Source of the DNA: Thermococcus sp. SY098 | GTDB taxonomy: Archaea > Methanobacteriota_B > Thermococci > Thermococcales > Thermococcaceae | Assembly: GCF_035621495.1 (NCBI RefSeq) | Contig: NZ_CP141821.1 | Span: 1,454,760-1,518,759 of the forward strand | DNA length: 64,000 bases | Direction: 5' to 3' | In this document: piece after piece, positions 1-64,000 of the stretch | Numbering within the stretch: the stretch's first letter is position 1 | How the letters are laid out: each line of letters opens with the position of its first letter | Made by a program: the position numbers and the translations under genes | Notes under the pieces: model-generated | Databases searched by the model: none | What the model saw: the letters and a program-made list of their open reading frames with translations, nothing else | What the model was told of the DNA's origin: nothing

Positions 1-490
1 TCACATTATCTATCTCATTTGATATATCCCATGCATATATGTTGGGAAAATCTCTAAGTTCTGAAGTCACGGTATCTAAAAGTAGCTCTTCGGCTTTTAG
101 TATTTTTTTATCCTCATAGATGTCTCTTGCTCTCTTATCGACGATTTTTCCGTTAGAATACGTCAGGAATCTTTCATGGGGAATGTCCTCTAACAGCCAT
201 TCAGGAAGCCAGTTTATACCGCTCATGTGTCCTATAAAGAAGGTTGGGATTACCATTAAATCCAATTCCTTGGCTATATCAAGTACTTTTTCGAGATTTT
301 TCATATTTCTGTTGTCTATTTTATCGATTTCTGGCTGGAAATCTTCCCAAAGTAAAAAAATTCTAACTACATCAAGATTGAGCTCTTTGATAATTGAAAA
401 CTCTTCCCACACTTCTTTTTCATCAAATTGTTTCCACCAGAACATGGCCTTCTTTCTGGGCCAATAGTTAACCCCTAAAACAAAGTCCAT
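1..490 (-). CDS. Glycoside hydrolase (TIM-barrel, GH5/GH2-like), 3' part outside the window
   Basis: The first 163 residues of a cytoplasmic enzyme are visible; the rest lies beyond position 1. The reading begins MDFVLGVNYWPRKKAMFWW and later shows WDISNE. The Asn-Glu pair is typical of the acid/base catalytic Glu of clan A glycoside hydrolases. No signal peptide is present, so it should act on imported sugars. The start is supported by a GGAGGTGG Shine-Dalgarno just upstream. It lies 42 bp after the permease gene malG and on the same strand, so it is probably the last gene of the sugar-transport operon and cleaves the imported oligosaccharide. The exact family and substrate cannot be told from this fragment. 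Confidence 0.7.
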   Translation of the reverse strand, partial: MDFVLGVNYWPRKKAMFWWKQFDEKEVWEEFSIIKELNLDVVRIFLLWEDFQPEIDKIDNRNMKNLEKVLDIAKELDLMVIPTFFIGHMSGINWLPEWLLEDIPHERFLTYSNGKIVDKRARDIYEDKKILKAEELLLDTVTSELRDFPNIYAWDISNEIDNV

Positions 491-531
491 TTATGCCACC
501 TCCTTCCCAATAAAAAGGAAAAATGAAAAGT

Positions 532-1353
532 TCAGCCCTTTATGCCTCCTGAGACACCTTTCATGTAGTACTTCTGCATTAACACATACACAACTATTGG
601 CACAATTATCGCCAAGACACCAGCAGCTGTTAGTTGGCCCCAATTTGGGTTATAACGGCTTATAAATCTTGTAACTCCAGCAGAGACTGGCCATTTTTCG
701 GGTCTGAGTAGGGTTATTGCAAAGAACAGATCTTGCCACACAAAGATGAACTGGACCACAGCAACACTGATAACTGCAGGCATTGCAATCGGGAGGATTA
801 TCTTAAAGTATATCCCAATATCTCCAAGCCCATCTATTCTTGCGGCTTCCTCATAATCCTTTGGGATGGAGATAAAGAAGTTCCTCAAGAAAAATATCGT
901 CCATGGCAGTGCAAATGCAGAATGAACGAGAATTATACCGTAAAACTGATTGTACATGTGCAAGTCTCTGAAAAGTTTTAGCAGAGGCACTATAACTGCC
1001 TGCTGGGGAATTACTTGAATGGCAACCAAAGTTAGAAATATCATAGTTTTGATTGGAAAACTGAATGCTGTAAATCCATATGCTGCCATTCCCGCTATCA
1101 GTATCGGTAGTATGGTTGCAAAGACCGCAATTAAGAGGGAGTTTAGAATATTTCTCCATAGTCCGGCTGCAAGCACAGTTCTGTAGTTTTCAAGGGTGAA
1201 ATGGGCATTACTCAAATTCCACCATCCTGCAACTATTTCACTGAATGGCCTTATTGATGCCATTATTAGAGCTATTAGGGGAATTAAGAGAATAATTCCC
1301 AGGATCCATGCAACGGCATTTATCGTTATTTTGTACCTCCTTGTAACTTTCAT
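532..1353 (-). CDS. malG: Sugar ABC transporter permease, MalG type
   Basis: This is an inner-membrane permease of a binding-protein-dependent carbohydrate importer (273 aa, about six membrane spans). The EAA loop that contacts the ATPase is visible around residue 168 as EEAARIDGLGDIGIYFKIIL, followed by the usual LPIAMPAV. It overlaps the end of malF by 4 nt (ATGA) and is therefore translationally coupled. The family assignment is firm. The substrate is inferred to be trehalose, maltose or a related glucoside from the neighbouring TreT and TrmB genes. Confidence 0.9.
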   Translation of the reverse strand: MKVTRRYKITINAVAWILGIILLIPLIALIMASIRPFSEIVAGWWNLSNAHFTLENYRTVLAAGLWRNILNSLLIAVFATILPILIAGMAAYGFTAFSFPIKTMIFLTLVAIQVIPQQAVIVPLLKLFRDLHMYNQFYGIILVHSAFALPWTIFFLRNFFISIPKDYEEAARIDGLGDIGIYFKIILPIAMPAVISVAVVQFIFVWQDLFFAITLLRPEKWPVSAGVTRFISRYNPNWGQLTAAGVLAIIVPIVVYVLMQKYYMKGVSGGIKG

Positions 1354-2228
1354 GCTTCAACACCCCTCTCTTCGATCATCCTCTTCAGCATTCCTATTGA
1401 AAACAGGAAAACTGCAACGGTAAGTAGAGTAGCTATTGCAGCTGCATAGCCCCACTTGAGCATGTAGAAGATTTCGTAGTATATCATATATGCCAAGACT
1501 GAGAGGTACATTGGTATGGACTCTCCTCCAGAAAGGACATATATGAGATCGAATACCTTCAGAATATAAATTGAGCTCATCGTTACAACTACGATTAAAG
1601 CCGGTTTCAGAAGTGGTAATATAACATACCTAAAGCGTTGCCAGGGATTTGCACCGTCAATTACAGATGCTTCGAGAACTTCAACATCAAGTCCCTCAAG
1701 ACCAGCTAAAAACACCGTCGTTGTAAAACCTTGCCACGCCCACAGTGAACCAATTATGATGAAGTATATCGCCGTGGAGGGGTCTTGTATCCACGCTCTT
1801 GGTTGTCCCCCAAATATTTCAATGATTTTGTTCACAATGCCTGAATATGGATCAAGGAGGAGCATCCAAACAATACCAACAACGGTTAGCGGCATGACCA
1901 TACCAAGCATTACAAGTCCTCTCAAAACATTTCTTCCAACCACAGCCTTGTTGTGGAGTAAGAGCGCAAAACCAAGCCCAAGCAAGGTTACCAAAGGTAG
2001 GAATATTATGAATATGAAGAAATTGTTTTTTACAGAAGTCCAAAAGAGGGGATCATTCATCATGGTTTTATAATTCTCAAGCCCGACAAATTGGGGATTC
2101 GTGAATCCATCCCATTTTGTAAATCCTAAGTAGAACGTGTTTAGGATTGGGTATATGATAAAAATAAAAAGCAAAATAAAGGCGGGCGTCATTAGGATAA
2201 AGAAGTCCCTGTTGATCCTTCTGCCCAT
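1350..2228 (-). CDS. malF: Sugar ABC transporter permease, MalF type
   Basis: This 292-aa protein has six predicted membrane spans and is the partner of MalG. The EAA motif appears near residue 205 as EASVIDGANPWQRFRYVILP. It sits between the binding protein (10 bp upstream) and malG (4-nt overlap) in one minus-strand operon. The subunit order binding protein, MalF, MalG is standard for carbohydrate uptake (CUT1) transporters. No MalK-type ATPase is present next to it in this window, so the ATPase must be encoded elsewhere. Confidence 0.9.
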   Translation of the reverse strand: MGRRINRDFFILMTPAFILLFIFIIYPILNTFYLGFTKWDGFTNPQFVGLENYKTMMNDPLFWTSVKNNFFIFIIFLPLVTLLGLGFALLLHNKAVVGRNVLRGLVMLGMVMPLTVVGIVWMLLLDPYSGIVNKIIEIFGGQPRAWIQDPSTAIYFIIIGSLWAWQGFTTTVFLAGLEGLDVEVLEASVIDGANPWQRFRYVILPLLKPALIVVVTMSSIYILKVFDLIYVLSGGESIPMYLSVLAYMIYYEIFYMLKWGYAAAIATLLTVAVFLFSIGMLKRMIEERGVEA

Positions 2229-2238
2229 TTAAAACACC

Positions 2239-3567
2239 TCACGACTTGTAGTACTGCTGAGCTGCCTGTTCGAGCTCTTGAGCGATTTGCTTATAGTTGT
2301 CTGGGTTAGCCCAGAGTTCGAACAGCTTGTTCCAGATTACAGGCTGGAATCCTGAAGGAACGTTATCATCCAAATCCGGCACAACGGTGTACTTTGCCAT
2401 CATGTCGATGATCTTTGCATCTACTGGATCATAAGCGCTCTTTGGAACCTTGAGATTTGGAGCTAGGTAGCCTTTCTGCTCGACCATAATCTTCTGGTAT
2501 TCGGGGCCTGCAAACCATTTTGCCAGTTCAAGTGCCGCTTCTTTGTGAGGAGCGTTCTTTGGAATGATTATCCAATCTCCACCTGCCACAATTGCGAAGT
2601 CAACATTTGGATTAATCTCTGGGAATGGAATTAAATCGTAATCAACACCTGGTTTGTAACCCTCTTTCTGAAGCATCAGGTTAATCCAGTTACCCATGAA
2701 GTACATTGCAACTTCTCCTTTTCCTAATCTTGCAACTTGTGCCTCCCACTTTTCACCAATTGCAACCTTTGGATCACCATAGCAACCCTGTTTGAGAAGG
2801 TCGCTGAGTATCTTAAATGCTTCAACTACCTGAGGATCTGTCCACTTCACTTCGTGCTTCATGAGCTTCTGGTGAAGCTCTGGGCCACCAACTCTGATCA
2901 GGACAGCCTCAAATATATCACTTAAAGGCCATTTGTCAGCGGCACCGCTTGCCATTGGCTGAATGCCCTTACTCTTTAGCACGTCGCAAACTTGTTTAAG
3001 TTCATCCAAGGTCTTTGGTGGTTCGAGGTTGTTGTTCTTGAATACATGTACGTTGTACCATATACCTGGTTTAGCCCATGCCTTTATAGGAACTCCATAG
3101 TAGGTGTTTCCAGATTTAACAGGCTCAAGGAGGTTCTCCATTATCTCCCCCTTGTATGCATCAACCACTGAGTTCAGCGGTTCAAGCTGTCCTTTTTCTC
3201 CAAGCTCCTTTATCAAAGCAGGCCATGGTAGAATTGCTATATCAAAACCAGGTGATCCAGTTGCGAGCTCAGTAAGAACGGCATCTCTTAATTTTGATTG
3301 GATTACGTACTTGATCTTAACATTTGGATGTTCCTTTTCATATTGCTTTAGAGCATTTTGGAAGTTTTGTCCCTCAACTCCTCCCCACTGACCGTATACA
3401 ATAACCTCAACAGTCTTTTGTTGTGTCTGCGTTGGTGAGGTGGGGGAACTTGTGGGAGAGGGGCTTGTCGGTGTAGTTGCCTCTTTTTGGGAGATACATC
3501 CAGCCACTATAGCACTTAACAAAAACAGGCTCAATAGCAGGGCAAATTTCCTAACACCACGCTTCAT
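2239..3567 (-). CDS. Extracellular sugar-binding lipoprotein of ABC transporter, MalE-like
   Basis: This 442-aa solute-binding protein captures sugar outside the cell and delivers it to MalFG. The N-terminus has a basic start, a hydrophobic stretch and a lipobox ending AIVAGC, so Cys24 should be lipidated. A Thr/Ser/Pro-rich linker follows (residues 31-50) and then the periplasmic-binding-protein fold. It does not closely resemble the Thermococcus litoralis trehalose/maltose-binding protein as I remember it, so the ligand may differ (inference). The ATG is preceded by GAGGTG. It is the first gene of the operon and its promoter carries a TrmB-like site. Confidence 0.85.
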   Translation of the reverse strand: MKRGVRKFALLLSLFLLSAIVAGCISQKEATTPTSPSPTSSPTSPTQTQQKTVEVIVYGQWGGVEGQNFQNALKQYEKEHPNVKIKYVIQSKLRDAVLTELATGSPGFDIAILPWPALIKELGEKGQLEPLNSVVDAYKGEIMENLLEPVKSGNTYYGVPIKAWAKPGIWYNVHVFKNNNLEPPKTLDELKQVCDVLKSKGIQPMASGAADKWPLSDIFEAVLIRVGGPELHQKLMKHEVKWTDPQVVEAFKILSDLLKQGCYGDPKVAIGEKWEAQVARLGKGEVAMYFMGNWINLMLQKEGYKPGVDYDLIPFPEINPNVDFAIVAGGDWIIIPKNAPHKEAALELAKWFAGPEYQKIMVEQKGYLAPNLKVPKSAYDPVDAKIIDMMAKYTVVPDLDDNVPSGFQPVIWNKLFELWANPDNYKQIAQELEQAAQQYYKS

Positions 3568-3602
3568 TAATGGACACCTCTTCGAAATTGTTCATCGATG
3601 TA

Positions 3603-3617
3603 TTTACTTTTAGTATA
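3603..3617 (-). promoter_or_regulatory. TrmB-like operator and promoter of the malE-type operon
   Basis: Read on the minus strand this is TATACTAAAAGTAAA, with an inner palindrome TACTAAAAGTA. The TATA box TATAAATA (3616-3623) touches its upstream edge. The same 15-mer in opposite orientation precedes treT at 3801-3815. The published TrmB operator is, as I recall, a TACT...AGTA palindrome, so TrmB encoded nearby is the obvious ligand. Binding here would block transcription initiation when no maltose or trehalose is present (inference). Confidence 0.7.
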
Positions 3618-3777
3618 TTTATATTTTTCGGAACACAGTGGATGTGTATTATGTGGCATTGGGCATACTTGAGCTTGTTAAATTACAAGAATATCTTGAT
3701 ACATGTCCAGAATTTAAAATGTTATTAGTCCATTCATTTAGGGAGATTTTTGCAAAAAAGTTTTTATACGATTAAGG

Positions 3778-3815
3778 TATAAAAATCATCTGTCATATTG
3801 TATACTAAAAGTAAA
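3778..3815 (+). promoter_or_regulatory. treT promoter with TrmB-like operator
   Basis: A TATA box TATAAAAA (3778-3785) is followed about 16 nt later by TATACTAAAAGTAAA (3801-3815). The operator covers the expected transcription start. The 15-mer is identical to the one before the divergent transporter operon, so both directions should answer to the same repressor. Confidence 0.7.
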
Positions 3816-3828
3816 AATGGTGGTAATA

Positions 3829-5070
3829 ATGTTTGAAGTTACCAAGCTCAGAAGCAAGAGTATTGACACATATTCAAGTGTAGTTGGTGAGGAAACTATA
3901 TCCAGAATAAAAGAAAAGGCAGAAGGACTCAAAGGAACGTCACTTGTCAATGTTAATTCCACAGCATATGGTGGAGGAGTCGCCGAGATACTTCACAACT
4001 TGATACCTTTGATGAGAAGCCTTGGAATTGATGCAAGATGGTTCGTGATTGAGGGAACTGATGAGTTTTTTAAAGTTACCAAGTCCTTTCACAATGCTCT
4101 CCAGGGAAACAAGGAGCTGAAGCTTACAGAGGAAATGAAGCAGCTATATCTTGAAATTAACAAGAGAAACTCTGAAAATTTTGATCCAAGTCTCTATGAC
4201 TTTGTTGTTATCCATGATCCACAGCCTGCTCCGCTAATAAGCTTTTATGATAAAAGGCAGCCGTGGATATGGAGATGTCATATTGATCTGAGCGATCCAA
4301 ATCCTGAATTCTGGGGCTTTTTAAGACAGTTTGTTGAAAAATATGACCGTTATATCTTCCATATGCCTGAATATGCACAGAGTGATCTTGATAAAGATAG
4401 AGTCATTATAATGCCCCCATCCATTGATCCGCTCAGCGAAAAAAACATTGAACTAAAAGAAAGTGAAATTTTAAAGATCTTGGAGAAGTTTGATGTAGAT
4501 CCAGACAGACCAAAGATAACTCAAGTTGCAAGATTCGATCCATGGAAGGGAGTTTTCGACGTAATTGAGGTTTATAGGAAAGTCAAAGAAAAGATACCAG
4601 ATGTTCAGCTTTTGCTTGTCAGTGCAATGGCACATGATGATCCTGAGGGATGGATATACTTTGAAAAAGTGCTTAGGAAAATCGGAGAAGATTATGACGT
4701 GAAGATACTGACGAATTTGATCGGTGTCCATGCTAAAGAGGTTAATGCATTTCAGAGAGCAAGTGACGTCGTTCTTCAGATGTCAACAAGGGAAGGATTT
4801 GGGTTAACCGTTAGTGAAGCCATGTGGAAGGAAAAACCAATTGTGGGTAGAGCAGTTGGCGGGATTAAGCTCCAAGTAGTTGATGGCAGGACGGGCTTTT
4901 TAATTAAGACAGTTAACGAAGCGGCTGAAAAGACTGTTTATTTGCTCAAACATCCAGAAATTGCAAAGGAAATGGGCAAAAATGCCAAGGAAAGAGTTAA
5001 GGAGAACTTCCTAATAACAAGACACTTAGAAAGGTATTTAGACCTTTTCAACTCATTTATTCAACAGTGA
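3829..5070 (+). CDS. treT: Trehalose glycosyltransferring synthase (TreT)
   Basis: TreT reversibly makes trehalose from an NDP-glucose donor and glucose; in Thermococcales it works mainly to break down imported trehalose. It is a GT-B fold, family GT4 retaining glycosyltransferase. The C-terminal donor domain shows the E-X7-E motif in EGFGLTVSEAM and DGRTGFLIK. I chose the ATG at 3829, giving 413 aa, because GGTGG lies 5 nt upstream; an in-frame ATG at 3817 lacks a ribosome binding site. It overlaps or abuts trmB, as in other members of the order, while the transporter is transcribed divergently. Confidence 0.92.
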   Translation: MFEVTKLRSKSIDTYSSVVGEETISRIKEKAEGLKGTSLVNVNSTAYGGGVAEILHNLIPLMRSLGIDARWFVIEGTDEFFKVTKSFHNALQGNKELKLTEEMKQLYLEINKRNSENFDPSLYDFVVIHDPQPAPLISFYDKRQPWIWRCHIDLSDPNPEFWGFLRQFVEKYDRYIFHMPEYAQSDLDKDRVIIMPPSIDPLSEKNIELKESEILKILEKFDVDPDRPKITQVARFDPWKGVFDVIEVYRKVKEKIPDVQLLLVSAMAHDDPEGWIYFEKVLRKIGEDYDVKILTNLIGVHAKEVNAFQRASDVVLQMSTREGFGLTVSEAMWKEKPIVGRAVGGIKLQVVDGRTGFLIKTVNEAAEKTVYLLKHPEIAKEMGKNAKERVKENFLITRHLERYLDLFNSFIQQ

Positions 5071-5075
5071 TGAAA

Positions 5076-6095
5076 ATGGAGATAAGCGAAAAGGTCCTTA
5101 CAATGCTTACCAGGCTTGGCTTTACAAAGTATGAAGTCTTAACTTATTGGGCACTGTTAGTTTATGGTCCAAGCACAGCAAAAGAAATATCTGAGAGGAG
5201 TGGTGTGCCATATAACAGGGTATATGACACCATAGCTTCACTAAAAACAAGAGGCTTTGTAAGTGAAATTGAGAGTTCTCCAAGAGTCTATGTTGCGTTC
5301 TCTCCTTCAATAGCCTTCCTCAAGTTTAAGAAAGAAGTGGAAGACATAAAGCGGCAACTTGAAGAGGAGCTCAAGAAGATCAAAGTCAAGGAAGAAGAGA
5401 GGCCGGGGATATGGAGAACCAAAGACCTGGATGAAGCGGTAGAAATGGTTAAAGAATCACTTGATGCCTCACAATATGAGGTTATCCTCGTGGCACCTGA
5501 AAAATTCTTTGAGAAGATTGAGAACAATATAAAACAAGCATTGAGAAGAGGGGTTACAGTGTGTTTATATACTGAAGAAAAAATAGATTTGGTAGATTTT
5601 ATCGAGATTGGAAATTTGTTTGTTAGAAAATTTCACAAATTGAACCACTTTATTGGAATGTTTGATGGTAGGGAAGTCATTGATATTCAGAACATAGGCT
5701 TTAGACCCAGGAATCCTCCAAGCTTTAAGGCAACCTATCCGGAAATTATATTTTCTCAGTACAGCTTTATCAGAGAAGCATTTAAAGAATCAAAGCTGAT
5801 ACTTGAAGATATAAACCGGAAGAACGATCTGAGATTCTTTACCACTTTCCATGCTGTAGATGTTATAAGAAGACACCTGAATGACAGCAACATTTATGCT
5901 GAGATAATTGCAAAAAATTTGAGCACGGGTGAGATTGAGCAGCTCAGAGGAAGGGTTGTTGGATACACAGTGGCAATGGAGGAGGGAATTGATAATTTTG
6001 ACTTGGAGACAGAAAAGGGCATTTTCAAAATTGGTGGAATGTTTGCAGTCTTAGAGGATTATGAAACTACAAAGATTAGGCTTATATTAACCTGA
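5076..6095 (+). CDS. trmB: TrmB family sugar-responsive transcriptional regulator
   Basis: TrmB represses the maltose/trehalose transporter genes and is released by the sugar. Residues 1-75 form a winged HTH (ISEKVLTMLTRLGFTKYEVL, then PYNRVYDTIASLKTRGF). A short coiled linker and a C-terminal sugar-binding region follow, including PSFKATYPEIIFSQYS and GGMFAVLEDYE, both strongly TrmB-like. The length (339 aa) fits the family. The gene is coupled to treT through TGATG. ATG at 5070 is an alternative start; 5076 gives the MEIS... N-terminus expected from known TrmB and has GTGAT just upstream. Confidence 0.92.
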   Translation: MEISEKVLTMLTRLGFTKYEVLTYWALLVYGPSTAKEISERSGVPYNRVYDTIASLKTRGFVSEIESSPRVYVAFSPSIAFLKFKKEVEDIKRQLEEELKKIKVKEEERPGIWRTKDLDEAVEMVKESLDASQYEVILVAPEKFFEKIENNIKQALRRGVTVCLYTEEKIDLVDFIEIGNLFVRKFHKLNHFIGMFDGREVIDIQNIGFRPRNPPSFKATYPEIIFSQYSFIREAFKESKLILEDINRKNDLRFFTTFHAVDVIRRHLNDSNIYAEIIAKNLSTGEIEQLRGRVVGYTVAMEEGIDNFDLETEKGIFKIGGMFAVLEDYETTKIRLILT

Positions 6096-6105
6096 GGTGG
6101 TTGGA

Positions 6106-7584
6106 ATGATAGCCATTGCAACTTTTACTGATCCTCGACCAACTGCTCTTTCAGAAGAACGTGAGAGAGCGTTAATGGAGAAGCACAGAGCTTTAATTGA
6201 AGCCTTGGAAGAATTTGGGGTTTTAGATGTCAATGAAGAGCTGAAAAAGTATGAAGCGTTTGAAAAAGGGGAGAACTTTGGGATTGATGGCAAAGAAGAA
6301 GTTCTTGAGGCAGCAAGGATAATAAACTCAAAAGATGTAAGCGGAATAATCCTCGGCTTATGGCACTGGACCGAAAGTAACCTTGTGACCCTTCTGGCTA
6401 AAGAAACAAACAAACCTCTGCTTTTATATGCAGATGACGACCCAGCGTGGGCTGGAACGACATGCATAACCTCCGTTGGATCATCACTTTGGGAAAGTGC
6501 CGTGAACTATTATGCACTTCATCACACGAGACTAAAAGGCGATGTTGGAAAAGTCAAAGCGTGGGTTAGGGCAGTTGAGGCAGTATCGAAGCTCTCCAAG
6601 AAGTCTCTCCTCATTTGGGGAGCGCCTTATACGTTGGGAATGGAGCATTTAATGGATGATCTGCCAAGACTAAAGCGCTTCATCGGAGATTTCTTAATGC
6701 TTGATCAGTACTTGATTGTCAGAAAAGCTGACGAAATGCTGAGTGATGAAAAAATCAGAGTTAAAGTAGAGGAGTTCTATGACTGGCTCACTTCAAAAGC
6801 TAAAGTAAAGTTCGACAATGTTATGTTAACCCAAGAAGCTCTGAGAAGGCAGATAGCTATCTATCTGGCGGCAAAGGACATTTGGGAGCAGTATAAAAAT
6901 GAGGTTGCGGGAGTTTCGATTAAATGCCAGCCAGAGCTGAGTGAAATTTACGGGGTTACTGCATGTTTAATCCCAGCGCTGTTTCCATTCAGCTTAGATG
7001 CAAAAGGAGAGAAGCCGATAATTCCAGCCACCTGTGAGGGAGACATTAAAGGAACAATAAGCTCGATTTTACTGTTCTACCTAAGCGGGAAGCCCCCTCT
7101 TTTTGGGGACATAAAATATGTTGATGACGAACTCGTCCTGATAGCAAACTGTGGAGCCTCTTCGCTTTACTACGCAAAGCTGAGCGAAAATCCGGAGGAA
7201 AATCTGAGTGCAACGACGATACAAGGACAGTGCCAAGGAAAGAGTGGCGGAGCTTTAACATATAGAACTCCAAAGACCACTTTAACAATTGCAAGACTCA
7301 TCAGGATTGACGGGGAATACTATCTGCTTTACTTCTTGGGCGAAGGTGTCGAGATAACTGAAGAAATCGAGAAAAAGCTTAAATGGGGTAAGCAGTGGCC
7401 GCATACAGCTGTGAAAAATCCCCTCGACAAGGAGAAGTTCATTGCAGTTATGGGTGCAAATCACCTTTCCGCTGTTCCCGGAGATTACACCACCGAACTT
7501 AGATTCATAGCTAAGCTTTGGGGCATCAAGGCTGTCAACTTGGCAGACAAGGAACAAGTTGAAAGGCTTTTAGAGAAGGTATGA
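6106..7584 (+). CDS. L-fucose/L-arabinose isomerase-like protein
   Basis: This is a 492-aa soluble protein related to the fucose/arabinose isomerase fold: an N-terminal Rossmann-like half with GIILGLWHWTESNLV and ADDDPAWAGTT, and a C-terminal domain with PATCEGDIKGT and NCGASS. Such enzymes interconvert aldoses and ketoses using a divalent metal. The ATG at 6106 was chosen because GAGGTGG lies 5-11 nt upstream. It follows trmB by 10 bp and is probably cotranscribed with treT-trmB, which suggests a role in using the imported sugar. The substrate is not known and the isomerase activity is inferred only. Confidence 0.7.
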   Translation: MIAIATFTDPRPTALSEERERALMEKHRALIEALEEFGVLDVNEELKKYEAFEKGENFGIDGKEEVLEAARIINSKDVSGIILGLWHWTESNLVTLLAKETNKPLLLYADDDPAWAGTTCITSVGSSLWESAVNYYALHHTRLKGDVGKVKAWVRAVEAVSKLSKKSLLIWGAPYTLGMEHLMDDLPRLKRFIGDFLMLDQYLIVRKADEMLSDEKIRVKVEEFYDWLTSKAKVKFDNVMLTQEALRRQIAIYLAAKDIWEQYKNEVAGVSIKCQPELSEIYGVTACLIPALFPFSLDAKGEKPIIPATCEGDIKGTISSILLFYLSGKPPLFGDIKYVDDELVLIANCGASSLYYAKLSENPEENLSATTIQGQCQGKSGGALTYRTPKTTLTIARLIRIDGEYYLLYFLGEGVEITEEIEKKLKWGKQWPHTAVKNPLDKEKFIAVMGANHLSAVPGDYTTELRFIAKLWGIKAVNLADKEQVERLLEKV

Positions 7585-7622
7585 TTTTTATATCTTTCCT
7601 CTTAATTTATGTCTGATGCACC

Positions 7623-7964
7623 ATGTATAAAGGATTGGCTATAATCTTTGGCTTTCTCTTTCTGGGGGAGATCGTGGTTAGGGGTTTGAATCTTCCGATT
7701 CCTGGCAATGTAGTGGGTATGGTCCTTCTCACCTTAGCGCTGATTTTTAATGTCGTTAAAATTGAGGATGTTGAAAAAGAAGCAGAGTTATTTGTGAAAA
7801 ACATGAGCATAATGTTTATTCCTCCTGGAGTCGGTATAGTCTTATACTGGGGGCTGATCAAAAGTCAAGCGGTGCCAATTTTTGCAGCTTTGATAATAAG
7901 TTTCTTTGTAACAATAATTTTAACTGCCAAATTTGTTGAATTTTTGGGGGGGAAGAGAGGATGA
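7623..7964 (+). CDS. LrgA/CidA family membrane protein
   Basis: This 113-aa protein has four predicted membrane helices and the LrgA/CidA signature NLPIPGNVVGMVLL near residue 20. In bacteria the family is linked to holin-like control of autolysis and to metabolite export (pyruvate or glycolate); archaeal function is not established. Its stop overlaps the start of the LrgB-type gene by 4 nt (ATGA), so the two form a coupled pair, as in bacteria. Confidence 0.8.
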   Translation: MYKGLAIIFGFLFLGEIVVRGLNLPIPGNVVGMVLLTLALIFNVVKIEDVEKEAELFVKNMSIMFIPPGVGIVLYWGLIKSQAVPIFAALIISFFVTIILTAKFVEFLGGKRG

Positions 7965-8635
7965 ACAGCTTTGGAATCTTCTTAACTTTGACTTTATTTT
8001 ACCTGTTCTCAAAGCTCTACCAGAAGAAAAGGTCTTTTTACTTGAATCCCGTTCTTCTCTCGATACTCGTAATTGCTGTGATTTTGAAGGCCTTTGGCAT
8101 AAGCTATCAGACCTACATGGAAAGTGCACAGATACTGAGCTTTCTTCTTGGTCCGGCGGTTGTAAGCTTGGCTATCCCTTTATACAAACAGCGAGAAGTT
8201 ATTAAGACTTATTCAAAGGAAATTGCCTTGGGAATACCATTTGGGGGCCTCATTGCGATATTGAGCGCCTTTTACGTTGCAAAGATTTTGGGGGCAGAGG
8301 AAATAGTTCTGCTCAGCATTGCTCCTAAGAGCATAACCACGGCAATAGCTATCGGAGTCAGCGAGAAGATAGGGGGTATACCAGCTTTGACTGCTGTTCT
8401 CGTTATTTTGACGGGAATAATGGGGAATGCAGTTGGCGTTGAGGTGTTGAATATCATTAGAGTCAAGGATAGGGTGGCGAGAGGACTTGCCATGGGGGTT
8501 TCTTCTCATGGATTGGGGACAGCAAGGATAATACTTGACGATGAGCTTGCTGGAGCGGTCAGCGGGCTGGCAATGGCACTAAACGGAGTTTTCACTTCCC
8601 TTGTTCTTCCTTATCTTATCAATGTCCTCAAGTAG
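7961..8635 (+). CDS. LrgB/CidB family membrane protein
   Basis: This 224-aa polytopic membrane protein (about six to seven spans) contains the LrgB hallmarks SIAPKSITTAIAIGVSEKIGG and SSHGLGTARI. It is cotranscribed with the LrgA-like gene directly upstream. The two together probably form a membrane transporter or channel; plant and bacterial homologues move glycolate or pyruvate. Its last 57 bp overlap the 3' end of the convergent tfx-type gene. Confidence 0.82.
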   Translation: MNSFGIFLTLTLFYLFSKLYQKKRSFYLNPVLLSILVIAVILKAFGISYQTYMESAQILSFLLGPAVVSLAIPLYKQREVIKTYSKEIALGIPFGGLIAILSAFYVAKILGAEEIVLLSIAPKSITTAIAIGVSEKIGGIPALTAVLVILTGIMGNAVGVEVLNIIRVKDRVARGLAMGVSSHGLGTARIILDDELAGAVSGLAMALNGVFTSLVLPYLINVLK

Positions 8636-9034
8636 GCATTCACTAACTCGAAGTTTGTCTTGGGCATCTAAGAAGAGGGTGAAGTCTCTTTTCGCAATCC
8701 TATCTTCTATGGGAGCATGCTCAACAAGAAAAGCTATTATCTCGGCTGTACTGTAGGGAACCTTAATTTTAAGCTCATCAGCCTTTTTAAACAGCTTGGC
8801 TGGAATCGTGAATATATCTTCTCCTTTTTTTACTTCAACGCTGATCTTTGAATTTATCTGCTCCCAGATGAGGAGTGTATTTCTCGCTTTCTCGATTTTT
8901 TCTAATGCCCTGTGCTCAAGAATGCTTACATTTGCCCTGCTTGTGCCCAAAAGCTCAGCTATTTCGCTCTGCTTAAGTCCTTTAGCTCTCAGCTGAAGTA
9001 TCCTAATCTGCTGTTCGGTGAGGAAGCTCTTCAT
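8579..9034 (-). CDS. Tfx family DNA-binding protein
   Basis: This 151-aa transcription factor has an N-terminal LuxR/sigma-type HTH (LTEQQIRILQLRAKGLKQSE, then LLGTSRANVSILEHRALEKI) and the acidic C-terminal domain typical of archaeal Tfx proteins. Tfx was first described in Methanothermobacter as an activator of a molybdenum formylmethanofuran dehydrogenase operon; the target here is unknown. AAGGTG lies 8 nt before the ATG. Its 3' end overlaps the convergent lrgB-type gene. Confidence 0.85.
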   Translation of the reverse strand: MKSFLTEQQIRILQLRAKGLKQSEIAELLGTSRANVSILEHRALEKIEKARNTLLIWEQINSKISVEVKKGEDIFTIPAKLFKKADELKIKVPYSTAEIIAFLVEHAPIEDRIAKRDFTLFLDAQDKLRVSECLLEDIDKIRKNKGSENSV

Positions 9035-9105
9035 TTTTAAACACCTTAATTTAACATCACATTCAAGATTAAAAATTTTTCTTTCACTCGATAATTATTG
9101 TGGTG

Positions 9106-9882
9106 CTACGTCTCTTTTTTAAATATGGGGAATTCCCTGAGGAGAAGTGCCAGCTCCTTTTTGCTTAGTGTCTCTGGCTCAAATTCCACCATAACCATTG
9201 TGTTGTGGAGAAGGGCATAGTCCTTTAATGTTGTTAGAAGCCTGAAGACTCTATCAAAGCTGTTTTCAATAATCAGATATTCCAGCCCGTCAATGAATAC
9301 GAATTTTTCCCCTTTGCCATTCATCAGCTGCACTGTTATGTGAGCCAGGTACTCAAGATTTCTTGGGTTGATAACATTCCTGACATTTTCCACCTTGCTC
9401 AGCCATATCACTGGGGCTTCACATCCTAAGGCTCTCCAGTAATCTTCATTCTTTCTGCTGATGATTAGGCTCTGTCTTCCCTTTGAAAATCTGCAGACGA
9501 GCTGACCGTTGGTTTCATCTGCTTTCAGTAAAAGCAGTCCGGGGGTTATGCTGGCTTCCACTCTGTTATTGGGCGGGAGTGGCTTAAACTCAATTTCAAT
9601 CTTTCCGCGCCTTACCTTGAAAAGCACGAGAAGAATTATCAAAGCCCCGATAAATTCTCCAGCAATGCTGAGGAAGTAAAGGGCTGTGGTGGTTATTCCA
9701 GCTGAAAGGGACAGCTCGCTGAGAATATCAATGAAAATGGCGAGAAGTGCTATCATAATAAGGTGTCTCTCAGTTTTATGTGTTTCTTTCGTTGAAAGGT
9801 AGAACATGTAGAGTGTCACAAAGATGGCAAGCACCAGCAGAAAATGTCCTGCATACCAAAAGCCTTGTGCAATTTCGTGCAT
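9106..9882 (-). CDS. DUF835 domain membrane protein
   Basis: This 258-aa protein has three to four N-terminal membrane helices (residues 8-96) and a soluble C-terminal DUF835 domain (about 105-258). The C-terminal part contains KFVFIDGLEYLIIENSF, a Walker B-like hydrophobic strand ending in Asp that is characteristic of DUF835. The domain looks like a degenerate RecA/KaiC-type fold without a P-loop. The biochemical role is unknown. It lies 4 bp after the DUF257 gene with a GGTGTAGGGG ribosome site, so the two are cotranscribed. Confidence 0.78.
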   Translation of the reverse strand: MHEIAQGFWYAGHFLLVLAIFVTLYMFYLSTKETHKTERHLIMIALLAIFIDILSELSLSAGITTTALYFLSIAGEFIGALIILLVLFKVRRGKIEIEFKPLPPNNRVEASITPGLLLLKADETNGQLVCRFSKGRQSLIISRKNEDYWRALGCEAPVIWLSKVENVRNVINPRNLEYLAHITVQLMNGKGEKFVFIDGLEYLIIENSFDRVFRLLTTLKDYALLHNTMVMVEFEPETLSKKELALLLREFPIFKKET

Positions 9883-9886
9883 GCCC

Positions 9887-10522
9887 CTACACCCGGACTT
9901 TCATTCCTTCCAGGTTCTCATCCACTGATTTAAGAACCATGAACATATGGCTTGTTCCTTCTTTTATTATCCTGATAACTGTTGTTGCAACTTCCTCCAG
10001 CAGGGGCATGACTTCAGGATTTATGCGTTCTGCCATATCCGCGTTTACAAAGTAAAATGCTATTCTCTTATCATTTCCGCAAAAAGAGAGGGTTATATTT
10101 ATCATGGAAAGAAGATCCTGCTTTGAATTGGCCAAGAAGAGAAGCTTTTCAAATCCAACAACGGGGTTGATGACTTTTCCCTTGACCACGGAGCTGAAGA
10201 TCTTTCCGTACTCCTGTTCATAAACTGAAGGCTCTTCTATTGGAAACCTCTTTACAACACTGCCGATGTTTATCTTTCCTCCCTCTTTGATAACTGTGAT
10301 GCTATCCAGAATGCTCTCATCATATCCAGCAAGCTTCATATGGATCTTGTAGAGATACAATGTGTCCAGAATATCGTCAACAATAACTCCGTATCCTTTT
10401 CTTTTTGCCCATTCTATCAGGTGATACAATCCTTTGACAGGGGATGCAAGTGATGAGTGCTCCACAAGAACGGTCTCTCCAAACTTGATGCTGTCCCATA
10501 TTCCCTCAAGATCCTTCTTCAT
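9887..10522 (-). CDS. DUF257 family protein
   Basis: This 211-aa soluble protein belongs to DUF257, a family almost confined to Thermococcales. It starts MKKDLEGIWDSIKFGETVLV and has alternating strands and helices like a RecA/KaiC fold, but no Walker A lysine motif. GAGGTGTAGTTT precedes the ATG. A TATA-like element TAAATACTT lies near 10578-10588 on the minus strand. The pairing of a KaiC-like DUF257 protein with a DUF835 membrane protein suggests a shared signalling or membrane-associated function, unproven. Confidence 0.75.
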   Translation of the reverse strand: MKKDLEGIWDSIKFGETVLVEHSSLASPVKGLYHLIEWAKRKGYGVIVDDILDTLYLYKIHMKLAGYDESILDSITVIKEGGKINIGSVVKRFPIEEPSVYEQEYGKIFSSVVKGKVINPVVGFEKLLFLANSKQDLLSMINITLSFCGNDKRIAFYFVNADMAERINPEVMPLLEEVATTVIRIIKEGTSHMFMVLKSVDENLEGMKVRV

Positions 10523-10756
10523 AAACTACACCTCAGGTATCATGAAGTGTTTCATCGATATGCTACGATGTCTATGGAAGTATTTATTTTTTACGCTTTG
10601 TTACTGAATAGGTTTAATAACCATGTGTTTTTAAAACAAAATGTTATATTAATATTCTTAGCTGGAGAAGGAGAACTGGAATAATACGGCAGAAGTGGTA
10701 TCCTCAGAACACTTTTCTTTGGAGAAGGGGTGGGTAAAATGTTCATAGAATTTTGG

Positions 10757-10834
10757 TGGTCCCGCGGCCCGGATTTGAACCGGGGACCTGCGGATCTACA
10801 GTCCGCCGCCGCTCCCAGGCTAGGCTACCGCGGG
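10757..10834 (-). tRNA. tRNA-Tyr(GTA)
   Basis: The minus strand folds as a complete cloverleaf: acceptor stem CCCGCGG/CCGCGGG, anticodon stem GCGGA/TCCGC around loop CTGTAGA (anticodon GTA), T arm CCCGG-TTCAAAT-CCGGG, discriminator A and an encoded CCA. No intron is seen. A TATA element (AATTTATAAATC) lies about 40-50 nt upstream of the mature 5' end near 10874-10885. Confidence 0.95.
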
Positions 10835-10919
10835 ACCCTACAGCCCAGCCCTTCGTTATGTAGTCCATGTGGTTGATTTATAAATTTTTCCCCAAAGAAT
10901 TTTCAGGAGAGACAGGGAT

Positions 10920-11978
10920 TTATTCTTTTTCAACCTTCACTCTGAGCTCTTCAGCGAACCAGTTGACACGTTGCGGGAACGGAATCTCTATACCCTCTCT
11001 TTCAAGGGCTTTCTTGAGTTTTTCAAGAATCGTGCTCCTTACATCAAACCACTTTTCACTGGGAGCCCATGCTTTGACGTAAATGTTTACACCGCTGTCT
11101 GCAAGTTCATCAACATATACCGCAGGCTCAGGCTCTGCCAGTACAAGAGGCATTTCTTTAAGGGTTTTCTTTATAACCTCAATGGCCCTGCTTATATCTT
11201 CCTTATACGCTATGCTGATAATCACATCAACCCTCCTTGCCGGAAACTTCTGGAGGTTCTTTATTTCGCTGTTGAACACTTTTTCATTTGGGATTCTTAC
11301 CAGGACACCATCCCATGTTCTTATCCTCGTTGAGAGTATCCTTATATCGTTGACTACTCCAGAATAGCCGGCGACTTCAACGGGGTCACCGATTTTTAAC
11401 GGCTTGTCAAAATACATGAATATTCCTGAGATGAAGTTCGCTATCACTGTTTGTGCTGAAAAACCTAAAATGATTCCCGTGATTCCGGCTGCTGCAATGA
11501 TTGTTGTCAGCTTTCCTGTAAAGCCGGCTATGTTCAGTGCTATTAAAAAAGCCACTGTCAACAGGGAGTAGTAGAAGAGCTTAGCTTTGAGCTGAACCTC
11601 AGGGAGGTTTCCTCTTTTTGCCCCTCCGATCAGAAGGTAATCTTTGGACTTCTTTGCGATAAGGTATGAGAAGTAGAACACAAGGAATGCGCTTATTAAG
11701 TTGCTCAATGTAGTCCCGGCCATGCTGATTGAGAGGACTCCAATCGTATCGAGAGAATAGATGAGTGCAATTATTATGACCAGCCTTCTTATTGCTTCTC
11801 CTGTGTCTTCGTTTATTATCCACACATATTTTGTAGTTCTCGAGATCCCTACGATCCATCTTTTGATGAGGTTTGCTATGATTATTCCAGATAGTAGAAC
11901 TGCTGCAGCCTTTATCAGCATGATTGGAGTTACTTCAGATAGTGGACTTGACGAAAAAAGTTCTGTCATGTTGAACAT
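10920..11978 (-). CDS. MscS family mechanosensitive channel
   Basis: This 352-aa membrane protein releases solutes under osmotic downshock. Four to five membrane helices precede the pore helix, which shows GITGIILGFSAQTVIANFIS around residue 170. The conserved beta domain follows with DPVEVAGYSGVVNDI and RIPNEKVFNSEIKNL, then the soluble vestibule. The ATG at 11978 was chosen because GAGGTGGTG lies directly upstream; the GTG codons three earlier are less likely. It directly follows a DUF432 gene, a common archaeal pairing. Confidence 0.88.
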   Translation of the reverse strand: MFNMTELFSSSPLSEVTPIMLIKAAAVLLSGIIIANLIKRWIVGISRTTKYVWIINEDTGEAIRRLVIIIALIYSLDTIGVLSISMAGTTLSNLISAFLVFYFSYLIAKKSKDYLLIGGAKRGNLPEVQLKAKLFYYSLLTVAFLIALNIAGFTGKLTTIIAAAGITGIILGFSAQTVIANFISGIFMYFDKPLKIGDPVEVAGYSGVVNDIRILSTRIRTWDGVLVRIPNEKVFNSEIKNLQKFPARRVDVIISIAYKEDISRAIEVIKKTLKEMPLVLAEPEPAVYVDELADSGVNIYVKAWAPSEKWFDVRSTILEKLKKALEREGIEIPFPQRVNWFAEELRVKVEKE

Positions 11979-11980
11979 TT

Positions 11981-12619
11981 TCACCACCTCATGAGGAAGT
12001 TTGGTAGCGACAATGCTTCCTTTGTAGGGGTTAGATTTTCTTCTGGAGGCTTTCCGGTATTGTTAACTTCCGGAGTGTCTGTTTTTAGTGTAACTATCAA
12101 AAGAGGATAATATGCTTTTTCAGCATTATAAAACATCACGCTGTCCTTTATTGGGAACACCACTCTGTCAACTATTTTCCATTCTTTTGAAGGGTTGCTT
12201 ATAATTATCTTTGCAATTCCCACAGATTCAGGCTCCTTTAAGTAGAAAGAGCTCTTGTGGTACCTCGTAATTACTCCGACGTCTACAGTTCCGTAGAGGG
12301 CATATTTCTCCTTTCCCAATACGAAATGGTCAATTGTTAGTTTTCCGAGCTTCACATCCACTTCAACAGGTGCTTCAGCATATCCGGAGATCATATCTTT
12401 TGGGGGGATTGCTATTGGTTCATCAAACCGAATCATGAGGAGCTTAACCCCATAACCAATGGCGGGAGAAGGCAGAATTTTAAGCTTCCCAGATTTTTTT
12501 ATTATTCTCTTAACCTCATCTCGCCGATAGACAACAATTTCTTCGGTTTCCTCGGTGAGGTGAATCTTCTTATCGAAAACTCTGATGAATCTTGTCTTCA
12601 GTTCGTATTCTCCAAACAT
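11981..12619 (-). CDS. DUF432 family protein, MscS partner
   Basis: This 212-aa soluble protein of the archaeal DUF432 family begins MFGEYELKTRFIRVFDKKIH. Its beta-rich sequence includes RFDEPIAIPPKD and GTVDVGVITRY. DUF432 genes are often found next to MscS channels, as here (the channel start lies 2 bp past its stop), which suggests that it regulates or assembles with the channel. There is no ribosome binding site and a TTTTAAT element lies about 26 nt upstream, so the mRNA may be leaderless. Confidence 0.7.
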   Translation of the reverse strand: MFGEYELKTRFIRVFDKKIHLTEETEEIVVYRRDEVKRIIKKSGKLKILPSPAIGYGVKLLMIRFDEPIAIPPKDMISGYAEAPVEVDVKLGKLTIDHFVLGKEKYALYGTVDVGVITRYHKSSFYLKEPESVGIAKIIISNPSKEWKIVDRVVFPIKDSVMFYNAEKAYYPLLIVTLKTDTPEVNNTGKPPEENLTPTKEALSLPNFLMRW

Positions 12620-12655
12620 GAAAGAAGATATGGAAGAAAAGATTAAAAGTTTTGC

Positions 12656-13720
12656 TTAAGCTTTTTCAAACCCTAAATCTTCAATTTTTATGTATGTATA
12701 GTAGTTCGCCCCCTGATCTACAAACACGCCTTCCGCTTCTATTGGAATCGGGATGTTTGGAGCTAATACTGCCCTTCCCTGTCCCTGAACATCTCCAAAC
12801 ACATAGCTCCACTTAACATCTGAAACTCTGAAGCTTTTGCCGCCCAAAGTAACTTTGCCATCGGGATTGATCTCATAGTTGTACTGCCAGCCCAAGTATC
12901 CCCATGTCCCGCTGGATTTCTCATACAGATTTTCCTCGGTAAGGGCTCCCCAGAAACCGAAGCTTGCCATGGTAAAGAATCCCATGTACATGTTCTGGAT
13001 ATCTGGCATATCCCCATACCAGTTGAGCTCTCCCTCAACGTATGGGGTGTACTCCATTTTTCCCACGGCAAGGGGGTTGTATGCCTCATAACTTTTGTCC
13101 CCATAGGTCATCTTTATCCCAACTATCTCCGGTCCTCCAGCCTCCAACCCCATTACAACTGGATAGGCGAAAAACTGAGAGTTAATGTTGTTTTCACTTG
13201 GGCTCCACGATACAATCTCTAAGGGCTTGTCCATTTCCTTACCATTAACTGGAGTCACTTTTCCGTAGTATTCATAAACCTCGAATTCCCCCAGATCAAC
13301 CTTCTTTTTCTCTCCCGTTTGAAAATCAATCTGCATTCCATAAACGTGTATCTTTGTTTTTCCCCTTCTCTTCTCGACGATGTATTCGTATATTTTTCCC
13401 CCTTCTTCACTTCTCACTTTGAACCTGTATTTTATGTAAGTTATGTAGTAGGATTTGCCGTCTATCTCCACGGGCATTGTGAGATCCCATGGATTCGCCC
13501 AATTGGCGTAGCCAGTTTCTGTGGTTGTTTCTGTAGTTTCCTCGGTTTCAGTGGGGGTTTCCTCTGTGTATGTCTGGGTAAGGCTTTGGGAGTAGCTCTC
13601 TATCATGCTCTCCGCCTTTTCCTTAGCTTCTTCCACCGCTTTCTCTTTAACTCCTCCAATGCATCCACTTATAAGAACCAGTCCAGCTACAAACAGCACC
13701 AATAGTGAAGATTTTTTCAT
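12656..13720 (-). CDS. Secreted lipoprotein of unknown function
   Basis: This 354-aa protein has a lipoprotein signal peptide (MKKSSLLVLFVAGLVLISGC, lipidated Cys20). A charged helical stretch and a Thr/Glu-rich linker (about residues 45-70) tether the rest to the membrane. The mature region is rich in Tyr, Trp and Gly and looks like a beta-sandwich. I do not recognise a catalytic motif. GGAGGGA precedes the ATG. Similar lipoproteins are common in Thermococcales. Confidence 0.7.
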   Translation of the reverse strand: MKKSSLLVLFVAGLVLISGCIGGVKEKAVEEAKEKAESMIESYSQSLTQTYTEETPTETEETTETTTETGYANWANPWDLTMPVEIDGKSYYITYIKYRFKVRSEEGGKIYEYIVEKRRGKTKIHVYGMQIDFQTGEKKKVDLGEFEVYEYYGKVTPVNGKEMDKPLEIVSWSPSENNINSQFFAYPVVMGLEAGGPEIVGIKMTYGDKSYEAYNPLAVGKMEYTPYVEGELNWYGDMPDIQNMYMGFFTMASFGFWGALTEENLYEKSSGTWGYLGWQYNYEINPDGKVTLGGKSFRVSDVKWSYVFGDVQGQGRAVLAPNIPIPIEAEGVFVDQGANYYTYIKIEDLGFEKA

Positions 13721-13881
13721 ATTTTTCCCTCCAAACCCGCAAAAAACAAAAGCGGGCGTATATGATTATATTACTTTTGCACCTCATTATATTAATAATT
13801 TTCCACAGCTTCAAGCTGAATGGAAATGATTTAAAAAGGTTTAAATGAAAAAGTCCGGAACAAAATGGTAGGTGAGTTAGA

Positions 13882-14652
13882 ATGTACGATAAAATTAAGC
13901 TCTTGAGTGAGATAAAAGATCTCATGGAGGATGACAAGCTGTTTGAAATGTTCAAAAAAACATTTGAAGATTATGAATATTATTTCAATACAACAAACTA
14001 CATTGTTCTCAACGTTTACCAGTTTAATGACCATGGGAGCATCCACGTCCTTTTAACAGCAAGGAGGGCATTGGAGATTTTAAAGATTATCAAAAAATTT
14101 GGAATTCAAACAACAGCAGAAAAGCTCGGCAAGCCTTTCAAATGGAGCAAGTTTATAGTCGCATTTGGGGCTTTATTCCATGATATTGGAAACATGATCC
14201 ACCGTGAGAATCACTACCTTTTCAGCACGATTTTGGCAGAACCGATCATAGAAAAGCTCGCCAAAGAGTTTGAGGAGGATGATTGGTTGCTTTTGAAAGC
14301 ACTGACTCTTAACGCAATTTACACCCATGACGAAGCAACCCAGTGCACAACGATTGAGGGCAGCTGCGTTACAGTTGCTGATGGCTGTGATATGGAGCAA
14401 GGTCGCTCAAGACTTGTCCATAAGAAGGATAAAGTCGATATCCACTCTGTTTCGGCACTTGCGATTGAGAGAGTTGAAATACAAGAGGGAGACAGCAAGA
14501 CACCCGTGGTCATAGATGTCAAAATGAGACATCTATCCGGAATTTTCCAGGTTGATGAAATTCTAACCAAGAAGATCAGAAACTCCCTGCTGAGTGGAAA
14601 GGTCAAAATCCGGATTCATGCAGAAAACCAAGTGCTGGAGAAGGTGGTTTAA
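13882..14652 (+). CDS. HD domain metal-dependent phosphohydrolase
   Basis: This 256-aa soluble protein has an HD domain with FHDIGNMIHRENH near residue 96, a preceding His (DHGSIHVLLTARRAL) and a distal Asp (TVADGCDMEQGR). These give the four ligands expected for a metal-dependent phosphohydrolase acting on nucleotides or phosphate esters. The substrate is unknown. GGTGAG precedes the ATG. The next gene overlaps its stop by 1 nt, so the two are cotranscribed. Confidence 0.82.
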   Translation: MYDKIKLLSEIKDLMEDDKLFEMFKKTFEDYEYYFNTTNYIVLNVYQFNDHGSIHVLLTARRALEILKIIKKFGIQTTAEKLGKPFKWSKFIVAFGALFHDIGNMIHRENHYLFSTILAEPIIEKLAKEFEEDDWLLLKALTLNAIYTHDEATQCTTIEGSCVTVADGCDMEQGRSRLVHKKDKVDIHSVSALAIERVEIQEGDSKTPVVIDVKMRHLSGIFQVDEILTKKIRNSLLSGKVKIRIHAENQVLEKVV

Positions 14653-15317
14653 TGCCTTCTCCTATCCTTGATGCATATTTGGATTTGAAGTATTTGCTGA
14701 ACAGGGGTTATAGAAAAAGCACTGCACTTAATTTTGTTGCAAACCATTACAAGCTAAAAAAGATGGAGAGGTATTTTCTGGCGAGATGCATTTTCAGCGA
14801 TAAGGAAGTGGATAGCAGACAAAGAAAGAAAATGCCGATTGAGTTTATAAGGAATAAAATCTTGGCAGTTGATGGGTTCAATGTTCTTATAACCTTGGAA
14901 TCCGTTCTCGAAGGGAAGGCAGTCCTTTGTGAAGATGGCTTTGTTAGGGATTTGAAGTATCAGAGAGGATACAAACTTAGCGACAAAACTGAGAAAATGC
15001 TGTTTGTTCTTTTGGAATTTTTGTCTCAGTTCAGTCCAGAGAAGGTTGTATTCTTATATGACAAACCCGTTAGCAAAAGCGGTGAGATTGCAGAGCTTAC
15101 GGGTAGAATTATGAAGAAGGTTGGTCTTTCTGGATCAGCTAAAGTTGTACCATCCCCTGATTTTGAGCTTAAGAAGTTTGAAACAGTGGCAACCTCAGAT
15201 TTTGCTGTTATTGACAGCGTGGAACATGCTGTTGACATTCCGCAGGAATACGCCTCGAGGAGAAGAATTAAAATAAAGACATTTGGGGAAATATTAAAGG
15301 AATTTGAACTTCCCTAA
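14652..15317 (+). CDS. DUF434 (DUF434/DUF5616) family protein
   Basis: This 221-aa soluble protein has an N-terminal DUF434 helical region (PSPILDAYLDLKYLLNRGYR) and a C-terminal PIN/NYN-like half containing ILAVDGFNVLITLE and VVFLYDKPVSKSGE. The acidic residues at the strand ends are compatible with a nuclease fold, but no activity is established. It starts at the TAATG overlap with the HD hydrolase gene. The last 4 bp overlap the convergent DUF5305 gene. Confidence 0.75.
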   Translation: MPSPILDAYLDLKYLLNRGYRKSTALNFVANHYKLKKMERYFLARCIFSDKEVDSRQRKKMPIEFIRNKILAVDGFNVLITLESVLEGKAVLCEDGFVRDLKYQRGYKLSDKTEKMLFVLLEFLSQFSPEKVVFLYDKPVSKSGEIAELTGRIMKKVGLSGSAKVVPSPDFELKKFETVATSDFAVIDSVEHAVDIPQEYASRRRIKIKTFGEILKEFELP

Positions 15318-16330
15318 TTGTCTCTTCTGTATTCGTAAACAACACCGTTGTCAACAATTGCATACACATCACTGTTTCCCTCTTGATAATGCATTATGGG
15401 TTTGTCTATTAGTTCAAATGTTCTCTTCAAGTCCTCTTCTGTTGCAAGTGTTATTTTTTTGTCCACTTTGTTTGGTATTCCTTCGATCATGTATCTTCTC
15501 AGATCCTTAAGTTCATCTCTTGGAGTCTTTGTCTTTTCTGTGTACACCATTCCAAATATTGGAAGGGCGCTTAACAGTGCAAGTATTGGGAACAGTTTCC
15601 TTGCTTTAGCAACGGTGATTGGCTTTCCAAGAAAGCTCACGTAGTTAACTTGAACATTTTTGTCAATGATGTTCTTCTTCGCCTCAACTTCATCATTTGT
15701 GAAGTATATGAGCCCATTGCCAGAATCTATTACCATGTTTATGGTTTGATCGAACTCTTCTTTGACGTACTTTCCATTGACTTTTCCTTTAGCAAGAACC
15801 TGAACCACGATCTTAGTTTCTCTGGAGATCCTCCTGACCCCCAATCCTTCCTTCACGGCTTCCATTCTCCTGTTCATGTCTTTCATGTTGAAGGTTATAG
15901 CCTCACCCATCATGCCGTTTTCCAGCTCTCCTTCTCTTTCCACAAGCTTATCTTCCCACAGCACTATTTTTTCCTTTCCTTTTGAAATGTAGTATGTGGT
16001 AACAATTGTCAGCTTGTACTTGCCAGTTATATCATCTCCGGGTGTGAAAGTGTAAACATAAACCCCAGATATTGATTCGGTAATATCCTTTGGGTAGTAC
16101 TTCATACTTTTCACATCTCCATAAAGGGATGTGTTTGAGAAAAAGGCTTTATGCTGAAACACTCCTCTTTGTATGTATCTCCCTACCTTCTGAGAAGTGA
16201 TTGTTTCTGGATCTTTCTGCAGTGCAACTGCACTGTAGGCAGAGAATAACAGGAAAACCGCGATTGCTATCACAAAGCCTACCTTTTTCTTGTTGATCCT
16301 TTTAATATTTTTAAAATCAATTCTTTTCAC
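15314..16330 (-). CDS. DUF5305 family membrane-anchored protein
   Basis: This protein of about 338 aa has an N-terminal membrane anchor (VGFVIAIAVFLLFSAYSAVA), a large extracellular beta-rich domain and a second membrane span near residue 255 (LFPILALLSALPIFGMVY), then a cytoplasmic tail. The GTG at 16330 was chosen because GGAGGT lies 7 nt upstream; an in-frame ATG at 16345 has no such site. DUF5305 genes often sit beside archaeal signal peptidase I and DUF1102 surface proteins, exactly the context here. It is probably a processing or assembly accessory. Confidence 0.72.
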   Translation of the reverse strand: MKRIDFKNIKRINKKKVGFVIAIAVFLLFSAYSAVALQKDPETITSQKVGRYIQRGVFQHKAFFSNTSLYGDVKSMKYYPKDITESISGVYVYTFTPGDDITGKYKLTIVTTYYISKGKEKIVLWEDKLVEREGELENGMMGEAITFNMKDMNRRMEAVKEGLGVRRISRETKIVVQVLAKGKVNGKYVKEEFDQTINMVIDSGNGLIYFTNDEVEAKKNIIDKNVQVNYVSFLGKPITVAKARKLFPILALLSALPIFGMVYTEKTKTPRDELKDLRRYMIEGIPNKVDKKITLATEEDLKRTFELIDKPIMHYQEGNSDVYAIVDNGVVYEYRRDN

Positions 16331-16384
16331 TTTTGAAACCTCCATATTTCCAAGCAATAGCTAAAACAAAAAAATAAAAAGGCA

Positions 16385-17314
16385 CTAACCATCACATCCT
16401 TCACCATGGTGGCAGCAGTCTTCTTCTTTAACTGCCTCGACAGTAATGGGGTCTGTCTTTATTCCGTATCCAACAATCTCTGCTCCTTCATTTAAGGTAT
16501 ATGTGCCGGGGCTTGTGAATTCTTGTTTCCCTGCTGGATTGAGTCTGGTGTACACTGTTATGTCAATGTATTCACTCTCTCCTTTTCTAACGGTAACCCT
16601 CCACTCCATATGTGTGGAGCCCATATTGCCAATACCCTGTTTTGTAAAGGTATATGTGCCGTTTGTGGCCGATGTTCTGTTGAGATCAACTTCAAGCTCT
16701 GCTGGAATAACATCTTTGATTACAAGCTCCTTTTCTGATCCATAGTTTGTCACTTCTATTCTCATGGTCCAGCTTTGGTTTGTTTTTATGTGTACTGTCG
16801 TGTTTCCATCTATGAGGGTTTTTGTCAACTCTACTTGAGGTGCTATCACATTAATCTTCAACGGGCAAGTACTTATCTCAGCGTCGCCATTGTCCCAGCT
16901 TGCATAGAGGGTAATTGGAACGATATATGTCCCAATTGGAGCATTACTTGCAGCACTCACGTTTCCTTCAAAGGAATATTCTTCTTGGTCAAAGAGCGTT
17001 ACCCATCCATTCTCAAGCTCGACATCTATGCTGGGAAGCAAAGATGAGTAATCTCCTTCAATCCTTGCTTCCAAGGTTTCTCCCAGCTGATTTCGTATGG
17101 TTAGTGCATTAAAACTTGCAAAGCTGCCCTGCTCTACAGTTACAGTGGTGGAATATCCATCATCAGTACAGAAGTATGCTATATAAGACTCGTTTCCTTG
17201 GGAAATCTGCACCCATATCCCTCTCTGACTTTCGTATTCTCTGAAGTTGCCGCTGGATCCAATGAGTATCATTGAACTCGCCAGCAATACTAACAACACC
17301 GCAGTCCATTTCAT
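16385..17314 (-). CDS. Secreted DUF1102-like protein with COG1361-like domain and Cys/His tail
   Basis: This 309-aa exported protein has a signal peptide ending near SSG in MKWTAVLLVLLASSMILIGS. A TasA/camelysin-like N-terminal region begins NFREYESQRGIWVQIS, like the neighbouring DUF1102 proteins. A repeat domain of the DUF11/COG1361 type follows (QVELTKTLIDGNTTVHIKTN). The C-terminus ends with CCHHGEGC, an unusual potential metal-binding or crosslinking tail. The start overlaps the signal peptidase stop (ATGA), so the two are translationally coupled. Confidence 0.72.
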   Translation of the reverse strand: MKWTAVLLVLLASSMILIGSSGNFREYESQRGIWVQISQGNESYIAYFCTDDGYSTTVTVEQGSFASFNALTIRNQLGETLEARIEGDYSSLLPSIDVELENGWVTLFDQEEYSFEGNVSAASNAPIGTYIVPITLYASWDNGDAEISTCPLKINVIAPQVELTKTLIDGNTTVHIKTNQSWTMRIEVTNYGSEKELVIKDVIPAELEVDLNRTSATNGTYTFTKQGIGNMGSTHMEWRVTVRKGESEYIDITVYTRLNPAGKQEFTSPGTYTLNEGAEIVGYGIKTDPITVEAVKEEDCCHHGEGCDG

Positions 17315-18375
17315 AATCCAACACTCTCCTTAAGTTTATCAAAAATTCTTGAGCGGTGAACTCTATATCTGATTACGTCCTCACTACCCGCCCCTATGGC
17401 AAAATAAAGCAATGTCATGAAAATACTCGCCTCTGCAATGTATGCGATAAACGGGAAATATGGGCTTTTGCTGTAAAGCTCTGCAATCACTTTTTCGGGT
17501 AGAATTGGCAGGTAGGAATATATTTCAATCTTCTCCCCATATACCCTTGTTTCTTCTGGAACATTGACTTTAACAGTTATTGCCTTCTCGCTTCGTCCGG
17601 GGATTCTAAATGAGTTTTCGCTTGTTATCTCTATTCTATTCCCCTTGGCTTCAACAAAATATAAGAAAGGATAAATTGCTTTGTTTTTTATTGTCAAGTT
17701 CTCCTCGAATGTAGAACCGGGTAAATACCATCCTTCTCGTTGTCCTCCAGCCAGAGTTGAAGAGTAGCTGAATGTTAACGTTCCCCAAGAGAGCATCATT
17801 GAGATAAGTAATGTCACAAGGATTAGAGATGAAGTTACTGCATAAACCGTCTTGAATTTGACCTTTATGTATCTCCGCCTCTTTTTTCTTCTCTTTTTTT
17901 CTCCTCCAGTTGTCATCAGTATTGCCCCAACAACGAGCAATGCAACTGCAATGTATAGGTTTGAACCTTTCTTTGAAAGATCCTGAATATAATTGCCAGC
18001 ACCAGGTATCTTTATTGGTGTTTTTCCAAGTGTCACCACCGTACCTATGACGCTCTCCTTCGATATTTTCGGATTTTTTCCCTCCTGTTGATCCGTTGCA
18101 ACATTGTTGTCTCCCTTCGTTATGTATCCCTCTTCATCCCTGGCATACACCCTGTGTACGGTCCACCCATTGTTCATTCTGAAAACAATGATATCCCCAA
18201 CATCCCCTTTTGAAAATGGGTTTATGAAGAATAAATCCCCCTTTTCTATGGTTGGACTCATGCTATCAGAATAAGCGTAAGATATGAGGACAGGCCTATC
18301 AAGGATAATCCCAATCACCGATGAGATCAAAATAACACCAACCACAAAGGTAAAAAGAAGTTCAAGAAGCTTCAT
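17311..18375 (-). CDS. Signal peptidase I, archaeal SipW/Sec11 type with extended C-terminus
   Basis: This is a membrane serine protease that removes signal peptides. The catalytic Ser lies in YSDSMSPTIEKGDLF, and NNGWTVHRVYARDEEGYITK gives the ER-type box with His in place of Lys; VATDQQ and VIGTVVTLGKTPIKIPG follow. Further membrane helices and an extracellular beta domain make it about 354 aa, roughly twice a minimal Sec11. The ATG at 18375 overlaps the upstream stop. Its place among DUF1102 proteins suggests that it is dedicated to them, as bacterial SipW is to TasA. Confidence 0.88.
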   Translation of the reverse strand: MKLLELLFTFVVGVILISSVIGIILDRPVLISYAYSDSMSPTIEKGDLFFINPFSKGDVGDIIVFRMNNGWTVHRVYARDEEGYITKGDNNVATDQQEGKNPKISKESVIGTVVTLGKTPIKIPGAGNYIQDLSKKGSNLYIAVALLVVGAILMTTGGEKKRRKKRRRYIKVKFKTVYAVTSSLILVTLLISMMLSWGTLTFSYSSTLAGGQREGWYLPGSTFEENLTIKNKAIYPFLYFVEAKGNRIEITSENSFRIPGRSEKAITVKVNVPEETRVYGEKIEIYSYLPILPEKVIAELYSKSPYFPFIAYIAEASIFMTLLYFAIGAGSEDVIRYRVHRSRIFDKLKESVGL

Positions 18376-18869
18376 TCGCACGCACCTTCAAACGCCTGTA
18401 TTTTAAAGCTCCCAGAAACCTCTCCAAGAGCATAGCCTGTTGTGTTGACAAAAATGCCTACATTTGCTGACTCGTATTCACCCAATGTAATGCTGATGCT
18501 CTCTGCCGGCGTTGTGTTTGAGTAGTAAAACTTCAAACCATTCATCTCTGATGTGATTATCACACAAATAACTGAAGCTCCCGTTTGTGTAACATTGTTC
18601 TCTACTCTCAGGACATCATCAAACTGATAGATTGCATCCCTTGATAATCCATCTCCATACCCTGGGTAAAATGGGCTGTTCTCACTGATATCAATTGTCA
18701 GGTTCCCCCCATGGTAGAGAAAAGCATAGGGGGGAAGCGGGGTTTCAATAGTGAATGAACTGTTGCCATTTTCAAGAGCGTAAGAAACAGGTATGGGCTT
18801 GCTGATGCTAACTGCCGCAATAAATATAAGAACCGCTGCCAATGGCAAAGCAATTTTTGTACTTATCAT
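18372..18869 (-). CDS. DUF1102 family secreted protein
   Basis: This 165-aa exported protein has a signal peptide (MISTKIALPLAAVLIFIAAV) and a compact beta-sandwich with LPPYAFLYHGGNLTIDIS and FDDVLRVENNVTQTG. It parallels the next two genes (PYxYxNNGxLxVxxS, then FEVSNDLWEN) but is more divergent. The family resembles camelysin/TasA-type matrix proteins. It is coupled to the signal peptidase by a 4-nt overlap. Confidence 0.75.
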   Translation of the reverse strand: MISTKIALPLAAVLIFIAAVSISKPIPVSYALENGNSSFTIETPLPPYAFLYHGGNLTIDISENSPFYPGYGDGLSRDAIYQFDDVLRVENNVTQTGASVICVIITSEMNGLKFYYSNTTPAESISITLGEYESANVGIFVNTTGYALGEVSGSFKIQAFEGACE

Positions 18870-18948
18870 TCTTTTTCACTCCACAAATACTAAAAACAAA
18901 GATACATCGGGGGCATGATTCCCCCAAATTCATAATTGAGTTAATAAC

Positions 18949-19509
18949 TCATGTTTCACATTCGCCTGCTTCTGCAGTTATGTCCATCTGAACAGTGTCT
19001 GCCCCAAGTGGTGCACCTGTGTTGTCGAAGACCATGCCGATCTTAACTGGCTGTCCGTGATACACCGTAAACTGGAGCTGTGTTGCTGAGGTTCCGTTGT
19101 AATCACCAGTGAAGAGTGTAACGTCGCTGTTGAGCGGAACTGAAATGCTGACACATATTGGGTATGCATCTGTAAGTGTAGTATTTTCATCTACTTCAAC
19201 ATAGTTCTCCCAGAGGTCGTTGCTTACTTCAAACATCTCTTCAAACACATATGTGGTGTTTGGACTCATTCCTGCACCATGTCCAGGATAATCCGGATGG
19301 TTGTCGCTGATCTCAACAGTCAGCTTTCCGTTGTTCAGATAAACATATGGCTGAAGTGGAGTCAGGTCAATAAACTCATTGTCGTCTGCGACAATTGCAA
19401 CTGTCAAATCTCTTTCTGCTTCATAGTACCTGAAGTTGGCTCCTGCGCCAACCGCCAGCATCATGCCTACTAAGAGCAATACCAAACCAATAACCTTATT
19501 CATTTTCAT
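18949..19509 (-). CDS. DUF1102 family secreted protein, TasA/camelysin-like
   Basis: This 186-aa exported protein has the signal peptide NKVIGLVLLLVGMMLAVGAG followed directly by the conserved mature start ANFRYYEAERDLTVAIVADD. It then has LTPLQPYVYLNNGKLTVEIS and FEVSNDLWENYVEVDEN. The short distance between signal and first strand is like SipW substrates. It starts at the TGATG overlap with its paralogue upstream, with GGGGAGGAG as ribosome site. It probably assembles into surface filaments or a matrix (inference from the family). Confidence 0.78.
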   Translation of the reverse strand: MKMNKVIGLVLLLVGMMLAVGAGANFRYYEAERDLTVAIVADDNEFIDLTPLQPYVYLNNGKLTVEISDNHPDYPGHGAGMSPNTTYVFEEMFEVSNDLWENYVEVDENTTLTDAYPICVSISVPLNSDVTLFTGDYNGTSATQLQFTVYHGQPVKIGMVFDNTGAPLGADTVQMDITAEAGECET

Positions 19510-20117
19510 CACTCCTCCCCGCATCCTTGTAATTCTGCTGGCTCCGTGCCGAGTCTGTAAGCTTTAATTGTCATGGTCTCATTCCAGACATCTCCAGGGC
19601 TGTCGCCGTTTGCGCTCAGATCAATGCCTATCTTCTTTCTTTCTCCCGGACCAAGTGCAAAACACACATCCTCATCTGCACTGTCTGATGCCGTTGCTTC
19701 ATAGCCAGTGTCAACTGCATAAACACCGCCTTCATGACTATAGAACTCAACATGGGTGTCGCTTGATGTTATCCTGACAATTATGGTCATGTTCTCCCAG
19801 AGGTCGTTGCTTACTTCAAAAACCTCATCGAAGTTGTATTCGCTTGCCGGACTTATGCCCATTCCATAGCCCTCTCCGGGCCACATTGGATTGTCTGCTG
19901 AGAAGTCAACCACCAAAACTCCACCGTTATTTATGTATGCGTATGGCTGGAGCGGAGTTAAGTCAATAAGCTCAGTGTCGTCTGTAACAATTGCCCAGTG
20001 GACACTTCTGCTTGCATTGTAGTCGCTAAAATTGGCCCCTGCTCCGAGCACGAGACCAAAGGCCACTAAAAGGCCAAAAATTCCAAGTGCTAACTTTTTC
20101 ACTTTTTTCATCTCCAT
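19509..20117 (-). CDS. DUF1102 family secreted protein, TasA/camelysin-like
   Basis: This protein of about 202 aa is a paralogue of the next gene. Its signal peptide LALGIFGLLVAFGLVLGAG is followed by ANFSDYNASRSVHWAIVTDD, then LTPLQPYAYINNGGVLVVDF and FEVSNDLWENMTI. The block LIDLTPLQPYxYxNNG is shared between the two. I used the ATG at 20117; a TTG further upstream at 20147 has no support. It is the first structural gene after the regulators. Confidence 0.75.
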   Translation of the reverse strand: MEMKKVKKLALGIFGLLVAFGLVLGAGANFSDYNASRSVHWAIVTDDTELIDLTPLQPYAYINNGGVLVVDFSADNPMWPGEGYGMGISPASEYNFDEVFEVSNDLWENMTIIVRITSSDTHVEFYSHEGGVYAVDTGYEATASDSADEDVCFALGPGERKKIGIDLSANGDSPGDVWNETMTIKAYRLGTEPAELQGCGEE

Positions 20118-20207
20118 CTTTTTCGAGCCCCATATACGGGACTTCAACAGAAATCTTTGCGGTTGTGGTATATAGGTAATTGGAATATTCGGAGAAGTAA
20201 CCGGTAA

Positions 20208-20660
20208 TTACCCTGTTCTTTTTATGATCCTTTTCTCCTTGAGCCTTTGAATGACCGACATGGACAGGAATACAGCCGAAATTACAAATCCCTCCCAGCT
20301 TTGGACATAATAACTCATGGCAGCTGAGCCAAGTGCAAGCATGCTGTAGACGGTTGCCCATCTCACATCATTCTTGTTCACAATTTCCATGTACACATCG
20401 ACATTTTCTGGAATCTGAATCAGTTTTATGGTTCCATGCTTGAATTCTATTATTCCTTCCCTCTCCATCTTTGGGATGTGAGTTTGCACCAAGCTTACAT
20501 AAACACTTTTCCTGTGCTTTCTGTCGGTGTTTCCTTCCTTCTTTGCAATGTATTCGACGAGGTCTCTTAAATCGGCTTTTCCATCACATTTTTGGAGATA
20601 TTCTATAACAAACATTCTCCTGTCGTTTCCCAATATCATCGCTGAGGTTGTCATCGGCAT
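20208..20660 (-). CDS. HTH protein with two C-terminal membrane helices (DUF7344-like)
   Basis: This 150-aa protein has an N-terminal winged HTH (residues about 10-80, with RRMFVIEYLQKCDGKADLRD and MEREGIIEFKHGTIKL) and two membrane helices near residues 106-140 (WATVYSMLALGSAAMSYYV and FVISAVFLSMSVIQ). Membrane-tethered HTH proteins of this kind also accompany surface-protein loci in haloarchaea. It is a likely sensor-regulator of the operon below it. The start overlaps the preceding stop (TGATG). Confidence 0.72.
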   Translation of the reverse strand: MPMTTSAMILGNDRRMFVIEYLQKCDGKADLRDLVEYIAKKEGNTDRKHRKSVYVSLVQTHIPKMEREGIIEFKHGTIKLIQIPENVDVYMEIVNKNDVRWATVYSMLALGSAAMSYYVQSWEGFVISAVFLSMSVIQRLKEKRIIKRTG

Positions 20661-20869
20661 CACCTTAATCGGTAGTGCCGACGATGGTTGGCATTGATGT
20701 AGTACACCTCTATCACATTATCCCTGATGAGATTCCTCAATACTCTCTCAACCTTTTGGCGCGTACAGTCAATACCCCTCTCGTTTAACTGTCTTGTAAG
20801 AATGGCAACTGTTGAATGGCCATCTCTCCGCAGAATGCTGATAATTTCCTCTCTGATGTTATGCTTCAT
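20660..20869 (-). CDS. Small winged-HTH protein
   Basis: This 69-aa basic protein is essentially one winged helix: MKHNIREEIISILRRDGHST, then TRQLNERGIDCTRQKVERVL and the wing VIEVYYINANHRRHYRL. The ATG at 20869 follows AAGGTGAG; a GTG at 20878 is less likely. It is the first gene of the surface operon and is coupled to the membrane HTH gene. A clear inverted repeat lies just upstream of its TATA box, consistent with autoregulation. Confidence 0.75.
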   Translation of the reverse strand: MKHNIREEIISILRRDGHSTVAILTRQLNERGIDCTRQKVERVLRNLIRDNVIEVYYINANHRRHYRLR

Positions 20870-20900
20870 ATTACTCACCTTACACTATTATTGTCCGCTT

Positions 20901-20942
20901 ATACTATAAATACTTTCCCGAAAAGTTCGATTTTCGGAAATT
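20901..20942 (-). promoter_or_regulatory. Promoter and inverted-repeat operator of the surface operon
   Basis: On the minus strand an inverted repeat, TTTCCGAAAA-TCGAAC-TTTTCGGGAAA (20915-20942, one unpaired base), lies immediately upstream of a TATA-like element ATTTATAGTATA (about 20901-20912). The first gene starts at 20869. A repeat at this position would cover the BRE/TATA upstream edge and is a good candidate site for one of the two HTH proteins that follow. Confidence 0.55.
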
Positions 20943-21263
20943 TGAAAATATTATTCAATAAAATCGTTAAAAAAGACCTGTGGTCGTTTTTATAACTTAG
21001 TAATATGCCGTTTCTGGAATGAAGTGTTGTGAAGAGTTTTCAATTTTTTGGAAATTTTCCATAATATGCTCTAAGTCTTACTGTGAATGAAGGGAAGGTG
21101 AATTTTCTGTGTAATTTATTTGAAGCTGACTTCATTTAACAACTTACACCATACCATGGTAGAATGACACTCAGAAAAACTCCTATGGTTCGAATGCCCA
21201 CAGTTGGGCGTAATAAGAAAAAGAGTAAGCTGCAATATATCACCGGTCTGGAGCCCGTTTGTG
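20943..21263. other. Intergenic stretch without a recognisable gene
   Basis: This AT-rich region lies between the surface-operon promoter and tRNA-Gln. There is a TATA-like TTTTTATAA at about 20986-20994 on the plus strand but no convincing coding frame after it. An open frame that runs across the tRNA gene is not credible. I see no clear C/D-box or H/ACA pattern. An unannotated small RNA cannot be excluded. Confidence 0.5.
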
Positions 21264-21339
21264 TGGTAGCCCCGCGGGGATTCGAACCCCGGTCGCGGGA
21301 TCCAGAGTCCCGCATGCTTGGCCGCTACACCACGGGGCT
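21264..21339 (-). tRNA. tRNA-Gln(CTG)
   Basis: The minus strand gives acceptor stem AGCCCCG/CGGGGCT, anticodon stem CGGGA/TCCCG around CTCTGGA (anticodon CTG), T arm CGGGG-TTCGAAT-CCCCG, discriminator A and encoded CCA. A TATA element TTTAAAAA lies about 30-40 nt upstream near 21368-21377. No intron. Confidence 0.94.
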
Positions 21340-21409
21340 GTGCCCATGAACATTCACACGGTGAAGGTTTTTAAATGTTACTCCCCGCTATATATTTATG
21401 GTGATTTTA

Positions 21410-21667
21410 ATGGACTTCTCTCTATTCATGGAGAAATACGGATACAAGATCTTGTTGCTGATTATTGGATCTGCAATACTTGCAGTTATCCTCACTCCTT
21501 TTGTGATGATGTTCTGGGCATTCAGCAGCGGTGGAATTGTAACCGCAATTATCGCGGTAATAATATTTGCCATAGGCATTTCATTGATGGCAGTTCCCAA
21601 AATACGAAATTTTGCAGATAAACTGAGACAGACCCACATCATTGAAGACTGGAACAAGAAAGAGTGA
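21410..21667 (+). CDS. Small two-span membrane protein
   Basis: This 85-aa protein begins MDFSLFMEKYGYKILLLIIG and has two long hydrophobic helices (residues about 12-36 and 42-62), then a basic/polar tail ending DWNKKE. The ATG at 21410 was chosen because GGTGATT lies 4-10 nt upstream. It sits alone between tRNA genes. I do not recognise the family. Confidence 0.65.
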   Translation: MDFSLFMEKYGYKILLLIIGSAILAVILTPFVMMFWAFSSGGIVTAIIAVIIFAIGISLMAVPKIRNFADKLRQTHIIEDWNKKE

Positions 21668-21837
21668 GACCCTCCAAGAGATTAAAAAGCAGGTTCATGT
21701 CGGTAAACAACATGAAGACTGCATGTCTCTCAAGCCAGCAAGTTGGGGAATGATTCAACTTAATTTAGATACTACTTCTGCTTCTTTTAGCACCTAAAGA
21801 CATTATATTCGCAGTCACACTCTGTGAATTGTTACGA

Positions 21838-21915
21838 TGGCGGGCCGGGCGGGATTCGAACCCGCGACCACCGGGTTAAAAGCCCGGTGCTCTAACCAGG
21901 CTGAGCTACCGGCCC
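21838..21915 (-). tRNA. tRNA-Lys(TTT)
   Basis: Acceptor GGGCCGG/CCGGCCC, anticodon stem CCGGG/CCCGG around CTTTTAA (anticodon TTT), T arm GCGGG-TTCGAAT-CCCGC, discriminator G and an encoded CCA. A TATA element CTTATAAAATG lies upstream on the minus strand around 21938-21949. Confidence 0.94.
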
Positions 21916-22045
21916 TCGCTTAGCAATAACCAAATGTCATTTTATAAGCTTTACTATTTATCCGCCCCAGCAAATTTGGTCAAGAACAGTGAGTTAGCAT
22001 TCTGATTTTACCTCTCTTCAAAGCGTTAATGCAGAAGAGTTTGTT

Positions 22046-22123
22046 TGGCGCCCGGGTCGGGATTTGAACCCGAGTCGCGGGAGTGACAGTCCCGCATGAT
22101 GGGCCGGGCTACACCACCCGGGC
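22046..22123 (-). tRNA. tRNA-Asp(GTC)
   Basis: Acceptor GCCCGGG/CCCGGGC, anticodon stem CGGGA/TCCCG around CTGTCAC (anticodon GTC), T arm TCGGG-TTCAAAT-CCCGA, discriminator G and encoded CCA. It begins only about 7 nt after the 5S rRNA, so the two are one transcript processed by RNase P and Z. The same 5S-tRNA-Asp pairing is known from other Thermococcales. Confidence 0.94.
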
Positions 22124-22130
22124 GCTTTGA

Positions 22131-22255
22131 GTGGCCGGCGGCGTCCCCGGCTTCCCGCCCCCTCTCGGAGGGCAGTACAACCGGGATCGCTGGCGGGCTT
22201 AACTTCCGGGATCGAAACGAGACCGGGTGTAGCCCCGCCGCTATGACCGCCGTAC
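22131..22255 (-). rRNA. rrf: 5S ribosomal RNA
   Basis: The minus strand carries the archaeal 5S sequence, with the conserved internal segments CCCGGTCTCGTTTCGATC and CGGAAGTTAAGCC. The closing helix I pairs GCGGTC... at the 5' end with ...GCCGCC near the 3' end. The ends are placed within a few nucleotides. It is separate from 16S/23S, as usual in this order, and is cotranscribed with tRNA-Asp. Confidence 0.92.
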
Positions 22256-22273
22256 CGATACATACTCACCGCT

Positions 22274-22286
22274 GGTTGATTTATAA
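22274..22286 (-). promoter_or_regulatory. Promoter of the 5S rRNA-tRNA-Asp unit
   Basis: The minus strand reads CTTTATAAATC about 25 nt upstream of the 5S 5' end, a near-perfect archaeal box A. The tRNA-Tyr gene in this window has a similar AATTTATAAATC. Confidence 0.75.
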
Positions 22287-22347
22287 AGTTTGCGGTGTTG
22301 AAAAAGATTAATAACGCTGAACTCCCAAAAATTCAAAGGTGGTGGTA

Positions 22348-22923
22348 ATGGGATTAATCGAAGACAAGGCACTTGTTGAGGCGGCTCTCTTTGTTGCGGG
22401 AAGACCTTTAAGCATAAAAGAACTCTCGAAAGCCCTTGGAATAAAATCTCTTGATTACCTTGAAAAGCTGATTGAGCTGATTGCTGCTGAGTATGCGGAA
22501 AGAAAAAGTGCAATAGAGGTCGTGAGGGTTCTTGGGGACAAGTATGTCATGCAGGTGAAGCAGGAATATTCTCAAAGGGTAATCCACCTTATGCCAAAGC
22601 CCGATTTAAGAACAGGTGAGCTCAAAACCCTCGCCCTCATAGCGTATCTTCAGCCAATAGAGCAGAGCAAAATAATAAAACTCAGGGGAAGTCAAGCATA
22701 TGAGCACATCAAGCATCTCCTTCAAATGGGCCTGATTTATGCTGAACCTTATGAGAGGACCAAACTTTTGGGAACAACTCAAAAATTCGCTGAGCTTTAC
22801 GGATTTCCCGAGAACGACCCTCTGCTGATTAAAGAGGCATTTAAGAAAGTTGTCCATGCAGAATATGCTGATTTAATTGAAAAACTTGAGAAAACTGAAA
22901 AAGATAAAAATCGGACTGAGTAA
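22348..22923 (+). CDS. scpB: Segregation and condensation protein B
   Basis: This 191-aa protein binds the ScpA kleisin and the SMC ATPase in chromosome organisation. It shows the two winged-helix domains of ScpB: ALVEAALFVAGRPLSIKELS at the N-terminus and LKTLALIAYLQPIEQSKIIK with LLGTTQKFAELYGF in the second. The ATG at 22348 follows AGGTGGTGG. No scpA or smc is adjacent in this window. The neighbours are the RPA genes. Confidence 0.9.
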   Translation: MGLIEDKALVEAALFVAGRPLSIKELSKALGIKSLDYLEKLIELIAAEYAERKSAIEVVRVLGDKYVMQVKQEYSQRVIHLMPKPDLRTGELKTLALIAYLQPIEQSKIIKLRGSQAYEHIKHLLQMGLIYAEPYERTKLLGTTQKFAELYGFPENDPLLIKEAFKKVVHAEYADLIEKLEKTEKDKNRTE

Positions 22924-23046
22924 TTTCTTGAAGTCTTAGTTTTCTTATTTCTGAATAAAAAAGAAAATTTATGGTCATTTTGCAAAATCTGGAGCTTCAA
23001 AAAGTTTAAATACTCAAATTTAGAATTACTATTTAGGTGAGTGTAT

Positions 23047-24114
23047 ATGACCGTGTTGACAAAAGAGCAGATTATTGAGCTTATCCGAAGACAGAAAAAG
23101 CTCAGCTTAAATGAAATTGAAGAACAAATAAGAGAGATTGCTCAAAGGGATAAAATATCGGAACATGCTGCTGCTTTACTCTTAGCGGAGCAGCTGGGTG
23201 TTAACCTGGAAGAAACGGCACCACTGATGTATATTGCTGATCTTGTGCCAGGGATGAGGGATGTGAACATAGTTGGAAGGGTACTGCGGAAGTATGGAAT
23301 TAGGGAGTACACAAAGCGAGATGGGACAAAAGGACAGGTGGCGAGCATCTTGATTTATGACAGCACTGGAAAAGCAAGGGTTGTTCTGTGGGATGGAAAG
23401 GTTGGTGAGTACTACAACAAGCTTCAGGTAGGTGATGTAATCAAGGTCATTGATGCAAATGTTAGAGAGAGCTTAGCTGGAATTCCAGAGCTTCACGTAA
23501 ACTTCAGAAGCAGAATAATTGTTAATCCAGAAGATCCAAGAGTTGAGGAAATTCCCCCGCTTGAAGAAGTTAGAACGTACTCCTATTCAAGAAGGAAAAT
23601 TGCTGAGCTGATGGGTGGAGAAAAATTCGTTGAGCTTAGAGGGACAATCGCAAAGCTGTACAGGGTTATAGTTTATGACGCATGTCCGGAGTGCAGGAGA
23701 AAAGTTGACTATGATCCAGGCATGGAAGTTTGGATTTGTCCCGAACATGGAGAGGTAACACCGCTAAAAATGACAGTAATTGACTTTGGAATTGATGATT
23801 CAACGGGCTACATACGGGCCACGTTGTTTGGAGAAGACGCTGCCGAGCTCTTGGGAGCTGATCCAGAGGAGATAAGCGAAAAGTTGAAGGAGCTAACGGA
23901 GATGGGAATGACAATCAAGGAAGCCGGGAGAAAATTAGCAGAGGAGGAGTTCTATCCACTGCTTGGGCGGGAGATAGTTATCAGGGGAAATGTTGTAGAG
24001 GACAGATTCCTTGGCATGCTCCTCAAGGCATCTTCTTGGGAGGATGTTGATTACAGGGGAGAGATTGAAAGGATTAAGAGAGAGCTTAAAGGCACATTGG
24101 GGGAGGTGTTCTGA
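23047..24114 (+). CDS. rpa41: Replication protein A, 41-kDa subunit
   Basis: RPA41 is the largest subunit of the heterotrimeric single-stranded DNA-binding protein used in replication and repair. It has an N-terminal helical region (residues 1-60), an OB fold (about 65-160, with RDVNIVGRVLRKYGIREYTK) and a second OB fold with a zinc finger, CPECRRK followed by CPEHGE. The ATG at 23047 (GGTGAGTGTAT before it) gives 355 aa and the MTVLTKEQ start typical of Pyrococcus RPA41. It is first in a tightly overlapping three-gene operon. Confidence 0.93.
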   Translation: MTVLTKEQIIELIRRQKKLSLNEIEEQIREIAQRDKISEHAAALLLAEQLGVNLEETAPLMYIADLVPGMRDVNIVGRVLRKYGIREYTKRDGTKGQVASILIYDSTGKARVVLWDGKVGEYYNKLQVGDVIKVIDANVRESLAGIPELHVNFRSRIIVNPEDPRVEEIPPLEEVRTYSYSRRKIAELMGGEKFVELRGTIAKLYRVIVYDACPECRRKVDYDPGMEVWICPEHGEVTPLKMTVIDFGIDDSTGYIRATLFGEDAAELLGADPEEISEKLKELTEMGMTIKEAGRKLAEEEFYPLLGREIVIRGNVVEDRFLGMLLKASSWEDVDYRGEIERIKRELKGTLGEVF

Positions 24115-24485
24115 TGGAAGAGCTCCAACCACAGATCAGGCGTAGAAAGCCGGGTGTGGAAAGGAAAATTGGCGAGATAAGTGAAGATGACACAAGGGTT
24201 GCACTAATTGGAAAAGTTGTCAAAGTGGACAAGCTTGACTATTTATTCTGGCTCGATGATGGCACTGGCGTTGCTGTAATTGAGACAGAGGAGAACGTTC
24301 TTCCAAAAGTTGGACAGATTGTCAGGGTGATAGGCAGAATAATCAGAAATGAGGAAATGCACATCTATGCAGAGGTTGTTCAGGACTTCAGCGATGCTGA
24401 TTTGGAAAGCTTGGAGGAAATTCAAGAACTTGAGAAAAAAGTTTTACCAAAAATTGAAAATTCATTGGCGTGGTGGTCAGAATGA
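24114..24485 (+). CDS. rpa14: Replication protein A, 14-kDa subunit
   Basis: This 123-aa OB-fold subunit forms the trimer core with RPA41 and RPA32. The OB fold includes RVALIGKVVKVDKLDYLFWL and DDGTGVAVIE, followed by an acidic helical tail. It overlaps rpa41 by 1 nt (TGATG) and rpa32 by 4 nt (ATGA), so stoichiometric translation is expected. Confidence 0.92.
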   Translation: MEELQPQIRRRKPGVERKIGEISEDDTRVALIGKVVKVDKLDYLFWLDDGTGVAVIETEENVLPKVGQIVRVIGRIIRNEEMHIYAEVVQDFSDADLESLEEIQELEKKVLPKIENSLAWWSE

Positions 24486-25285
24486 AGAAGCGCTTGCCCG
24501 CTACAAGGGTTTATATTAAGGACATCCTTGAGGGGTTTTTTGTTAAAAGTGAAGGTGACTTTGAGCCAAATTATCTGATCACAAAAGATGCGAGAAAAGT
24601 TTATAGGGCTAAAATAGTTGCAACGGTTGTAAGAGATCCTGTAATAGCGGAAGATGAAACGTACGGAAAGTTCCAGGTTGATGACGGTACTGGTGTAATA
24701 TGGGTTCTGGGATTCAGAGACGATACAAAGTTTGCCAAGCTTGTTAAGAAAGGCGACTTAGTGCAGATTATTGGGAAGATTGCAGAGTGGAGGGGAGATA
24801 AACAGATTTTGGTTGAGGGGGTTTCAAAGGTTCACCCGAATATGTGGATACTCCACCGGTATGAGACGCTGAAAGATAAGGTGGAGCATATAAAGAAGGC
24901 TAAAATTGCATTTGAGATTTACAACACCTATGGTATAACAGCTAAGGCAAAGGTAATCGCAAAGAACAAGGGGATAAGCGAAGATCTGCTTGAGACCATT
25001 GATGAACTCTATGCAATAATGATTGAGCAAAGGGCAGAGGAAGCCTTAGAGGAGGAAATATTTGAGGAAGAAGAGAAAAAAGTTGACGAAACACTTGAAG
25101 AAGCTAAAAAAGCTATACTCGAAATACTCAGATCAAAGGGTGACAGACCCGTCTCGAGGAAGTACATAGAAAGAAAACTGCAGGAGAAATTTGAACCAAG
25201 CGTCATTGACGATGCCCTTAGAGAGCTTCTTGCAGAAGGAGAGATCTATGAACCTGAAATTGGCTACTACAAGATTTTGGCATGA
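24482..25285 (+). CDS. rpa32: Replication protein A, 32-kDa subunit
   Basis: This 267-aa subunit has an OB fold (residues about 20-125, with KIVATVVRDPVIAEDETYGK and DDGTGVIWVLGFRDD), a charged coiled segment rich in Glu/Lys (about 165-205) and a C-terminal winged helix that usually recruits repair and replication partners. The ATG at 24482 overlaps the rpa14 stop. It is the last gene of the operon. Confidence 0.92.
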   Translation: MKKRLPATRVYIKDILEGFFVKSEGDFEPNYLITKDARKVYRAKIVATVVRDPVIAEDETYGKFQVDDGTGVIWVLGFRDDTKFAKLVKKGDLVQIIGKIAEWRGDKQILVEGVSKVHPNMWILHRYETLKDKVEHIKKAKIAFEIYNTYGITAKAKVIAKNKGISEDLLETIDELYAIMIEQRAEEALEEEIFEEEEKKVDETLEEAKKAILEILRSKGDRPVSRKYIERKLQEKFEPSVIDDALRELLAEGEIYEPEIGYYKILA

Positions 25286-25338
25286 TGCTTTTTTTATTTA
25301 TCCTTTCTCAATGTGAAAAAGTGAAAAATTAAAAAGGC

Positions 25339-25719
25339 TTAGTACTGCTCTCTCATGGTTCTTATGACAGGGTCATAGATTAGTGTTGATGTGATACTGT
25401 CAACCATTCTGAAGAATTCTTCCTTTCCTGCTTCGATTCCTGCATTGTCTACTTTGATAACCCTGCACTTATCCCCGAGGATCCATTTTCCAAGGATTAT
25501 CTTCTCCTTTCCGTTGTGTGTTGCATCAATCCTTATGAGCCCATATGGGACATCTGCAGTCCACCAGTTAGCTTTGAATTTTATCTTCCATCCAAGCTTT
25601 TCAAGCTCCTTTACCATGAGATCCATTGTTTCTCCCGGACCATAAGGAGTTTTGAAAGTAATTATGAGCCACAGCTCATTTCTCTCAAGATTCTCCTTAA
25701 AGATATTTTCAAAAATCAC
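25339..25719 (-). CDS. Conserved hypothetical protein
   Basis: This 126-aa soluble alpha/beta protein includes LWLIITFKTPYGPGETMDLM, NWWTADVPYGLIRIDATHNG and ILGDKCRVIKVDN. No membrane span or known catalytic motif is visible. It overlaps the DGGGP synthase stop by 4 nt, so it is translated from the same mRNA; whether it has any role in lipid synthesis is unknown. Confidence 0.65.
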   Translation of the reverse strand: MIFENIFKENLERNELWLIITFKTPYGPGETMDLMVKELEKLGWKIKFKANWWTADVPYGLIRIDATHNGKEKIILGKWILGDKCRVIKVDNAGIEAGKEEFFRMVDSITSTLIYDPVIRTMREQY

Positions 25720-26561
25720 AATCTCACCCCCGTTGTGATTGAACCTAACAAAAAGCTAAACACAGCAAGGTAAATTGCGGCTTTTAATTTTTTCTGAGCT
25801 TTTCCAGCCACTTCAGGTGTTGGATTCTTCAAGAGCTCAAAGACCGCAGCTAAAATCAGACCATCGACAACTACCATTGGCAGATACCCCACCCCAATTC
25901 CCACTTTTAGAGGTAGAAGCGATGCCACTACAGTTGCGATTCCAAATAGTGAGGCTAAATATGCCGACTTTTTTATCCCCCACACAATTGGCAAAGTTTT
26001 TGCTCCCTTTGCCTTGTCTCCTTCGATATCCTCAATATCCTTCATAATCTCCCTTGCCAGGTTCACCAGAAATGCACACAATGCTAAATATCCTGCAAGC
26101 CCAATTTTGCCTACTGCAATCGCACCGTACAGAGGTGTTGCCCCGGTTAGGCTTGCGACCATTATATTCCCAATGATTGGCAATGGCTTAAGTTTCCATG
26201 CGTAGATAAACAGAACAGAGTATGCTGCTACTGCCAGAAGAAATGCATATATGTTGAGCCGATAAGCCAGAATAAGCCCAACAACAAATAAGAGCATAGC
26301 ATACCAAAATGCGATCTTTCTCGACATCGCCCCCCTTGGCAGGGGCCTTGTAGGACGGTTGATTTTATCGATTTCATAGTCGAAGTAATCGTTTATTGTA
26401 TTCCCGGCACTGCATCCTAAAAAAACAACTGCAAAGATTAACGCTGCTGTTTTTATTTCGGGAAAATGTCCTAATGCCACAATGGAGCCTAATATTCCAA
26501 CTAATCCTGCTACAAAACAGTTGTGAGGTCGTAATATCTCGATAAAGGCTTTGGGGTCCAC
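25716..26561 (-). CDS. Digeranylgeranylglyceryl phosphate synthase (UbiA family)
   Basis: This membrane prenyltransferase transfers the second geranylgeranyl chain to GGGP in archaeal ether-lipid synthesis. It has eight to nine membrane helices and both Asp-rich UbiA motifs: NTINDYFDYEIDKINRPTRP and later KDIEDIEGDKAKGAKTLP. I chose the GTG at 26561, with GGTG 6 nt upstream, because it gives the expected MDPKAFIEILRPHN start (281 aa); a GTG at 26570 is the alternative. Confidence 0.9.
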   Translation of the reverse strand: MDPKAFIEILRPHNCFVAGLVGILGSIVALGHFPEIKTAALIFAVVFLGCSAGNTINDYFDYEIDKINRPTRPLPRGAMSRKIAFWYAMLLFVVGLILAYRLNIYAFLLAVAAYSVLFIYAWKLKPLPIIGNIMVASLTGATPLYGAIAVGKIGLAGYLALCAFLVNLAREIMKDIEDIEGDKAKGAKTLPIVWGIKKSAYLASLFGIATVVASLLPLKVGIGVGYLPMVVVDGLILAAVFELLKNPTPEVAGKAQKKLKAAIYLAVFSFLLGSITTGVRL

Positions 26562-26608
26562 TATGGGCACCTAATATAAAGAAAATTGTGGGGTATTAAA
26601 ACCTTTTC

Positions 26609-27679
26609 CTAAAGGGCATTTCTGTCCAATAATCCCAGTTCCTCACCATCCTCCCTGACCCTAATCCTTCCAAATCTTATCTCCCTAATTTTTTTAATTG
26701 TTTCTTCGTCTAAAGGTGTTAAGATTTCAGCTTTCATATCCCTGAAGTTTATGAACTTCAGAATACCCAATCCAACACAGAAGCCATCTTTGTCAATCAT
26801 TCCAAGAAGTAAATTGCTTAATTTCTCAAAATCAATGTACTGCAGAACGTTCTTATCAACCTGTCTTGGGATATTAGCGACATCTGCCTTTACAATAAGG
26901 TATCTCCCACCAATCTTTCTTCCATGAATGATTAACCATTTAAACAACGCCTCCAAAAGGGACTTTTCGTTCTCATTGATCTCTTCACCTTGGAAAAGCT
27001 GAGTCCCGCTTATAATAAAGTGATTTAGATTCACCGTGTATGAGTTTGAGCCTCTGAAGTACTCCTTCCACTTTTCCTTTCGTATCTCCCTTCTCTCCTC
27101 TCTGCTGAATTTTCGAACTTTGCTACTAACTTCAAGGCGGAAAATTTGAACTTTCTCTTCGAATGGTCTTAATATTGGCTCTAATTCATTTTCTTTCTGT
27201 AATGCAACTATTACATCAGGCTTAACAGTTTCAATTTTCATTCTCTTGAGCTCAACACCTGCACCGCTGATCATGCCTGTGGTATCTATAATAGTTATAT
27301 CTGCTTTCTTCTCTGCTTCATCCGTGAGCAACTTAACCCCTGCAATCATCTCTCCAAAAAACTGATTTGGAGTAATGCTCCCTACGAAGTAGTGCTTGTA
27401 TGCTCTTATATCTCCAAAGGATTCAAACAGTCCCTCTGGAAAACCAAGACTTATTGTGGCTGGTGGAAGAATGCCCTTTTGTCCGATATCACTGTCTATT
27501 ATTGCGATCCTGAACCCTGATGATAGGAGCTCATTTGCTAAAAATGTTGCCAATGTCGTTTTTCCGGTATCAACCCCGCCCAAAATCATCATCTTAACTG
27601 GTTTTTTGTGTTCATTTAGAACATTCAACAGTTCCTTCCTGTCCTCTGGAACCTCTCGGGTATACCTTGCCTTATTCAT
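26609..27679 (-). CDS. Clp1-like polyribonucleotide 5'-hydroxyl kinase
   Basis: This 356-aa P-loop enzyme phosphorylates 5'-OH ends of RNA (archaeal Clp1/Grc3 family, as characterised for the Pyrococcus horikoshii protein). Walker A is GGVDTGKTTLATF at residue 34, followed by the lid/switch region SDIGQKGILPPATISLG, Walker B-like ADITIIDTTGMISG and a C-terminal beta domain. It is a likely RNA repair or processing enzyme. It sits alone on the minus strand. Confidence 0.85.
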   Translation of the reverse strand: MNKARYTREVPEDRKELLNVLNEHKKPVKMMILGGVDTGKTTLATFLANELLSSGFRIAIIDSDIGQKGILPPATISLGFPEGLFESFGDIRAYKHYFVGSITPNQFFGEMIAGVKLLTDEAEKKADITIIDTTGMISGAGVELKRMKIETVKPDVIVALQKENELEPILRPFEEKVQIFRLEVSSKVRKFSREERREIRKEKWKEYFRGSNSYTVNLNHFIISGTQLFQGEEINENEKSLLEALFKWLIIHGRKIGGRYLIVKADVANIPRQVDKNVLQYIDFEKLSNLLLGMIDKDGFCVGLGILKFINFRDMKAEILTPLDEETIKKIREIRFGRIRVREDGEELGLLDRNAL

Positions 27680-27846
27680 GCTTATAACTTCTTCAACTTC
27701 AATAAAAAGTTAACTTCAGAAAAGATTTATATTTACAGTTCAGTAAACAGATGAATACAAGAATTTCATTTTACAAAAACCAAAAACTTTATTAAACTCT
27801 GAAAGTCTAACTTTATGATTGACAAGAAAAAATTAGGGAGGTTAAA

Positions 27847-28314
27847 ATGATGGAGGAAAAAGTTTCACTTACCACTCGACAAATCGAGCTTTTAAGGAAG
27901 CTTTACAAAGAGGGCAAGACAATCGAGGTTCATACAGTTGAAAAAACTCAGGACGAGCTTGCAGAGGAGCTTGGAATTACAAGACAAGCGCTGAGTAACC
28001 ACCTTAAGGTTTTGAAGGAACTTGGCTATATAAGAACTGGAAGGGGCTTTATAGATCTTACAGGAAAGGCTTTAGAATTGCTTGGTGAAAGAAAGGGAGA
28101 TGTTTTTGTCTTTGTTAAGATAGAACCGACAAAGAGAAAGCATGTCTATGATGCAATAAGAAAGCTTAAAGTCAGGCGTATTTACAGGGTTACAGGTGAT
28201 ATTGACCTGATTGTTGAGGCAGATAAGACAAAACTTGACGAAATCCTTGAGGAAATTGCCTCCTTGGACGGGGTAAAAGAGACAATTACTCACGTCGTTC
28301 TTGAAACTCTCTGA
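27847..28314 (+). CDS. HTH transcriptional regulator with Lrp/AsnC-type C-terminal domain
   Basis: This 155-aa protein has a winged HTH (residues 8-70, KTQDELAEELGITRQALSNH) and a C-terminal RAM/ACT-like domain (about 80-155, VFVFVKIEPTKRKHVYDAIR and GDIDLIVEADKTKLDEILEE). Such domains bind small effectors and oligomerise. The effector is unknown. GGAGGT lies 6 nt before the first ATG; a second ATG follows directly. The 3' end overlaps the convergent engB gene by 29 bp. Confidence 0.82.
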   Translation: MMEEKVSLTTRQIELLRKLYKEGKTIEVHTVEKTQDELAEELGITRQALSNHLKVLKELGYIRTGRGFIDLTGKALELLGERKGDVFVFVKIEPTKRKHVYDAIRKLKVRRIYRVTGDIDLIVEADKTKLDEILEEIASLDGVKETITHVVLETL

Positions 28315-28858
28315 TTTTTTTATCTATAACTTTTCTAAGTTCTTCTATGTTTGTCCCAAATTTGGCAGATACTGGGACAAAAAGTTCTTTATAGTCTTCC
28401 CAAGTACCGCTTAGTCCAAATTTCTCTATCAGTTTATTGATTGTCAGGCTTACATTTCTTATCTTATCAAGCTTGTTGACGGCAACTACTGTTGGAATAT
28501 TGAGCTCTTGTAAGAACTGAAAGAATTCCACATCTATTGGAATTTCTCCCCTCCTCTCCCATCTTTCAATGATTTCTAAGGCACTTTTACCATCAATGAC
28601 CAACACTGCCACTTCAATTTCATCTGCGTGCTCCTCAATAAACCGCACAATATCTGTTTTTATTCGCTCTTGAACATGTCTTGGAATCCCGCTCATGAAA
28701 CCAAAGCCTGGCATGTCGATTACTCTTTTATTTCTCCAAATAATTTCAATGGGCTTCCTTGTAACGCCGGGTTTCTTGCCCCTCTTCACCTTTTTTCCTG
28801 TGAGTCTATAAATCAGCGTGCTTTTACCAACATTTGAACGTCCCACAAAGATTATCAT
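28286..28858 (-). CDS. engB: GTP-binding protein EngB/YihA family
   Basis: This 190-aa TRAFAC-class GTPase has all motifs: G1 GRSNVGKST (residue 6), switch with PGVTRKP, G3 DMPGFG, G4 NKLD and G5 SAK. Bacterial EngB acts in large ribosomal subunit assembly; the archaeal role is taken to be similar. It starts just after a short leader with no close neighbour upstream. Confidence 0.9.
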   Translation of the reverse strand: MIIFVGRSNVGKSTLIYRLTGKKVKRGKKPGVTRKPIEIIWRNKRVIDMPGFGFMSGIPRHVQERIKTDIVRFIEEHADEIEVAVLVIDGKSALEIIERWERRGEIPIDVEFFQFLQELNIPTVVAVNKLDKIRNVSLTINKLIEKFGLSGTWEDYKELFVPVSAKFGTNIEELRKVIDKKIREFQERRE

Positions 28859-28954
28859 TTTATCCCACCATATGGACTCAAATTTTCCTTTTTAAAGCTT
28901 GAGAACCAAAAATACTTAAGTATAAAACACCTCAAAAATATTTGGGTGGTTGTT

Positions 28955-29617
28955 ATGGCTGAGCAACAGGGTCAGGCAAATCAGCTTGTTAATAAGTTTG
29001 TGGTCTCTCTTGTTGATGGAACGATACTTGGATACGTTACGGACATCAACGTTGAAGTTGAAGGGGATCAGTTTTACTTCATACTTCGAATGAAAGTCCT
29101 GGAAAACCTTGGTAAGACCGGAGAGTTTCACTCGGGGATGTTTTCTACAGAAAAGAAAATCAGAATTAGACCAAGTGACATAGTTAATGTTGGTGGGGAT
29201 GTTATAATCCTTGGGGATGGTAAGGTTCCGCCTCTCAGGGAAATTGAGCGTCTCCACCAGATAGCAACAGAATACAATACCCTTGTGAGAGAGCTTGAGC
29301 AAAAAGACATGATGATAAAAGAGCTTAAAGAAGAAAATAAACAGCTAAACAAGCAAATTGACGAGCTTATGAAAGAACTTAGAAGGCTCCAAGTGATAAA
29401 AGAGGATTTTGAGCATTTGAAAGAGCAACTGATAAAGCAGGAGGGGCAATTGGAGATGGCAAAAGAGTACATTCGGCTTCTTGAGGGACTTAGGCACGAC
29501 ATCGATCAAATAAAAGCAGATGTTGAAAGATTGGTCAAAGGCTATCTTGAAGATGCCGTGAGAAGGATAATCAATGAGGAGCTAAATGCAAGGGGTCTAA
29601 AGAAAACCCTGCTTTAG
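28955..29617 (+). CDS. PRC-barrel and coiled-coil protein (CdvA-like architecture)
   Basis: This 220-aa soluble protein has an N-terminal PRC-barrel-like beta domain (residues about 12-90; NKFVVSLVDGTILGYVTDIN and RPSDIVNVGGDVIILGDG), then a long coiled coil (about 95-190, rich in KELKEENKQLNKQID) and a short helical tail. The layout is like CdvA of Crenarchaeota and like PRC-barrel proteins linked to FtsZ-based division in Haloarchaea. A division or structural role is inferred only. The ATG at 28955 is preceded by GGGTGG. Confidence 0.7.
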   Translation: MAEQQGQANQLVNKFVVSLVDGTILGYVTDINVEVEGDQFYFILRMKVLENLGKTGEFHSGMFSTEKKIRIRPSDIVNVGGDVIILGDGKVPPLREIERLHQIATEYNTLVRELEQKDMMIKELKEENKQLNKQIDELMKELRRLQVIKEDFEHLKEQLIKQEGQLEMAKEYIRLLEGLRHDIDQIKADVERLVKGYLEDAVRRIINEELNARGLKKTLL

Positions 29618-29784
29618 CCGAGGAGCTGAGTTCCAAACACGTGTAAAAGTATCTCAATCGCTATGAATATCAGCACAAGGGCAATTGCTCCTCTTGGGCT
29701 TATCTTTATTGCCTTTGTATCTTCATCAAAGAATCTCATTAAACCTGCACCGGTTGGCGGAAGGGTTGTCTTCTCTTTTGCCAT
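29614..29784 (-). CDS. secG: Preprotein translocase subunit SecG (Sec61 beta)
   Basis: This 56-aa protein is easily missed because of its length. It reads MAKEKTTLPPTGAGLMRFFD, then DEDTKAIKISPRGAIALVL and one membrane helix ending in LLG. This is the archaeal Sec61-beta, a tail-anchored subunit of the SecYEG channel. AGGTGAGA precedes the ATG. Its stop codon overlaps the end of the convergent PRC-barrel gene by 4 nt. Confidence 0.92.
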   Translation of the reverse strand: MAKEKTTLPPTGAGLMRFFDEDTKAIKISPRGAIALVLIFIAIEILLHVFGTQLLG

Positions 29785-29929
29785 ATTCTCACCTCTTGTG
29801 TGTTGCTACTTGTGTGGATATATAAAAAAGTTTTGCTTAGAAACCTTTTTAAATGCACCAAATCAATGGCATTCGGATAAGGGGCAACCCAATGAATCCC
29901 GCTAATGAAGATTTGAGAGGTGGGAGGAA

Positions 29930-30307
29930 ATGGTTACGTTTAAGCTTGTTATCTCCGATCCAAAGAGTGGGATTGCAAAGCAGGTTGAGATTAGTGGTGC
30001 AGAAGCAGAAAAGCTGATCGGTAAAAGAATAGGTGACGAGATTTCAGCGAAAGAACTTAAGCTTGACTTAAGTGCAATCTTTGGAAAAGAAATTCCAGCA
30101 GATGCAAAGCTCCTCATCAGAGGAGGAACTGATAAGGATGGTTTCCCCATGAGGCCAGATGTTCATGGGCCAAGAAGAGTTAAGATTTTGCTTTCAAAGG
30201 GTCCGGGCTTTAGACCCAAGGAAAAAGGCGAGAGAAGGAAGAAGACAGTCAGGGGCAATACTATTAGTCCCGAGATTGCTCAAATTAATGTTAAGTTAAT
30301 CTACTGA
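29930..30307 (+). CDS. rps6e: 30S ribosomal protein S6e
   Basis: This 125-aa protein starts [20 protein letters not shown] and includes [15 protein letters not shown] and [20 protein letters not shown], the S6e core. The eukaryotic C-terminal phosphorylation tail is absent, as in all archaea. GTGGGAGG lies just upstream. It is followed by aIF2-gamma, a conserved gene order in Thermococcales. Confidence 0.95.
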
Positions 30308-30398
30308 TTTTCTTTGCTTTTGCCTTTAATTTCCTTTGGCACTTTTTGTGGTAAGGTTAATAAAGGATTCTCCCATTTTATTTTTGGAGGCGAGAGCC

Positions 30399-31631
30399 AT
30401 GGCAAAGAAGAAGTTTAAACAATCTGAGGTTAATATAGGGATGGTTGGTCACGTTGATCACGGTAAAACGACACTAACTAAGGCTTTAACCGGAATTTGG
30501 ACAGATACTCACAGTGAAGAGCTGAGAAGAGGCATCACAATTAAAATAGGCTTTGCTGATGCTGAAATTAGAAGATGTCCAAGCTGTGGGAGATATTCAA
30601 CTTCTCCAATCTGCCCATACTGTGGAGCTGAAACAGAATTTGAGAGGAGAGTTTCGTTCATTGACTCCCCGGGTCACGAGGCTTTGATGACCACGATGCT
30701 TGCTGGGGCTTCTCTAATGGATGGTGCAATTCTCGTAATTGCTGCAAACGAACCCTGTCCAAGGCCGCAGACAAGAGAGCACTTGATGGCACTTCAAATT
30801 ATTGGAAACAAGAACATAATAATCGCCCAGAACAAGATTGAGCTTGTTGATAAAGAGAAAGCCTTAGAGAACTACAGGCAGATTAAAGAGTTTATCAAAG
30901 GGACAGTTGCCGAAAACGCCCCGATTATTCCCATTTCAGCTCTGCATGGGGCGAACGTTGATGTTCTCATAAAGGCAATTGAAGACTTCATACCAACCCC
31001 AAAGAGAGATCCCAATAAGCCTCCAAAGATGCTTGTTTTAAGGAGCTTTGACGTCAACAAGCCAGGAACTCCTCCAGAAAAGCTTATCGGTGGCGTTATT
31101 GGAGGATCGATAGTCCAAGGAAAGCTCAAAGTTGGGGACGAAATTGAAATAAGACCGGGTGTGCCTTATGAAGAACATGGAAGGATAAAATATGAACCAA
31201 TAACAACTGAGATTGTTTCTCTCCAGGCGGGAGGAAGATTTGTTGAGGAAGCTTATCCTGGTGGATTGGTAGGAGTAGGGACAAAACTTGACCCGTTCTT
31301 GACTAAAGGTGACTTAATGGCAGGAAATGTTGTTGGAAAGCCTGGAAAATTGCCCCCAGTATGGGAGGAACTCCGCTTGGAAGTTCACCTTCTTGAGAGA
31401 GTCGTTGGGACGGAGCAAGAGCTTAAGGTTGAGCCGATAAAGAAGAGGGAGGTTCTCCTCTTAAACGTTGGAACAGCGAGAACTATGGGTCTCGTCACTG
31501 GACTTGGAAAAGACGAGATTGAACTTAAACTCCAGATTCCAGTGTGTGCAGAAGTCGGAGAAAGAGTTGCAATAAGCAGACAAGTTGGTTCAAGATGGCG
31601 TTTAATTGGTTATGGATTCATCAAAGGCTGA
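30399..31631 (+). CDS. eif2g: Translation initiation factor 2 subunit gamma
   Basis: This 410-aa GTPase carries initiator Met-tRNA to the ribosome as part of the aIF2 trimer. G1 is [17 protein letters not shown], a zinc knuckle [16 protein letters not shown] follows, then G3 DSPGH and G4 AQNKIEL; domains II and III complete the chain. The ATG at 30399 follows GGAGGCGAGAG; the open frame extending further upstream is not translated from there. Confidence 0.95.
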
Positions 31632-31663
31632 TTTTTTCTTAATTTTACTTTGCGGTGAGCTTA

Positions 31664-32074
31664 ATGAGAAAGGCCTGGCTTGTTGTTCCCGACACAAACT
31701 TTCTTTTAGTTCCCGGTCAGTTTGGCGTTGATATAATCAGTGAGCTTAATCGAATTCTTGATATTAAGTTTGAGATTGTTGTTCCGAACATAGTTTTGGA
31801 TGAACTTAACGTTATAGAGCGCAAAGCTAAAGGAAAAGACCTTATGGCTGTTAGAATGGCTAAAAAGCTCGCTGAGAGGTTTAGGGTTGTTGAAATTGGA
31901 AAATTTGGGGAGAAGTCGACTGATGAGCAGATTTATGAGTTCGCTGTAAAAAATCCTAATGTTATCATTTGCACGAACGATAAGCTCCTTAAAAAGAAGC
32001 TCAGGGAAAGAGGAATCCCCGTTGTTTATCTCAGACAAAAGAAGATTCTTGAGCTTGAGGGTATGTTGGAATGA
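31664..32074 (+). CDS. PIN domain ribonuclease, Fcf1/Utp24-like
   Basis: This 136-aa PIN protein has the acidic site residues: VVPDTNFLLVPGQ (first Asp), VLDELNVIERKAKG (Glu) and ICTNDKLLKKKLRERG (Asp). It resembles the UPF0129/Fcf1 group thought to process rRNA, rather than a VapC toxin, and no antitoxin gene is adjacent. It is close to aIF2-gamma (32 bp) with GGTGAGC before the ATG, and probably cotranscribed. Confidence 0.82.
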   Translation: MRKAWLVVPDTNFLLVPGQFGVDIISELNRILDIKFEIVVPNIVLDELNVIERKAKGKDLMAVRMAKKLAERFRVVEIGKFGEKSTDEQIYEFAVKNPNVIICTNDKLLKKKLRERGIPVVYLRQKKILELEGMLE

Positions 32075-32225
32075 ATCTTTACATCACTTTGTGTGCGTAT
32101 TTATGTACTCTTTTGTTCTCTTCAATTTTTGGTTACTTTTTTCAATAGTGTATAAAATCCGTAGAGAAAAAGTTATAAAGGAGAACACAATTTTCTTTGT
32201 TATAACTATAATAAGAGGTGATATG

Positions 32226-35200
32226 ATGAGGAGGACATTGAGTATCATATTAATAACTTTGATATTAGGCTTGAGCTTCAGTGCTGCAGTAAATCAAAGC
32301 TTTGTGCTGGCAAGCACTCAGGATGATAAAGCTTACGAAGACTTCTGGAATATTCTGAACAAGGAAGCTGAGTTAATTGTTGAGCTTAACTCAAGCACTG
32401 ATGCTAATGAGATTCAAAGTTTGGCATTACAATTGATCCAAAATTCCCAGAATGGTTCCTCTAACGCAGCTCAAATTTCTGCATTAATCTGGCAGAGTTT
32501 GGAGGAATTGAAGAATTCTGGAGTTAAGACTTATTATACAGCAGAGGAATTAAGACAAATGGCTCAGAATATTTCTCAAAACGGCTTGCCACAGGAAACA
32601 GTGCAAGTGTTAAAGGAGCAAGGCTGGAGTGATAATGAGATACAAGCATTGCAAGAGTACATTGCTCGAAATGCTGATAGTATTAATGAAGACTTCAATC
32701 TAACAAAATTCCTCAAGGACTTTAGCCAAGCATTCATACAGGTAGCATTCAAATACAATCACTATGAAGCATGGGCAATAGAAAAATGGAAGTGGAAGAA
32801 TCCAGAGGATGGGATTGCTTCTCAAGGAGAGGCCATGATAAATCCACTCTTAGCAGATGAGTGGATAGACTTCTACAAAGCGTACTACAACGGAACCTTG
32901 GAAGAACAACTAACTTCACTGAACAAGCTCCAAAGTAAAGTGTACTCACTAATAACGGGCTCTTTGGCTGATAAAGAGGAGAGTTTGATTCTTTCTCCAA
33001 AGCCTATACATCAGCCTGTAGAAGAAAGTACCACATCAATTCTTCTCCCCATTAAAACATCCCAAGTCAAGAACATTAAATACTTAACTGACGATGCATT
33101 AGAGTTTGAGACTTGGGAGTTTATCGGGCAAAAAAGTGAAAATAAGGAAGGATGCACGTATCTTTACAACAAGTACAATGTTACCCATTACTACTGGGAG
33201 TCCCCTCTTAAGGCTTATAAACTTGTTAGAGAGATTCACTCTCTGCTTTTAGCAAAACAGTTTGGAAACAAGGACATCGAATTGGAATGGCAGTTAAATG
33301 AAAAAATAAGCAAGTTGAAAGATGCTCTAATTGTTATACATGAAGAAAATACAATAACACTCGTGCCAGTGTCCAAAAGCTGTACCTACCCAATAGTTAA
33401 GTTGCCCAAGCTGCCAGCATCACCAGTATTAACCTCCACATCAACACCAGTAACATCAATCGAAGACATGACTCAAGAACAGACGGTACAGCTGGATGAG
33501 TTAGCATTAAGGGCTTTGAGCATTGGTGATGAAACTGAACTTCAAGTTGCTGGGGAGATTATTGTAGAATCAGTTACACCTTCAGAGGTTGAGTACAAAG
33601 TAAAGGTCACTGTAAAGGCTGAAAATGCTCAGGCAACAAACATCAACATTTATATCGATGGGAACAAGGAATACGGACCGTTTGACTTAGGAGCTGGGGA
33701 AAGCAGAGCAATAACTTTACCTGTAGGGAGTTACTTTACTGAGGACATTCCAAGCAATGCTCAGGAGATAACGCTCAGCAAAACCATAAAAGTCACCTAC
33801 ACAAAATGGTGCAACAATATAAACAGTGTCCCCGGTGGAGAGGAAGTTTTAAGCGCTCCAGCAGGCTGCGGTGAGGAGGCAATGGTTATAAAAACGGTCT
33901 CAAAAACAATTCAGCTGTTCGATGCTCAAGTTTCCGTTTCAAAGGCTATTGTGAAAGTTAATGAACCAGTAGAGTTCACCTTCACGATAACCAATTACAT
34001 GACGAGTAGTAAAACGTTCAATCTGCTGGTTACTGCTGGCGGGAAATCTAAAGAGGATACACTCACAGTTCCAGCTGGCGAAACTAAAACCAAGACTTTG
34101 CAGTTAACTTTCAATACACCAGGCGAAAGAACATACTACGCAAAGGTTGATGGGACAACATATGCAGTGGGGACGATAAAGGTGGAAGATGATGACAGCA
34201 GCACAGACTCCGGCAACTTAACAATCGAAAGCGTTGAACTTTATCCAAATCCACCGAGAGTTGGTGACACTGCAGAATTTAGGGTCAAAGTTAAGAACAC
34301 TTACAGCTCATCTAAGAGTTTCACGCTAAAGTTAAAAGTTAATGGTTCTGAAGTTTATAGTGAGTCTGTTTCATTGAATGGTGGAAAGAGTGCAACGTTT
34401 AAGCTTTACTGGACTCCGGAAAAAGTGGGGAGATATGTGTGGGGAATTATGATTTCGGTGTCTTGGGGGACTGCGTCTTACAGGGAGGGCACTGTAAATG
34501 TGGTTTCAGCAAATGCTCAGTTTGGTGTTAGTTTGGAGGCAATGCCAGTAGAGCTTGTGGGTGGTGGAACAGTGTACTTTACAGTTAAAGTTCTTAATTA
34601 CGTGAATAGTGCGTATTCAATTAGGGGTTATGTTGTGGGTAAGGATGGGAATAAAGTCTATCCTGAAGATGGAGAATACTTTGAGGCAAGATTACCGGCT
34701 GGTGGTAATTATACAGCATACTTTGATTTACCAGTATCAGGCATTGGAAATCACACTTACATGCTTTATGTGGACAATTACGGTGGTGAAAGCCATACCG
34801 ACAGTGTAAAAATAGAAGTAAAACAAGGAAACGGAGAACTACAACAAGTGTACTTTGTATGCAATGACCTAGAGTTCAACTGGAATGGCCTAGAATACAA
34901 AGCCAAATTGACTTGTAAAGCAGGATTATACAATCCTACTGACCAGTCTATAGAGATAAACGTAATTAGCATTAAAAATTGGGATGTGGACAATTATGCT
35001 CTTAGGGAGTCAATAGACAACCCATGGATTGTAAGTTACTCAAATATAATCAATCCTCATGCTGCATATGAAGTTATCTTCAAGAATACTGCCAGAACAA
35101 CCTTTACAACACTAGAAAGGGATTTATTGGGAACGTATTCACTAATCTCTATGAATTATATTATCTCTCCAAAAGAGGGTAGTGATATCGAATTTACAGG

Positions 35201-35387
35201 AAGTGATATAATAAACATACAACAAGATACAAAGGACGTTATTGCTGATGCTAGCACAAACACAATTTTGACTTATATTGGAATTAAAGAACTTGTAGTT
35301 ACCATTAGATCTGGAAATGCTTTAAGAAATCTTTGGCCTCTTGCAGTTCAACTATTCAGGAAAGCTTGGGGGTGGTTAAATGATTAA
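32226..35387 (+). CDS. Large secreted multi-domain protein, likely polymorphic toxin or surface effector
   Basis: This protein of about 1,053 aa starts with signal peptide MRRTLSIILITLILGLSFSA (residues 1-30). A mainly helical region (31-260) and an acidic/Tyr-rich middle with Cys pairs follow, then at least three Ig/CARDB-like domains (about 565-655, 666-742, 743-868). The variable C-terminal module runs from about 869 to the end. It holds a Cys pair (VCNDLEF ... LTCKAG, 17 residues between) and ends in a hydrophobic/amphipathic stretch with IGIKELVV and LRNLWPLAVQLFRKAW. GAGGTGAT precedes ATG-ATG (32223/32226). The stop overlaps the next gene, a membrane protein, by 8 nt. Homologues of its C-terminal part follow downstream as silent modules. 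Function is inferred from architecture; a cell-surface adhesin or receptor is the alternative. Confidence 0.78.
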   Translation: MRRTLSIILITLILGLSFSAAVNQSFVLASTQDDKAYEDFWNILNKEAELIVELNSSTDANEIQSLALQLIQNSQNGSSNAAQISALIWQSLEELKNSGVKTYYTAEELRQMAQNISQNGLPQETVQVLKEQGWSDNEIQALQEYIARNADSINEDFNLTKFLKDFSQAFIQVAFKYNHYEAWAIEKWKWKNPEDGIASQGEAMINPLLADEWIDFYKAYYNGTLEEQLTSLNKLQSKVYSLITGSLADKEESLILSPKPIHQPVEESTTSILLPIKTSQVKNIKYLTDDALEFETWEFIGQKSENKEGCTYLYNKYNVTHYYWESPLKAYKLVREIHSLLLAKQFGNKDIELEWQLNEKISKLKDALIVIHEENTITLVPVSKSCTYPIVKLPKLPASPVLTSTSTPVTSIEDMTQEQTVQLDELALRALSIGDETELQVAGEIIVESVTPSEVEYKVKVTVKAENAQATNINIYIDGNKEYGPFDLGAGESRAITLPVGSYFTEDIPSNAQEITLSKTIKVTYTKWCNNINSVPGGEEVLSAPAGCGEEAMVIKTVSKTIQLFDAQVSVSKAIVKVNEPVEFTFTITNYMTSSKTFNLLVTAGGKSKEDTLTVPAGETKTKTLQLTFNTPGERTYYAKVDGTTYAVGTIKVEDDDSSTDSGNLTIESVELYPNPPRVGDTAEFRVKVKNTYSSSKSFTLKLKVNGSEVYSESVSLNGGKSATFKLYWTPEKVGRYVWGIMISVSWGTASYREGTVNVVSANAQFGVSLEAMPVELVGGGTVYFTVKVLNYVNSAYSIRGYVVGKDGNKVYPEDGEYFEARLPAGGNYTAYFDLPVSGIGNHTYMLYVDNYGGESHTDSVKIEVKQGNGELQQVYFVCNDLEFNWNGLEYKAKLTCKAGLYNPTDQSIEINVISIKNWDVDNYALRESIDNPWIVSYSNIINPHAAYEVIFKNTARTTFTTLERDLLGTYSLISMNYIISPKEGSDIEFTGSDIINIQQDTKDVIADASTNTILTYIGIKELVVTIRSGNALRNLWPLAVQLFRKAWGWLND
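34453..34590 (+). repeat. 138-bp direct repeat, copy 1, inside the large effector gene
   Basis: It encodes about 46 residues, from SVSWGTASYREG to GGGTVYFTVKV, at the start of the last Ig-like domain. It matches 44688-44825 at 137 of 138 positions (34469 is G, 44704 is A). The copies lie 10,235 bp apart, in the same orientation and the same reading frame. Confidence 0.95.
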
Positions 35388-35955
35388 TTACCCCTTCTTG
35401 CTCCTAATTTTTCTTTTTATATCTATTCTTTATGGGCTAATATTCCACTATGGTTTTTGGAAAGGTGTCTACTTTGCATTAACACTCCAAATGATCTTGT
35501 TCATTGTAGTTAATATACTAAGCAGATCCACCTCTAGAAGTCCGGGGATAACAGCTTCAATTTTAATAATAATTTTTTCAGGATTACTTGCAGGGATATG
35601 GATGAATATATCAAATACACAATCAAGTACACAACAGCAAAATTATAATCTAACTACCAGAAAAAACATCTCATTTATTGGTACAGTAGCTCTATTGGGT
35701 TTTTTGTCAGCATATATAATATTTATTGAGACAAATAACGTCTTTCTCTCAGTCACAATATTCCTAAGCTTGATACAGGTAGTGGCTAGAATTATCATTA
35801 AACTCAATACAGCAGTTATGGCATTGGCATCAATATTTCTTCTGCTGGGCTTTCTAACCACATTGCAACCAACAAGTACATTGGAAGAACTTAGCCTTAT
35901 AGTTTTCGTAATATTTTATTTAACTGCCTTAATCCTAACATATCTGTCAAAATGA
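35380..35955 (+). CDS. Polytopic membrane protein, putative immunity partner 1
   Basis: This 191-aa protein has about seven hydrophobic helices and short polar loops; it starts MINYPFLLLIFLFISILYGL. The ATG lies inside the end of the effector gene (8-nt overlap) with GGGGGTGG before it, so the two are translationally coupled. No enzymatic motif is visible. Context and hydrophobicity suggest that it protects the producer from the membrane-active C-terminal module (inference). I do not recognise the family. Confidence 0.68.
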   Translation: MINYPFLLLIFLFISILYGLIFHYGFWKGVYFALTLQMILFIVVNILSRSTSRSPGITASILIIIFSGLLAGIWMNISNTQSSTQQQNYNLTTRKNISFIGTVALLGFLSAYIIFIETNNVFLSVTIFLSLIQVVARIIIKLNTAVMALASIFLLLGFLTTLQPTSTLEELSLIVFVIFYLTALILTYLSK

Positions 35956-35991
35956 ATGTAAGTCTTCAGATGAAGGTTATAGGCATCACTT

Positions 35992-36261
35992 TTGGAGCTT
36001 GAGAGGGAATTGTGGGGTGTAAGTGCGATGGTTTCAATAGAGTATAGTGTAAAGTGGAGCTTTCAAGGATACTCCAGCAAATATTCAGACTTTAGCGGAG
36101 CAGATATCATTCAGATAAAACAAGACAACAGTAATGTTATAAAAGATGTAGGGAGTAGTGCAGCTATTGTAGTAGCATTACCTATCTTGGCTGAGGGAGC
36201 GAGGGTTGGAGAACTAGTAAAAGCCTTGGTCAGGGGATATATTTTGGAATACCCTAGCTAA
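35992..36261 (+). pseudogene. Silent effector module 2, 5'-truncated
   Basis: The frame has no credible start (TTG, no ribosome site). It begins LELERELWGVSAMVSIEYSV, which aligns with LERDLLGTYSLISMNYI near the end of the full effector, and FSGADIIQIKQDNSNVIKDV aligns with FTGSDIINIQQDTKDVIADA. After that the sequence differs: it ends in a hydrophobic stretch (IVVALPILAEGA) and a short tail. It is the last 80 or so residues of a module and lacks the Cys-pair domain. Confidence 0.75.
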
Positions 36262-36298
36262 GCCTTGGATTCTAGAACATACATAAGGGGGATTGGAG

Positions 36299-36709
36299 AT
36301 GGTGGGAAGGAATGCTCTCAGCTTCATGTGTATTTTTTTGGTTCTTTCTTCTTTGTTTTATCAAGCTTGGTATTTTGGAGTCTGGAGTGCCATTAAAACC
36401 ATAATTGGTTCTTTAGTGGCATTCCTGTTTGTAGTTGGAATCTGCCTAATTGGAAAGAGCTTGAACTCTCGTAATTGTAAGCATTGGCTAGTATCGCATT
36501 TACTGGGATATCCATACGTCTCTGGAGCAAAGGGCAGGATCAGACAGGCATTCCCCCTTTTTGTACTGTACTTTTCCATTAGTGGTTTACTCAACCTACC
36601 CTTAGTTGATGAACCCTCTAAATTTCTCCTGACGCTATTTCTACTGACCATCGGTTTGACAGGGATTACATGCCAGTGGATGGTAAGAAATTGTCAAGAA
36701 ACGTTCTAA
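36299..36709 (+). CDS. Membrane protein, putative immunity partner 2
   Basis: This protein of about 136 aa has four hydrophobic segments (FMCIFLVLSSLFYQAW, IIGSLVAFLFVVGICLIG, FPLFVLYFSISGLLNLPL and FLLTLFLLTIGLTGITC). The ATG at 36299 is preceded by GGGGGATT. The frame is intact although the module before it is truncated. No similarity to partner 1 is obvious beyond composition. Confidence 0.6.
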   Translation: MVGRNALSFMCIFLVLSSLFYQAWYFGVWSAIKTIIGSLVAFLFVVGICLIGKSLNSRNCKHWLVSHLLGYPYVSGAKGRIRQAFPLFVLYFSISGLLNLPLVDEPSKFLLTLFLLTIGLTGITCQWMVRNCQETF

Positions 36710-36713
36710 TATT

Positions 36714-37325
36714 GTGATTAAAAACGAACAGTGGGGAGAAAAGCACTGGAAGGAAGTGAAAGGGGAAGTGAAGCCAATGAATGAGACAGAACTACAACAA
36801 ATAGCATTCGAATGCGACGACCTGTATATCTCTACAGGTATAGACAGAGAGCATCACCTTCTATACAAAGGCACCCTCACCTGTAGGGCAGTTTTATACA
36901 ATCCATCAAATATGGAAATTGAAGGTGACGTGGAAGTTATATCTCCTGTAAAAGTTACTCCTGTTGCACTAAGCAACAATCTAGTTGGAGAGTGGAGTTA
37001 CACATCTTACATTTCAGTTTCTCCGCAAGGGTATAGCACTGTGGAGTTCTGGAGGAACACTGGGGAAATCAATGTATATGATCTGGAAACTGAGCTTTAT
37101 GGAGCAATCTTCACAGTTGAACTGCATTACAGGATAAATGGGAAAGAGTTTATAGGAATCGGAAGTGGTACAATAACTCAAAATTCAGTGCAGGCAGCAA
37201 TAAGTTCAACAGTGTTCATAGGAGGATGTGTAGCAGCCACAGTAGGTCTCGTTGTTTCTTCTCCAGTATTACAAACAATAGGAGTTATATCTTTTGTAGT
37301 GGGCCTTTACCAGAGAGTGGGGTGA
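36714..37325 (+). CDS. Silent or cryptic effector module 3
   Basis: The intact frame of about 203 codons begins in the last strand of the Ig-like domain (EKHWKEVKGEVKP, like EEHWNEVRAIVKP in module 9) and continues with ELQQIAFECDDLY, matching ELQQVYFVCNDLE of the full effector. The Cys pair is ECDD ... LTCRA (22 residues between). The C-terminus is a long hydrophobic Gly/Val-rich stretch (FIGGCVAATVGLVVSSPVLQ) that looks membrane-inserting. There is only a GTG with no ribosome site and no signal peptide, so it should be exported only after recombination into the full gene. Confidence 0.7.
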   Translation: MIKNEQWGEKHWKEVKGEVKPMNETELQQIAFECDDLYISTGIDREHHLLYKGTLTCRAVLYNPSNMEIEGDVEVISPVKVTPVALSNNLVGEWSYTSYISVSPQGYSTVEFWRNTGEINVYDLETELYGAIFTVELHYRINGKEFIGIGSGTITQNSVQAAISSTVFIGGCVAATVGLVVSSPVLQTIGVISFVVGLYQRVG

Positions 37326-37331
37326 TGTAGA

Positions 37332-37922
37332 ATGATATCAGAAGTCTGTGGGTGGCAAGTGCTTCTTCTTATGGTTTTTACATTTTTTATATCCTTCATT
37401 TGGAATAAAGGCTGGAGAAATGTCGTAAGGAGTTACATTATTATCTCTATTCCAATTCTACAGTTACTGGCATTTTTAGCAAATCCACCAGAGGTTTCGG
37501 GAATTCCTGTGCTCTTCATTGCTTGGCTTATTTTCGTGGTTTTTCTCACATCAAGAGACTTTTGGGCGTATATAAACTGGCAAAGAATAACGTGGTATGA
37601 TGAAATAAAAAGCCACAAAGGAAGCTTCTGGTATAAGGAGATTCCATTGCCTATATTAATTGGTATGATGATAATAGCTGCCTACATCGGCTTCATAATC
37701 TTTGAGAGCAGGTATGCCCTTGTTTTCTTATGGTTATGGGATACTATTCATTTTGCAGCAGTCCTCAACAGGAGATTGAAACCTTTGGCAGTACTCACAA
37801 TTAATTGGCTCCCCTTGGTTTCGACCATTGTTTACATGTACCAGTGTGGTAGCTATTTTTCAGTCATCTATGGTGCCAGTGTAATGGTATCATGGCTTTC
37901 AATTGTAAAATTCCAACGATAA
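37332..37922 (+). CDS. Polytopic membrane protein, putative immunity partner 3
   Basis: This 196-aa protein has about six hydrophobic helices; it starts MISEVCGWQVLLLMVFTFFI. GGGGTGATG precedes the ATG within 11 nt, overlapping the end of module 3 (TGATG). The frame is intact. The tight spacing to the module before it matches the pattern in the rest of the array. Confidence 0.65.
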   Translation: MISEVCGWQVLLLMVFTFFISFIWNKGWRNVVRSYIIISIPILQLLAFLANPPEVSGIPVLFIAWLIFVVFLTSRDFWAYINWQRITWYDEIKSHKGSFWYKEIPLPILIGMMIIAAYIGFIIFESRYALVFLWLWDTIHFAAVLNRRLKPLAVLTINWLPLVSTIVYMYQCGSYFSVIYGASVMVSWLSIVKFQR

Positions 37923-37957
37923 CAAAGCGAAGGGAAACACGCATGAGGGGGATGAAA

Positions 37958-38829
37958 GAAATGTATGTACTCCGTCTCTTACACATATCTCCACAAGGTT
38001 CATAACAAAGCTCCAATGCCCATACAACAGAGCTTGGGGGTAATGGTTCAAGAGTGTTTTCACTCCAATGGGTGGTTCCAAAGGACATTCTTCCGGGGGT
38101 TATGATTACTTGATAAAGGTTATTCATAATGGGCAGACAGTAGATGAAACAGCGGGAACAATAAAAATCACAACAAACAAGACACAAGGAGTTGAGATAG
38201 TGAGCTTCACATGTACACCGAAAGAAGTTGGTTTGTATGAATGGAAGCTTGATAGGGATAGAGTTACATGTAATTTAGTTATCCACAATTATGGCGATTC
38301 AAAAATTAAAGTTGCTCCAAAAGTGCTAATTGACAATATAGAAACATTTTGGGTAGACTTTAGGGAAATCTTAGCAGATTCAAACAGTTCGATAGAGTTT
38401 GAAGTGAAGTTTGATGATGAATTGGCAAAAATGGTTTATGGTCCATCTGCAACAGCCCTAAACTTTGTCCAAGAAGTTCAGGAATATGAGGGCGTTAAAT
38501 GTGAGAGAAACGTGTGTTATAATATAACAAAAATTTATTATCTTCCAAAGGAGCATACAATTGGAATTGCAGTATACAAAGCAGAAAACGGAGTGCCAAC
38601 AAACCAAGTACTAGCGAGGATAACAGGAGAAACAATAACAGTGAAAGATGATAATTATTTCGTAAAGAAGGGATTATTATTGTACAAGGAGATAGGAAAA
38701 CAAATAGTACCATTTATTTTGGGATATGTTGGAATTTTAAGAGTCTCAGAAAACGAGGAAAACAAGGAGGTATTAAAATACATTGGAGAAAAGTTGAAAG
38801 ACATACTACTTGAATGGATAGGGTGGTGA
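37958..38829 (+). pseudogene. Silent effector module 4 with two frameshifts
   Basis: Three frames have to be joined. Frame one gives YSVSYTYLHKVHNKAPMP, frame two ELGGNGSRVFSLQWVVPKDI, frame three GGYDYLIKVIHNGQTVDETA. Together they rebuild one Ig-like domain. The second break falls at a run of five G (38095-38099); six G would restore the frame. The Cys pair FTCTPKEV ... VTCNLV follows, then FDDELAKMVYG and a C-terminal region ending KYIGEKLKDILLEWIGW, an amphipathic helix. No start site is evident. Confidence 0.72.
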
Positions 38830-38834
38830 TAATA

Positions 38835-39074
38835 ATGAGAATAAAGCACTGGATACTTGTTTTTGTCCTTTATATCTTTTTATGCATTCCCTTATCCGAA
38901 AACGAAAAAATTGGATTATTTGAGATTATTGGTTTTATAATACTTTTAACAGCATTCTACATTGATCAAAAAATACAACGAAAACATCGGGAACCCTATA
39001 TTATTGGTGATTCTAATAAAATTGAGCATTTAACAGCTAGAGAGTTTGAAGAGCGGCTTAAGAAGAAGCATTAA
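38835..39074 (+). CDS. Small membrane protein, putative immunity partner 4
   Basis: This 79-aa protein has two hydrophobic helices (HWILVFVLYIFLCIPL and FEIIGFIILLTAFYI) and a charged cytoplasmic tail ending FEERLKKKH. GGTGGTGAT lies 4-12 nt before the ATG. The frame is intact although its paired module has two frameshifts. Confidence 0.62.
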   Translation: MRIKHWILVFVLYIFLCIPLSENEKIGLFEIIGFIILLTAFYIDQKIQRKHREPYIIGDSNKIEHLTAREFEERLKKKH

Positions 39075-39144
39075 TGGAACTGGATAAGTTTGCTGATGTC
39101 CTTCCCTCCAATATTTTTGTTATTAATCAACTGAGGGCAGTACT

Positions 39145-40413
39145 TTGAAGATTGCTGGGTTTTATTATAGTCCGGAGGGTTCTGTTGAAGGTGATAGCGT
39201 GTCGTTTACTGTCAGGGTGTATAATTCAATTGGCAGTGGAATTACTGCAATGTTAAAGCTGGTGGTTAGGGATAAGAATTCTGGGGAGGTGGTGTATTCT
39301 GAGGAGATGGCAATAAATCCGGACTACTTGGATGATTCAGAATACACCTTCACTTGGAGCAATGTCAAGGCCGGAGATTATACAGCAGAAGCAAAAGTAA
39401 TATACAACGGAGAAGTAAAAGATACTGCAAGCATTAGTAGCATAAACATTCTAGCTAGGGCTTCTTCAGTAGTTGGTGGATTTGATATTTTACCTACTGA
39501 AGTCTATCCAGGAGACGCTGTAACGTTTCACTATATTATCCGTCCAATAGAGGGTACAGAGCTAGAAAATCCAACAGTGTCTCTGAAAATTGAAGATGGG
39601 GATAGTTTCTTCAGCAAAACTTATTATGGAGCAACTGTAACTTGGGATAGTTATATAGAGGACTATGAGGAGCACGAATTTAATGAGGCTGGGAATTATA
39701 CAGTACTGCTCTTAGTGGATGGTGCAGTAGTATACTCGAGAACTATTGAAGTAAAACCACTCCAAGGAATGGTGGTGAAGTTGGATTGCCCAGAAGAACC
39801 AGTGTTACTTGGAGAAACTGCAATTTGCAAAATTGTTGTTGAAAATAATCCGGTTAATCAAGATTTGCATTATTCGATAAGCTCAAAAGAGCTAGATTAT
39901 AACTCGAATGCTGATAATGTGATAAGTATTTCAAAGCTGAAAGACAGGATTCCTGCTAGATATACAGGTCAAATTGCTCAAGTTAATGTTCCTTTGGATG
40001 AAAGATTGGCAAGTGCCTTAGGATTAGATGACGTCAGAGACTTGACACCTTATACAACTCATTGGGTCTGTCCTGACGGAAGTTGCTACTACAGCAGAGA
40101 CAGAGCAGACACACCACATTACCTAAGCATAACTTTGTGGATAGAAAATATTGGGGATAACCTCCTAGATAACGTGATAATAGCAAGATACGAAGGAAGT
40201 AAGTACTGGAGAGAAGATGCCGAAGGAGGTATTAAAAAAGGTGGATTAATGATAGTTGCACCTCTTGGATTAGCATATGCTCCAGTAGAATACATTGGAA
40301 CTATGATAGTCGAGATGACTCCAATACCAGAACCAGTAAAAACAGCTATCCAAGTATTTCTGTTTGTTAGAAATATTGGTCAAGGTATTTGGAAAGATAT
40401 GGTTGGAAAGTGA
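39145..40413 (+). CDS. Silent or cryptic effector module 5, longest
   Basis: The intact frame of 422 codons has no signal peptide and begins only with a TTG lacking a ribosome site. Its opening, LKIAGFYYSPEGSVEGDSVS, aligns with LTIESVELYPNPPRVGDTAE in the full effector. Two Ig-like domains are present, then LDCPEEPVLLGETAICKIVV (Cys pair, 12 between), VPLDERLASALGLDDVRDLT, and a C-terminal end rich in Gly/Ile (GGLMIVAPLGLAYAPVEYIG) with FVRNIGQGIWKDMVGK. It could be expressed at low level by coupling or be purely a donor sequence. Confidence 0.7.
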   Translation: MKIAGFYYSPEGSVEGDSVSFTVRVYNSIGSGITAMLKLVVRDKNSGEVVYSEEMAINPDYLDDSEYTFTWSNVKAGDYTAEAKVIYNGEVKDTASISSINILARASSVVGGFDILPTEVYPGDAVTFHYIIRPIEGTELENPTVSLKIEDGDSFFSKTYYGATVTWDSYIEDYEEHEFNEAGNYTVLLLVDGAVVYSRTIEVKPLQGMVVKLDCPEEPVLLGETAICKIVVENNPVNQDLHYSISSKELDYNSNADNVISISKLKDRIPARYTGQIAQVNVPLDERLASALGLDDVRDLTPYTTHWVCPDGSCYYSRDRADTPHYLSITLWIENIGDNLLDNVIIARYEGSKYWREDAEGGIKKGGLMIVAPLGLAYAPVEYIGTMIVEMTPIPEPVKTAIQVFLFVRNIGQGIWKDMVGK

Positions 40414-40433
40414 TAATTTTGGAGGGGGTGCAT

Positions 40434-40799
40434 ATGAAGTTTGATACTATCTCAATAGGGCTTTCAGTGTTATCACTACTGGCATATGCTTTTAGTAGAC
40501 AGGAGACTCATTTTTTGTCCTTTATTTTATTTGCATTCCTCTCAGCTTTTTATCCGGTTAAAAATGAAATTCAAAATCTTAAAAAGGAGCTTAATCTCGG
40601 AAATATTGACCAAGATCCCGGAGAATTAGTAGTTAGGTATATTCTGTTAGGAATTATTGCAATATCTTTTGCTATGAGCGGAAGCCTAAGAGACTTTGTT
40701 GCCCTCGTATTGTTATATTCTTTAATTGAGAGATGGCAAACCAGACAAGAACTTATCCACATCAGAAATAGTTTAAGGTATCTAACCCAACAACAGTAA
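40434..40799 (+). CDS. Membrane protein, putative immunity partner 5
   Basis: This 121-aa protein has two hydrophobic regions near the N-terminus, another near residues 70-98 (YILLGIIAISFAMSG) and a polar helical C-terminus (IERWQTRQELIHIRNSLRYL). GGAGGGGGTG precedes the ATG. Partner 6 belongs to a similar module but shares only the general helix-plus-charged-tail layout. Confidence 0.6.
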   Translation: MKFDTISIGLSVLSLLAYAFSRQETHFLSFILFAFLSAFYPVKNEIQNLKKELNLGNIDQDPGELVVRYILLGIIAISFAMSGSLRDFVALVLLYSLIERWQTRQELIHIRNSLRYLTQQQ

Positions 40800-40931
40800 A
40801 GAGAGAAATATAAATCTGCCACAGAAGCTCCTAAAAATGCTATCTGGATTGCAATTGAGAAGCTTAGTTAGAATTGGAAAAGAGGTGTGGTGATTTTGGA
40901 AATATCCAAGAGACTTTGTAGAAACTAATAA

Positions 40932-41642
40932 AAACAACATTATAGGGAAGTAAAGAGTAGTGTATGGGAGTTTCTGGATTGCCCAGAAGAGCCAGTACTG
41001 CTTGGAACTGTAGCTTCGTGTGATGTGGTCTTGGAGAATAATCCTCTTGAGTTTCAGGCAAGTTTAAAGGTGAGTGGATTGTGGTTTGATGAAAGTGCAA
41101 CCGCTGGCGCCGTGATTGGTGTAAACAGTCCAAGTGGTAGGACATTTGCTCCACACGAAACTGGAGTGATAACGACGCTTTCACTGGATTTGGATAAAAT
41201 TGCACATGCATTAGGCTTGGATGACCCAAGAGACTTGAACCCTTATACTGAACGGTGGGACTGTCATGATGGTTCATGTGTTTATCTTAGAGAAAGATTC
41301 GATAGGCAACATTATATCACAGTAGAAGTTCAGGCAGTAAACGATGCCAAGGATTATTTAAAAACAATACAAATCACAAGAACAATAACAACAAGATACT
41401 CAGGAAGCAAATACTGGAAAACAGATGCTGGAGTTGGAATAGCTACAGGTGTAGGAGCATTAGCAGCGACGGTGGCTCTACCCACATATTTGGGTGTTAA
41501 AAGTACAGCAAGTACAACTCCTTGGATTATAGTGCAAATTGAAGAAAAAGCTAGAACACTCTCTACAATGAGTTTAGCTGAACCTGCTAAAGATGTACTG
41601 AGGGAAATACTAAACATTCTATGGGGGGGACATGATGAATAA
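40932..41642 (+). CDS. Silent or cryptic effector module 6
   Basis: The frame is open from about 40932 and becomes alignable at LDCPEEPVLLGTVASCDVVL (about 40974), very close to module 5. The only start is an internal GTG at 41025 that would remove the first Cys, so it is probably silent. LDKIAHALGLDDPRDLNPYT matches module 5 LDERLASALGLDDVRDLTPY. The C-terminal end is Gly/Ala-rich (GIATGVGALAATVALPTYLG) and finishes with LREILNILWGGHDE. Confidence 0.68.
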   Translation, partial: KQHYREVKSSVWEFLDCPEEPVLLGTVASCDVVLENNPLEFQASLKVSGLWFDESATAGAVIGVNSPSGRTFAPHETGVITTLSLDLDKIAHALGLDDPRDLNPYTERWDCHDGSCVYLRERFDRQHYITVEVQAVNDAKDYLKTIQITRTITTRYSGSKYWKTDAGVGIATGVGALAATVALPTYLGVKSTASTTPWIIVQIEEKARTLSTMSLAEPAKDVLREILNILWGGHDE

Positions 41643-41889
41643 TGTATCTTCGTGGGTATTGGGTTTTGTTTTTTTGATTTTTTCTTCTCTTTTAATATTG
41701 GCTATAGGGGCTGGATATCCTGCAGTAGCAGTTATCATTGTTTATTTAATTTTGTGGGATGAAGTTAGGAGAATAAGAGGACAAATGAGGGATGAACTTC
41801 AAAAAATTGAAGAAGAGTTGGAATACCTACGAAGTGAAGTAGCTAAGCTTAATCAAGAGTTATCTGACCTCAAAAGAGGTAGGAGGTAA
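41632..41889 (+). CDS. Small membrane protein with coiled-coil tail, putative immunity partner 6
   Basis: This 85-aa protein (ATG-ATG at 41632/41635) has two adjacent hydrophobic segments (WVLGFVFLIFSSLLILAIGA and YPAVAVIIVYLIL), then a long heptad-like tail (MRDELQKIEEELEYLRSEVA). GGGGGGAC precedes it; it overlaps the end of module 6. The coiled-coil end recurs in decayed form at 42050-42120. Confidence 0.65.
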   Translation: MMNNVSSWVLGFVFLIFSSLLILAIGAGYPAVAVIIVYLILWDEVRRIRGQMRDELQKIEEELEYLRSEVAKLNQELSDLKRGRR

Positions 41890-41898
41890 TAAGTAGAA

Positions 41899-42120
41899 AT
41901 GTTAGTTGGTAGATTGATTCTCATTCTTTTTTCAATTTTTTATTTGCTTTTGGACATGTTTAATCTCTTAACTCCAACCACCATAGCATTTTAGAAATTA
42001 ATAAAGAACACGAGAAGCAAAGATATGAAAATGAATTTAAACATATCCGTGATGAATGAGCTTGCTAGAATTAATCGGGAACTTTCTGAGCTTCGAGAGA
42101 AAATCAAGAGAGAGCAATAA
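41899..42120 (+). pseudogene. Decayed paralogue of immunity partner 6
   Basis: The first frame gives a 31-codon hydrophobic piece (MLVGRLILILFSIFYLLLDM) with a stop at 41992. After a frame break the sequence NELARINRELSELREKIKRE appears, close to EVAKLNQELSDLKRGRR of partner 6. The effector module that should precede it is gone. It marks a deletion or replacement event in the array. Confidence 0.6.
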
Positions 42121-42131
42121 CGGTAAAGATA

Positions 42132-43081
42132 ATGAAGCATTGGAGAGAAAGCAAAAACAGTATAGTTAGTGGTGATGTCTCAGTGGGTGTTAAGGCGAGG
42201 TTCGCTCTTACTGTCAGGAATAATGAAAACGCCCCAAGGTACTCTATTCCAGTTAGGGTGTATTATGTTTACACTTCGCCGGATGGAGTGTGGCATAGTG
42301 TTATTAAGGTCAAGGAGGCTGAGGTTGACTTTGATCCTTTCGGTGAGTATCAGGGCTGGTTTGACTTCACCTTTGCAAATCCGGGCACTTACAAATTCTA
42401 CCTCGTAGTTAACGGTCAGGAGGAAGATGAAAAGGTGATAAGGGTGAATTCGCAGGAAGAGATAGAAGCTTGGATAAGTTGTGAAGACTCGGCAGAGTTA
42501 TATAAATCCTTTAACTGTCACGTACGTGTAGCAAATCTTGGGGATGCAAGTGTTCATGCTCGGCTTGTGGAAATTAAGTTCAGTAGGGACGTAGTTTGGG
42601 AGGGAGAAAACTGGGATTCAGTTAAGGTTTCATCCCTCACTGGTTCAGAAACAACAGTAAATCCAGGTGAGACTGGCACAATAGAATTTACAATCTGGGT
42701 TGACGGAGAACTAGCAAAAAGGATATTTGGGGATGGATATTATACGTACCTCTTCACTCCTGGAGGTGAACCCACGGCACAATGGGAAGCACAAAGTTGC
42801 AAATCAATGAAAACCTAAAAGAACTGGGCGCATCAGTACTAATATACCCCGGAGATGATGAAGGACACACAACACTTGATACATTGAAAACTATTGGTAG
42901 CGTAGGTGGAGGTATCATAACAGTACTTGGAGTTATTGTAGAAATCAACTGGATATCAGGCCTTGGTGCAATATTCTTGGGCATATCATTAGGACCCGAT
43001 ATTTGGAGAGGTGCTAATGCTCCAGCTCCAGTTTGTTCAACTGAGAACGATGGAAACTTAATCTGTGGGGATGGTGGTTGA
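42132..43081 (+). pseudogene. Silent effector module 7 with a frameshift
   Basis: The first frame (42132-42818) carries one Ig-like domain (RFALTVRNNENAPRYSIPVR), the Cys pair ISCEDSAELYKSFNCHV (11 between) and VDGELAKRIFGDGYYTYLF. It then runs out into CKSMKT-stop. The second frame, open through 42782-43081, continues with LQINENLKELGASVLIYPGD, a Gly-rich hydrophobic end (GSVGGGIITVLGVIVEINW) and the tail APAPVCSTENDGNLICGDGG. The break lies between about 42750 and 42815. There is an ATG but only a weak ribosome site. Confidence 0.72.
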
Positions 43082-43578
43082 AATGGTATGCGGATTATAT
43101 TCTTTATATTATTTCTTTTGCTTTCTTCCTTTTAGATTTGATGTTAATTATTAAGTATGAAGGACTGCGTCCTATGGTTCATGAAGTTCAGAAGAAAATG
43201 GTAGAATTTGGCGTTGATATCATTGTCTTTCCGTATCTTGTGCTGTTAGTAACTGTTGGAAGAATACTTTCTGAATACCTTGATAGTGTTATACCCTTTG
43301 CATTAATCATGTTGATAGCGACGTTCTTGGCAGCACTTCTTTCGATTAGAGCGAAGAATCAGGCAGAAAAATTCATAAAGTTTACAAAAAGCATTACAAG
43401 AAATGTGATAATTGCAAACACACTCGTTATTGCACTCATCGGAATTCTTCAAATAAAACTGCTCTGTAAAAGCATTGGAATAAAAGAGTTACTAGGCATA
43501 ATACTTCCTCTGGCAATTTATGCTTTACTGTCAACTAGGTATTTACACATTATAGAACAAGGAATATCCAAGAGGTGA
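43078..43578 (+). CDS. Polytopic membrane protein, putative immunity partner 7
   Basis: This 166-aa protein has about five hydrophobic helices; it starts with TTG at 43078 (MKWYADYILYIISFAFFLLD) after GGGGATGGTGG and overlaps the module 7 stop by 4 nt. It is intact while its module is frameshifted. The C-terminus is basic (EQGISKR). Confidence 0.6.
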   Translation: MKWYADYILYIISFAFFLLDLMLIIKYEGLRPMVHEVQKKMVEFGVDIIVFPYLVLLVTVGRILSEYLDSVIPFALIMLIATFLAALLSIRAKNQAEKFIKFTKSITRNVIIANTLVIALIGILQIKLLCKSIGIKELLGIILPLAIYALLSTRYLHIIEQGISKR

Positions 43579-43582
43579 TAAC

Positions 43583-44054
43583 TTGGTAATTCCGAGCCCG
43601 GGCAGTTTGACTTTAAACCCATATTCTGCGGGAGCGTTTACTTTCGTGATTCCGATTACTGATGAATTACAGGAGAGGGTTCCAGTGGAGTTAAGTGACA
43701 TAAATTCGGGAACACCAATAGCAATCAAAGCTTATTTAAATCAACTAGAAAATCCAACAATGTTCGTAATTGAGATGAGTCCTCAGTCTGTTACCGCAGG
43801 GGACATAGCGAGAGCTGTGTATTCTAAGAGTTAAAAAAGTAAAAGATGAAATCATAGGGACGTTTACGGACGTAAAAAGCTTAGTGAGTGGTGGATTAAG
43901 CTACATAGGTCTCACAGAGATTGTGGGAGTTTCCGCAAGCACTGCAGGGGCAATATCGGGGGGAGTTGTCTTGTATCTTAGACTATGGAGGTATGTTGCA
44001 AATACTCCTGTATCTGAGGACACTGGAGACAATAACTTAATAATTGGGGATTAA
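43583..44054 (+). pseudogene. Silent effector module 8, 5'-truncated and frameshifted
   Basis: The first frame (43583-43834) begins LVIPSPGSLTLNPYSAGAFT, which is already past the Cys pair, and ends at GDIARAVYSKS-stop. The second frame from about 43830 gives VKKVKDEIIGTFTDVKSLVS, then a hydrophobic Gly-rich run (GVSASTAGAISGGVVLYL) and the tail NTPVSEDTGDNNLIIGD. One base change of length near 43824-43832 would restore the module. Confidence 0.7.
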
Positions 44055-44066
44055 GGGGTGGTATTG

Positions 44067-44240
44067 ATGGGTCTAGCGGACATATTTCTAGTTTACTTTG
44101 TCCTTAACTTTATTTTCATTGTTTCAGTAAGTTACATGATTGTAGCAGGGGAAGTCTCGAAGAATTGGAAAAATGAAACTATACCTGTACTCTCTAGCAA
44201 CGGTTATGACCATCCTGTTGGTCTTTGGTCTAGTTTATGA
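44067..44240 (+). CDS. Small membrane protein, putative immunity partner 8a
   Basis: This 57-aa frame (MGLADIFLVYFVLNFIFIVS) has one long hydrophobic helix and a polar tail. GGGGTGG precedes the ATG. It overlaps partner 8b by 68 nt in another frame, so it is either a short gene of its own or the 5' part of a longer gene broken by recombination. Confidence 0.45.
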   Translation: MGLADIFLVYFVLNFIFIVSVSYMIVAGEVSKNWKNETIPVLSSNGYDHPVGLWSSL

Positions 44241-44493
44241 ACCAGCTGGATATATTGGGGCGTTTGCATCCATGCTGTTAATAGCGAAGAGCAAAATAAA
44301 TGGGACAGTGCTTGGAAAAATTTCAGAGAGTCCAGCACTATGTGTGATATATTTAGTCGGCTTGTGTGCACTGTCATTTCTCATAACTTACTGGAAGCTT
44401 GGTTCAGTGAAAGCGGGCATCGCGTTGGGTGTGGTGTACTTTGCCTACTTAGTTTTAGCACTTTATTCTCACAGAATACGGGAAGAGGTGTGA
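44173..44493 (+). CDS. Membrane protein, putative immunity partner 8b
   Basis: This 106-aa protein has four hydrophobic helices (LATVMTILLVFGLVY, GYIGAFASMLLIA, LCVIYLVGLCALSFLITYW and GIALGVVYFAYLVLALY) and a short basic end. The ATG has only a weak purine-rich sequence upstream. The 3' end overlaps the remnant of another module tail by 4 nt. Confidence 0.55.
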   Translation: MKLYLYSLATVMTILLVFGLVYEPAGYIGAFASMLLIAKSKINGTVLGKISESPALCVIYLVGLCALSFLITYWKLGSVKAGIALGVVYFAYLVLALYSHRIREEV

Positions 44494-44543
44494 TAAGAGC
44501 TGTTACAAATGTGAATAACAACTCCAATAGTATGAGCGAGTAA
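44490..44543 (+). pseudogene. Remnant of an effector module tail
   Basis: Only about 17 codons remain in frame: VIRAVTNVNNNSNSMSE then TAA. The Asn-rich polar end resembles the tails of modules 7-9 (for example TPSDEDNNNVIGG). Its stop overlaps the next ATG (TAATG), the same coupling as in the other module/partner pairs. Confidence 0.4.
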
Positions 44544-44668
44544 TGATAAGGATTATTACAAGAAAAGATCTCCAATCCTATCTTTTTGCTATCTTTGTTT
44601 ATTTTATCAAATTCATTTGGCAACTATTGGCTCCGATAGGTGATATCAAGAGGAAGAGGAGAGAATAA
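44543..44668 (+). CDS. Very small membrane protein, possible immunity partner
   Basis: This 41-aa frame reads MIRIITRKDLQSYLFAIFVY, then FIKFIWQLLAPIGDIKRKRR-E. One hydrophobic helix is followed by a strongly basic tail, so the C-terminus should stay in the cytoplasm. It couples to the module-tail remnant before it. It may be a complete mini-gene or the shortened remains of a longer one. Confidence 0.4.
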   Translation: MIRIITRKDLQSYLFAIFVYFIKFIWQLLAPIGDIKRKRRE

Positions 44669-44674
44669 GATGAT

Positions 44675-45713
44675 GTGGGGGTTACGGTTTCGGTGTCTTG
44701 GGGAACTGCGTCTTACAGGGAGGGCACTGTAAATGTGGTTTCAGCAAATGCTCAGTTTGGTGTTAGTTTGGAGGCAATGCCAGTAGAGCTTGTGGGTGGT
44801 GGAACAGTGTACTTTACAGTTAAAGCTTCGAATTATTTGGGCAATGCTTATTCAGTGTTTGGTTATGTTGTGGATGAGGATGGTGCAGTGATCAAGAGGG
44901 TTAGTGCAACATTACCAGCGAGTGTTCAGGATTACACTTTAACTTCATTCAGCCTGCAAGTTTCCGACGTTGGAAATCACACTTACAAACTCTTCCTCGA
45001 CAACGCTGATGGCAAGCCTAACGGAGTAAGCGAAGAACACTGGAACGAAGTGAGGGCAATAGTGAAGCCAGTGGGGAACGTTATTGCAACCATGGATTGT
45101 AACCCGTCAATAGTTCCGCTAGATGATTCAACTACTTGTACTGTCCACATTGAGTTAAAGAGTGCCGATACGGTCATGTTGAACTTAAAGGAGGTTGACT
45201 TCGGAGGTAAGAAAATATGGCCCAACGGGCCAAGCAGCGTTACAGTTAACAAGCAAACAGTAACCCTAACCCCAACAAACATGCAGGAGGGCCTAACGAT
45301 AACAATCACAATAAACGACGAGCTAGCGAACTACTACTTTAAGAAGGAACCACTTGGATGGGGATCATATAGTGACAGACTTGTAGGGTACTCCTACCTT
45401 GTCAGAGCTGTCTTTAGTGATGGCATTGTGACCAGTGATATAAATTGGAATAACCGATAAATCTTCCTCGCTTGGTGAGAAAGTTGAGACAGCAGTAGAA
45501 GTAGCAGGTATTGCTCAATCTGTGCTCGAGAAAGCAGCTGAACATATGGGACAACTGGAGACCGTGGCCAGTGGATCTTTAGGAAAAGCGGCAGTAGTGG
45601 GATCAAAAGTAGTTGGGATTGTTGGTTGGCTTTTGACTGCTAGAGATGTTTACAATTGGATAACGGCACCAACACCCTCCGATGAAGATAACAACAATGT
45701 GATTGGAGGATGA
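44675..45713 (+). pseudogene. Silent effector module 9 with a frameshift, starting in the 138-bp repeat
   Basis: The first frame (44675-45460) starts inside the Ig-like domain at VGVTVSVSWGTASYREG, almost identical to the full effector over 138 bp, then diverges (SNYLGNAYSVFGYVVDEDGA). The Cys pair is MDCNPSIVPLDDSTTCTV (12 between), then INDELANYYFKKEPLG. After DIN (about 45443) the other frame takes over: GITDKSSSLGEKVETAVEVA, Gly/Val-rich VVGSKVVGIVGWLLTA and tail APTPSDEDNNNVIGG. No signal peptide or true start is present. Confidence 0.75.
44688..44825 (+). repeat. 138-bp direct repeat, copy 2, at the head of silent module 9
   Basis: It is the downstream copy of 34453-34590 with one mismatch at 44704. 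Homologous recombination between the copies would be in frame, would delete 10,235 bp and would join the effector N-terminus to module 9. Gene conversion could instead transfer the module. Confidence 0.95.
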
Positions 45714-45717
45714 TATA

Positions 45718-46191
45718 ATGGAATTAAAAACAAAGATTTTCCTTTTTTCGATTTTTATTAATGTTGTAATCCTAGTGTACTCCGCCTATTGTGGTAGAGT
45801 GTTTGGACATGAGGGGTGTGGATATACTTTTGTCGGTGTCTCTATATGGACTATCGGAATTATTCTCGCTATCCCTAATAAAAGAACCCCCGCATGGTAT
45901 GGGCTGAATAAATTCCTAAGTTATCCACTGGATACACTGGTAGCTTTTACGATGTTTCTCCACTCATCAGGTTTCTTAGACTTCATAACAAAAACAGTAG
46001 CGCTACTAATACTCATCGAGCTTGCAGTATATCATTTCCAGAAAAGGCTCAACAAAACTGCTACACTTGCATATTATTCGGGATTATTGGTACTCGCAGG
46101 GATATTGTTCCGAGGATATCCCCTTATTCAACTAACTTATATTCCCTTCGTGGTTTACTGTGCTATGAATCTCCTTCAATTGATCAAATGA
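45718..46191 (+). CDS. Polytopic membrane protein, putative immunity partner 9
   Basis: This 157-aa protein has about five hydrophobic helices; it begins MELKTKIFLFSIFINVVILV and ends YCAMNLLQLIK. The ribosome site GGAGGATGAT overlaps the end of module 9. The frame is intact. A truncated N-terminus of a similar protein follows at 46221. Confidence 0.62.
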   Translation: MELKTKIFLFSIFINVVILVYSAYCGRVFGHEGCGYTFVGVSIWTIGIILAIPNKRTPAWYGLNKFLSYPLDTLVAFTMFLHSSGFLDFITKTVALLILIELAVYHFQKRLNKTATLAYYSGLLVLAGILFRGYPLIQLTYIPFVVYCAMNLLQLIK

Positions 46192-46220
46192 AGAAACGAC
46201 AACAATGCTGTAGTGGAGGG

Positions 46221-46295
46221 ATGAAGTTATGGGTGTTGATTTTCCTTTTTTCTATTTACATCAACAATGTTGGGGTTTTAGGGGACCTTTTATGA
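46221..46295 (+). pseudogene. Truncated immunity-like membrane protein at the array end
   Basis: A GGAGGG ribosome site and ATG introduce a 24-codon frame: MKLWVLIFLFSIYINNVGVL, then GDLL and stop. It resembles the N-terminus of partner 9 (IFLFSIFINVVILV). It looks like a leftover of a tenth pair and sets the right edge of the array near 46.3 kb. Confidence 0.5.
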
Positions 46296-46419
46296 ACAAC
46301 ACTAAACACCCTTACAGTATGGACAATATTAAAAGCCGACAACTTTAAAAGCTAATTCTTAAAGCTAAATGCAGAAAAACTTTTAGGTTAGTTGATAAAA
46401 GGTTTGAGAGGTGGTAAAG

Positions 46420-46956
46420 ATGAATCCGTTCCATGATTTAGAGCCAGGACCAGAGGTTCCAGAAGTTGTTTACGCATTGATTGAGATCCCAAAGGGGAGC
46501 AGAAACAAGTACGAGCTTGATAAAAAAACAGGTTTAATAAAGCTTGATAGAGTCCTTTACAGCCCATTTTACTACCCAGTTGACTATGGAATCATTCCAC
46601 AGACATGGTATGATGACGATGACCCATTTGATATCATGGTTATCATGAGAGAGCCCACTTATCCTGGAGTTCTTATAGAGGCAAGACCAATCGGTCTGTT
46701 TAAGATGATTGACAGCGGAGACAAGGATTACAAAGTCTTGGCAGTTCCCGTAGAAGACCCATACTTCAACGACTGGAAAGATATAAGCGATGTTCCAAAA
46801 GCATTCCTTGATGAGATTGCTCATTTCTTCAGAAGATACAAGGAGCTACAAGGAAAGGAGATTATCGTTGAGGGGTGGGAAAACGCAGAAAAAGCAAAAC
46901 AGGAAATCTTAAGAGCTATTGAGCTTTACAAAGAGAAATTTGGAAAGAAGGAGTGA
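46420..46956 (+). CDS. ppa: Inorganic pyrophosphatase, family I
   Basis: This 178-aa soluble enzyme hydrolyses PPi with Mg2+. It starts [20 protein letters not shown]. The active-site segments are [17 protein letters not shown] and [11 protein letters not shown], followed by [17 protein letters not shown]. The ATG at 46420 follows GAGGTGG. This is the first core gene after the accessory array. Confidence 0.95.
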
Positions 46957-47004
46957 TCTCTTTCTTTTTATTTTCAAATACATTAAAAAGTGGGAGGTAG
47001 CGGG

Positions 47005-47565
47005 ATGTACAAGCTTTTGACGGTTAAAGATGTTGTGAGAATTCCTCCAAGGATGTTTACAATGGATCCAAAAGAAGCTGCGAAAATAGTCCTGAGAGAG
47101 ACCTATGAGGGGATTTATGATAAGGATGAGGGAGTTATTTTGGCAGTTCTTGATGTTCACGAGGTTAGTGAAGGAGTTATCGTCCCTGGGGACGGTGCAA
47201 CTTATCATGAGGTAGTTTTTGATGTTCTCGTGTGGAAGCCTGAGATGCATGAGGTTGTTGAGGGAGAAGTTGTTGATGTTGCCCCTTACGGTGCTTTCAT
47301 AAGAATTGGGCCAATGGACGGTCTCGTTCACATTTCACAGCTTATGGACGATTATGTGGTCTTTGATGAAAAGAACAAGCAGTTCCTTGGAAAGGAGAAG
47401 AAATATCTCCTTAAGCTTGGCGATGAAGTCAGGGCAAGGATAATCGCCATCAGCGTTAAGAGCAGGATAATCAGAGAGAACAAGATTGGTCTAACAATGA
47501 GGCAACCCGGTCTTGGAAAATTTGAGTGGATTGCAAAAGAAAAGCGTAAAGGTGAGGCTGGATGA
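47005..47565 (+). CDS. rpoE: RNA polymerase subunit E' (Rpb7 homologue)
   Basis: This 186-aa subunit forms the stalk with subunit F. The N-terminal RNP-like domain (MYKLLTVKDVVRIPPRMF) and the C-terminal S1/OB domain (GEVVDVAPYGAFIRIGPMDG) are both visible. The ATG at 47005 follows GGGAGGTAG. It overlaps spt4 by 4 nt. Confidence 0.94.
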   Translation: MYKLLTVKDVVRIPPRMFTMDPKEAAKIVLRETYEGIYDKDEGVILAVLDVHEVSEGVIVPGDGATYHEVVFDVLVWKPEMHEVVEGEVVDVAPYGAFIRIGPMDGLVHISQLMDDYVVFDEKNKQFLGKEKKYLLKLGDEVRARIIAISVKSRIIRENKIGLTMRQPGLGKFEWIAKEKRKGEAG

Positions 47566-47747
47566 AGGAAAGAGCCTGCAGGCACTGCCACTACATCACA
47601 ACCGAGGACAGATGTCCAGTTTGTGGGAGCAGGGATTTAAGCGATGAGTGGTTTGATTTAGTTATAATCATGGACGTTGAGAATTCAAAGATAGCTCAAA
47701 AATTGGGCGTAAAAGTCCCTGGGAAGTATGCTATACGGGTCAGATAA
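47562..47747 (+). CDS. spt4: Transcription elongation factor Spt4 (RpoE'')
   Basis: This 61-aa zinc protein pairs with Spt5 to keep RNA polymerase processive. The zinc ligands are CRHCHYI and CPVCGSRD. The usual SxxWFDLVIIM... core follows. It is translationally coupled to rpoE, a conserved archaeal order. Confidence 0.94.
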   Translation: MKERACRHCHYITTEDRCPVCGSRDLSDEWFDLVIIMDVENSKIAQKLGVKVPGKYAIRVR

Positions 47748-47749
47748 AG

Positions 47750-48292
47750 ATGTGCAGAGAATTTTACTTTAAACTTCCTTTTTCTCTTAGAAGTGAACTT
47801 AAAAAGCCGTTGGGTGAGTTAGTTAGGGGTGAACTTCCCCGTCCTTATATTTTAGTAAAAGAAAAGCTTGAAAAAGCTCCTTATCTCATTACCGTTGGAG
47901 ATGTTGTCACGGAAAATGTTTTAAAGCTCGGCATAAAGCCCAGTGTGGCAATATACGACCATAAAACTGAGCGGAATGAATATGATCCAGAGATCGAGTT
48001 CGGTGCTGTAATCCTGACAGCCAATAATCCACCGGCAACCATAACGAAAGCTTTATTAAATGCTATCCGAAAATCCATCGAGCTTGCCAAGAGAGGTTTA
48101 AATGTTTACATTAAAGTTCATGGTGAGGAAGATTTAGCCGCGATTCCCGCGGTGCTTTATGCTCCTCTCAATGCGTTGGTTGTTTATGGTCAGCCCAAAG
48201 AGGGCATAGTGCTTATAAAGGTAACACCGGAATGTAAGCGTAGATGTGCTGAGATATTGCGTAAGATGGAGGTGGTTTACGATGGAGATTAG
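47750..48292 (+). CDS. GTP-dependent dephospho-CoA kinase (DUF359 family)
   Basis: This 180-aa enzyme does the last step of archaeal coenzyme A synthesis with GTP as donor, as shown for the Thermococcus kodakarensis homologue. It shows [19 protein letters not shown] and [13 protein letters not shown]. It begins 2 bp after spt4 and overlaps the S24e gene by 11 nt, within one operon with transcription and ribosomal genes. Confidence 0.88.
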
Positions 48293-48581
48293 AGTTACTG
48301 AAATTAAGGAGAACAAGCTCCTCGGGAGAAAGGAGATTTACTTCGAGATTATCCATGAAGGAGAACCAACACCTTCAAGGAAAGATGTAAAGGGGAAACT
48401 CGTTGCAATGCTTGATTTAAACCCAGAGACAACGGTTATCCAGTATATTAGGTCTTACTTTGGTAGCAGGGTTTCAAAGGGCTATGCAAAGGCTTATGAG
48501 AGCAAGGAGAGAATGTTCTACATTGAGCCTGAGTATATTCTAATTAGAGACGGTTTAATTGAGAAGAAGGAGGGAGAATGA
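48282..48581 (+). CDS. rps24e: 30S ribosomal protein S24e
   Basis: This 99-aa protein starts [20 protein letters not shown] and has the S24e core ([20 protein letters not shown] and [19 protein letters not shown]). The ATG at 48282 follows GGAGGTGG, which lies inside the end of the kinase gene. It overlaps S27ae by 1 nt. Confidence 0.95.
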
Positions 48582-48733
48582 TGGGGCAGAAATGGAAGCT
48601 CTATGAGGTTAAGGATGGCAAAGTTGTAAGAAAAAACAAGTACTGCCCAAGATGTGGTCCTGGAGTTTTCATGGCAAACCACAAGGATAGATGGGCATGT
48701 GGAAGATGTGGCTATACTGAGTGGAAGAAGTGA
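48581..48733 (+). CDS. rps27ae: 30S ribosomal protein S27ae
   Basis: This 50-aa zinc-ribbon protein is short and easily missed: [20 protein letters not shown], then [10 protein letters not shown] and [11 protein letters not shown]. The four Cys give one zinc site. An ATG three bases earlier (48578) also exists; 48581 gives the standard MGQKWKLYE start. The stop of S24e overlaps it. Confidence 0.95.
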
Positions 48734-48765
48734 TTTCTTTTCTCTAAATTTCTATTGTGATTAGA

Positions 48766-49368
48766 ATGGCATTTTTTTACTATAAAGGTATTAAACTAAA
48801 GCTTCATTCCCAGGTTTATGAGCCTGCTGAAGATACTTTTCTGTTAGCTGAGAATTTGAAGATTAGAGAAGGCGACATCGCTTTGGACATGGGTACTGGG
48901 ACCGGAATAATAGCCTTGCTAATGGCAAAAAAAGCAAAGTTTGTTCTTGGCGTCGACATTAACCCAATAGCCGTTGAACTGGCAAAAGAGAACGCAAAAA
49001 TTAATGAAATAAAAAATGTGGAGTTCCGTGTAAGCGATTTGTTTGAAAATGTTGAAGGAAAATTTGACATAATAACTTTTAATTCTCCCTATCTGCCAGG
49101 AGAAGCCGAGGAGTTAAAAGAACCAATTGATTTAGCCTTAATCGGTGGGATGCGGGGGAAGGAAGTACTTGATAGGTTCATCAGCCAAGTTAAAGATTAC
49201 TTAAAGCCAAATGGGATAGTTCAAATAGTTCAATCATCAATAACGGGTGTTGAGGATACCATAGAAAAGCTCACAAAATTGGGGTTTAAAGTAGAGATTA
49301 CCGCAAAAGAGAGGTACTTCTTTGAAGAAATCCTTGTTATTACAGCTAAGCTAAATGAATCCTCTTAA
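48766..49368 (+). CDS. HemK2/Mtq2-like class I methyltransferase
   Basis: This protein of about 200 aa is a SAM-dependent methyltransferase with motif I ALDMGTGTGIIALLMAKKAK and VLGVDINPIAVELAKENAK. The catalytic NPPY appears as NSPYLPGE. The family methylates glutamine in release factors (HemK/PrmC/Mtq2). The ATG at 48766 was chosen from TGTGATTAGA just before it. It is separated from S27ae by 32 bp. Confidence 0.82.
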   Translation: MAFFYYKGIKLKLHSQVYEPAEDTFLLAENLKIREGDIALDMGTGTGIIALLMAKKAKFVLGVDINPIAVELAKENAKINEIKNVEFRVSDLFENVEGKFDIITFNSPYLPGEAEELKEPIDLALIGGMRGKEVLDRFISQVKDYLKPNGIVQIVQSSITGVEDTIEKLTKLGFKVEITAKERYFFEEILVITAKLNESS

Positions 49369-49477
49369 CTTCTTGGATGAATTTTACCTTTGGCTTGCTT
49401 TCGTATTCATAGTCATCTTCAAAGAGCTCAACTTCAAATTCTTTTTCACGTGTTTTGATGATTAAAGTCGGTTTCAT
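49346..49477 (-). CDS. Small hypothetical protein
   Basis: This 43-aa frame reads MKPTLIIKTREKEFEVELFE, then DDYEYESKPKVKFIQEVKRI. The charged alpha/beta-like composition looks coding, and a TATA-like TTAAAAA lies upstream on the minus strand (about 49508-49520). It overlaps the convergent methyltransferase gene by 23 bp. There is no clear ribosome site. It could be a real small gene or chance. Confidence 0.4.
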   Translation of the reverse strand: MKPTLIIKTREKEFEVELFEDDYEYESKPKVKFIQEVKRIHLA

Positions 49478-49579
49478 ATGACTCAACATGGATACAACTA
49501 ATCCTCATTGTTTTTAAGCTTTTTTGTTAATCGCCGAATTATTTTTCGACGATAAAATACTTGGAGCTTATGAGGTTAA

Positions 49580-50626
49580 ATGACCAAAGTTGTGTTGCAA
49601 AAATTTTTAAACGCATCTTTTTACTCCCTCTTGGGTGAGCCTAAGGTGGAAAATGTGAAACCTAACATGCCTGAAGAGATCGCGAGATTATTCAAGAAGC
49701 AGCATTACGCTCTTGTTGGCAGACACAGCGGGGTCAAACTGTGTCATTGGCTAAAGGAGAGTATAAAGCACAATAGAGTTTGTTACAAGCAGAAGTTTTA
49801 TGGTATTCACTCTCACCGCTGCCTGCAGATGACGCCGGTTTTGGCATGGTGCACTCACAATTGTGTATTCTGTTGGCGTCCAATGGAAGGCTTTTTAGGA
49901 ACAGAACTGCCCCAGCCCTGGGATGACCCAGCGTTCATTGTTGAGGAAAGCATAAAAGCGCAAAGAAAGCTGTTAAGTGGATTCGGTGGGATAAAGGACA
50001 GGATAAACGTTAAGAAATATGAAGAGGCTCAAGAGCCTAAACATGCTGCCATTAGCTTATCTGGAGAGCCAACACTGTATCCAAATATTGGGGATCTGGT
50101 TGAAGAATTTCATAAGAGGGGATTTACAACGTTCATTGTGACAAATGGAACCGTCCCTGAAGCAATAGAGCAGATGAAAAAGGAAGGAAAACTGCCAACA
50201 CAGCTCTATGTTTCCTTAACAGCCCCAGATATTGAGACATACAACAGAGTAAATATCCCAATGATTCCAGATGGATGGGAGAGAATAGTCAAAACCCTTG
50301 AATTAATGCGAGATCTGCCTACAAGAACCGTAATAAGGCTGACCCTTGTCAAAGGTGAAAACATGCACAACCCAAAGGGTTATGCAGAGCTAATCATGAA
50401 AGCCAAACCAATGTTCGTTGAAGCTAAGGCTTATATGTTCGTGGGCTTCTCAAGAAACCGCTTAACGATAAACAACATGCCTAAGCACGAAGAAATAAAA
50501 GCCTTTGCTGAAGAGCTTGTAAAGTACCTGCCGGGCTATCACATCGAGGATGAATACCAGCCAAGCAGGGTAGTGCTAATAATGAGGGACGACATAAGCA
50601 AAGAAGAGCGCTTCATAAAACATTAG
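49580..50626 (+). CDS. taw1: tRNA 4-demethylwyosine synthase (Taw1)
   Basis: This 348-aa radical SAM enzyme makes the tricyclic base at position 37 of tRNA-Phe. The radical SAM cluster is AWCTHNCVFCWRPMEG (CX3CX2C), and a second iron-sulphur site is expected from upstream Cys (GVKLCHWLKE, RVCYKQKF, HRCLQ). ISLSGEPTLYPNIGDLVEEF and FVTNGT-like strands follow. The length fits archaeal Taw1. Confidence 0.93.
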   Translation: MTKVVLQKFLNASFYSLLGEPKVENVKPNMPEEIARLFKKQHYALVGRHSGVKLCHWLKESIKHNRVCYKQKFYGIHSHRCLQMTPVLAWCTHNCVFCWRPMEGFLGTELPQPWDDPAFIVEESIKAQRKLLSGFGGIKDRINVKKYEEAQEPKHAAISLSGEPTLYPNIGDLVEEFHKRGFTTFIVTNGTVPEAIEQMKKEGKLPTQLYVSLTAPDIETYNRVNIPMIPDGWERIVKTLELMRDLPTRTVIRLTLVKGENMHNPKGYAELIMKAKPMFVEAKAYMFVGFSRNRLTINNMPKHEEIKAFAEELVKYLPGYHIEDEYQPSRVVLIMRDDISKEERFIKH

Positions 50627-50719
50627 CCTTGCTGAGTAAACTTTATTTGTTCTTAACCTTATTTTTGGAAAAAGCTTATTTATTTTAGAGAGACATTACT
50701 ATGTTAGGGGTGCTGGACG

Positions 50720-52975
50720 ATGGAGAAACGTGCATTATCACTTATGTTGGTCATTTTCATTATAACTTCCTACGGGCTTGTGGGAGCAAAGCCAATCTTA
50801 GACGGTTCTGTTGAGTTTTTAACAAAAACAAAGAATCTGGCTAATACAACCCAAGAGATAGGCTTGGTGTTACTCGCACTAACATCTGCACAGGGGAAAG
50901 TGGATTATGATCTCATTGAAAACATAACGTACATTGCCAATCTACTGGTCTCATGGCAGAATCCCGATGGTGGGTGGGGGTATTTCAAAGGTAGTGTGAG
51001 TAATGTTGTTGATACCTCCTATGCGGTTATCGCACTGAGTAAGGTGCTCCATCTTTATGAGAAAGGTACTCCCGAATATTCAAAAATCTTCCACGCACTT
51101 GATGATGGCATTTCATTTCTGCTGAGTTCTTATTCAGGCAGCGGTTGGGGGTATGTTCCTAAGACAGAACCAGAGTTTTATCCGACAGTCATGGCAATTT
51201 GGGCTTTGGGGGAGAATGGCTTTGGGGTGGATCATCCCTACATCAAAAGATCTCTCAGCTACATAGCTAATGTGAAGGAATATGGTATTGATAGGTATAA
51301 AGCGTTGGCTTTGGAGTTGTTAGCTTTTAAGAGCGTGGGAAAAGACGTTGATACAAACCTGGTAGGGGAGATAAAGAAGGCACTTGAATCAGGGAACCTA
51401 AGTGTAAGTGACAGGGCTCTGCTTACCTATGCTCTTGTGGATTATGAAGATGTTAACTTTGATGTCGCTAAAGCGCTCTTAATTTTGGAATCTCTAAAGA
51501 AAGGACAGTCCACATTCTACTGGAGTGATGAACCAAAACTGTTTTCTCAGGCACATCTGTTTGAAGCTTCCTCCTATGCAGTGCTGAGTTTTGCATTAAT
51601 AAGTGACAAGCTGAGCCAGGGGTTGGAAAATCCCTTTAAAACTTCCTGTGAGGCTTTGAAAAATGCTCAAAATCCTGATGGTGGCTGGAGCTATTATTAT
51701 GGTTTTCCATCTAATGAGAAGGCAACATACTATACACTAAAAGCTCTTAAATTATGCTATTTTAGAGATCCAAGCATTGAAAAAGGATTGAAGTGGGTAA
51801 GGGTAAAATACGAAGAAGACAAGTTAATTGCCAAGAAGAACAATGAAATATATTCGCCCTATGTTTATGCCCTTTTGACGCTCCTTGAATTTAACATGCT
51901 GAATGAAACAGAAAAAGAGGAAAACATTAAACTTATAGAAAGTATTCAGCTTGATACAGGAAAGTGGGGGAACTTTTTGGGTCCTCAGCCTTATGATACT
52001 GCCTTGGCAATTAAAGCGCTCCTTGCCCTTGGGGTTCCATCGAATAGTACCGAAATTCAAAGAGCAAAGAACTGGCTGCTTTCTATCTCAAAGACAGGAT
52101 GGGGAACTTACGTAGATACTGGATTTTACTCCTACATGCTCCCACCTGAGGTTTCTGTTACACTTGAAGTCCTTGAAGCTTTGGCACCAATTTCAACAAA
52201 AGACGAGCTGGAGCCTCATCTCAAATGGCTCCTTGAGCAGAGAACAGAAGATGGGGGATGGGCAAATATAAAGGAACACTACTTGATTGGAGTATTCCAG
52301 TATAAAGAAAAGCCAACAATTGAGCTCACAATAAGAGCTGCAGAACTATTAGCAGAATTTGGGTATGATTACCGAGAGGATGTTCTGAATTGGCTTATGG
52401 ATAAAAAGCACGGCGGTCTATGGGGAGATACAATTGTTGATTCTGCATTAGCCACACAATTCCTCTCCCAGTTTAAGTTTATACCCAAGATTAACCTCTA
52501 TGATGTGATAAGACTAATCCCAGAGCAGAAGTTTTATGTGGTTTACACCGATGATAGGAACTTAACGGCACAACAAATAAAAGCGTCTATCGACAAACTT
52601 TTCGAAACCAACACGACTGTTGAAAAGTTCCAAGGATTTGGAGATGCAAACTACATAGTGCTATCGGACTTCGGGGAGTTTAACATCAAGGATTATAACC
52701 CCTATGTGAAGCTTGAAGTGGACAATGAAACAATTCACATCAATGGAGAAGAATACAGCATTAAGAATACAGTTGTATTGATTCCAGGAAAGACCGAAAC
52801 GGGCTACATACTCTTTGTTTTCTATGAAAAAGGTCTTGATGATGTTGTAGCCAAGATATTTGATTCCGGTTTGGTGAAGTACCTCAAAGGCGATGCATTG
52901 GTTGTGACATATAAGGACAAGAACCATGATGGTGTTGTTGATTTAGATGAGCTGACTGTGAAGTTCTTGAGGTGA
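50720..52975 (+). CDS. Secreted protein with terpenoid-cyclase/prenyltransferase repeats and a terminal EF-hand loop
   Basis: This 751-aa protein has signal peptide ALSLMLVIFIITSYGLVGAK. The mature part is an alpha/alpha toroid: repeated Gly-Trp motifs include NPDGGWGYFKG, SGWGYV, NPDGGWSYYYG, DTGKWGNFLGP, TGWGTY and EDGGWANIKE, about seven in residues 75-590. A smaller alpha/beta domain follows, and the extreme C-terminus has DKNHDGVVDLDE (733-744), a canonical calcium loop. Such folds occur in squalene cyclases, complement C3/alpha-macroglobulin and pectate lyases. Extracellular location argues against a lipid cyclase. Function is unknown. Confidence 0.72.
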   Translation: MEKRALSLMLVIFIITSYGLVGAKPILDGSVEFLTKTKNLANTTQEIGLVLLALTSAQGKVDYDLIENITYIANLLVSWQNPDGGWGYFKGSVSNVVDTSYAVIALSKVLHLYEKGTPEYSKIFHALDDGISFLLSSYSGSGWGYVPKTEPEFYPTVMAIWALGENGFGVDHPYIKRSLSYIANVKEYGIDRYKALALELLAFKSVGKDVDTNLVGEIKKALESGNLSVSDRALLTYALVDYEDVNFDVAKALLILESLKKGQSTFYWSDEPKLFSQAHLFEASSYAVLSFALISDKLSQGLENPFKTSCEALKNAQNPDGGWSYYYGFPSNEKATYYTLKALKLCYFRDPSIEKGLKWVRVKYEEDKLIAKKNNEIYSPYVYALLTLLEFNMLNETEKEENIKLIESIQLDTGKWGNFLGPQPYDTALAIKALLALGVPSNSTEIQRAKNWLLSISKTGWGTYVDTGFYSYMLPPEVSVTLEVLEALAPISTKDELEPHLKWLLEQRTEDGGWANIKEHYLIGVFQYKEKPTIELTIRAAELLAEFGYDYREDVLNWLMDKKHGGLWGDTIVDSALATQFLSQFKFIPKINLYDVIRLIPEQKFYVVYTDDRNLTAQQIKASIDKLFETNTTVEKFQGFGDANYIVLSDFGEFNIKDYNPYVKLEVDNETIHINGEEYSIKNTVVLIPGKTETGYILFVFYEKGLDDVVAKIFDSGLVKYLKGDALVVTYKDKNHDGVVDLDELTVKFLR

Positions 52976-52982
52976 TTAAATC

Positions 52983-54077
52983 GTGAGGGCTTTAATAATA
53001 GGGATTGGGCAGTGTGGGACTAAGATAGCGGACTTGTTTGCATTAGTTGACTTTGAGGCTATAGCGATAAACACATCGAAAAGTGATCTGGAATACCTGA
53101 AACATATTCCCCAAGAGCGCAGGATACTCATTGGGGAAAGCCTAACTGGGGGGAAAGGTGTAAATGCGAATCCAGTATTGGGCAGGGAAGCCATGAAGCG
53201 GGACTTATCTTTGGTCATGAGAAAGATGAATTCAGTAATCGGATATGAGGATGTTGACATATTCTTCTTAACATTTGGCTTTGGAGGAGGCACTGGAGCA
53301 GGAGGGACCCCAGTTTTAGCTGAAGCTCTCAAGGAGGAATACCCGGACTCCCTTGTTGTGGCTATAGGTGCATTGCCTCTGAAAGAAGAGGGGATAAGAC
53401 CAACTATAAATGCAGCAATAACAATTGACAAGCTCTCAAAGTTTGCCGATTCAATAATTGCAATAGATAACAACAAGCTAAAAGAGACGGGGATGGGCAT
53501 AAGTAGGGCATATGAAAAGATAAACTATACAATAGTCGAGCGCATCGCCTCACTTTTGGCTTTAATTGATGTTCCTGGTGAGCAGACACTGGATGCAAGT
53601 GATTTGAAATTTGTACTTAAAGCCTTTGGTAGCTTTGCTACAGTTGGCTATGCAAAAGCAGAAGCGAATAAAGTCAAAAATCTCTCCCGTTTAATCCTCA
53701 AATCTTTTGAGAATGAGGGCCTTTACCTTGATGCAAACATAGAGTCTGCTCTATATGGATTGGTAGCAATTCATGGACCACCAGAACTTTTGAAAGCAAA
53801 TGAGATATTCGAGGCATTGGATTATCTCGCTCAGAAAATTAAAGGAAAGCAGATATTCAGAGGATTTTATCCTGATCCGAGAGAAAGGGAGGTCGAGGTA
53901 GTAACCCTTCTTAGCGGGATATATGAAAGTAGGAGCATAGAGAATATTATTTTGACAGCTAAGCGTTATGCTCAGTCTTTTATTAAGGCAAAAGAAGAAG
54001 CAGAAGTGAGGAAAAGAGAGCTTTTATCTGGTTTACCAGATTTTGATGACCTTTATCCTGGTGAGATAAATGAGTGA
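52983..54077 (+). CDS. FtsZ/CetZ-family tubulin-like GTPase
   Basis: This 364-aa cytoskeletal GTPase starts at GTG 52983 (GAGGTGATTAAATC before it): MRALIIGIGQCGTKIADLFA. The tubulin signature is FGFGGGTGAGGTPVLAEAL. It resembles the CetZ/FtsZ3-type branch more than canonical FtsZ because the N-terminus begins directly at the nucleotide-binding strand and there is no C-terminal FtsZ tail. CetZ proteins affect cell shape and motility in Haloarchaea. It sits between a secreted toroid protein and a pilin-like operon and overlaps the next gene by 8 nt. Confidence 0.82.
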   Translation: MRALIIGIGQCGTKIADLFALVDFEAIAINTSKSDLEYLKHIPQERRILIGESLTGGKGVNANPVLGREAMKRDLSLVMRKMNSVIGYEDVDIFFLTFGFGGGTGAGGTPVLAEALKEEYPDSLVVAIGALPLKEEGIRPTINAAITIDKLSKFADSIIAIDNNKLKETGMGISRAYEKINYTIVERIASLLALIDVPGEQTLDASDLKFVLKAFGSFATVGYAKAEANKVKNLSRLILKSFENEGLYLDANIESALYGLVAIHGPPELLKANEIFEALDYLAQKIKGKQIFRGFYPDPREREVEVVTLLSGIYESRSIENIILTAKRYAQSFIKAKEEAEVRKRELLSGLPDFDDLYPGEINE

Positions 54078-54702
54078 TGTAGTAAAAGATTCAGTTGAGG
54101 TCGCACTTGAACTTAATGAAAGGGAAGTTTACTCCCACATAGCCCACGAAAGTGCCGAGGATATCATCAGGATAATATCATCTCTTGATGCAGAGAGAGC
54201 TAAAAACAGGGGTGAGGTCATCTATTATCAAGATGATTGGGACGACTTAATTAGGCAGAGAATACAAAAAGGAAAGCGCCACACAGCTTTTGATTTCTAC
54301 AATCCAGCTTTGTTAAATATTTGGGAAGCTAAGGTAAAATATCTGAAAAAAGTCAAAAACTATGTAAAATTAGCAATGTTGGGCATATTGGTGTTTCTGG
54401 TAGCAACAATAATTTTATCTTTCTTTTTTGACACCCCATGGTTTTTAGTTGGAGTTAGTGCTCTTCCGCTGGTAATATTCTTCCATTCATATAGGAAAGA
54501 AAAACTTGACTTTACATATTATCAACTTACGCAGTTCTTCATAGATGAGCTTAGGGAGCTTGTTCTTAAACATCAGTTAGATAGCACAAGGTACAAGTTT
54601 AAAATATTCAGCTATGATTATTTTGGAATTCTGACAAGGAAAATAGGTTCAAGTATCTTTGCAATAGTCAAAACTGGGGAGAATATGACCAATACTGAAT
54701 GA
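54070..54702 (+). CDS. Membrane protein with two central helices
   Basis: This 210-aa protein has a soluble N-terminal half (residues 1-95) and two membrane helices (about 98-142; LAMLGILVFLVATIILSFFF and WFLVGVSALPLVIFF), then a soluble tail. I do not recognise the family. The coupled start inside the GTPase gene suggests that the two act together, perhaps anchoring the GTPase at the membrane (inference). Confidence 0.65.
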   Translation: MSDVVKDSVEVALELNEREVYSHIAHESAEDIIRIISSLDAERAKNRGEVIYYQDDWDDLIRQRIQKGKRHTAFDFYNPALLNIWEAKVKYLKKVKNYVKLAMLGILVFLVATIILSFFFDTPWFLVGVSALPLVIFFHSYRKEKLDFTYYQLTQFFIDELRELVLKHQLDSTRYKFKIFSYDYFGILTRKIGSSIFAIVKTGENMTNTE

Positions 54703-54753
54703 AAATTGTTAAATACTGCTTTAGAACCTAAAATAATAGTGGGAGTGGAAAAT

Positions 54754-55365
54754 ATGAAGAAGGCGCAGATTTCATTGGAGTTCATGTTGATATTTGGTAT
54801 ACTGCTTATCCTGCTGGCGTATTCCATTAATAATATAACTTTCAGTCAGAAGTCACAGTCAAATGAATTACTTCGTGTTCAGGTTAGCTTGGAAGCCAAA
54901 AGCCTCGCAAATTCAATTTCAAACACAATTTCTCAAGTTTATGCTCAGGGGCCAGGTTCCAAGGCAACCTCTTACATCACTCTGAGATACCTCAGGGATG
55001 AAAATTACCTGAAAAAATCATTTAATCTAAGTGGAAATCCGGAGATATTTATAACGTATCTCAACGGAACCTATGTTGGGATAATTGATACTGCTAATAA
55101 TAGCCTTGTAACGAGTGGGGCTGGAAAAAACACTTTCTGGAGCCAGTCATTATATAAGACTGATCTTATGGGGGGTACGGGCTTTACTCCGAGTGGAACT
55201 GCTATCTATAATGGAAACACAGTTAATGGCATTTTAATTGCAAATCCAGCTCAGCTTCCAACGACTCTTGTAATTATTGTTGAGTGGATTCCAAGAAATG
55301 GAAACACTTGGGTGCTTGATATAACAGCCGGTGAGCTTAGAATAAACATAGATCCTGGTGGGTGA
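54754..55365 (+). CDS. Pilin-like protein with class III signal peptide
   Basis: This 203-aa exported protein has MKKAQISLEFMLIFGILLIL, a class III (type IV pilin/archaellin) signal with the QISLEF core, followed by a long hydrophobic helix and an extracellular beta-rich domain. The ATG at 54754 follows GGGAGTGG; TTAAATACTG at about 54709 may be its own TATA element. It is the first of several pilin-like genes on this strand. Confidence 0.75.
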   Translation: MKKAQISLEFMLIFGILLILLAYSINNITFSQKSQSNELLRVQVSLEAKSLANSISNTISQVYAQGPGSKATSYITLRYLRDENYLKKSFNLSGNPEIFITYLNGTYVGIIDTANNSLVTSGAGKNTFWSQSLYKTDLMGGTGFTPSGTAIYNGNTVNGILIANPAQLPTTLVIIVEWIPRNGNTWVLDITAGELRINIDPGG

Positions 55366-55367
55366 AA

Positions 55368-55800
55368 ATGAAAAAAGGCCAGCTGAGTCTTGATCTCCTC
55401 TTTGCGGTCTTGCTGATAATAGTAACTTTGACAAACCTTACATATATGGCTACCAGTGAAATCAGTCATGCTGAAAGCTTTGATACCTTCACAAAGGTTA
55501 GGCTATTCTCCTCTACGTTGGTAGATCATAGTGCAAAGGTTTATGCGATCGGAGAGGGTTATAAGGTGAGGGAAGTTGCTCCAGACTTAAATGGTGGGAC
55601 AATTAGGGTTGTTTTTGATGGTGCAACAAAATAAAATAATAGTAAACGCAACTGTTAATGGAAGGAGTTTCTGGATTGTTAAAAATTCTACAGTGCCGTT
55701 GTCCACATCCAGTGTGAACTTAACCAGCAGTGAAGAATTCTGGATTACTGCTTATTACAACACAACTGAAGGGATGCTCTATGTTAAGGTCGAAAAATAA
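55368..55800 (+). pseudogene. Pilin-like gene with an apparent frameshift
   Basis: The start MKKGQLSLDLLFAVLLIIVT is a class III-like signal and the frame runs to RVVFDGATK with a stop at 55632-55634. In the +1 frame the sequence continues as KIIVNATVNGRSFWIVKNST up to 55800 and ends YVKVEK. Removing T55632 in ACAAAATAAAATAAT joins the two halves into a 143-aa pilin-like protein. The cause could be a real mutation, a sequencing error in an A-rich run, or programmed frameshifting. The next gene starts inside its end. Confidence 0.68.
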
Positions 55801-56251
55801 AGCCCAAACTGCCCTTGAGATGATGTTTATTGCGAGTATAATACTGATTGGAATTGCATTAGTTGTTCCATCTTATTTTGAGGAGAATAGGGATATGACA
55901 ATTGTCTCTTACGTTAGAGCTTCAGCTTCTCGTGCATGTGATTATTTAAATATGGGCGTGTTAACAGATGATCCGAGATACTCACCTTTGAATTCTGCTC
56001 TTGAAACATTGAATGGGCTTAATCCAAATTTAAGAGTTCTTAGAATTGAAACTTCACAAACTAATAATACTATAACGATTACCGTTGTCTTAACGACCCC
56101 CTACTCTGCTATAAATAATGAGACCTTGGCATCCGCAGTTGAGAACTTTATAGTGAGAGACTTAAATATGACAACAAACTTAATTCTCTCAAATGGGACA
56201 TTGTTTTATGGGGATACTGCAGTGAATATTGCTGTGAGGGTAGAGGGATGA
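55781..56251 (+). CDS. Pilin-like protein with class III signal peptide
   Basis: This 156-aa protein starts MLRSKNKAQTALEMMFIASI, a class III-like signal (KAQTALE) and a hydrophobic helix, then an extracellular Asn/Thr-rich domain (TNNTITITVVLTTPYSAINN). The ATG at 55781 overlaps the preceding gene by 20 nt. It overlaps the next gene by 4 nt. Confidence 0.72.
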   Translation: MLRSKNKAQTALEMMFIASIILIGIALVVPSYFEENRDMTIVSYVRASASRACDYLNMGVLTDDPRYSPLNSALETLNGLNPNLRVLRIETSQTNNTITITVVLTTPYSAINNETLASAVENFIVRDLNMTTNLILSNGTLFYGDTAVNIAVRVEG

Positions 56252-57645
56252 GGAGAGGTCAGCTCCTATCCATAGATGCACTGCTTTCACTTGTAATTGT
56301 CGTTATGGTCGTTGGGGTAGTTATAAATACAAATGATATGATAAAAGCTGAAATCACGAATTTGGTTGAATGGTATGACAGAGCAAACATTGCTAATAAC
56401 ATGCTGGATATCCTGACAAAAAGTCCGGGGTATCCTAAGGATTGGGATATCACTAATACCCCAATTAGGGTTCTTGGTTTAGTTTCTCCCAATTATCCTC
56501 CGTCTCTGGCTTATAACAAAATATTGGGGCTTAAAGAAAGAATTCAAGATGGAGATCCATCAGTTATAGATAGCTTAAGAAATCTAAGCTCTGGAAAAGA
56601 TTTTATGTTTGAGATATATCTCAGAAAATATTCAATTAGCACAAGTGGATTTCCAATCACTGGGATATATATTATTGTTGGAGCACCGAATAACAATGTT
56701 AATTTTAGGCTTTCAGATAGTGGAAATTCGCCTTTTGATGTTGTTTGTGGTTCTGTAACACTTAATGGAGAACCTCTCTCATCATCTGCTGGAAACATCC
56801 TACTCGATTTAACTCCTGGTGACGTTGTTGAATTTATACCTCTTGAAACAGTTTATGTATATTCCAGAGGGAGTCTTTTAGGAACAATTCCTCCCAACGC
56901 GGTTGTAACTGTTGAGGTTATTGATGTGGGATCAAACCTACAGTTAAGATACAATGCAGCAACATGCCAGCTTCAGTTCACTGGAATTGGAAGGGTTTAT
57001 GTTCAAGTTAAGGCTTATGCTCCTCAAGATGTCAACTTAACATATGATTTTACTCCCGTTTCCAATGTAACAGAACCATCCCTTAGAATAATTATGATAA
57101 ATGGTACAATTTATGCTCCAAACGGCACTCTGTATACATATAATGATGCCCTGAGTTCGATGAATAATTCTCAATGGGTTGAAGTCGCAGAAAGATCACT
57201 ATCAATGGTGAAGAAGATTTATAAAAGCAACCTAACATTAACTTCAGTTTTCAGTGGAGTGGAACCCATAATAATAGGAAAATTGAAGCTTGAAATACCC
57301 AACTATGCCTATTTGAACGTGACGTTGATAGGTACTGAGGCGAATGCATCATTTTTGGCTGTAAATGGAGATTCTGTTGTTGGTATATTTGCATATAAAT
57401 CCGGAAACATAACTGAAGCTGTAATTGTCGAGAACGGCACAATAGTGAAGAAATATTCTGGCTTAAAGGGAAATGTTATGATACCATTGAAGGATATCTT
57501 TCCGGAGGTTAACATAGCGGAGCTTTACATAACATCTTTTGAAGGAACTGAACTTTTTATCAATATTACTTGGAACTTGGGAGTTATACTGGAGCCAAGG
57601 GTAGAGTCATGTAGACTAAAGCTTTGGGTGTGGGATGAGAAATGA
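56248..57645 (+). CDS. Large surface protein with pilin-like N-terminus
   Basis: This 465-aa protein begins MRRGQLLSIDALLSLVIVVM, a class III-like signal followed by one membrane helix. The rest is extracellular, beta-rich, with many potential N-glycosylation sites. It is much larger than a pilin. It is coupled by ATGA to both neighbours, so it is part of one polycistron. It is likely a filament tip or assembly component (inference). Confidence 0.68.
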   Translation: MRRGQLLSIDALLSLVIVVMVVGVVINTNDMIKAEITNLVEWYDRANIANNMLDILTKSPGYPKDWDITNTPIRVLGLVSPNYPPSLAYNKILGLKERIQDGDPSVIDSLRNLSSGKDFMFEIYLRKYSISTSGFPITGIYIIVGAPNNNVNFRLSDSGNSPFDVVCGSVTLNGEPLSSSAGNILLDLTPGDVVEFIPLETVYVYSRGSLLGTIPPNAVVTVEVIDVGSNLQLRYNAATCQLQFTGIGRVYVQVKAYAPQDVNLTYDFTPVSNVTEPSLRIIMINGTIYAPNGTLYTYNDALSSMNNSQWVEVAERSLSMVKKIYKSNLTLTSVFSGVEPIIIGKLKLEIPNYAYLNVTLIGTEANASFLAVNGDSVVGIFAYKSGNITEAVIVENGTIVKKYSGLKGNVMIPLKDIFPEVNIAELYITSFEGTELFINITWNLGVILEPRVESCRLKLWVWDEK

Positions 57646-59738
57646 GAAGGCGGGGATTTGTATTAACATTGGATGCCTTACTGTCACTGCTTTTGATAAT
57701 GATATTTGTGTCCACGGTAGCTGTCATAGAGAATAATGTCGGTACATACACGACGTATATGAGAGAGCAAGAAAAGTACATAGCGGAGGATACACTAACC
57801 CTTTTAAGAAGTACCAGTTTAAAAGAACTCGTACCTCCACAAAAAATCCAAGAATGGCTTGCTGACGGGACTCTGAATACCACCCTTGTTTCTCCAGATA
57901 TGTCACCGCTGGATATTGTATCGACATATTGGGCAACTGAACTTATATATCCCTCTGCAAATCTAAGACATAAAGCTGAGATAATTTTAGGGTATGTTCT
58001 CAACAGAACTTTGAGGGGATATAACTATGAGCTTATGATAAACAACTATACGAGCCCATATTTGAGAAAAACTGGGAGTAACTCCTCAAGGGTCCCAAAC
58101 ATATCTCCTGCTACCCTTATTTTAAGCGGCTATGCTTACAATCAGACTCCGAGAGGGTATATGGCAAGGGCGTACCTGACAAAGGCTACATACAGAAGGC
58201 AGGAAATAATTGGCATACAAAGGGTTTTGGCGTACTGTGGAGTATCTAACACGTTTAGAGTGGAAGCTCCAATTCGTTTGCCTGATGATGCTTCGATTAA
58301 TAATGCAGACATTAGACTGGTTGCAAGGACTTCTGCTCAATATTCCTACTTCGAGCTAAATAATGTGACACTCCCATTGGGAACTTCTGACATAACTAAT
58401 ATCTTACACGGGGGATTAAACGTTTTGGAAGCCACCTTTACACCGGCATCTTGGTATTGTTACGAAATGGGATTCGGAAGCGGTTCAACTCTCTTTGCAG
58501 ATTATACAACAAATAGTCTAAGTGTAGAAGATCCCGCCACGAGATATGGTGAGTTATATCAGCTTGAGAGTGACAGAACGGGAATCTACTATTTAAATGC
58601 TCTTTTCGTACCAGGGAACATAACGGAGATAAATATTCACTTGGAAACTGAGGGAGTAAGAGATATAAGGATTTATTATAGCTATGGGTCATATCACTAT
58701 GAGCTTGTTCACAAAACTGTTCCCACCACAGGCAGGCAGATAGTTGATATAACAAACTCTGAAATCGTGTCTGCCTTAGCATCTTATGGATTTACATATG
58801 AGAATCTGAGTAGAACCTATTTCAAGCTGATAATAGCGCTTGACTCTTGGTGGGATGAATCTCAAAGGAGATTTGTGTACGACACTACTCCCAGGAGAAG
58901 AATACTCTATGGATATGGAGCTTCCAGAATAGAGATTAAGTACATTCCACGGGTTCTGGTAACTCAATATTCGATACCTCTGTCAATTTTTATTGATTAT
59001 AATGACATTACATACAACGGGCCATGCTATGGCGTTAGATGTGCCGAGATGACATTTGATTATACTCTTCCAGAAAATGCGAAACCATGGTACGTGGATA
59101 TATGGACTGCTATTCAGTTTACAACATTTACTCCAGACGCTACCATGACGCTTTCTGAAAATGGTTATACGTTCTACGACTATTACCCAGACATATATTT
59201 GATAAGGGTAGCATACACCCGATTAACTGACACCATGATGGTTCCTGGCCGTACAAATACATTCAGGGCATACAGTACCGATGCTTATCAGTTTGGATTC
59301 AGAGAGGGAGAAAGTAGGGGGGTTGTTAACTATTTCATAGAAGGATATGCTGGTTATGGGGATGTATTTCCCCAGCTTCTCCAAGGATATCCCCGATATA
59401 AAGGATATAACCTCACATATTGGTATTATGATGGTTCAAGTACTTATCAGCGACAAATATTGATCGGAGACCCTCCTTATAAGCCGATTACAGTTGATGA
59501 TCTGGATCCTGAAAGGTATGCTGTTGACGATGCGATACTAAGGCTTTTCAATAATCTCAACTATATCAACGATGTAAATCCAGATGACTGGAAAACACCC
59601 CCATACGATGGATCTCAAAATAATCCGATAGATGTGGACTTACCTGAGGGTGTTAAGATAGCATTTGCCTCGATGGGAGAGATACCCGGGCTATTCAAAC
59701 CTATCACAATAACCCTAAGAGTATGGAGGGAGCAATAA
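57642..59738 (+). CDS. Large surface protein with pilin-like N-terminus
   Basis: This 698-aa protein begins MRRRGFVLTLDALLSLLLIM, like its neighbour, with one N-terminal membrane helix. The extracellular part is rich in Tyr, Thr, Ser and Asn and looks like stacked beta domains. I see no known enzymatic motif. Its stop overlaps the next ATG (TAATG). Confidence 0.66.
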   Translation: MRRRGFVLTLDALLSLLLIMIFVSTVAVIENNVGTYTTYMREQEKYIAEDTLTLLRSTSLKELVPPQKIQEWLADGTLNTTLVSPDMSPLDIVSTYWATELIYPSANLRHKAEIILGYVLNRTLRGYNYELMINNYTSPYLRKTGSNSSRVPNISPATLILSGYAYNQTPRGYMARAYLTKATYRRQEIIGIQRVLAYCGVSNTFRVEAPIRLPDDASINNADIRLVARTSAQYSYFELNNVTLPLGTSDITNILHGGLNVLEATFTPASWYCYEMGFGSGSTLFADYTTNSLSVEDPATRYGELYQLESDRTGIYYLNALFVPGNITEINIHLETEGVRDIRIYYSYGSYHYELVHKTVPTTGRQIVDITNSEIVSALASYGFTYENLSRTYFKLIIALDSWWDESQRRFVYDTTPRRRILYGYGASRIEIKYIPRVLVTQYSIPLSIFIDYNDITYNGPCYGVRCAEMTFDYTLPENAKPWYVDIWTAIQFTTFTPDATMTLSENGYTFYDYYPDIYLIRVAYTRLTDTMMVPGRTNTFRAYSTDAYQFGFREGESRGVVNYFIEGYAGYGDVFPQLLQGYPRYKGYNLTYWYYDGSSTYQRQILIGDPPYKPITVDDLDPERYAVDDAILRLFNNLNYINDVNPDDWKTPPYDGSQNNPIDVDLPEGVKIAFASMGEIPGLFKPITITLRVWREQ

Positions 59739-62236
59739 TGAAGAGGAGAGGTTTTTTCTTAAATTCTGCAGTCCTCTTGCTTCTGATACCCTTGCTTCTG
59801 CTTTTAGCTACTTATGAGGATGTTTCCTCTCAAGTTATTCAAGCTCAGAGTGTAAGAACCCAAGCCGAAAGAACGTATAGAGTTGCCTCTTTTTTGGAGT
59901 TAGATTTTCAAAAAGCTCTGGAAATTTCTGGAAAAAGGGCAATTATCACGATCATTGATTATGTATCTGTGACAGGAAACTTTGTTTCTCCAACTTATAT
60001 GGTAAACAATACGATAAGGGATTTAATTCTTGAGGGCACATCTCCAAGTTTAATTGGCTACGATCCAAATAGAGTTATGAGGGGACAGAGTCTTAGAAGA
60101 TGGCTCCTCAACATCAGTGCTGATTTAAGGGATCAGGGATTTAACATCAGCCCCTCTATTGATGAAATACTGAACTCTATGGAGATTACAGTTGCTCCTT
60201 TGGACTCCTTCAGGGTAGTTATAAAAGCCAGGATACCCAACATAACAATACGGGATGTCTCAGGCAGGATAGTTTATACCGGAGCGATCCCAAGTAATGG
60301 AGGTTATATTTATTCAATAGTTGATATTCAGAATCTTGAAGATCCTATATTTTCTGCAATGACTGGTGGTAGATATTACAGATCAATTAGGGCATGTCCA
60401 TATTCTTTTCCAGAGCTTTTAGATAAGCCAATTAAAGTTTTAGAGGGGAATGGTAGCAGTACAGTCAATCCTTTTGTGGAAGAGTTTTCAAGAACGGTTG
60501 ATCCAGATAGAATATACTTTGGAGATTATTATCCCGGAACAGGAGCAGCGGCATATGTTTTGTTAAATGATCCAGAACAGAATGTCACCGAACCTATTGT
60601 TTTTAACACCACATTAAATGGAAGAAGAACTTCTCCCTTAGAGGTTTTCAATGAAGGAGATATGGGCGTGTTGGTCTTTGGAAATGTAAGCGGAGCGGGT
60701 GGAACAGGAACAGCCACAGGTTGGTGTTCTATTCTTAATTATCGGCTTAACCTTACAATTCAAAACAATGTGGGAGTAGATCTTGTTGACTATCAAATAC
60801 CTCTTCTGTTGAGCACCTCGAAGGGATTTACATCCCAATTGCTTAATTTTATATTTACAAATACTCTCAATACATATGGAGGGGATCCCTACAACACAAA
60901 TGCTTCAATTGCGATATATGACACAAATTGCAATCCTATCCCATTTTGGATTGAATATTGGGATCCAGTCAGTGAAACTGCCCTCATATGGATACGTGCT
61001 TCTATTCCTGCTGGAGGTCAGTTGAAAATAGAGCTGTATTTTGGCAATGAAACATCACCAACAAAGGGAGATGGGGATAGTGTTTTTGAGTTTTTTGATG
61101 ACTTCAGTAGACCTTGGACCAACAAGTGGGTTGCAGTATCAAGAAATCAACCATATTCTCAGGCAAATGGAGAACTAACAATAAACGGTGGAAATAGCAT
61201 ATTTGCATTGAGAACCCAGCTGGCATTGGGATTGTATGGGGGATTTGCAGTTAGGTTTAGAATGAAAGCAGAGGGAGAATATGCAGACTGGGATGCGGGA
61301 ATTGGCGTACAAGATTACGATGGAAATGTTCTTTTGTTTACAGATGACACGACTAATAGTGGAGATGGATTGGCCATTCATAGACCTTGGTGGAATTTTG
61401 AATCTTACACAATAGGGAGGTATCCCATAAGTACGTATCATGTATACGAGGCATTATTGAAACCGTATCTTGTATATTACAAAGACGCCAAATTTAATGA
61501 TGTAACTGATTCCAGGTCCAATGACGACTTGGGGAGTAGGTACTGGGTGGAACCTTTAAACTATTTGTATCTTGTAATTGACAGTGAAAGAACTTGGAGA
61601 CGGGCAACTTATGACTTTATTGCAATTAGGAAGTATACCATTGATTCAACCCTTCTGGAAGATCCATTTAATGGCATAACTTTTTACTGGTCTACAACAT
61701 CTCTTGCGGACTTGGTGGAGACAAAACCCTCATCCACAACAACGGCTACAACAATATCAAGTGCAAGAGCATATGATGTCCAACCTTTTATAGACTGTAT
61801 TATGGATCAGCGATATTTTGGTATTTACAATGCCCCATCTTTCTTTGAAAGACTCGAGGGAAGCACAATTAATCATGCCGCATATGAAGCCTTAGCTCAC
61901 CAGCTACAGGATGAGCTTGGGGTTAAGTATGGGAGTCAGTATTACCCAATTGGATTAGTCAGTTTCATGATACCAGATCCTACATATGATCAGAAGCTCT
62001 TTGATCTCTTCAATACCCTGGGACTCTCTATAGAGGAAGGGCAAACGAGCTTTGACTATTATTTCCTCAAGTATTACTTCAAAGGAGGAGCAAAAGTAAC
62101 TGGTTATAGGATGTGGGGAGTTTCCCAAGGAGTTACTTCTCAGGGAGATTTTAGCAGTGTGCCATTTTTCATAGATAATCAAACAGCTGTAGCCATATTT
62201 GGAGTCCAGGGGGCTCAGGATTTACTTCAGAGGTGA
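59738..62236 (+). CDS. Large surface protein with pilin-like N-terminus and DUF2341 domain
   Basis: This 832-aa protein begins MKRRGFFLNSAVLLLLIPLL with one long helix and then an extracellular chain. A DUF2341 (concanavalin-like) domain is visible around residues 330-440: VDLVDYQIPLLLSTSKGFTS, AIYDTNCNPIPFWIEYWDP and IELYFGNETSPTKGDG, followed by a lamin-G/LamG-like part (FFDDFSRPWTNKWVA). These domains often bind glycans. The ATG at 59738 follows GGAGGGAG. It is the largest gene of the operon. Confidence 0.7.
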   Translation: MKRRGFFLNSAVLLLLIPLLLLLATYEDVSSQVIQAQSVRTQAERTYRVASFLELDFQKALEISGKRAIITIIDYVSVTGNFVSPTYMVNNTIRDLILEGTSPSLIGYDPNRVMRGQSLRRWLLNISADLRDQGFNISPSIDEILNSMEITVAPLDSFRVVIKARIPNITIRDVSGRIVYTGAIPSNGGYIYSIVDIQNLEDPIFSAMTGGRYYRSIRACPYSFPELLDKPIKVLEGNGSSTVNPFVEEFSRTVDPDRIYFGDYYPGTGAAAYVLLNDPEQNVTEPIVFNTTLNGRRTSPLEVFNEGDMGVLVFGNVSGAGGTGTATGWCSILNYRLNLTIQNNVGVDLVDYQIPLLLSTSKGFTSQLLNFIFTNTLNTYGGDPYNTNASIAIYDTNCNPIPFWIEYWDPVSETALIWIRASIPAGGQLKIELYFGNETSPTKGDGDSVFEFFDDFSRPWTNKWVAVSRNQPYSQANGELTINGGNSIFALRTQLALGLYGGFAVRFRMKAEGEYADWDAGIGVQDYDGNVLLFTDDTTNSGDGLAIHRPWWNFESYTIGRYPISTYHVYEALLKPYLVYYKDAKFNDVTDSRSNDDLGSRYWVEPLNYLYLVIDSERTWRRATYDFIAIRKYTIDSTLLEDPFNGITFYWSTTSLADLVETKPSSTTTATTISSARAYDVQPFIDCIMDQRYFGIYNAPSFFERLEGSTINHAAYEALAHQLQDELGVKYGSQYYPIGLVSFMIPDPTYDQKLFDLFNTLGLSIEEGQTSFDYYFLKYYFKGGAKVTGYRMWGVSQGVTSQGDFSSVPFFIDNQTAVAIFGVQGAQDLLQR

Positions 62237-62242
62237 AATCAA

Positions 62243-63010
62243 ATGAATCTTGAAGAGTTATTCTATAGAGTGGGCGAGTTTGTAGAATCAGCATGGGAAA
62301 AGATAAGAGACTTCATAAATCCAAAACCTCAAGAGGAGCCTCCAGCCTTTAAACTTTTGGGAAGAGTTGTAAAGAGGAAAGTTACAGTTCACGAATTGTT
62401 AGTTCTAAAACTTCAGTTGACTTTTCTGTTCTATCTGTTCTTAGCTCTGCTAATTGTGGTTTTTCTGCCAAATGAGTTATATTTAGTTATTTTGACGGTG
62501 GTATATTTTGTATATCTAAGAGCAATATTCCGCAAATATAGAGAGTTTTTTATTGAATATAAGCCGTATCAGGTATTTTATTATTCCATTAGCGTCATAG
62601 GATTCTTTGCATTTTTTGGGTATGTGCTTTTGAAGAGATTTTCTTTAGACATTCGTTATTCGTTGGGCTACCTTGTCTTTGTTTTTGTTGCAGTTCTAAT
62701 GTTTAGATTTTATTTCAAATCAAAATACGGCAGGGATTGGACCTATGGTGTTATAGAGGATATTAAAGAAAATGTTGTGAAAATTAGTGTTCATGATGAC
62801 ATCAGAGCAAACGTTAAGCCCGGAGAATACTGGGTTGATAAAGTACCTGATGTTGAAATCGGAAGAATTGTGAAAGTTTTAGTTGAGGAAAGGACATTTA
62901 GGGGAGCAGTACCAATAAAGATAATTGAAGTTTATTTAAGCGACCACCCTTCATCATCAAAAGCCTCAACAGAAGCAAAAGAAGACAGGGAAAGCAACAA
63001 AAGCTTGTAA
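62243..63010 (+). CDS. DUF2101 family membrane protein
   Basis: This 255-aa protein has an N-terminal amphipathic region and four to five membrane helices (about residues 52-160), then a soluble beta domain (IEDIKENVVKISVHDDI, EIGRIVKVLVEERTFRG). It is placed 6 bp after the large surface gene and is the last gene of the operon. It could be the membrane platform or a regulator for the surface proteins (inference). The 3' end overlaps a convergent gene by 79 bp. Confidence 0.7.
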   Translation: MNLEELFYRVGEFVESAWEKIRDFINPKPQEEPPAFKLLGRVVKRKVTVHELLVLKLQLTFLFYLFLALLIVVFLPNELYLVILTVVYFVYLRAIFRKYREFFIEYKPYQVFYYSISVIGFFAFFGYVLLKRFSLDIRYSLGYLVFVFVAVLMFRFYFKSKYGRDWTYGVIEDIKENVVKISVHDDIRANVKPGEYWVDKVPDVEIGRIVKVLVEERTFRGAVPIKIIEVYLSDHPSSSKASTEAKEDRESNKSL

Positions 63011-63225
63011 ATTCCGGTCCAAGGCTGCTTCTTATAAGTTTTTACAGAGAGCCATTCATTTTCCTTAATTCTCATTAATTCTACGGAATCAGTTGGAGGA
63101 GTTATTAGTATCTCTTCATTTTTTTCGTATAATGTAAAGCCAAGTTCTTCTAAAATCTGTCTTATCACTTCTATGGCTTTTCTTCTGTCTTTAAACGTTA
63201 TTTTGTAGTAGATGGTATAACCCAT
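62932..63225 (-). CDS. Small conserved hypothetical protein
   Basis: This 97-aa alpha/beta protein begins MGYTIYYKITFKDRRKAIEV and contains LEELGFTLYEKNEEILITPP. It looks like a small soluble domain. No catalytic motif is visible. It is convergent to the DUF2101 gene and overlaps its 3' end by 79 bp. Confidence 0.6.
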   Translation of the reverse strand: MGYTIYYKITFKDRRKAIEVIRQILEELGFTLYEKNEEILITPPTDSVELMRIKENEWLSVKTYKKQPWTGIYKLLLLSLSSFASVEAFDDEGWSLK

Positions 63226-63312
63226 TTTAAACCCTCATTAGTACTCTTAAAAAAAGTAAGAATAGAAACCTTAAAAAGTTTTCTATTTTACTATTGTAGA
63301 TTAAAAAGAAAA

Positions 63313-63879
63313 TTAAAGTTCGCCACAAAGCTCAGCAAAGTTTCTATATATTTCACTTCCTTTTTCTGTGTGTGCAACTTCAGGATGGAACTGAACCCCA
63401 TATATAAGTAATCTTTTGTGCTTCATTGCCTCAACTTCACAGAACTCGCTCCTTGCTAAAAGCTCAAAATCCTTTGGCAGTCTTTTTACCTCATCCATAT
63501 GACTTTCCCAGACATTTAAACGTCTCGGTAAACCCTTAAAGATGTCATTTTCCTCTAAGATCTCGACCTCAACTAAGCTGTATTCTGCTTTTTCTCCTCT
63601 CCCGACTTTTCCGCCAAAATATTTTGCTATTAGCTGGTGGCCGAGGCAAATTCCCAAAATGGGAACATTGAAGTCTTCATAATTTTTGAGTATAGCTTCA
63701 CAATTACCTGTTCTTTCTAAGCTTGGTCCTCCTGAAAAAATTATCCCCCTTGGTTTCATTGCCTTAATTTCCTCAAGAGGGGTTGTATTTGGTATTATCC
63801 TCGCCTCAACGCCTAAATACCGTAAAGTCCTCCAAATTCTGTGAACGTATTGTCCGTGGTTGTCCATTATGATTATCAT
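63313..63879 (-). CDS. guaAA: GMP synthase, glutamine amidotransferase subunit
   Basis: This 188-aa class I glutaminase subunit feeds ammonia to the XMP aminating subunit. The nucleophile elbow is [18 protein letters not shown] (Cys), and the His-Glu pair is in [14 protein letters not shown]. The ATG at 63879 follows GAGGGAGTGAAG. In archaea the two domains of GuaA are separate genes, as here. It is coupled to the PP-ATPase gene upstream (start 10 bp after that stop). Confidence 0.94.
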
Positions 63880-63889
63880 CTTCACTCCC

Positions 63890-64000
63890 TCACTCAAACT
63901 CTATCGTCGCAGGAGGCTTGTTCGTTATATCATAGAGAACTCTACCCACTTGGGAGATTTCGCTTGTAATCCTAAAGGCTATCCTCTGCAGAACTTCCCA
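63890..64000 (-). CDS. guaAB: GMP synthase, ATP-pyrophosphatase subunit (3' end only)
   Basis: Only the last 36 codons lie in the window: [20 protein letters not shown], then [16 protein letters not shown] and stop. The ending DIT-KPPATIE-E is the hallmark C-terminus of GMP synthase, which contacts XMP. The gene continues beyond position 64000 and is followed directly by the glutaminase subunit. Confidence 0.92.

Follow-up and report, generated by a model that had tools for sequence, protein, structure and literature searches.

The genome of Thermococcus sp. SY098 encodes a tubulin-like GTPase (CETZ) whose gene is closely flanked by those of a toroid protein (TOR) and a membrane protein (MP), which raises the question of what a relative of tubulin might organize at this location. 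The original prediction had viewed the three genes as one unit, in which a membrane protein links an internal filament to an external protein in a system for cell shape or the positioning of appendages. We have analysed a window of 64,000 nt of this genome (contig NZ_CP141821.1, positions 1,454,760-1,518,759, forward strand), whose features are compiled in Table 1, and compared it by blastp with 60 further stretches. The resulting 61 mapped loci were drawn from 94 genomes and all belong to one family.

Table 1. Features of the locus, with coordinates given as positions in the window.
Feature	Position	Strand	Description	Basis
Promoter region of the unit	50640-50719	+	BRE/TATA-like GGAAAAAGCTTATTTA from 50667, 53 nt ahead of the TOR start	
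TOR	50720-52975	+	751 aa; probably secreted double alpha/alpha-toroid with C-terminal alpha/beta domain and terminal EF-hand-like loop	
EF-hand-like loop, TOR residues 733-744	52916-52951	+	canonical-looking calcium loop (n=1)	sequence
CETZ	52983-54077	+	364 aa, GTG start; tubulin-like GTPase of the CetZ family	
Conserved C-terminal peptide of CETZ, residues 347-358	54021-54056	+	LLSGLPDFDDLY	column conservation, motif count
MP	54070-54702	+	210 aa; membrane protein forming a helical hairpin, with both termini probably in the cytoplasm; candidate tether of CETZ	AF2 model
MP-P1 gap with TTAAATA	54703-54753	+	probable promoter within the run, serving the pilin-like genes	
P1	54754-55365	+	pilin-like, class III signal peptide	PF04021 31.6 bits, cut-off 23.7
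P2	55362-55634	+	pilin-like, frameshifted in the window; other frame runs on to 55800	
P3	55778-56251	+	pilin-like; N-terminal end resembles class III (by eye)	PF04021 13.4 bits, below cut-off
P4	56248-57645	+	large pilin-like protein	N terminus by eye
P5	57642-59738	+	large pilin-like protein	N terminus by eye
P6	59723-62236	+	large surface protein containing DUF2341; candidate adhesin of the pilus tip	PF10102 76.5 bits, cut-off 23.4
DUF2101 membrane protein	62243-63010	+	last gene of the run	PF09874 245 bits

Organization and conservation of the locus

Within the window, TOR and CETZ are separated by 7 nt and CETZ overlaps with MP by 8 nt. The assumption that the three genes form a conserved unit in Thermococcales is borne out by their order and close spacing in the mapped loci, where CETZ and MP are matched in 61/61 and TOR in 59/61 cases, with a TOR-CETZ gap of 7 nt in the median and of 24 nt at most (59 loci) and with the nearest in-frame start of MP overlapping CETZ in 54 of the 61 loci. 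Drawn as three genes, the unit was nevertheless too short, since six pilin-like genes and a gene for a DUF2101 protein come after it in 59-61 of the 61 loci (P1 to P4 in all, with P4 being partial in some, P5 and P6 in 60 and DUF2101 in 59). The suspected connection to an appendage is thus real, and the three genes together with the run of pilin-like genes therefore constitute the known clade 1 type IV pilus locus of Thermococci. As described in excerpts of the respective studies, such loci contain an FtsZ-family GTPase (arCOG02202) and a squalene cyclase (arCOG03396) in most Thermococci (Makarova et al. 2016, PMC4858521), and all analysed Thermococcales cetZ regions, 15 of which are shown in a figure, are associated with pili (Brown and Duggin 2023, PMC9856176).

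At the level of genomes, MP is present in 89 of the 94 family members and a CETZ-level match is found in the identical 89, an association that is not due to chance because both proteins occur in the same set. The five genomes without either are assemblies of 210-420 contigs. Among 88 full-length family matches (the window included), CETZ shows 81-100% identity and is about as conserved as FtsZ with 79-100%; one further match, which is split over two contigs, shows 83-85%. Outside the family, the phylum set comprises 21 genomes, in which tubulin matches are on the FtsZ scale only; MP has no match in 18 of them and a weak partial one in three. Two stretches with weak MP-like matches (L215 and L216) show neighbouring genes that do not resemble a pilus locus.

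Of the pilin-like proteins, P1 shows a class III signal peptide above the Pfam cut-off, and those of P2-P6 were assigned by eye only. P2 comprises 90 aa in the window versus 145 aa in four other loci (L094-L097), owing to a difference of one nucleotide in an A run. DUF2341 was detected in 48 of the 61 loci with a custom-built HMM, where one of the misses (L094) stops before P5. Candidate genes of the assembly machinery are found about 122 kb away from the CETZ locus of the same genome, where a PilB-type ATPase above the PF00437 cut-off is followed by two proteins that look TadC-like by eye (stretch L218, 3962-7844).

Properties of the GTPase and the toroid protein

The classification of the central protein as a CetZ-like GTPase is confirmed by its Tubulin (PF00091, 109.8 bits; cut-off 33) and CetZ_C domains (PF21011, 57.5 bits; cut-off 21.6), both of which score above cut-off, and it falls short of the FtsZ equivalog TIGR00065 (128.8 bits; cut-off 295.2). 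By profile E-values, CETZ is nearer to CetZ than to FtsZ structures, with CetZ1 (4b46), CetZ2 (4b45) and 3zid, which we take to be a CetZ structure, as best PDB relatives (3.7e-43, 2e-34 and 2.3e-33) versus 2.6e-26 for the best FtsZ. All 61 loci share the motif GLPDF[DE]D[ILV]Y near the C terminus of CETZ, after which 5-33 residues remain and which stands out by a column conservation of 0.93 compared to 0.80 before and 0.47 after the peptide (37 sequences). A restriction of this peptide to the MP-bearing family was considered and is weakened by its less pronounced version, NDLEEIY, in 3zid.

TOR was expected to be a secreted protein with about seven Gly-Trp repeats and an EF-hand. The window protein indeed carries seven G(x)W motifs, one calcium-type loop and a hydrophobic N-terminal stretch resembling a signal peptide, as judged from hydropathy, but Pfam EF-hand models match it below cut-off only (E 0.03-0.06; PF13202 14.2 bits, cut-off 25.9). 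Of 35 TOR orthologs, 12 match EF-hand_1 (E-values no higher than 0.5, the best being 0.0049), and EF-hand_5 is matched by 11 (best 7.5e-4). Since the Pfam matches of the window protein stay below cut-off and only 33 of 59 orthologs satisfy a strict regular expression for the loop, TOR proteins do not consistently carry the calcium loop. In 11 of the 59 orthologs, a further hydrophobic stretch is found past residue 90.

Both squalene-hopene cyclase domains PF13249 and PF13243 are detected in TOR above cut-off. Its AF2 model (mean pLDDT 90) aligns with the squalene-hopene cyclase 2sqc at a VIA-align Z of 28.4 (rmsd 2.9 over 264 aligned residues, model residues 22-298) and with several glycoside hydrolases at a Z of about 20, a level similar to that of complement-type toroids, which are not glycosidases. 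The catalytic motif of squalene-hopene cyclases is DxDD. This string is absent from the window protein; three of the 59 orthologs contain it, two of these inside the C-terminal loop. Searches with the C-terminal domain of the window protein gave no Pfam hit above cut-off, nothing among PDB sequences better than E 0.09 and, at E 0.1, no further copy elsewhere in the genome. Two genomes lack the toroid while retaining CETZ, MP, the pilin-like genes and a promoter-like element; because the two are close relatives (with MP being 90% identical), the loss was probably a single event. A paired loss of toroid and DUF2341 adhesin was rejected, as ten other loci that bear the toroid also show no DUF2341 by the custom-built HMM. 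Together, we regard the toroid as a probably non-catalytic, extracytoplasmic accessory.

Topology of the membrane protein

The description of MP as a two-helix membrane protein is supported by its AF2 model (mean pLDDT 79.8), which contains two long helices able to span the membrane; hydropathy, at the threshold used, assigns two segments to 18 of 61 orthologs and a single one to the other 43, the window protein among them. The model leaves a turn of about 12 residues outside (residues 121-132 approximately). Column conservation is 0.87 in the cytoplasmic part (7-96) but drops to 0.39 in TM1, with the turn at 0.51, and KGKRHTAFDFYNP is present in 60 of 61 loci. Confidence in the model is low in just these strongly conserved regions (block pLDDT 48-67 for residues 1-20 and about 51-80). 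Structure and profile searches detected no relative of known function: Foldseek found no PDB match at E 0.001 or better, the best VIA-align Z of 7.2 extends over long helices at a level deemed uninformative by the tool's own note, and the Pfam SepF domain matched neither MP at E 0.1 nor 37 aligned MPs at E 0.05. Because the model places little of MP outside and its most conserved part in the cytoplasm and two genomes keep MP without the toroid, the proposed bridge from the filament to the external toroid finds no support. In the model, MP instead looks like a tether facing the interior of the cell.

Promoter-like elements

A BRE/TATA-like regular expression fits 44 of the 61 loci in a region from 150 nt before to 80 nt after the first ORF start (0.27 expected from shuffles), and the heptamer TTAAATA, with 7 copies per strand across the window, occurs in 57 of the 61 MP-P1 gaps (1.37 expected) at a distance of 38-52 nt from the P1 start (54 loci measured). 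Since both patterns were written after inspecting 20 of the 61 loci, shuffling was mononucleotide and the loci share descent, these counts are descriptive. The position of TTAAATA suggests that it may act as second promoter for separate transcription of the pilins. Separate promoters, which had been named as evidence against a shared unit, do not apply inside the triad but might exist between the triad and the pilin-like genes. As a mark of other class III pilin genes of this genome, TTAAATA was discarded after finding it in 0 of 7 other PF04021 matches (L222, L224-L229) within 90 nt before starts that were chosen by script and are possibly wrong. Two of these (L227 and L228) are preceded by TTAAATT. 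A sigma-70 scan, whose model is unsuited to archaea, returned 41 sites compared to 38.1 in shuffles.

Proposed mechanism and alternatives

We see about an even chance that CetZ and a cytoplasm-facing tether jointly act as scaffold for placing or assembling the pilus, with the triad as the part of the clade 1 type IV pilus locus nearest to its promoter. In such a mechanism, CetZ would polymerise on the cytoplasmic side of the membrane and be held there by the MP hairpin, whose conserved cytoplasmic part would be made in step with CetZ by way of the overlapping genes and perhaps grips the invariant C-terminal peptide. The tethered polymer might then mark or brace the site where the PilB-type ATPase and the two TadC-like proteins assemble P1-P6, and the exported toroid, dispensable and probably without catalytic activity, could contribute an alpha/alpha barrel outside the membrane, either to the pilus itself or to its crossing of the S-layer. 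The observations behind this proposal are gene order, conservation, domains, the topology model, co-occurrence and toroid loss, and it is in line with the placing of the archaellum by Haloferax CetZ1 as described in parts of a review. Its more specific version, in which MP is a dedicated CetZ membrane tether and counterpart of SepF that binds GLPDF(D/E)D with its invariant cytoplasmic region, so that the tethered polymer templates the site of pilus assembly, is tentative and rather less likely.

Several points speak against a pilus scaffold. A general cellular role would explain how well conserved CETZ is just as readily, the PilB/TadC genes are distant, and the TTAAATA ahead of P1 suggests separate transcription of the pilins. 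To these are added the low confidence of the MP model in conserved stretches, the single membrane segment that hydropathy assigns to 43 of 61 MPs, the failure of searches to detect an MP relative of known function, the further hydrophobic stretch in 11 of 59 toroid orthologs and the NDLEEIY of 3zid. CetZ and MP might instead provide a morphogenetic or polar scaffold of general purpose, for shape or the placement of archaellum or polar cap, next to a pilin regulon with its own promoter. The FtsZ-like conservation of CETZ and the promoter-like element agree with this view, as does Haloferax CetZ1, which according to parts of a review affects cell shape and places the archaellum, and the presence of Pyrococcus polar-cap protein complexes that carry no assigned identity in the literature excerpts considered. 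We still find it rather unlikely, as CETZ and MP adjoin pilin-like genes in all 61 loci, the excerpted literature ties Thermococcales cetZ to pili and it locates the polar cap about 35 nm off the membrane, an odd site for an MP-bound polymer.

It is less plausible still that the genes are transcribed together yet functionally unconnected and that their order was merely inherited among closely related Thermococcales. Descent often preserves gene order within families and every locus is from a single one, yet order and tight spacing persist in the most distant genus mapped, where TOR identity has dropped to 27-36%, the upstream TYW1 is unmatched within the mapped stretch in 8 of the 61 loci although the run from TOR to P6 stays, and the toroid-less pair retains a promoter-like element and the remaining genes. 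Even more doubtful is an enzymatic TOR, either a terpenoid cyclase or an alpha/alpha barrel acting on glycans, whose modification of lipids or sugars at the surface would serve the pilus: the squalene-cyclase domains and the structural similarities argue for it, the latter reaching for glycoside hydrolases the level of non-glycosidase toroids, and the distribution of DxDD, which bears on the cyclase version, the rapid divergence and the loss from two genomes argue against it.

If the tether reading were true, a tubulin relative would act as organiser of an appendage, and deletion of one small gene would free CetZ from the membrane and reveal the role of the polymer. An organism with a single CetZ, from a family in which the GTPase gene resides beside the same MP and next to pilin-like genes in 61/61 mapped loci and overlaps with MP in 54, offers a clean test of whether a tubulin relative positions an appendage.

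Relation to known systems

The association of GTPase, toroid and pilus is already known from the literature as excerpted here; our analysis adds the hairpin topology of MP and its reading as tether, the TTAAATA element, the toroid-less genomes (n=2) and the location of PilB/TadC elsewhere. The published clade 1 locus of Thermococcales likewise contains the GTPase, the squalene cyclase, minor pilins, DUF2341 adhesins and extra membrane proteins, and its gene content, as presented in the excerpted parts of both studies (PMC4858521, PMC9856176), shows no visible difference from the window. With squalene-hopene cyclases, TOR shares the alpha/alpha-toroid fold and QW-type repeats, but it is probably secreted, lacks DxDD and carries an extra C-terminal domain without match above cut-off. 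Haloferax CetZ1 and CetZ2 resemble CETZ in their CetZ domains, and a type IV pilus regulon is located beside cetZ2 in many Halobacteria; in contrast, the genome of the window has one CetZ, and scans that are blind to distant relatives found none of MP outside Thermococci. Finally, MP differs as integral hairpin without Pfam SepF match at the thresholds used from SepF, the archaeal membrane anchor of FtsZ (PMC8178401), but it would share the task ascribed to that protein in the excerpted account, which is to hold a polymer at the membrane via a C-terminal peptide.

Organization and conservation of the gene run

The original prediction had joined a secreted protein, a CetZ-like GTPase and a membrane protein into one unit. 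The three ORFs, encoding a probably secreted α/α-toroid protein (TOR), a CetZ-family tubulin-like GTPase (CETZ) and a hairpin membrane protein (MP), are found exactly where they had been placed, with a spacing of 7 nt between TOR and CETZ and an overlap of 8 nt between CETZ and MP. The same-strand run continues past position 54702 with the pilin-like genes P1, P2, P3, P4, P5 and P6, of which P1 carries a class III signal peptide above cut-off and P6 the domain DUF2341, and ends with a DUF2101 gene, all connected by small gaps or overlaps.

Location of the three ORFs in the window
Feature	Position	Strand	Type
TOR	50720-52975	+	ORF
CETZ	52983-54077	+	ORF
MP	54070-54702	+	ORF

The comparison covered 61 loci: besides the window, 60 stretches were chosen from the 94 genomes of the family, mostly complete or long contigs, which leaves 33 genomes outside the mapped set. 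In blastp searches (E 1e-3), CETZ, MP and P1 to P4 were matched in all 61 loci, TOR and the DUF2101 gene in 59 each, P5 and P6 in 60 and the upstream gene TYW1 in 53, with part of the P4–P6 matches being only partial. The contig of L094 stops before P5, which explains the missing P5, P6 and DUF2101 genes in this locus. The order of the three genes is thus conserved within Thermococcales. MP is present in 89 of the 94 genomes (three as fragments) and CETZ-level matches occur in the same 89; the five genomes without MP, which are assemblies of 210 to 420 contigs, contain FtsZ-level matches only.

When 115 genomes of the phylum were searched with a profile of MP, the 89 strong matches obtained belonged without exception to the family. 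Three matches outside the family (E 4e-4 to 5e-3) were weak and partial, lying between residues 130 and 194. Scanning the GTDB contig collection with two conserved MP peptides, an approach that misses distant relatives, retrieved 24 loci, all from Thermococci, whose titles without exception name Thermococcus, Thermococci, Thermococcales or Thermococcaceae. Two-helix membrane proteins in L215 (6640-7380, minus strand) and L216 (6135-6836, minus strand), which belong to other families of the same class, weakly resemble the C-terminal half of MP, and their surrounding genes do not resemble a pilus locus. For CETZ, the profile search of 21 phylum genomes outside the family found FtsZ-scale matches only (best 95 bits).

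Putative promoters

In 44 of 61 loci, a BRE/TATA-like element that fits a strict regular expression (0.27 expected) lies close to where the first gene starts; the remaining 17 do not satisfy the expression. Between TOR, CETZ and MP there are only short gaps: TOR and CETZ are at most 24 nt apart and the nearest in-frame start of MP overlaps CETZ in 54 of 61 loci. The gap between MP and P1 (window 54703-54753) contains TTAAATA, just after or overlapping the stop codon region of MP, in 57 of 61 loci (1.37 expected), a count inflated by the kinship of the loci and obtained with a pattern chosen after viewing 20 rows. The element is 38–52 nt from the start of P1 (54 loci measured), occurs in 7 copies per strand in the whole 64-kb window and was not found upstream of seven other genes of the genome that encode class III signal peptides. 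It points to a second promoter serving the pilin-like genes.

Properties of TOR

TOR exceeds the Pfam cut-offs for squalene-hopene cyclase domains, and its predicted model (mean pLDDT 90) superimposes with residues 22–298 on squalene-hopene cyclase (Z 28.4, rmsd 2.9, 264 residues); in Foldseek, the best E was 2.8e-6 at a low whole-model TM-score of 0.17. The predicted Gly-Trp repeats correspond to seven G(x)W motifs, and the predicted EF-hand loop to residues 733–744, which look like a canonical calcium loop. No DxDD string is present in the window TOR; it occurs in 3 of 59 orthologs (L096, L097 and L141), in the first two as DLDD of a C-terminal loop. Close to the N terminus, each of the 59 orthologs has a hydrophobic stretch, and 11 of them have a further one past residue 90. 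Sequence identity decreases to 27–36% in the eight loci of the mapped genus that is most distant. Among the 94 family genomes, 90 gave a TOR match, the exceptions being G020, G057, G062 and G073. In G020 and G073 (loci L142 and L145), CETZ directly follows TYW1, which indicates that the TOR gene was really lost, and the promoter-like GAAAACTTTATGTA is found 78–81 nt upstream of the CETZ ORF start.

CETZ as tubulin-like GTPase

The window's genome (2.03 Mb, single contig) contains three PF00091 matches, CETZ and two others resembling FtsZ. In Pfam, CETZ scores above cut-off with both Tubulin and CetZ_C; it is far below the FtsZ equivalog cut-off, and its nearest solved structures are 4b46, 4b45 and 3zid. 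In the segment that we take to be the T7 loop, the asparagine present in both genomic FtsZs (NLDFAD, NIDFAD) is absent in CETZ (TLDASD) as it is in 4b46 (VVDSSE). With CETZ as single query, 88 full-length family CETZs scored 650–779 bits compared to about 106–114 for family FtsZs. These 88 proteins, the window's own included, are 81–100% identical to the window protein (83–85% for the CETZ of G056, split over two contigs), and the FtsZ at G000:C1:1868486 shows 79–100% identity in 93 of 94 genomes (E 1e-100). Such equal constraint would suit a polymer with many contacts. The peptide GLPDF[DE]D[ILV]Y is found in all 61 loci, preceded by a less conserved linker and followed by a variable tail of 5–33 residues, an arrangement that corresponds to the layout of a binding peptide. 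The NDLEEIY at the aligned position of 3zid counts against the peptide being unique. Archaeal SepF binds a C-terminal peptide of FtsZ (PMC8178401).

Topology of MP and the question of a tether

No Pfam or NCBIfam family matches MP above cut-off; in a set of 37 aligned MPs, weak matches to three families were seen (best E 0.0013), each in one or two members. The model of MP contains two helices (79–120 and 133–167) connected by a turn, with block pLDDT values of 80–95 for the hairpin and of 48–67 for the poorly modelled residues 1–20 and about 51–80. In the window protein, Lys and Arg are found on both flanks of the hairpin, within KVKYLKKVKNYVK before and HSYRKEK after it. According to the positive-inside rule, both ends of MP are presumably located inside. 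Column conservation is 0.87 for residues 7–96, 0.39 for 97–121, 0.51 for 122–132 and 0.64 for 151–203, and all loci but one of the 61 contain KGKRHTAFDFYNP.

The original prediction envisaged MP as a bridge between an internal filament and the external TOR. With the described topology, the most conserved part of MP would face the cytoplasm, as does CETZ, which makes a through-membrane link unlikely and, on the basis of the model, argues for MP as tether or receptor of a cytoplasmic partner. As such a tether, MP might bind the GLPDF[DE]D[ILV]Y peptide of CETZ. In the literature searched, no description of MP as CetZ partner was found.

Variation of surface genes and other features of the window

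P2 (55362-55800) is frameshifted in the window (90 residues) and intact in L094–L097 (145 residues), the difference being one nucleotide in an A run, explained either by an error in sequencing or by a slippage switch. In ten toroid-bearing loci (such as L106, L111, L118 and L127), P5 is longer (811–876 residues) and P6 mostly short (359–377 residues; 720 in L135), and a purpose-built HMM did not find DUF2341 in these ten. The large surface proteins P5 and P6 thus seem to be swapped between genomes. A 207-nt direct repeat of 89% identity (34442-34648 and 44677-44883, 10.2 kb apart) is located at 31.9–46 kb, where short genes for secreted or membrane proteins follow one another that may be shuffled gene fragments. 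At 532-7584, sugar ABC transporter genes are found together with genes for a glycosyltransferase and for a TrmB-like regulator, a set that presumably resembles a known trehalose/maltose island.

Relation to known pilus systems

The proposed tie of the three genes to an appendage is borne out by the conserved run of pilin-like genes that follows. The window's own genome encodes a PilB-type ATPase above cut-off at G000:C1:1384717, about 122 kb from CETZ, followed by two TadC-like membrane proteins (assigned by eye). PF00437 also matches at 766188 and 627421, in one case over and in the other under cut-off. Tethering of CETZ by MP, if it occurs, may organize the pilus. The association of TOR, CETZ and MP with an appendage is already described in print. 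Clade 1 pilus loci of most Thermococci include an FtsZ-family GTPase and a squalene cyclase, and DUF2341 proteins were proposed as tip adhesins (Makarova et al., 2016, PMC4858521). Other literature considered comprises Daum et al., 2017 (PMC5517150), a Haloferax review (PMC12186497) and PMC11621097. All analysed cetZ regions of Thermococcales were found to be pilus-associated, with scaffolding suggested as a role (Brown and Duggin, 2023, PMC9856176).
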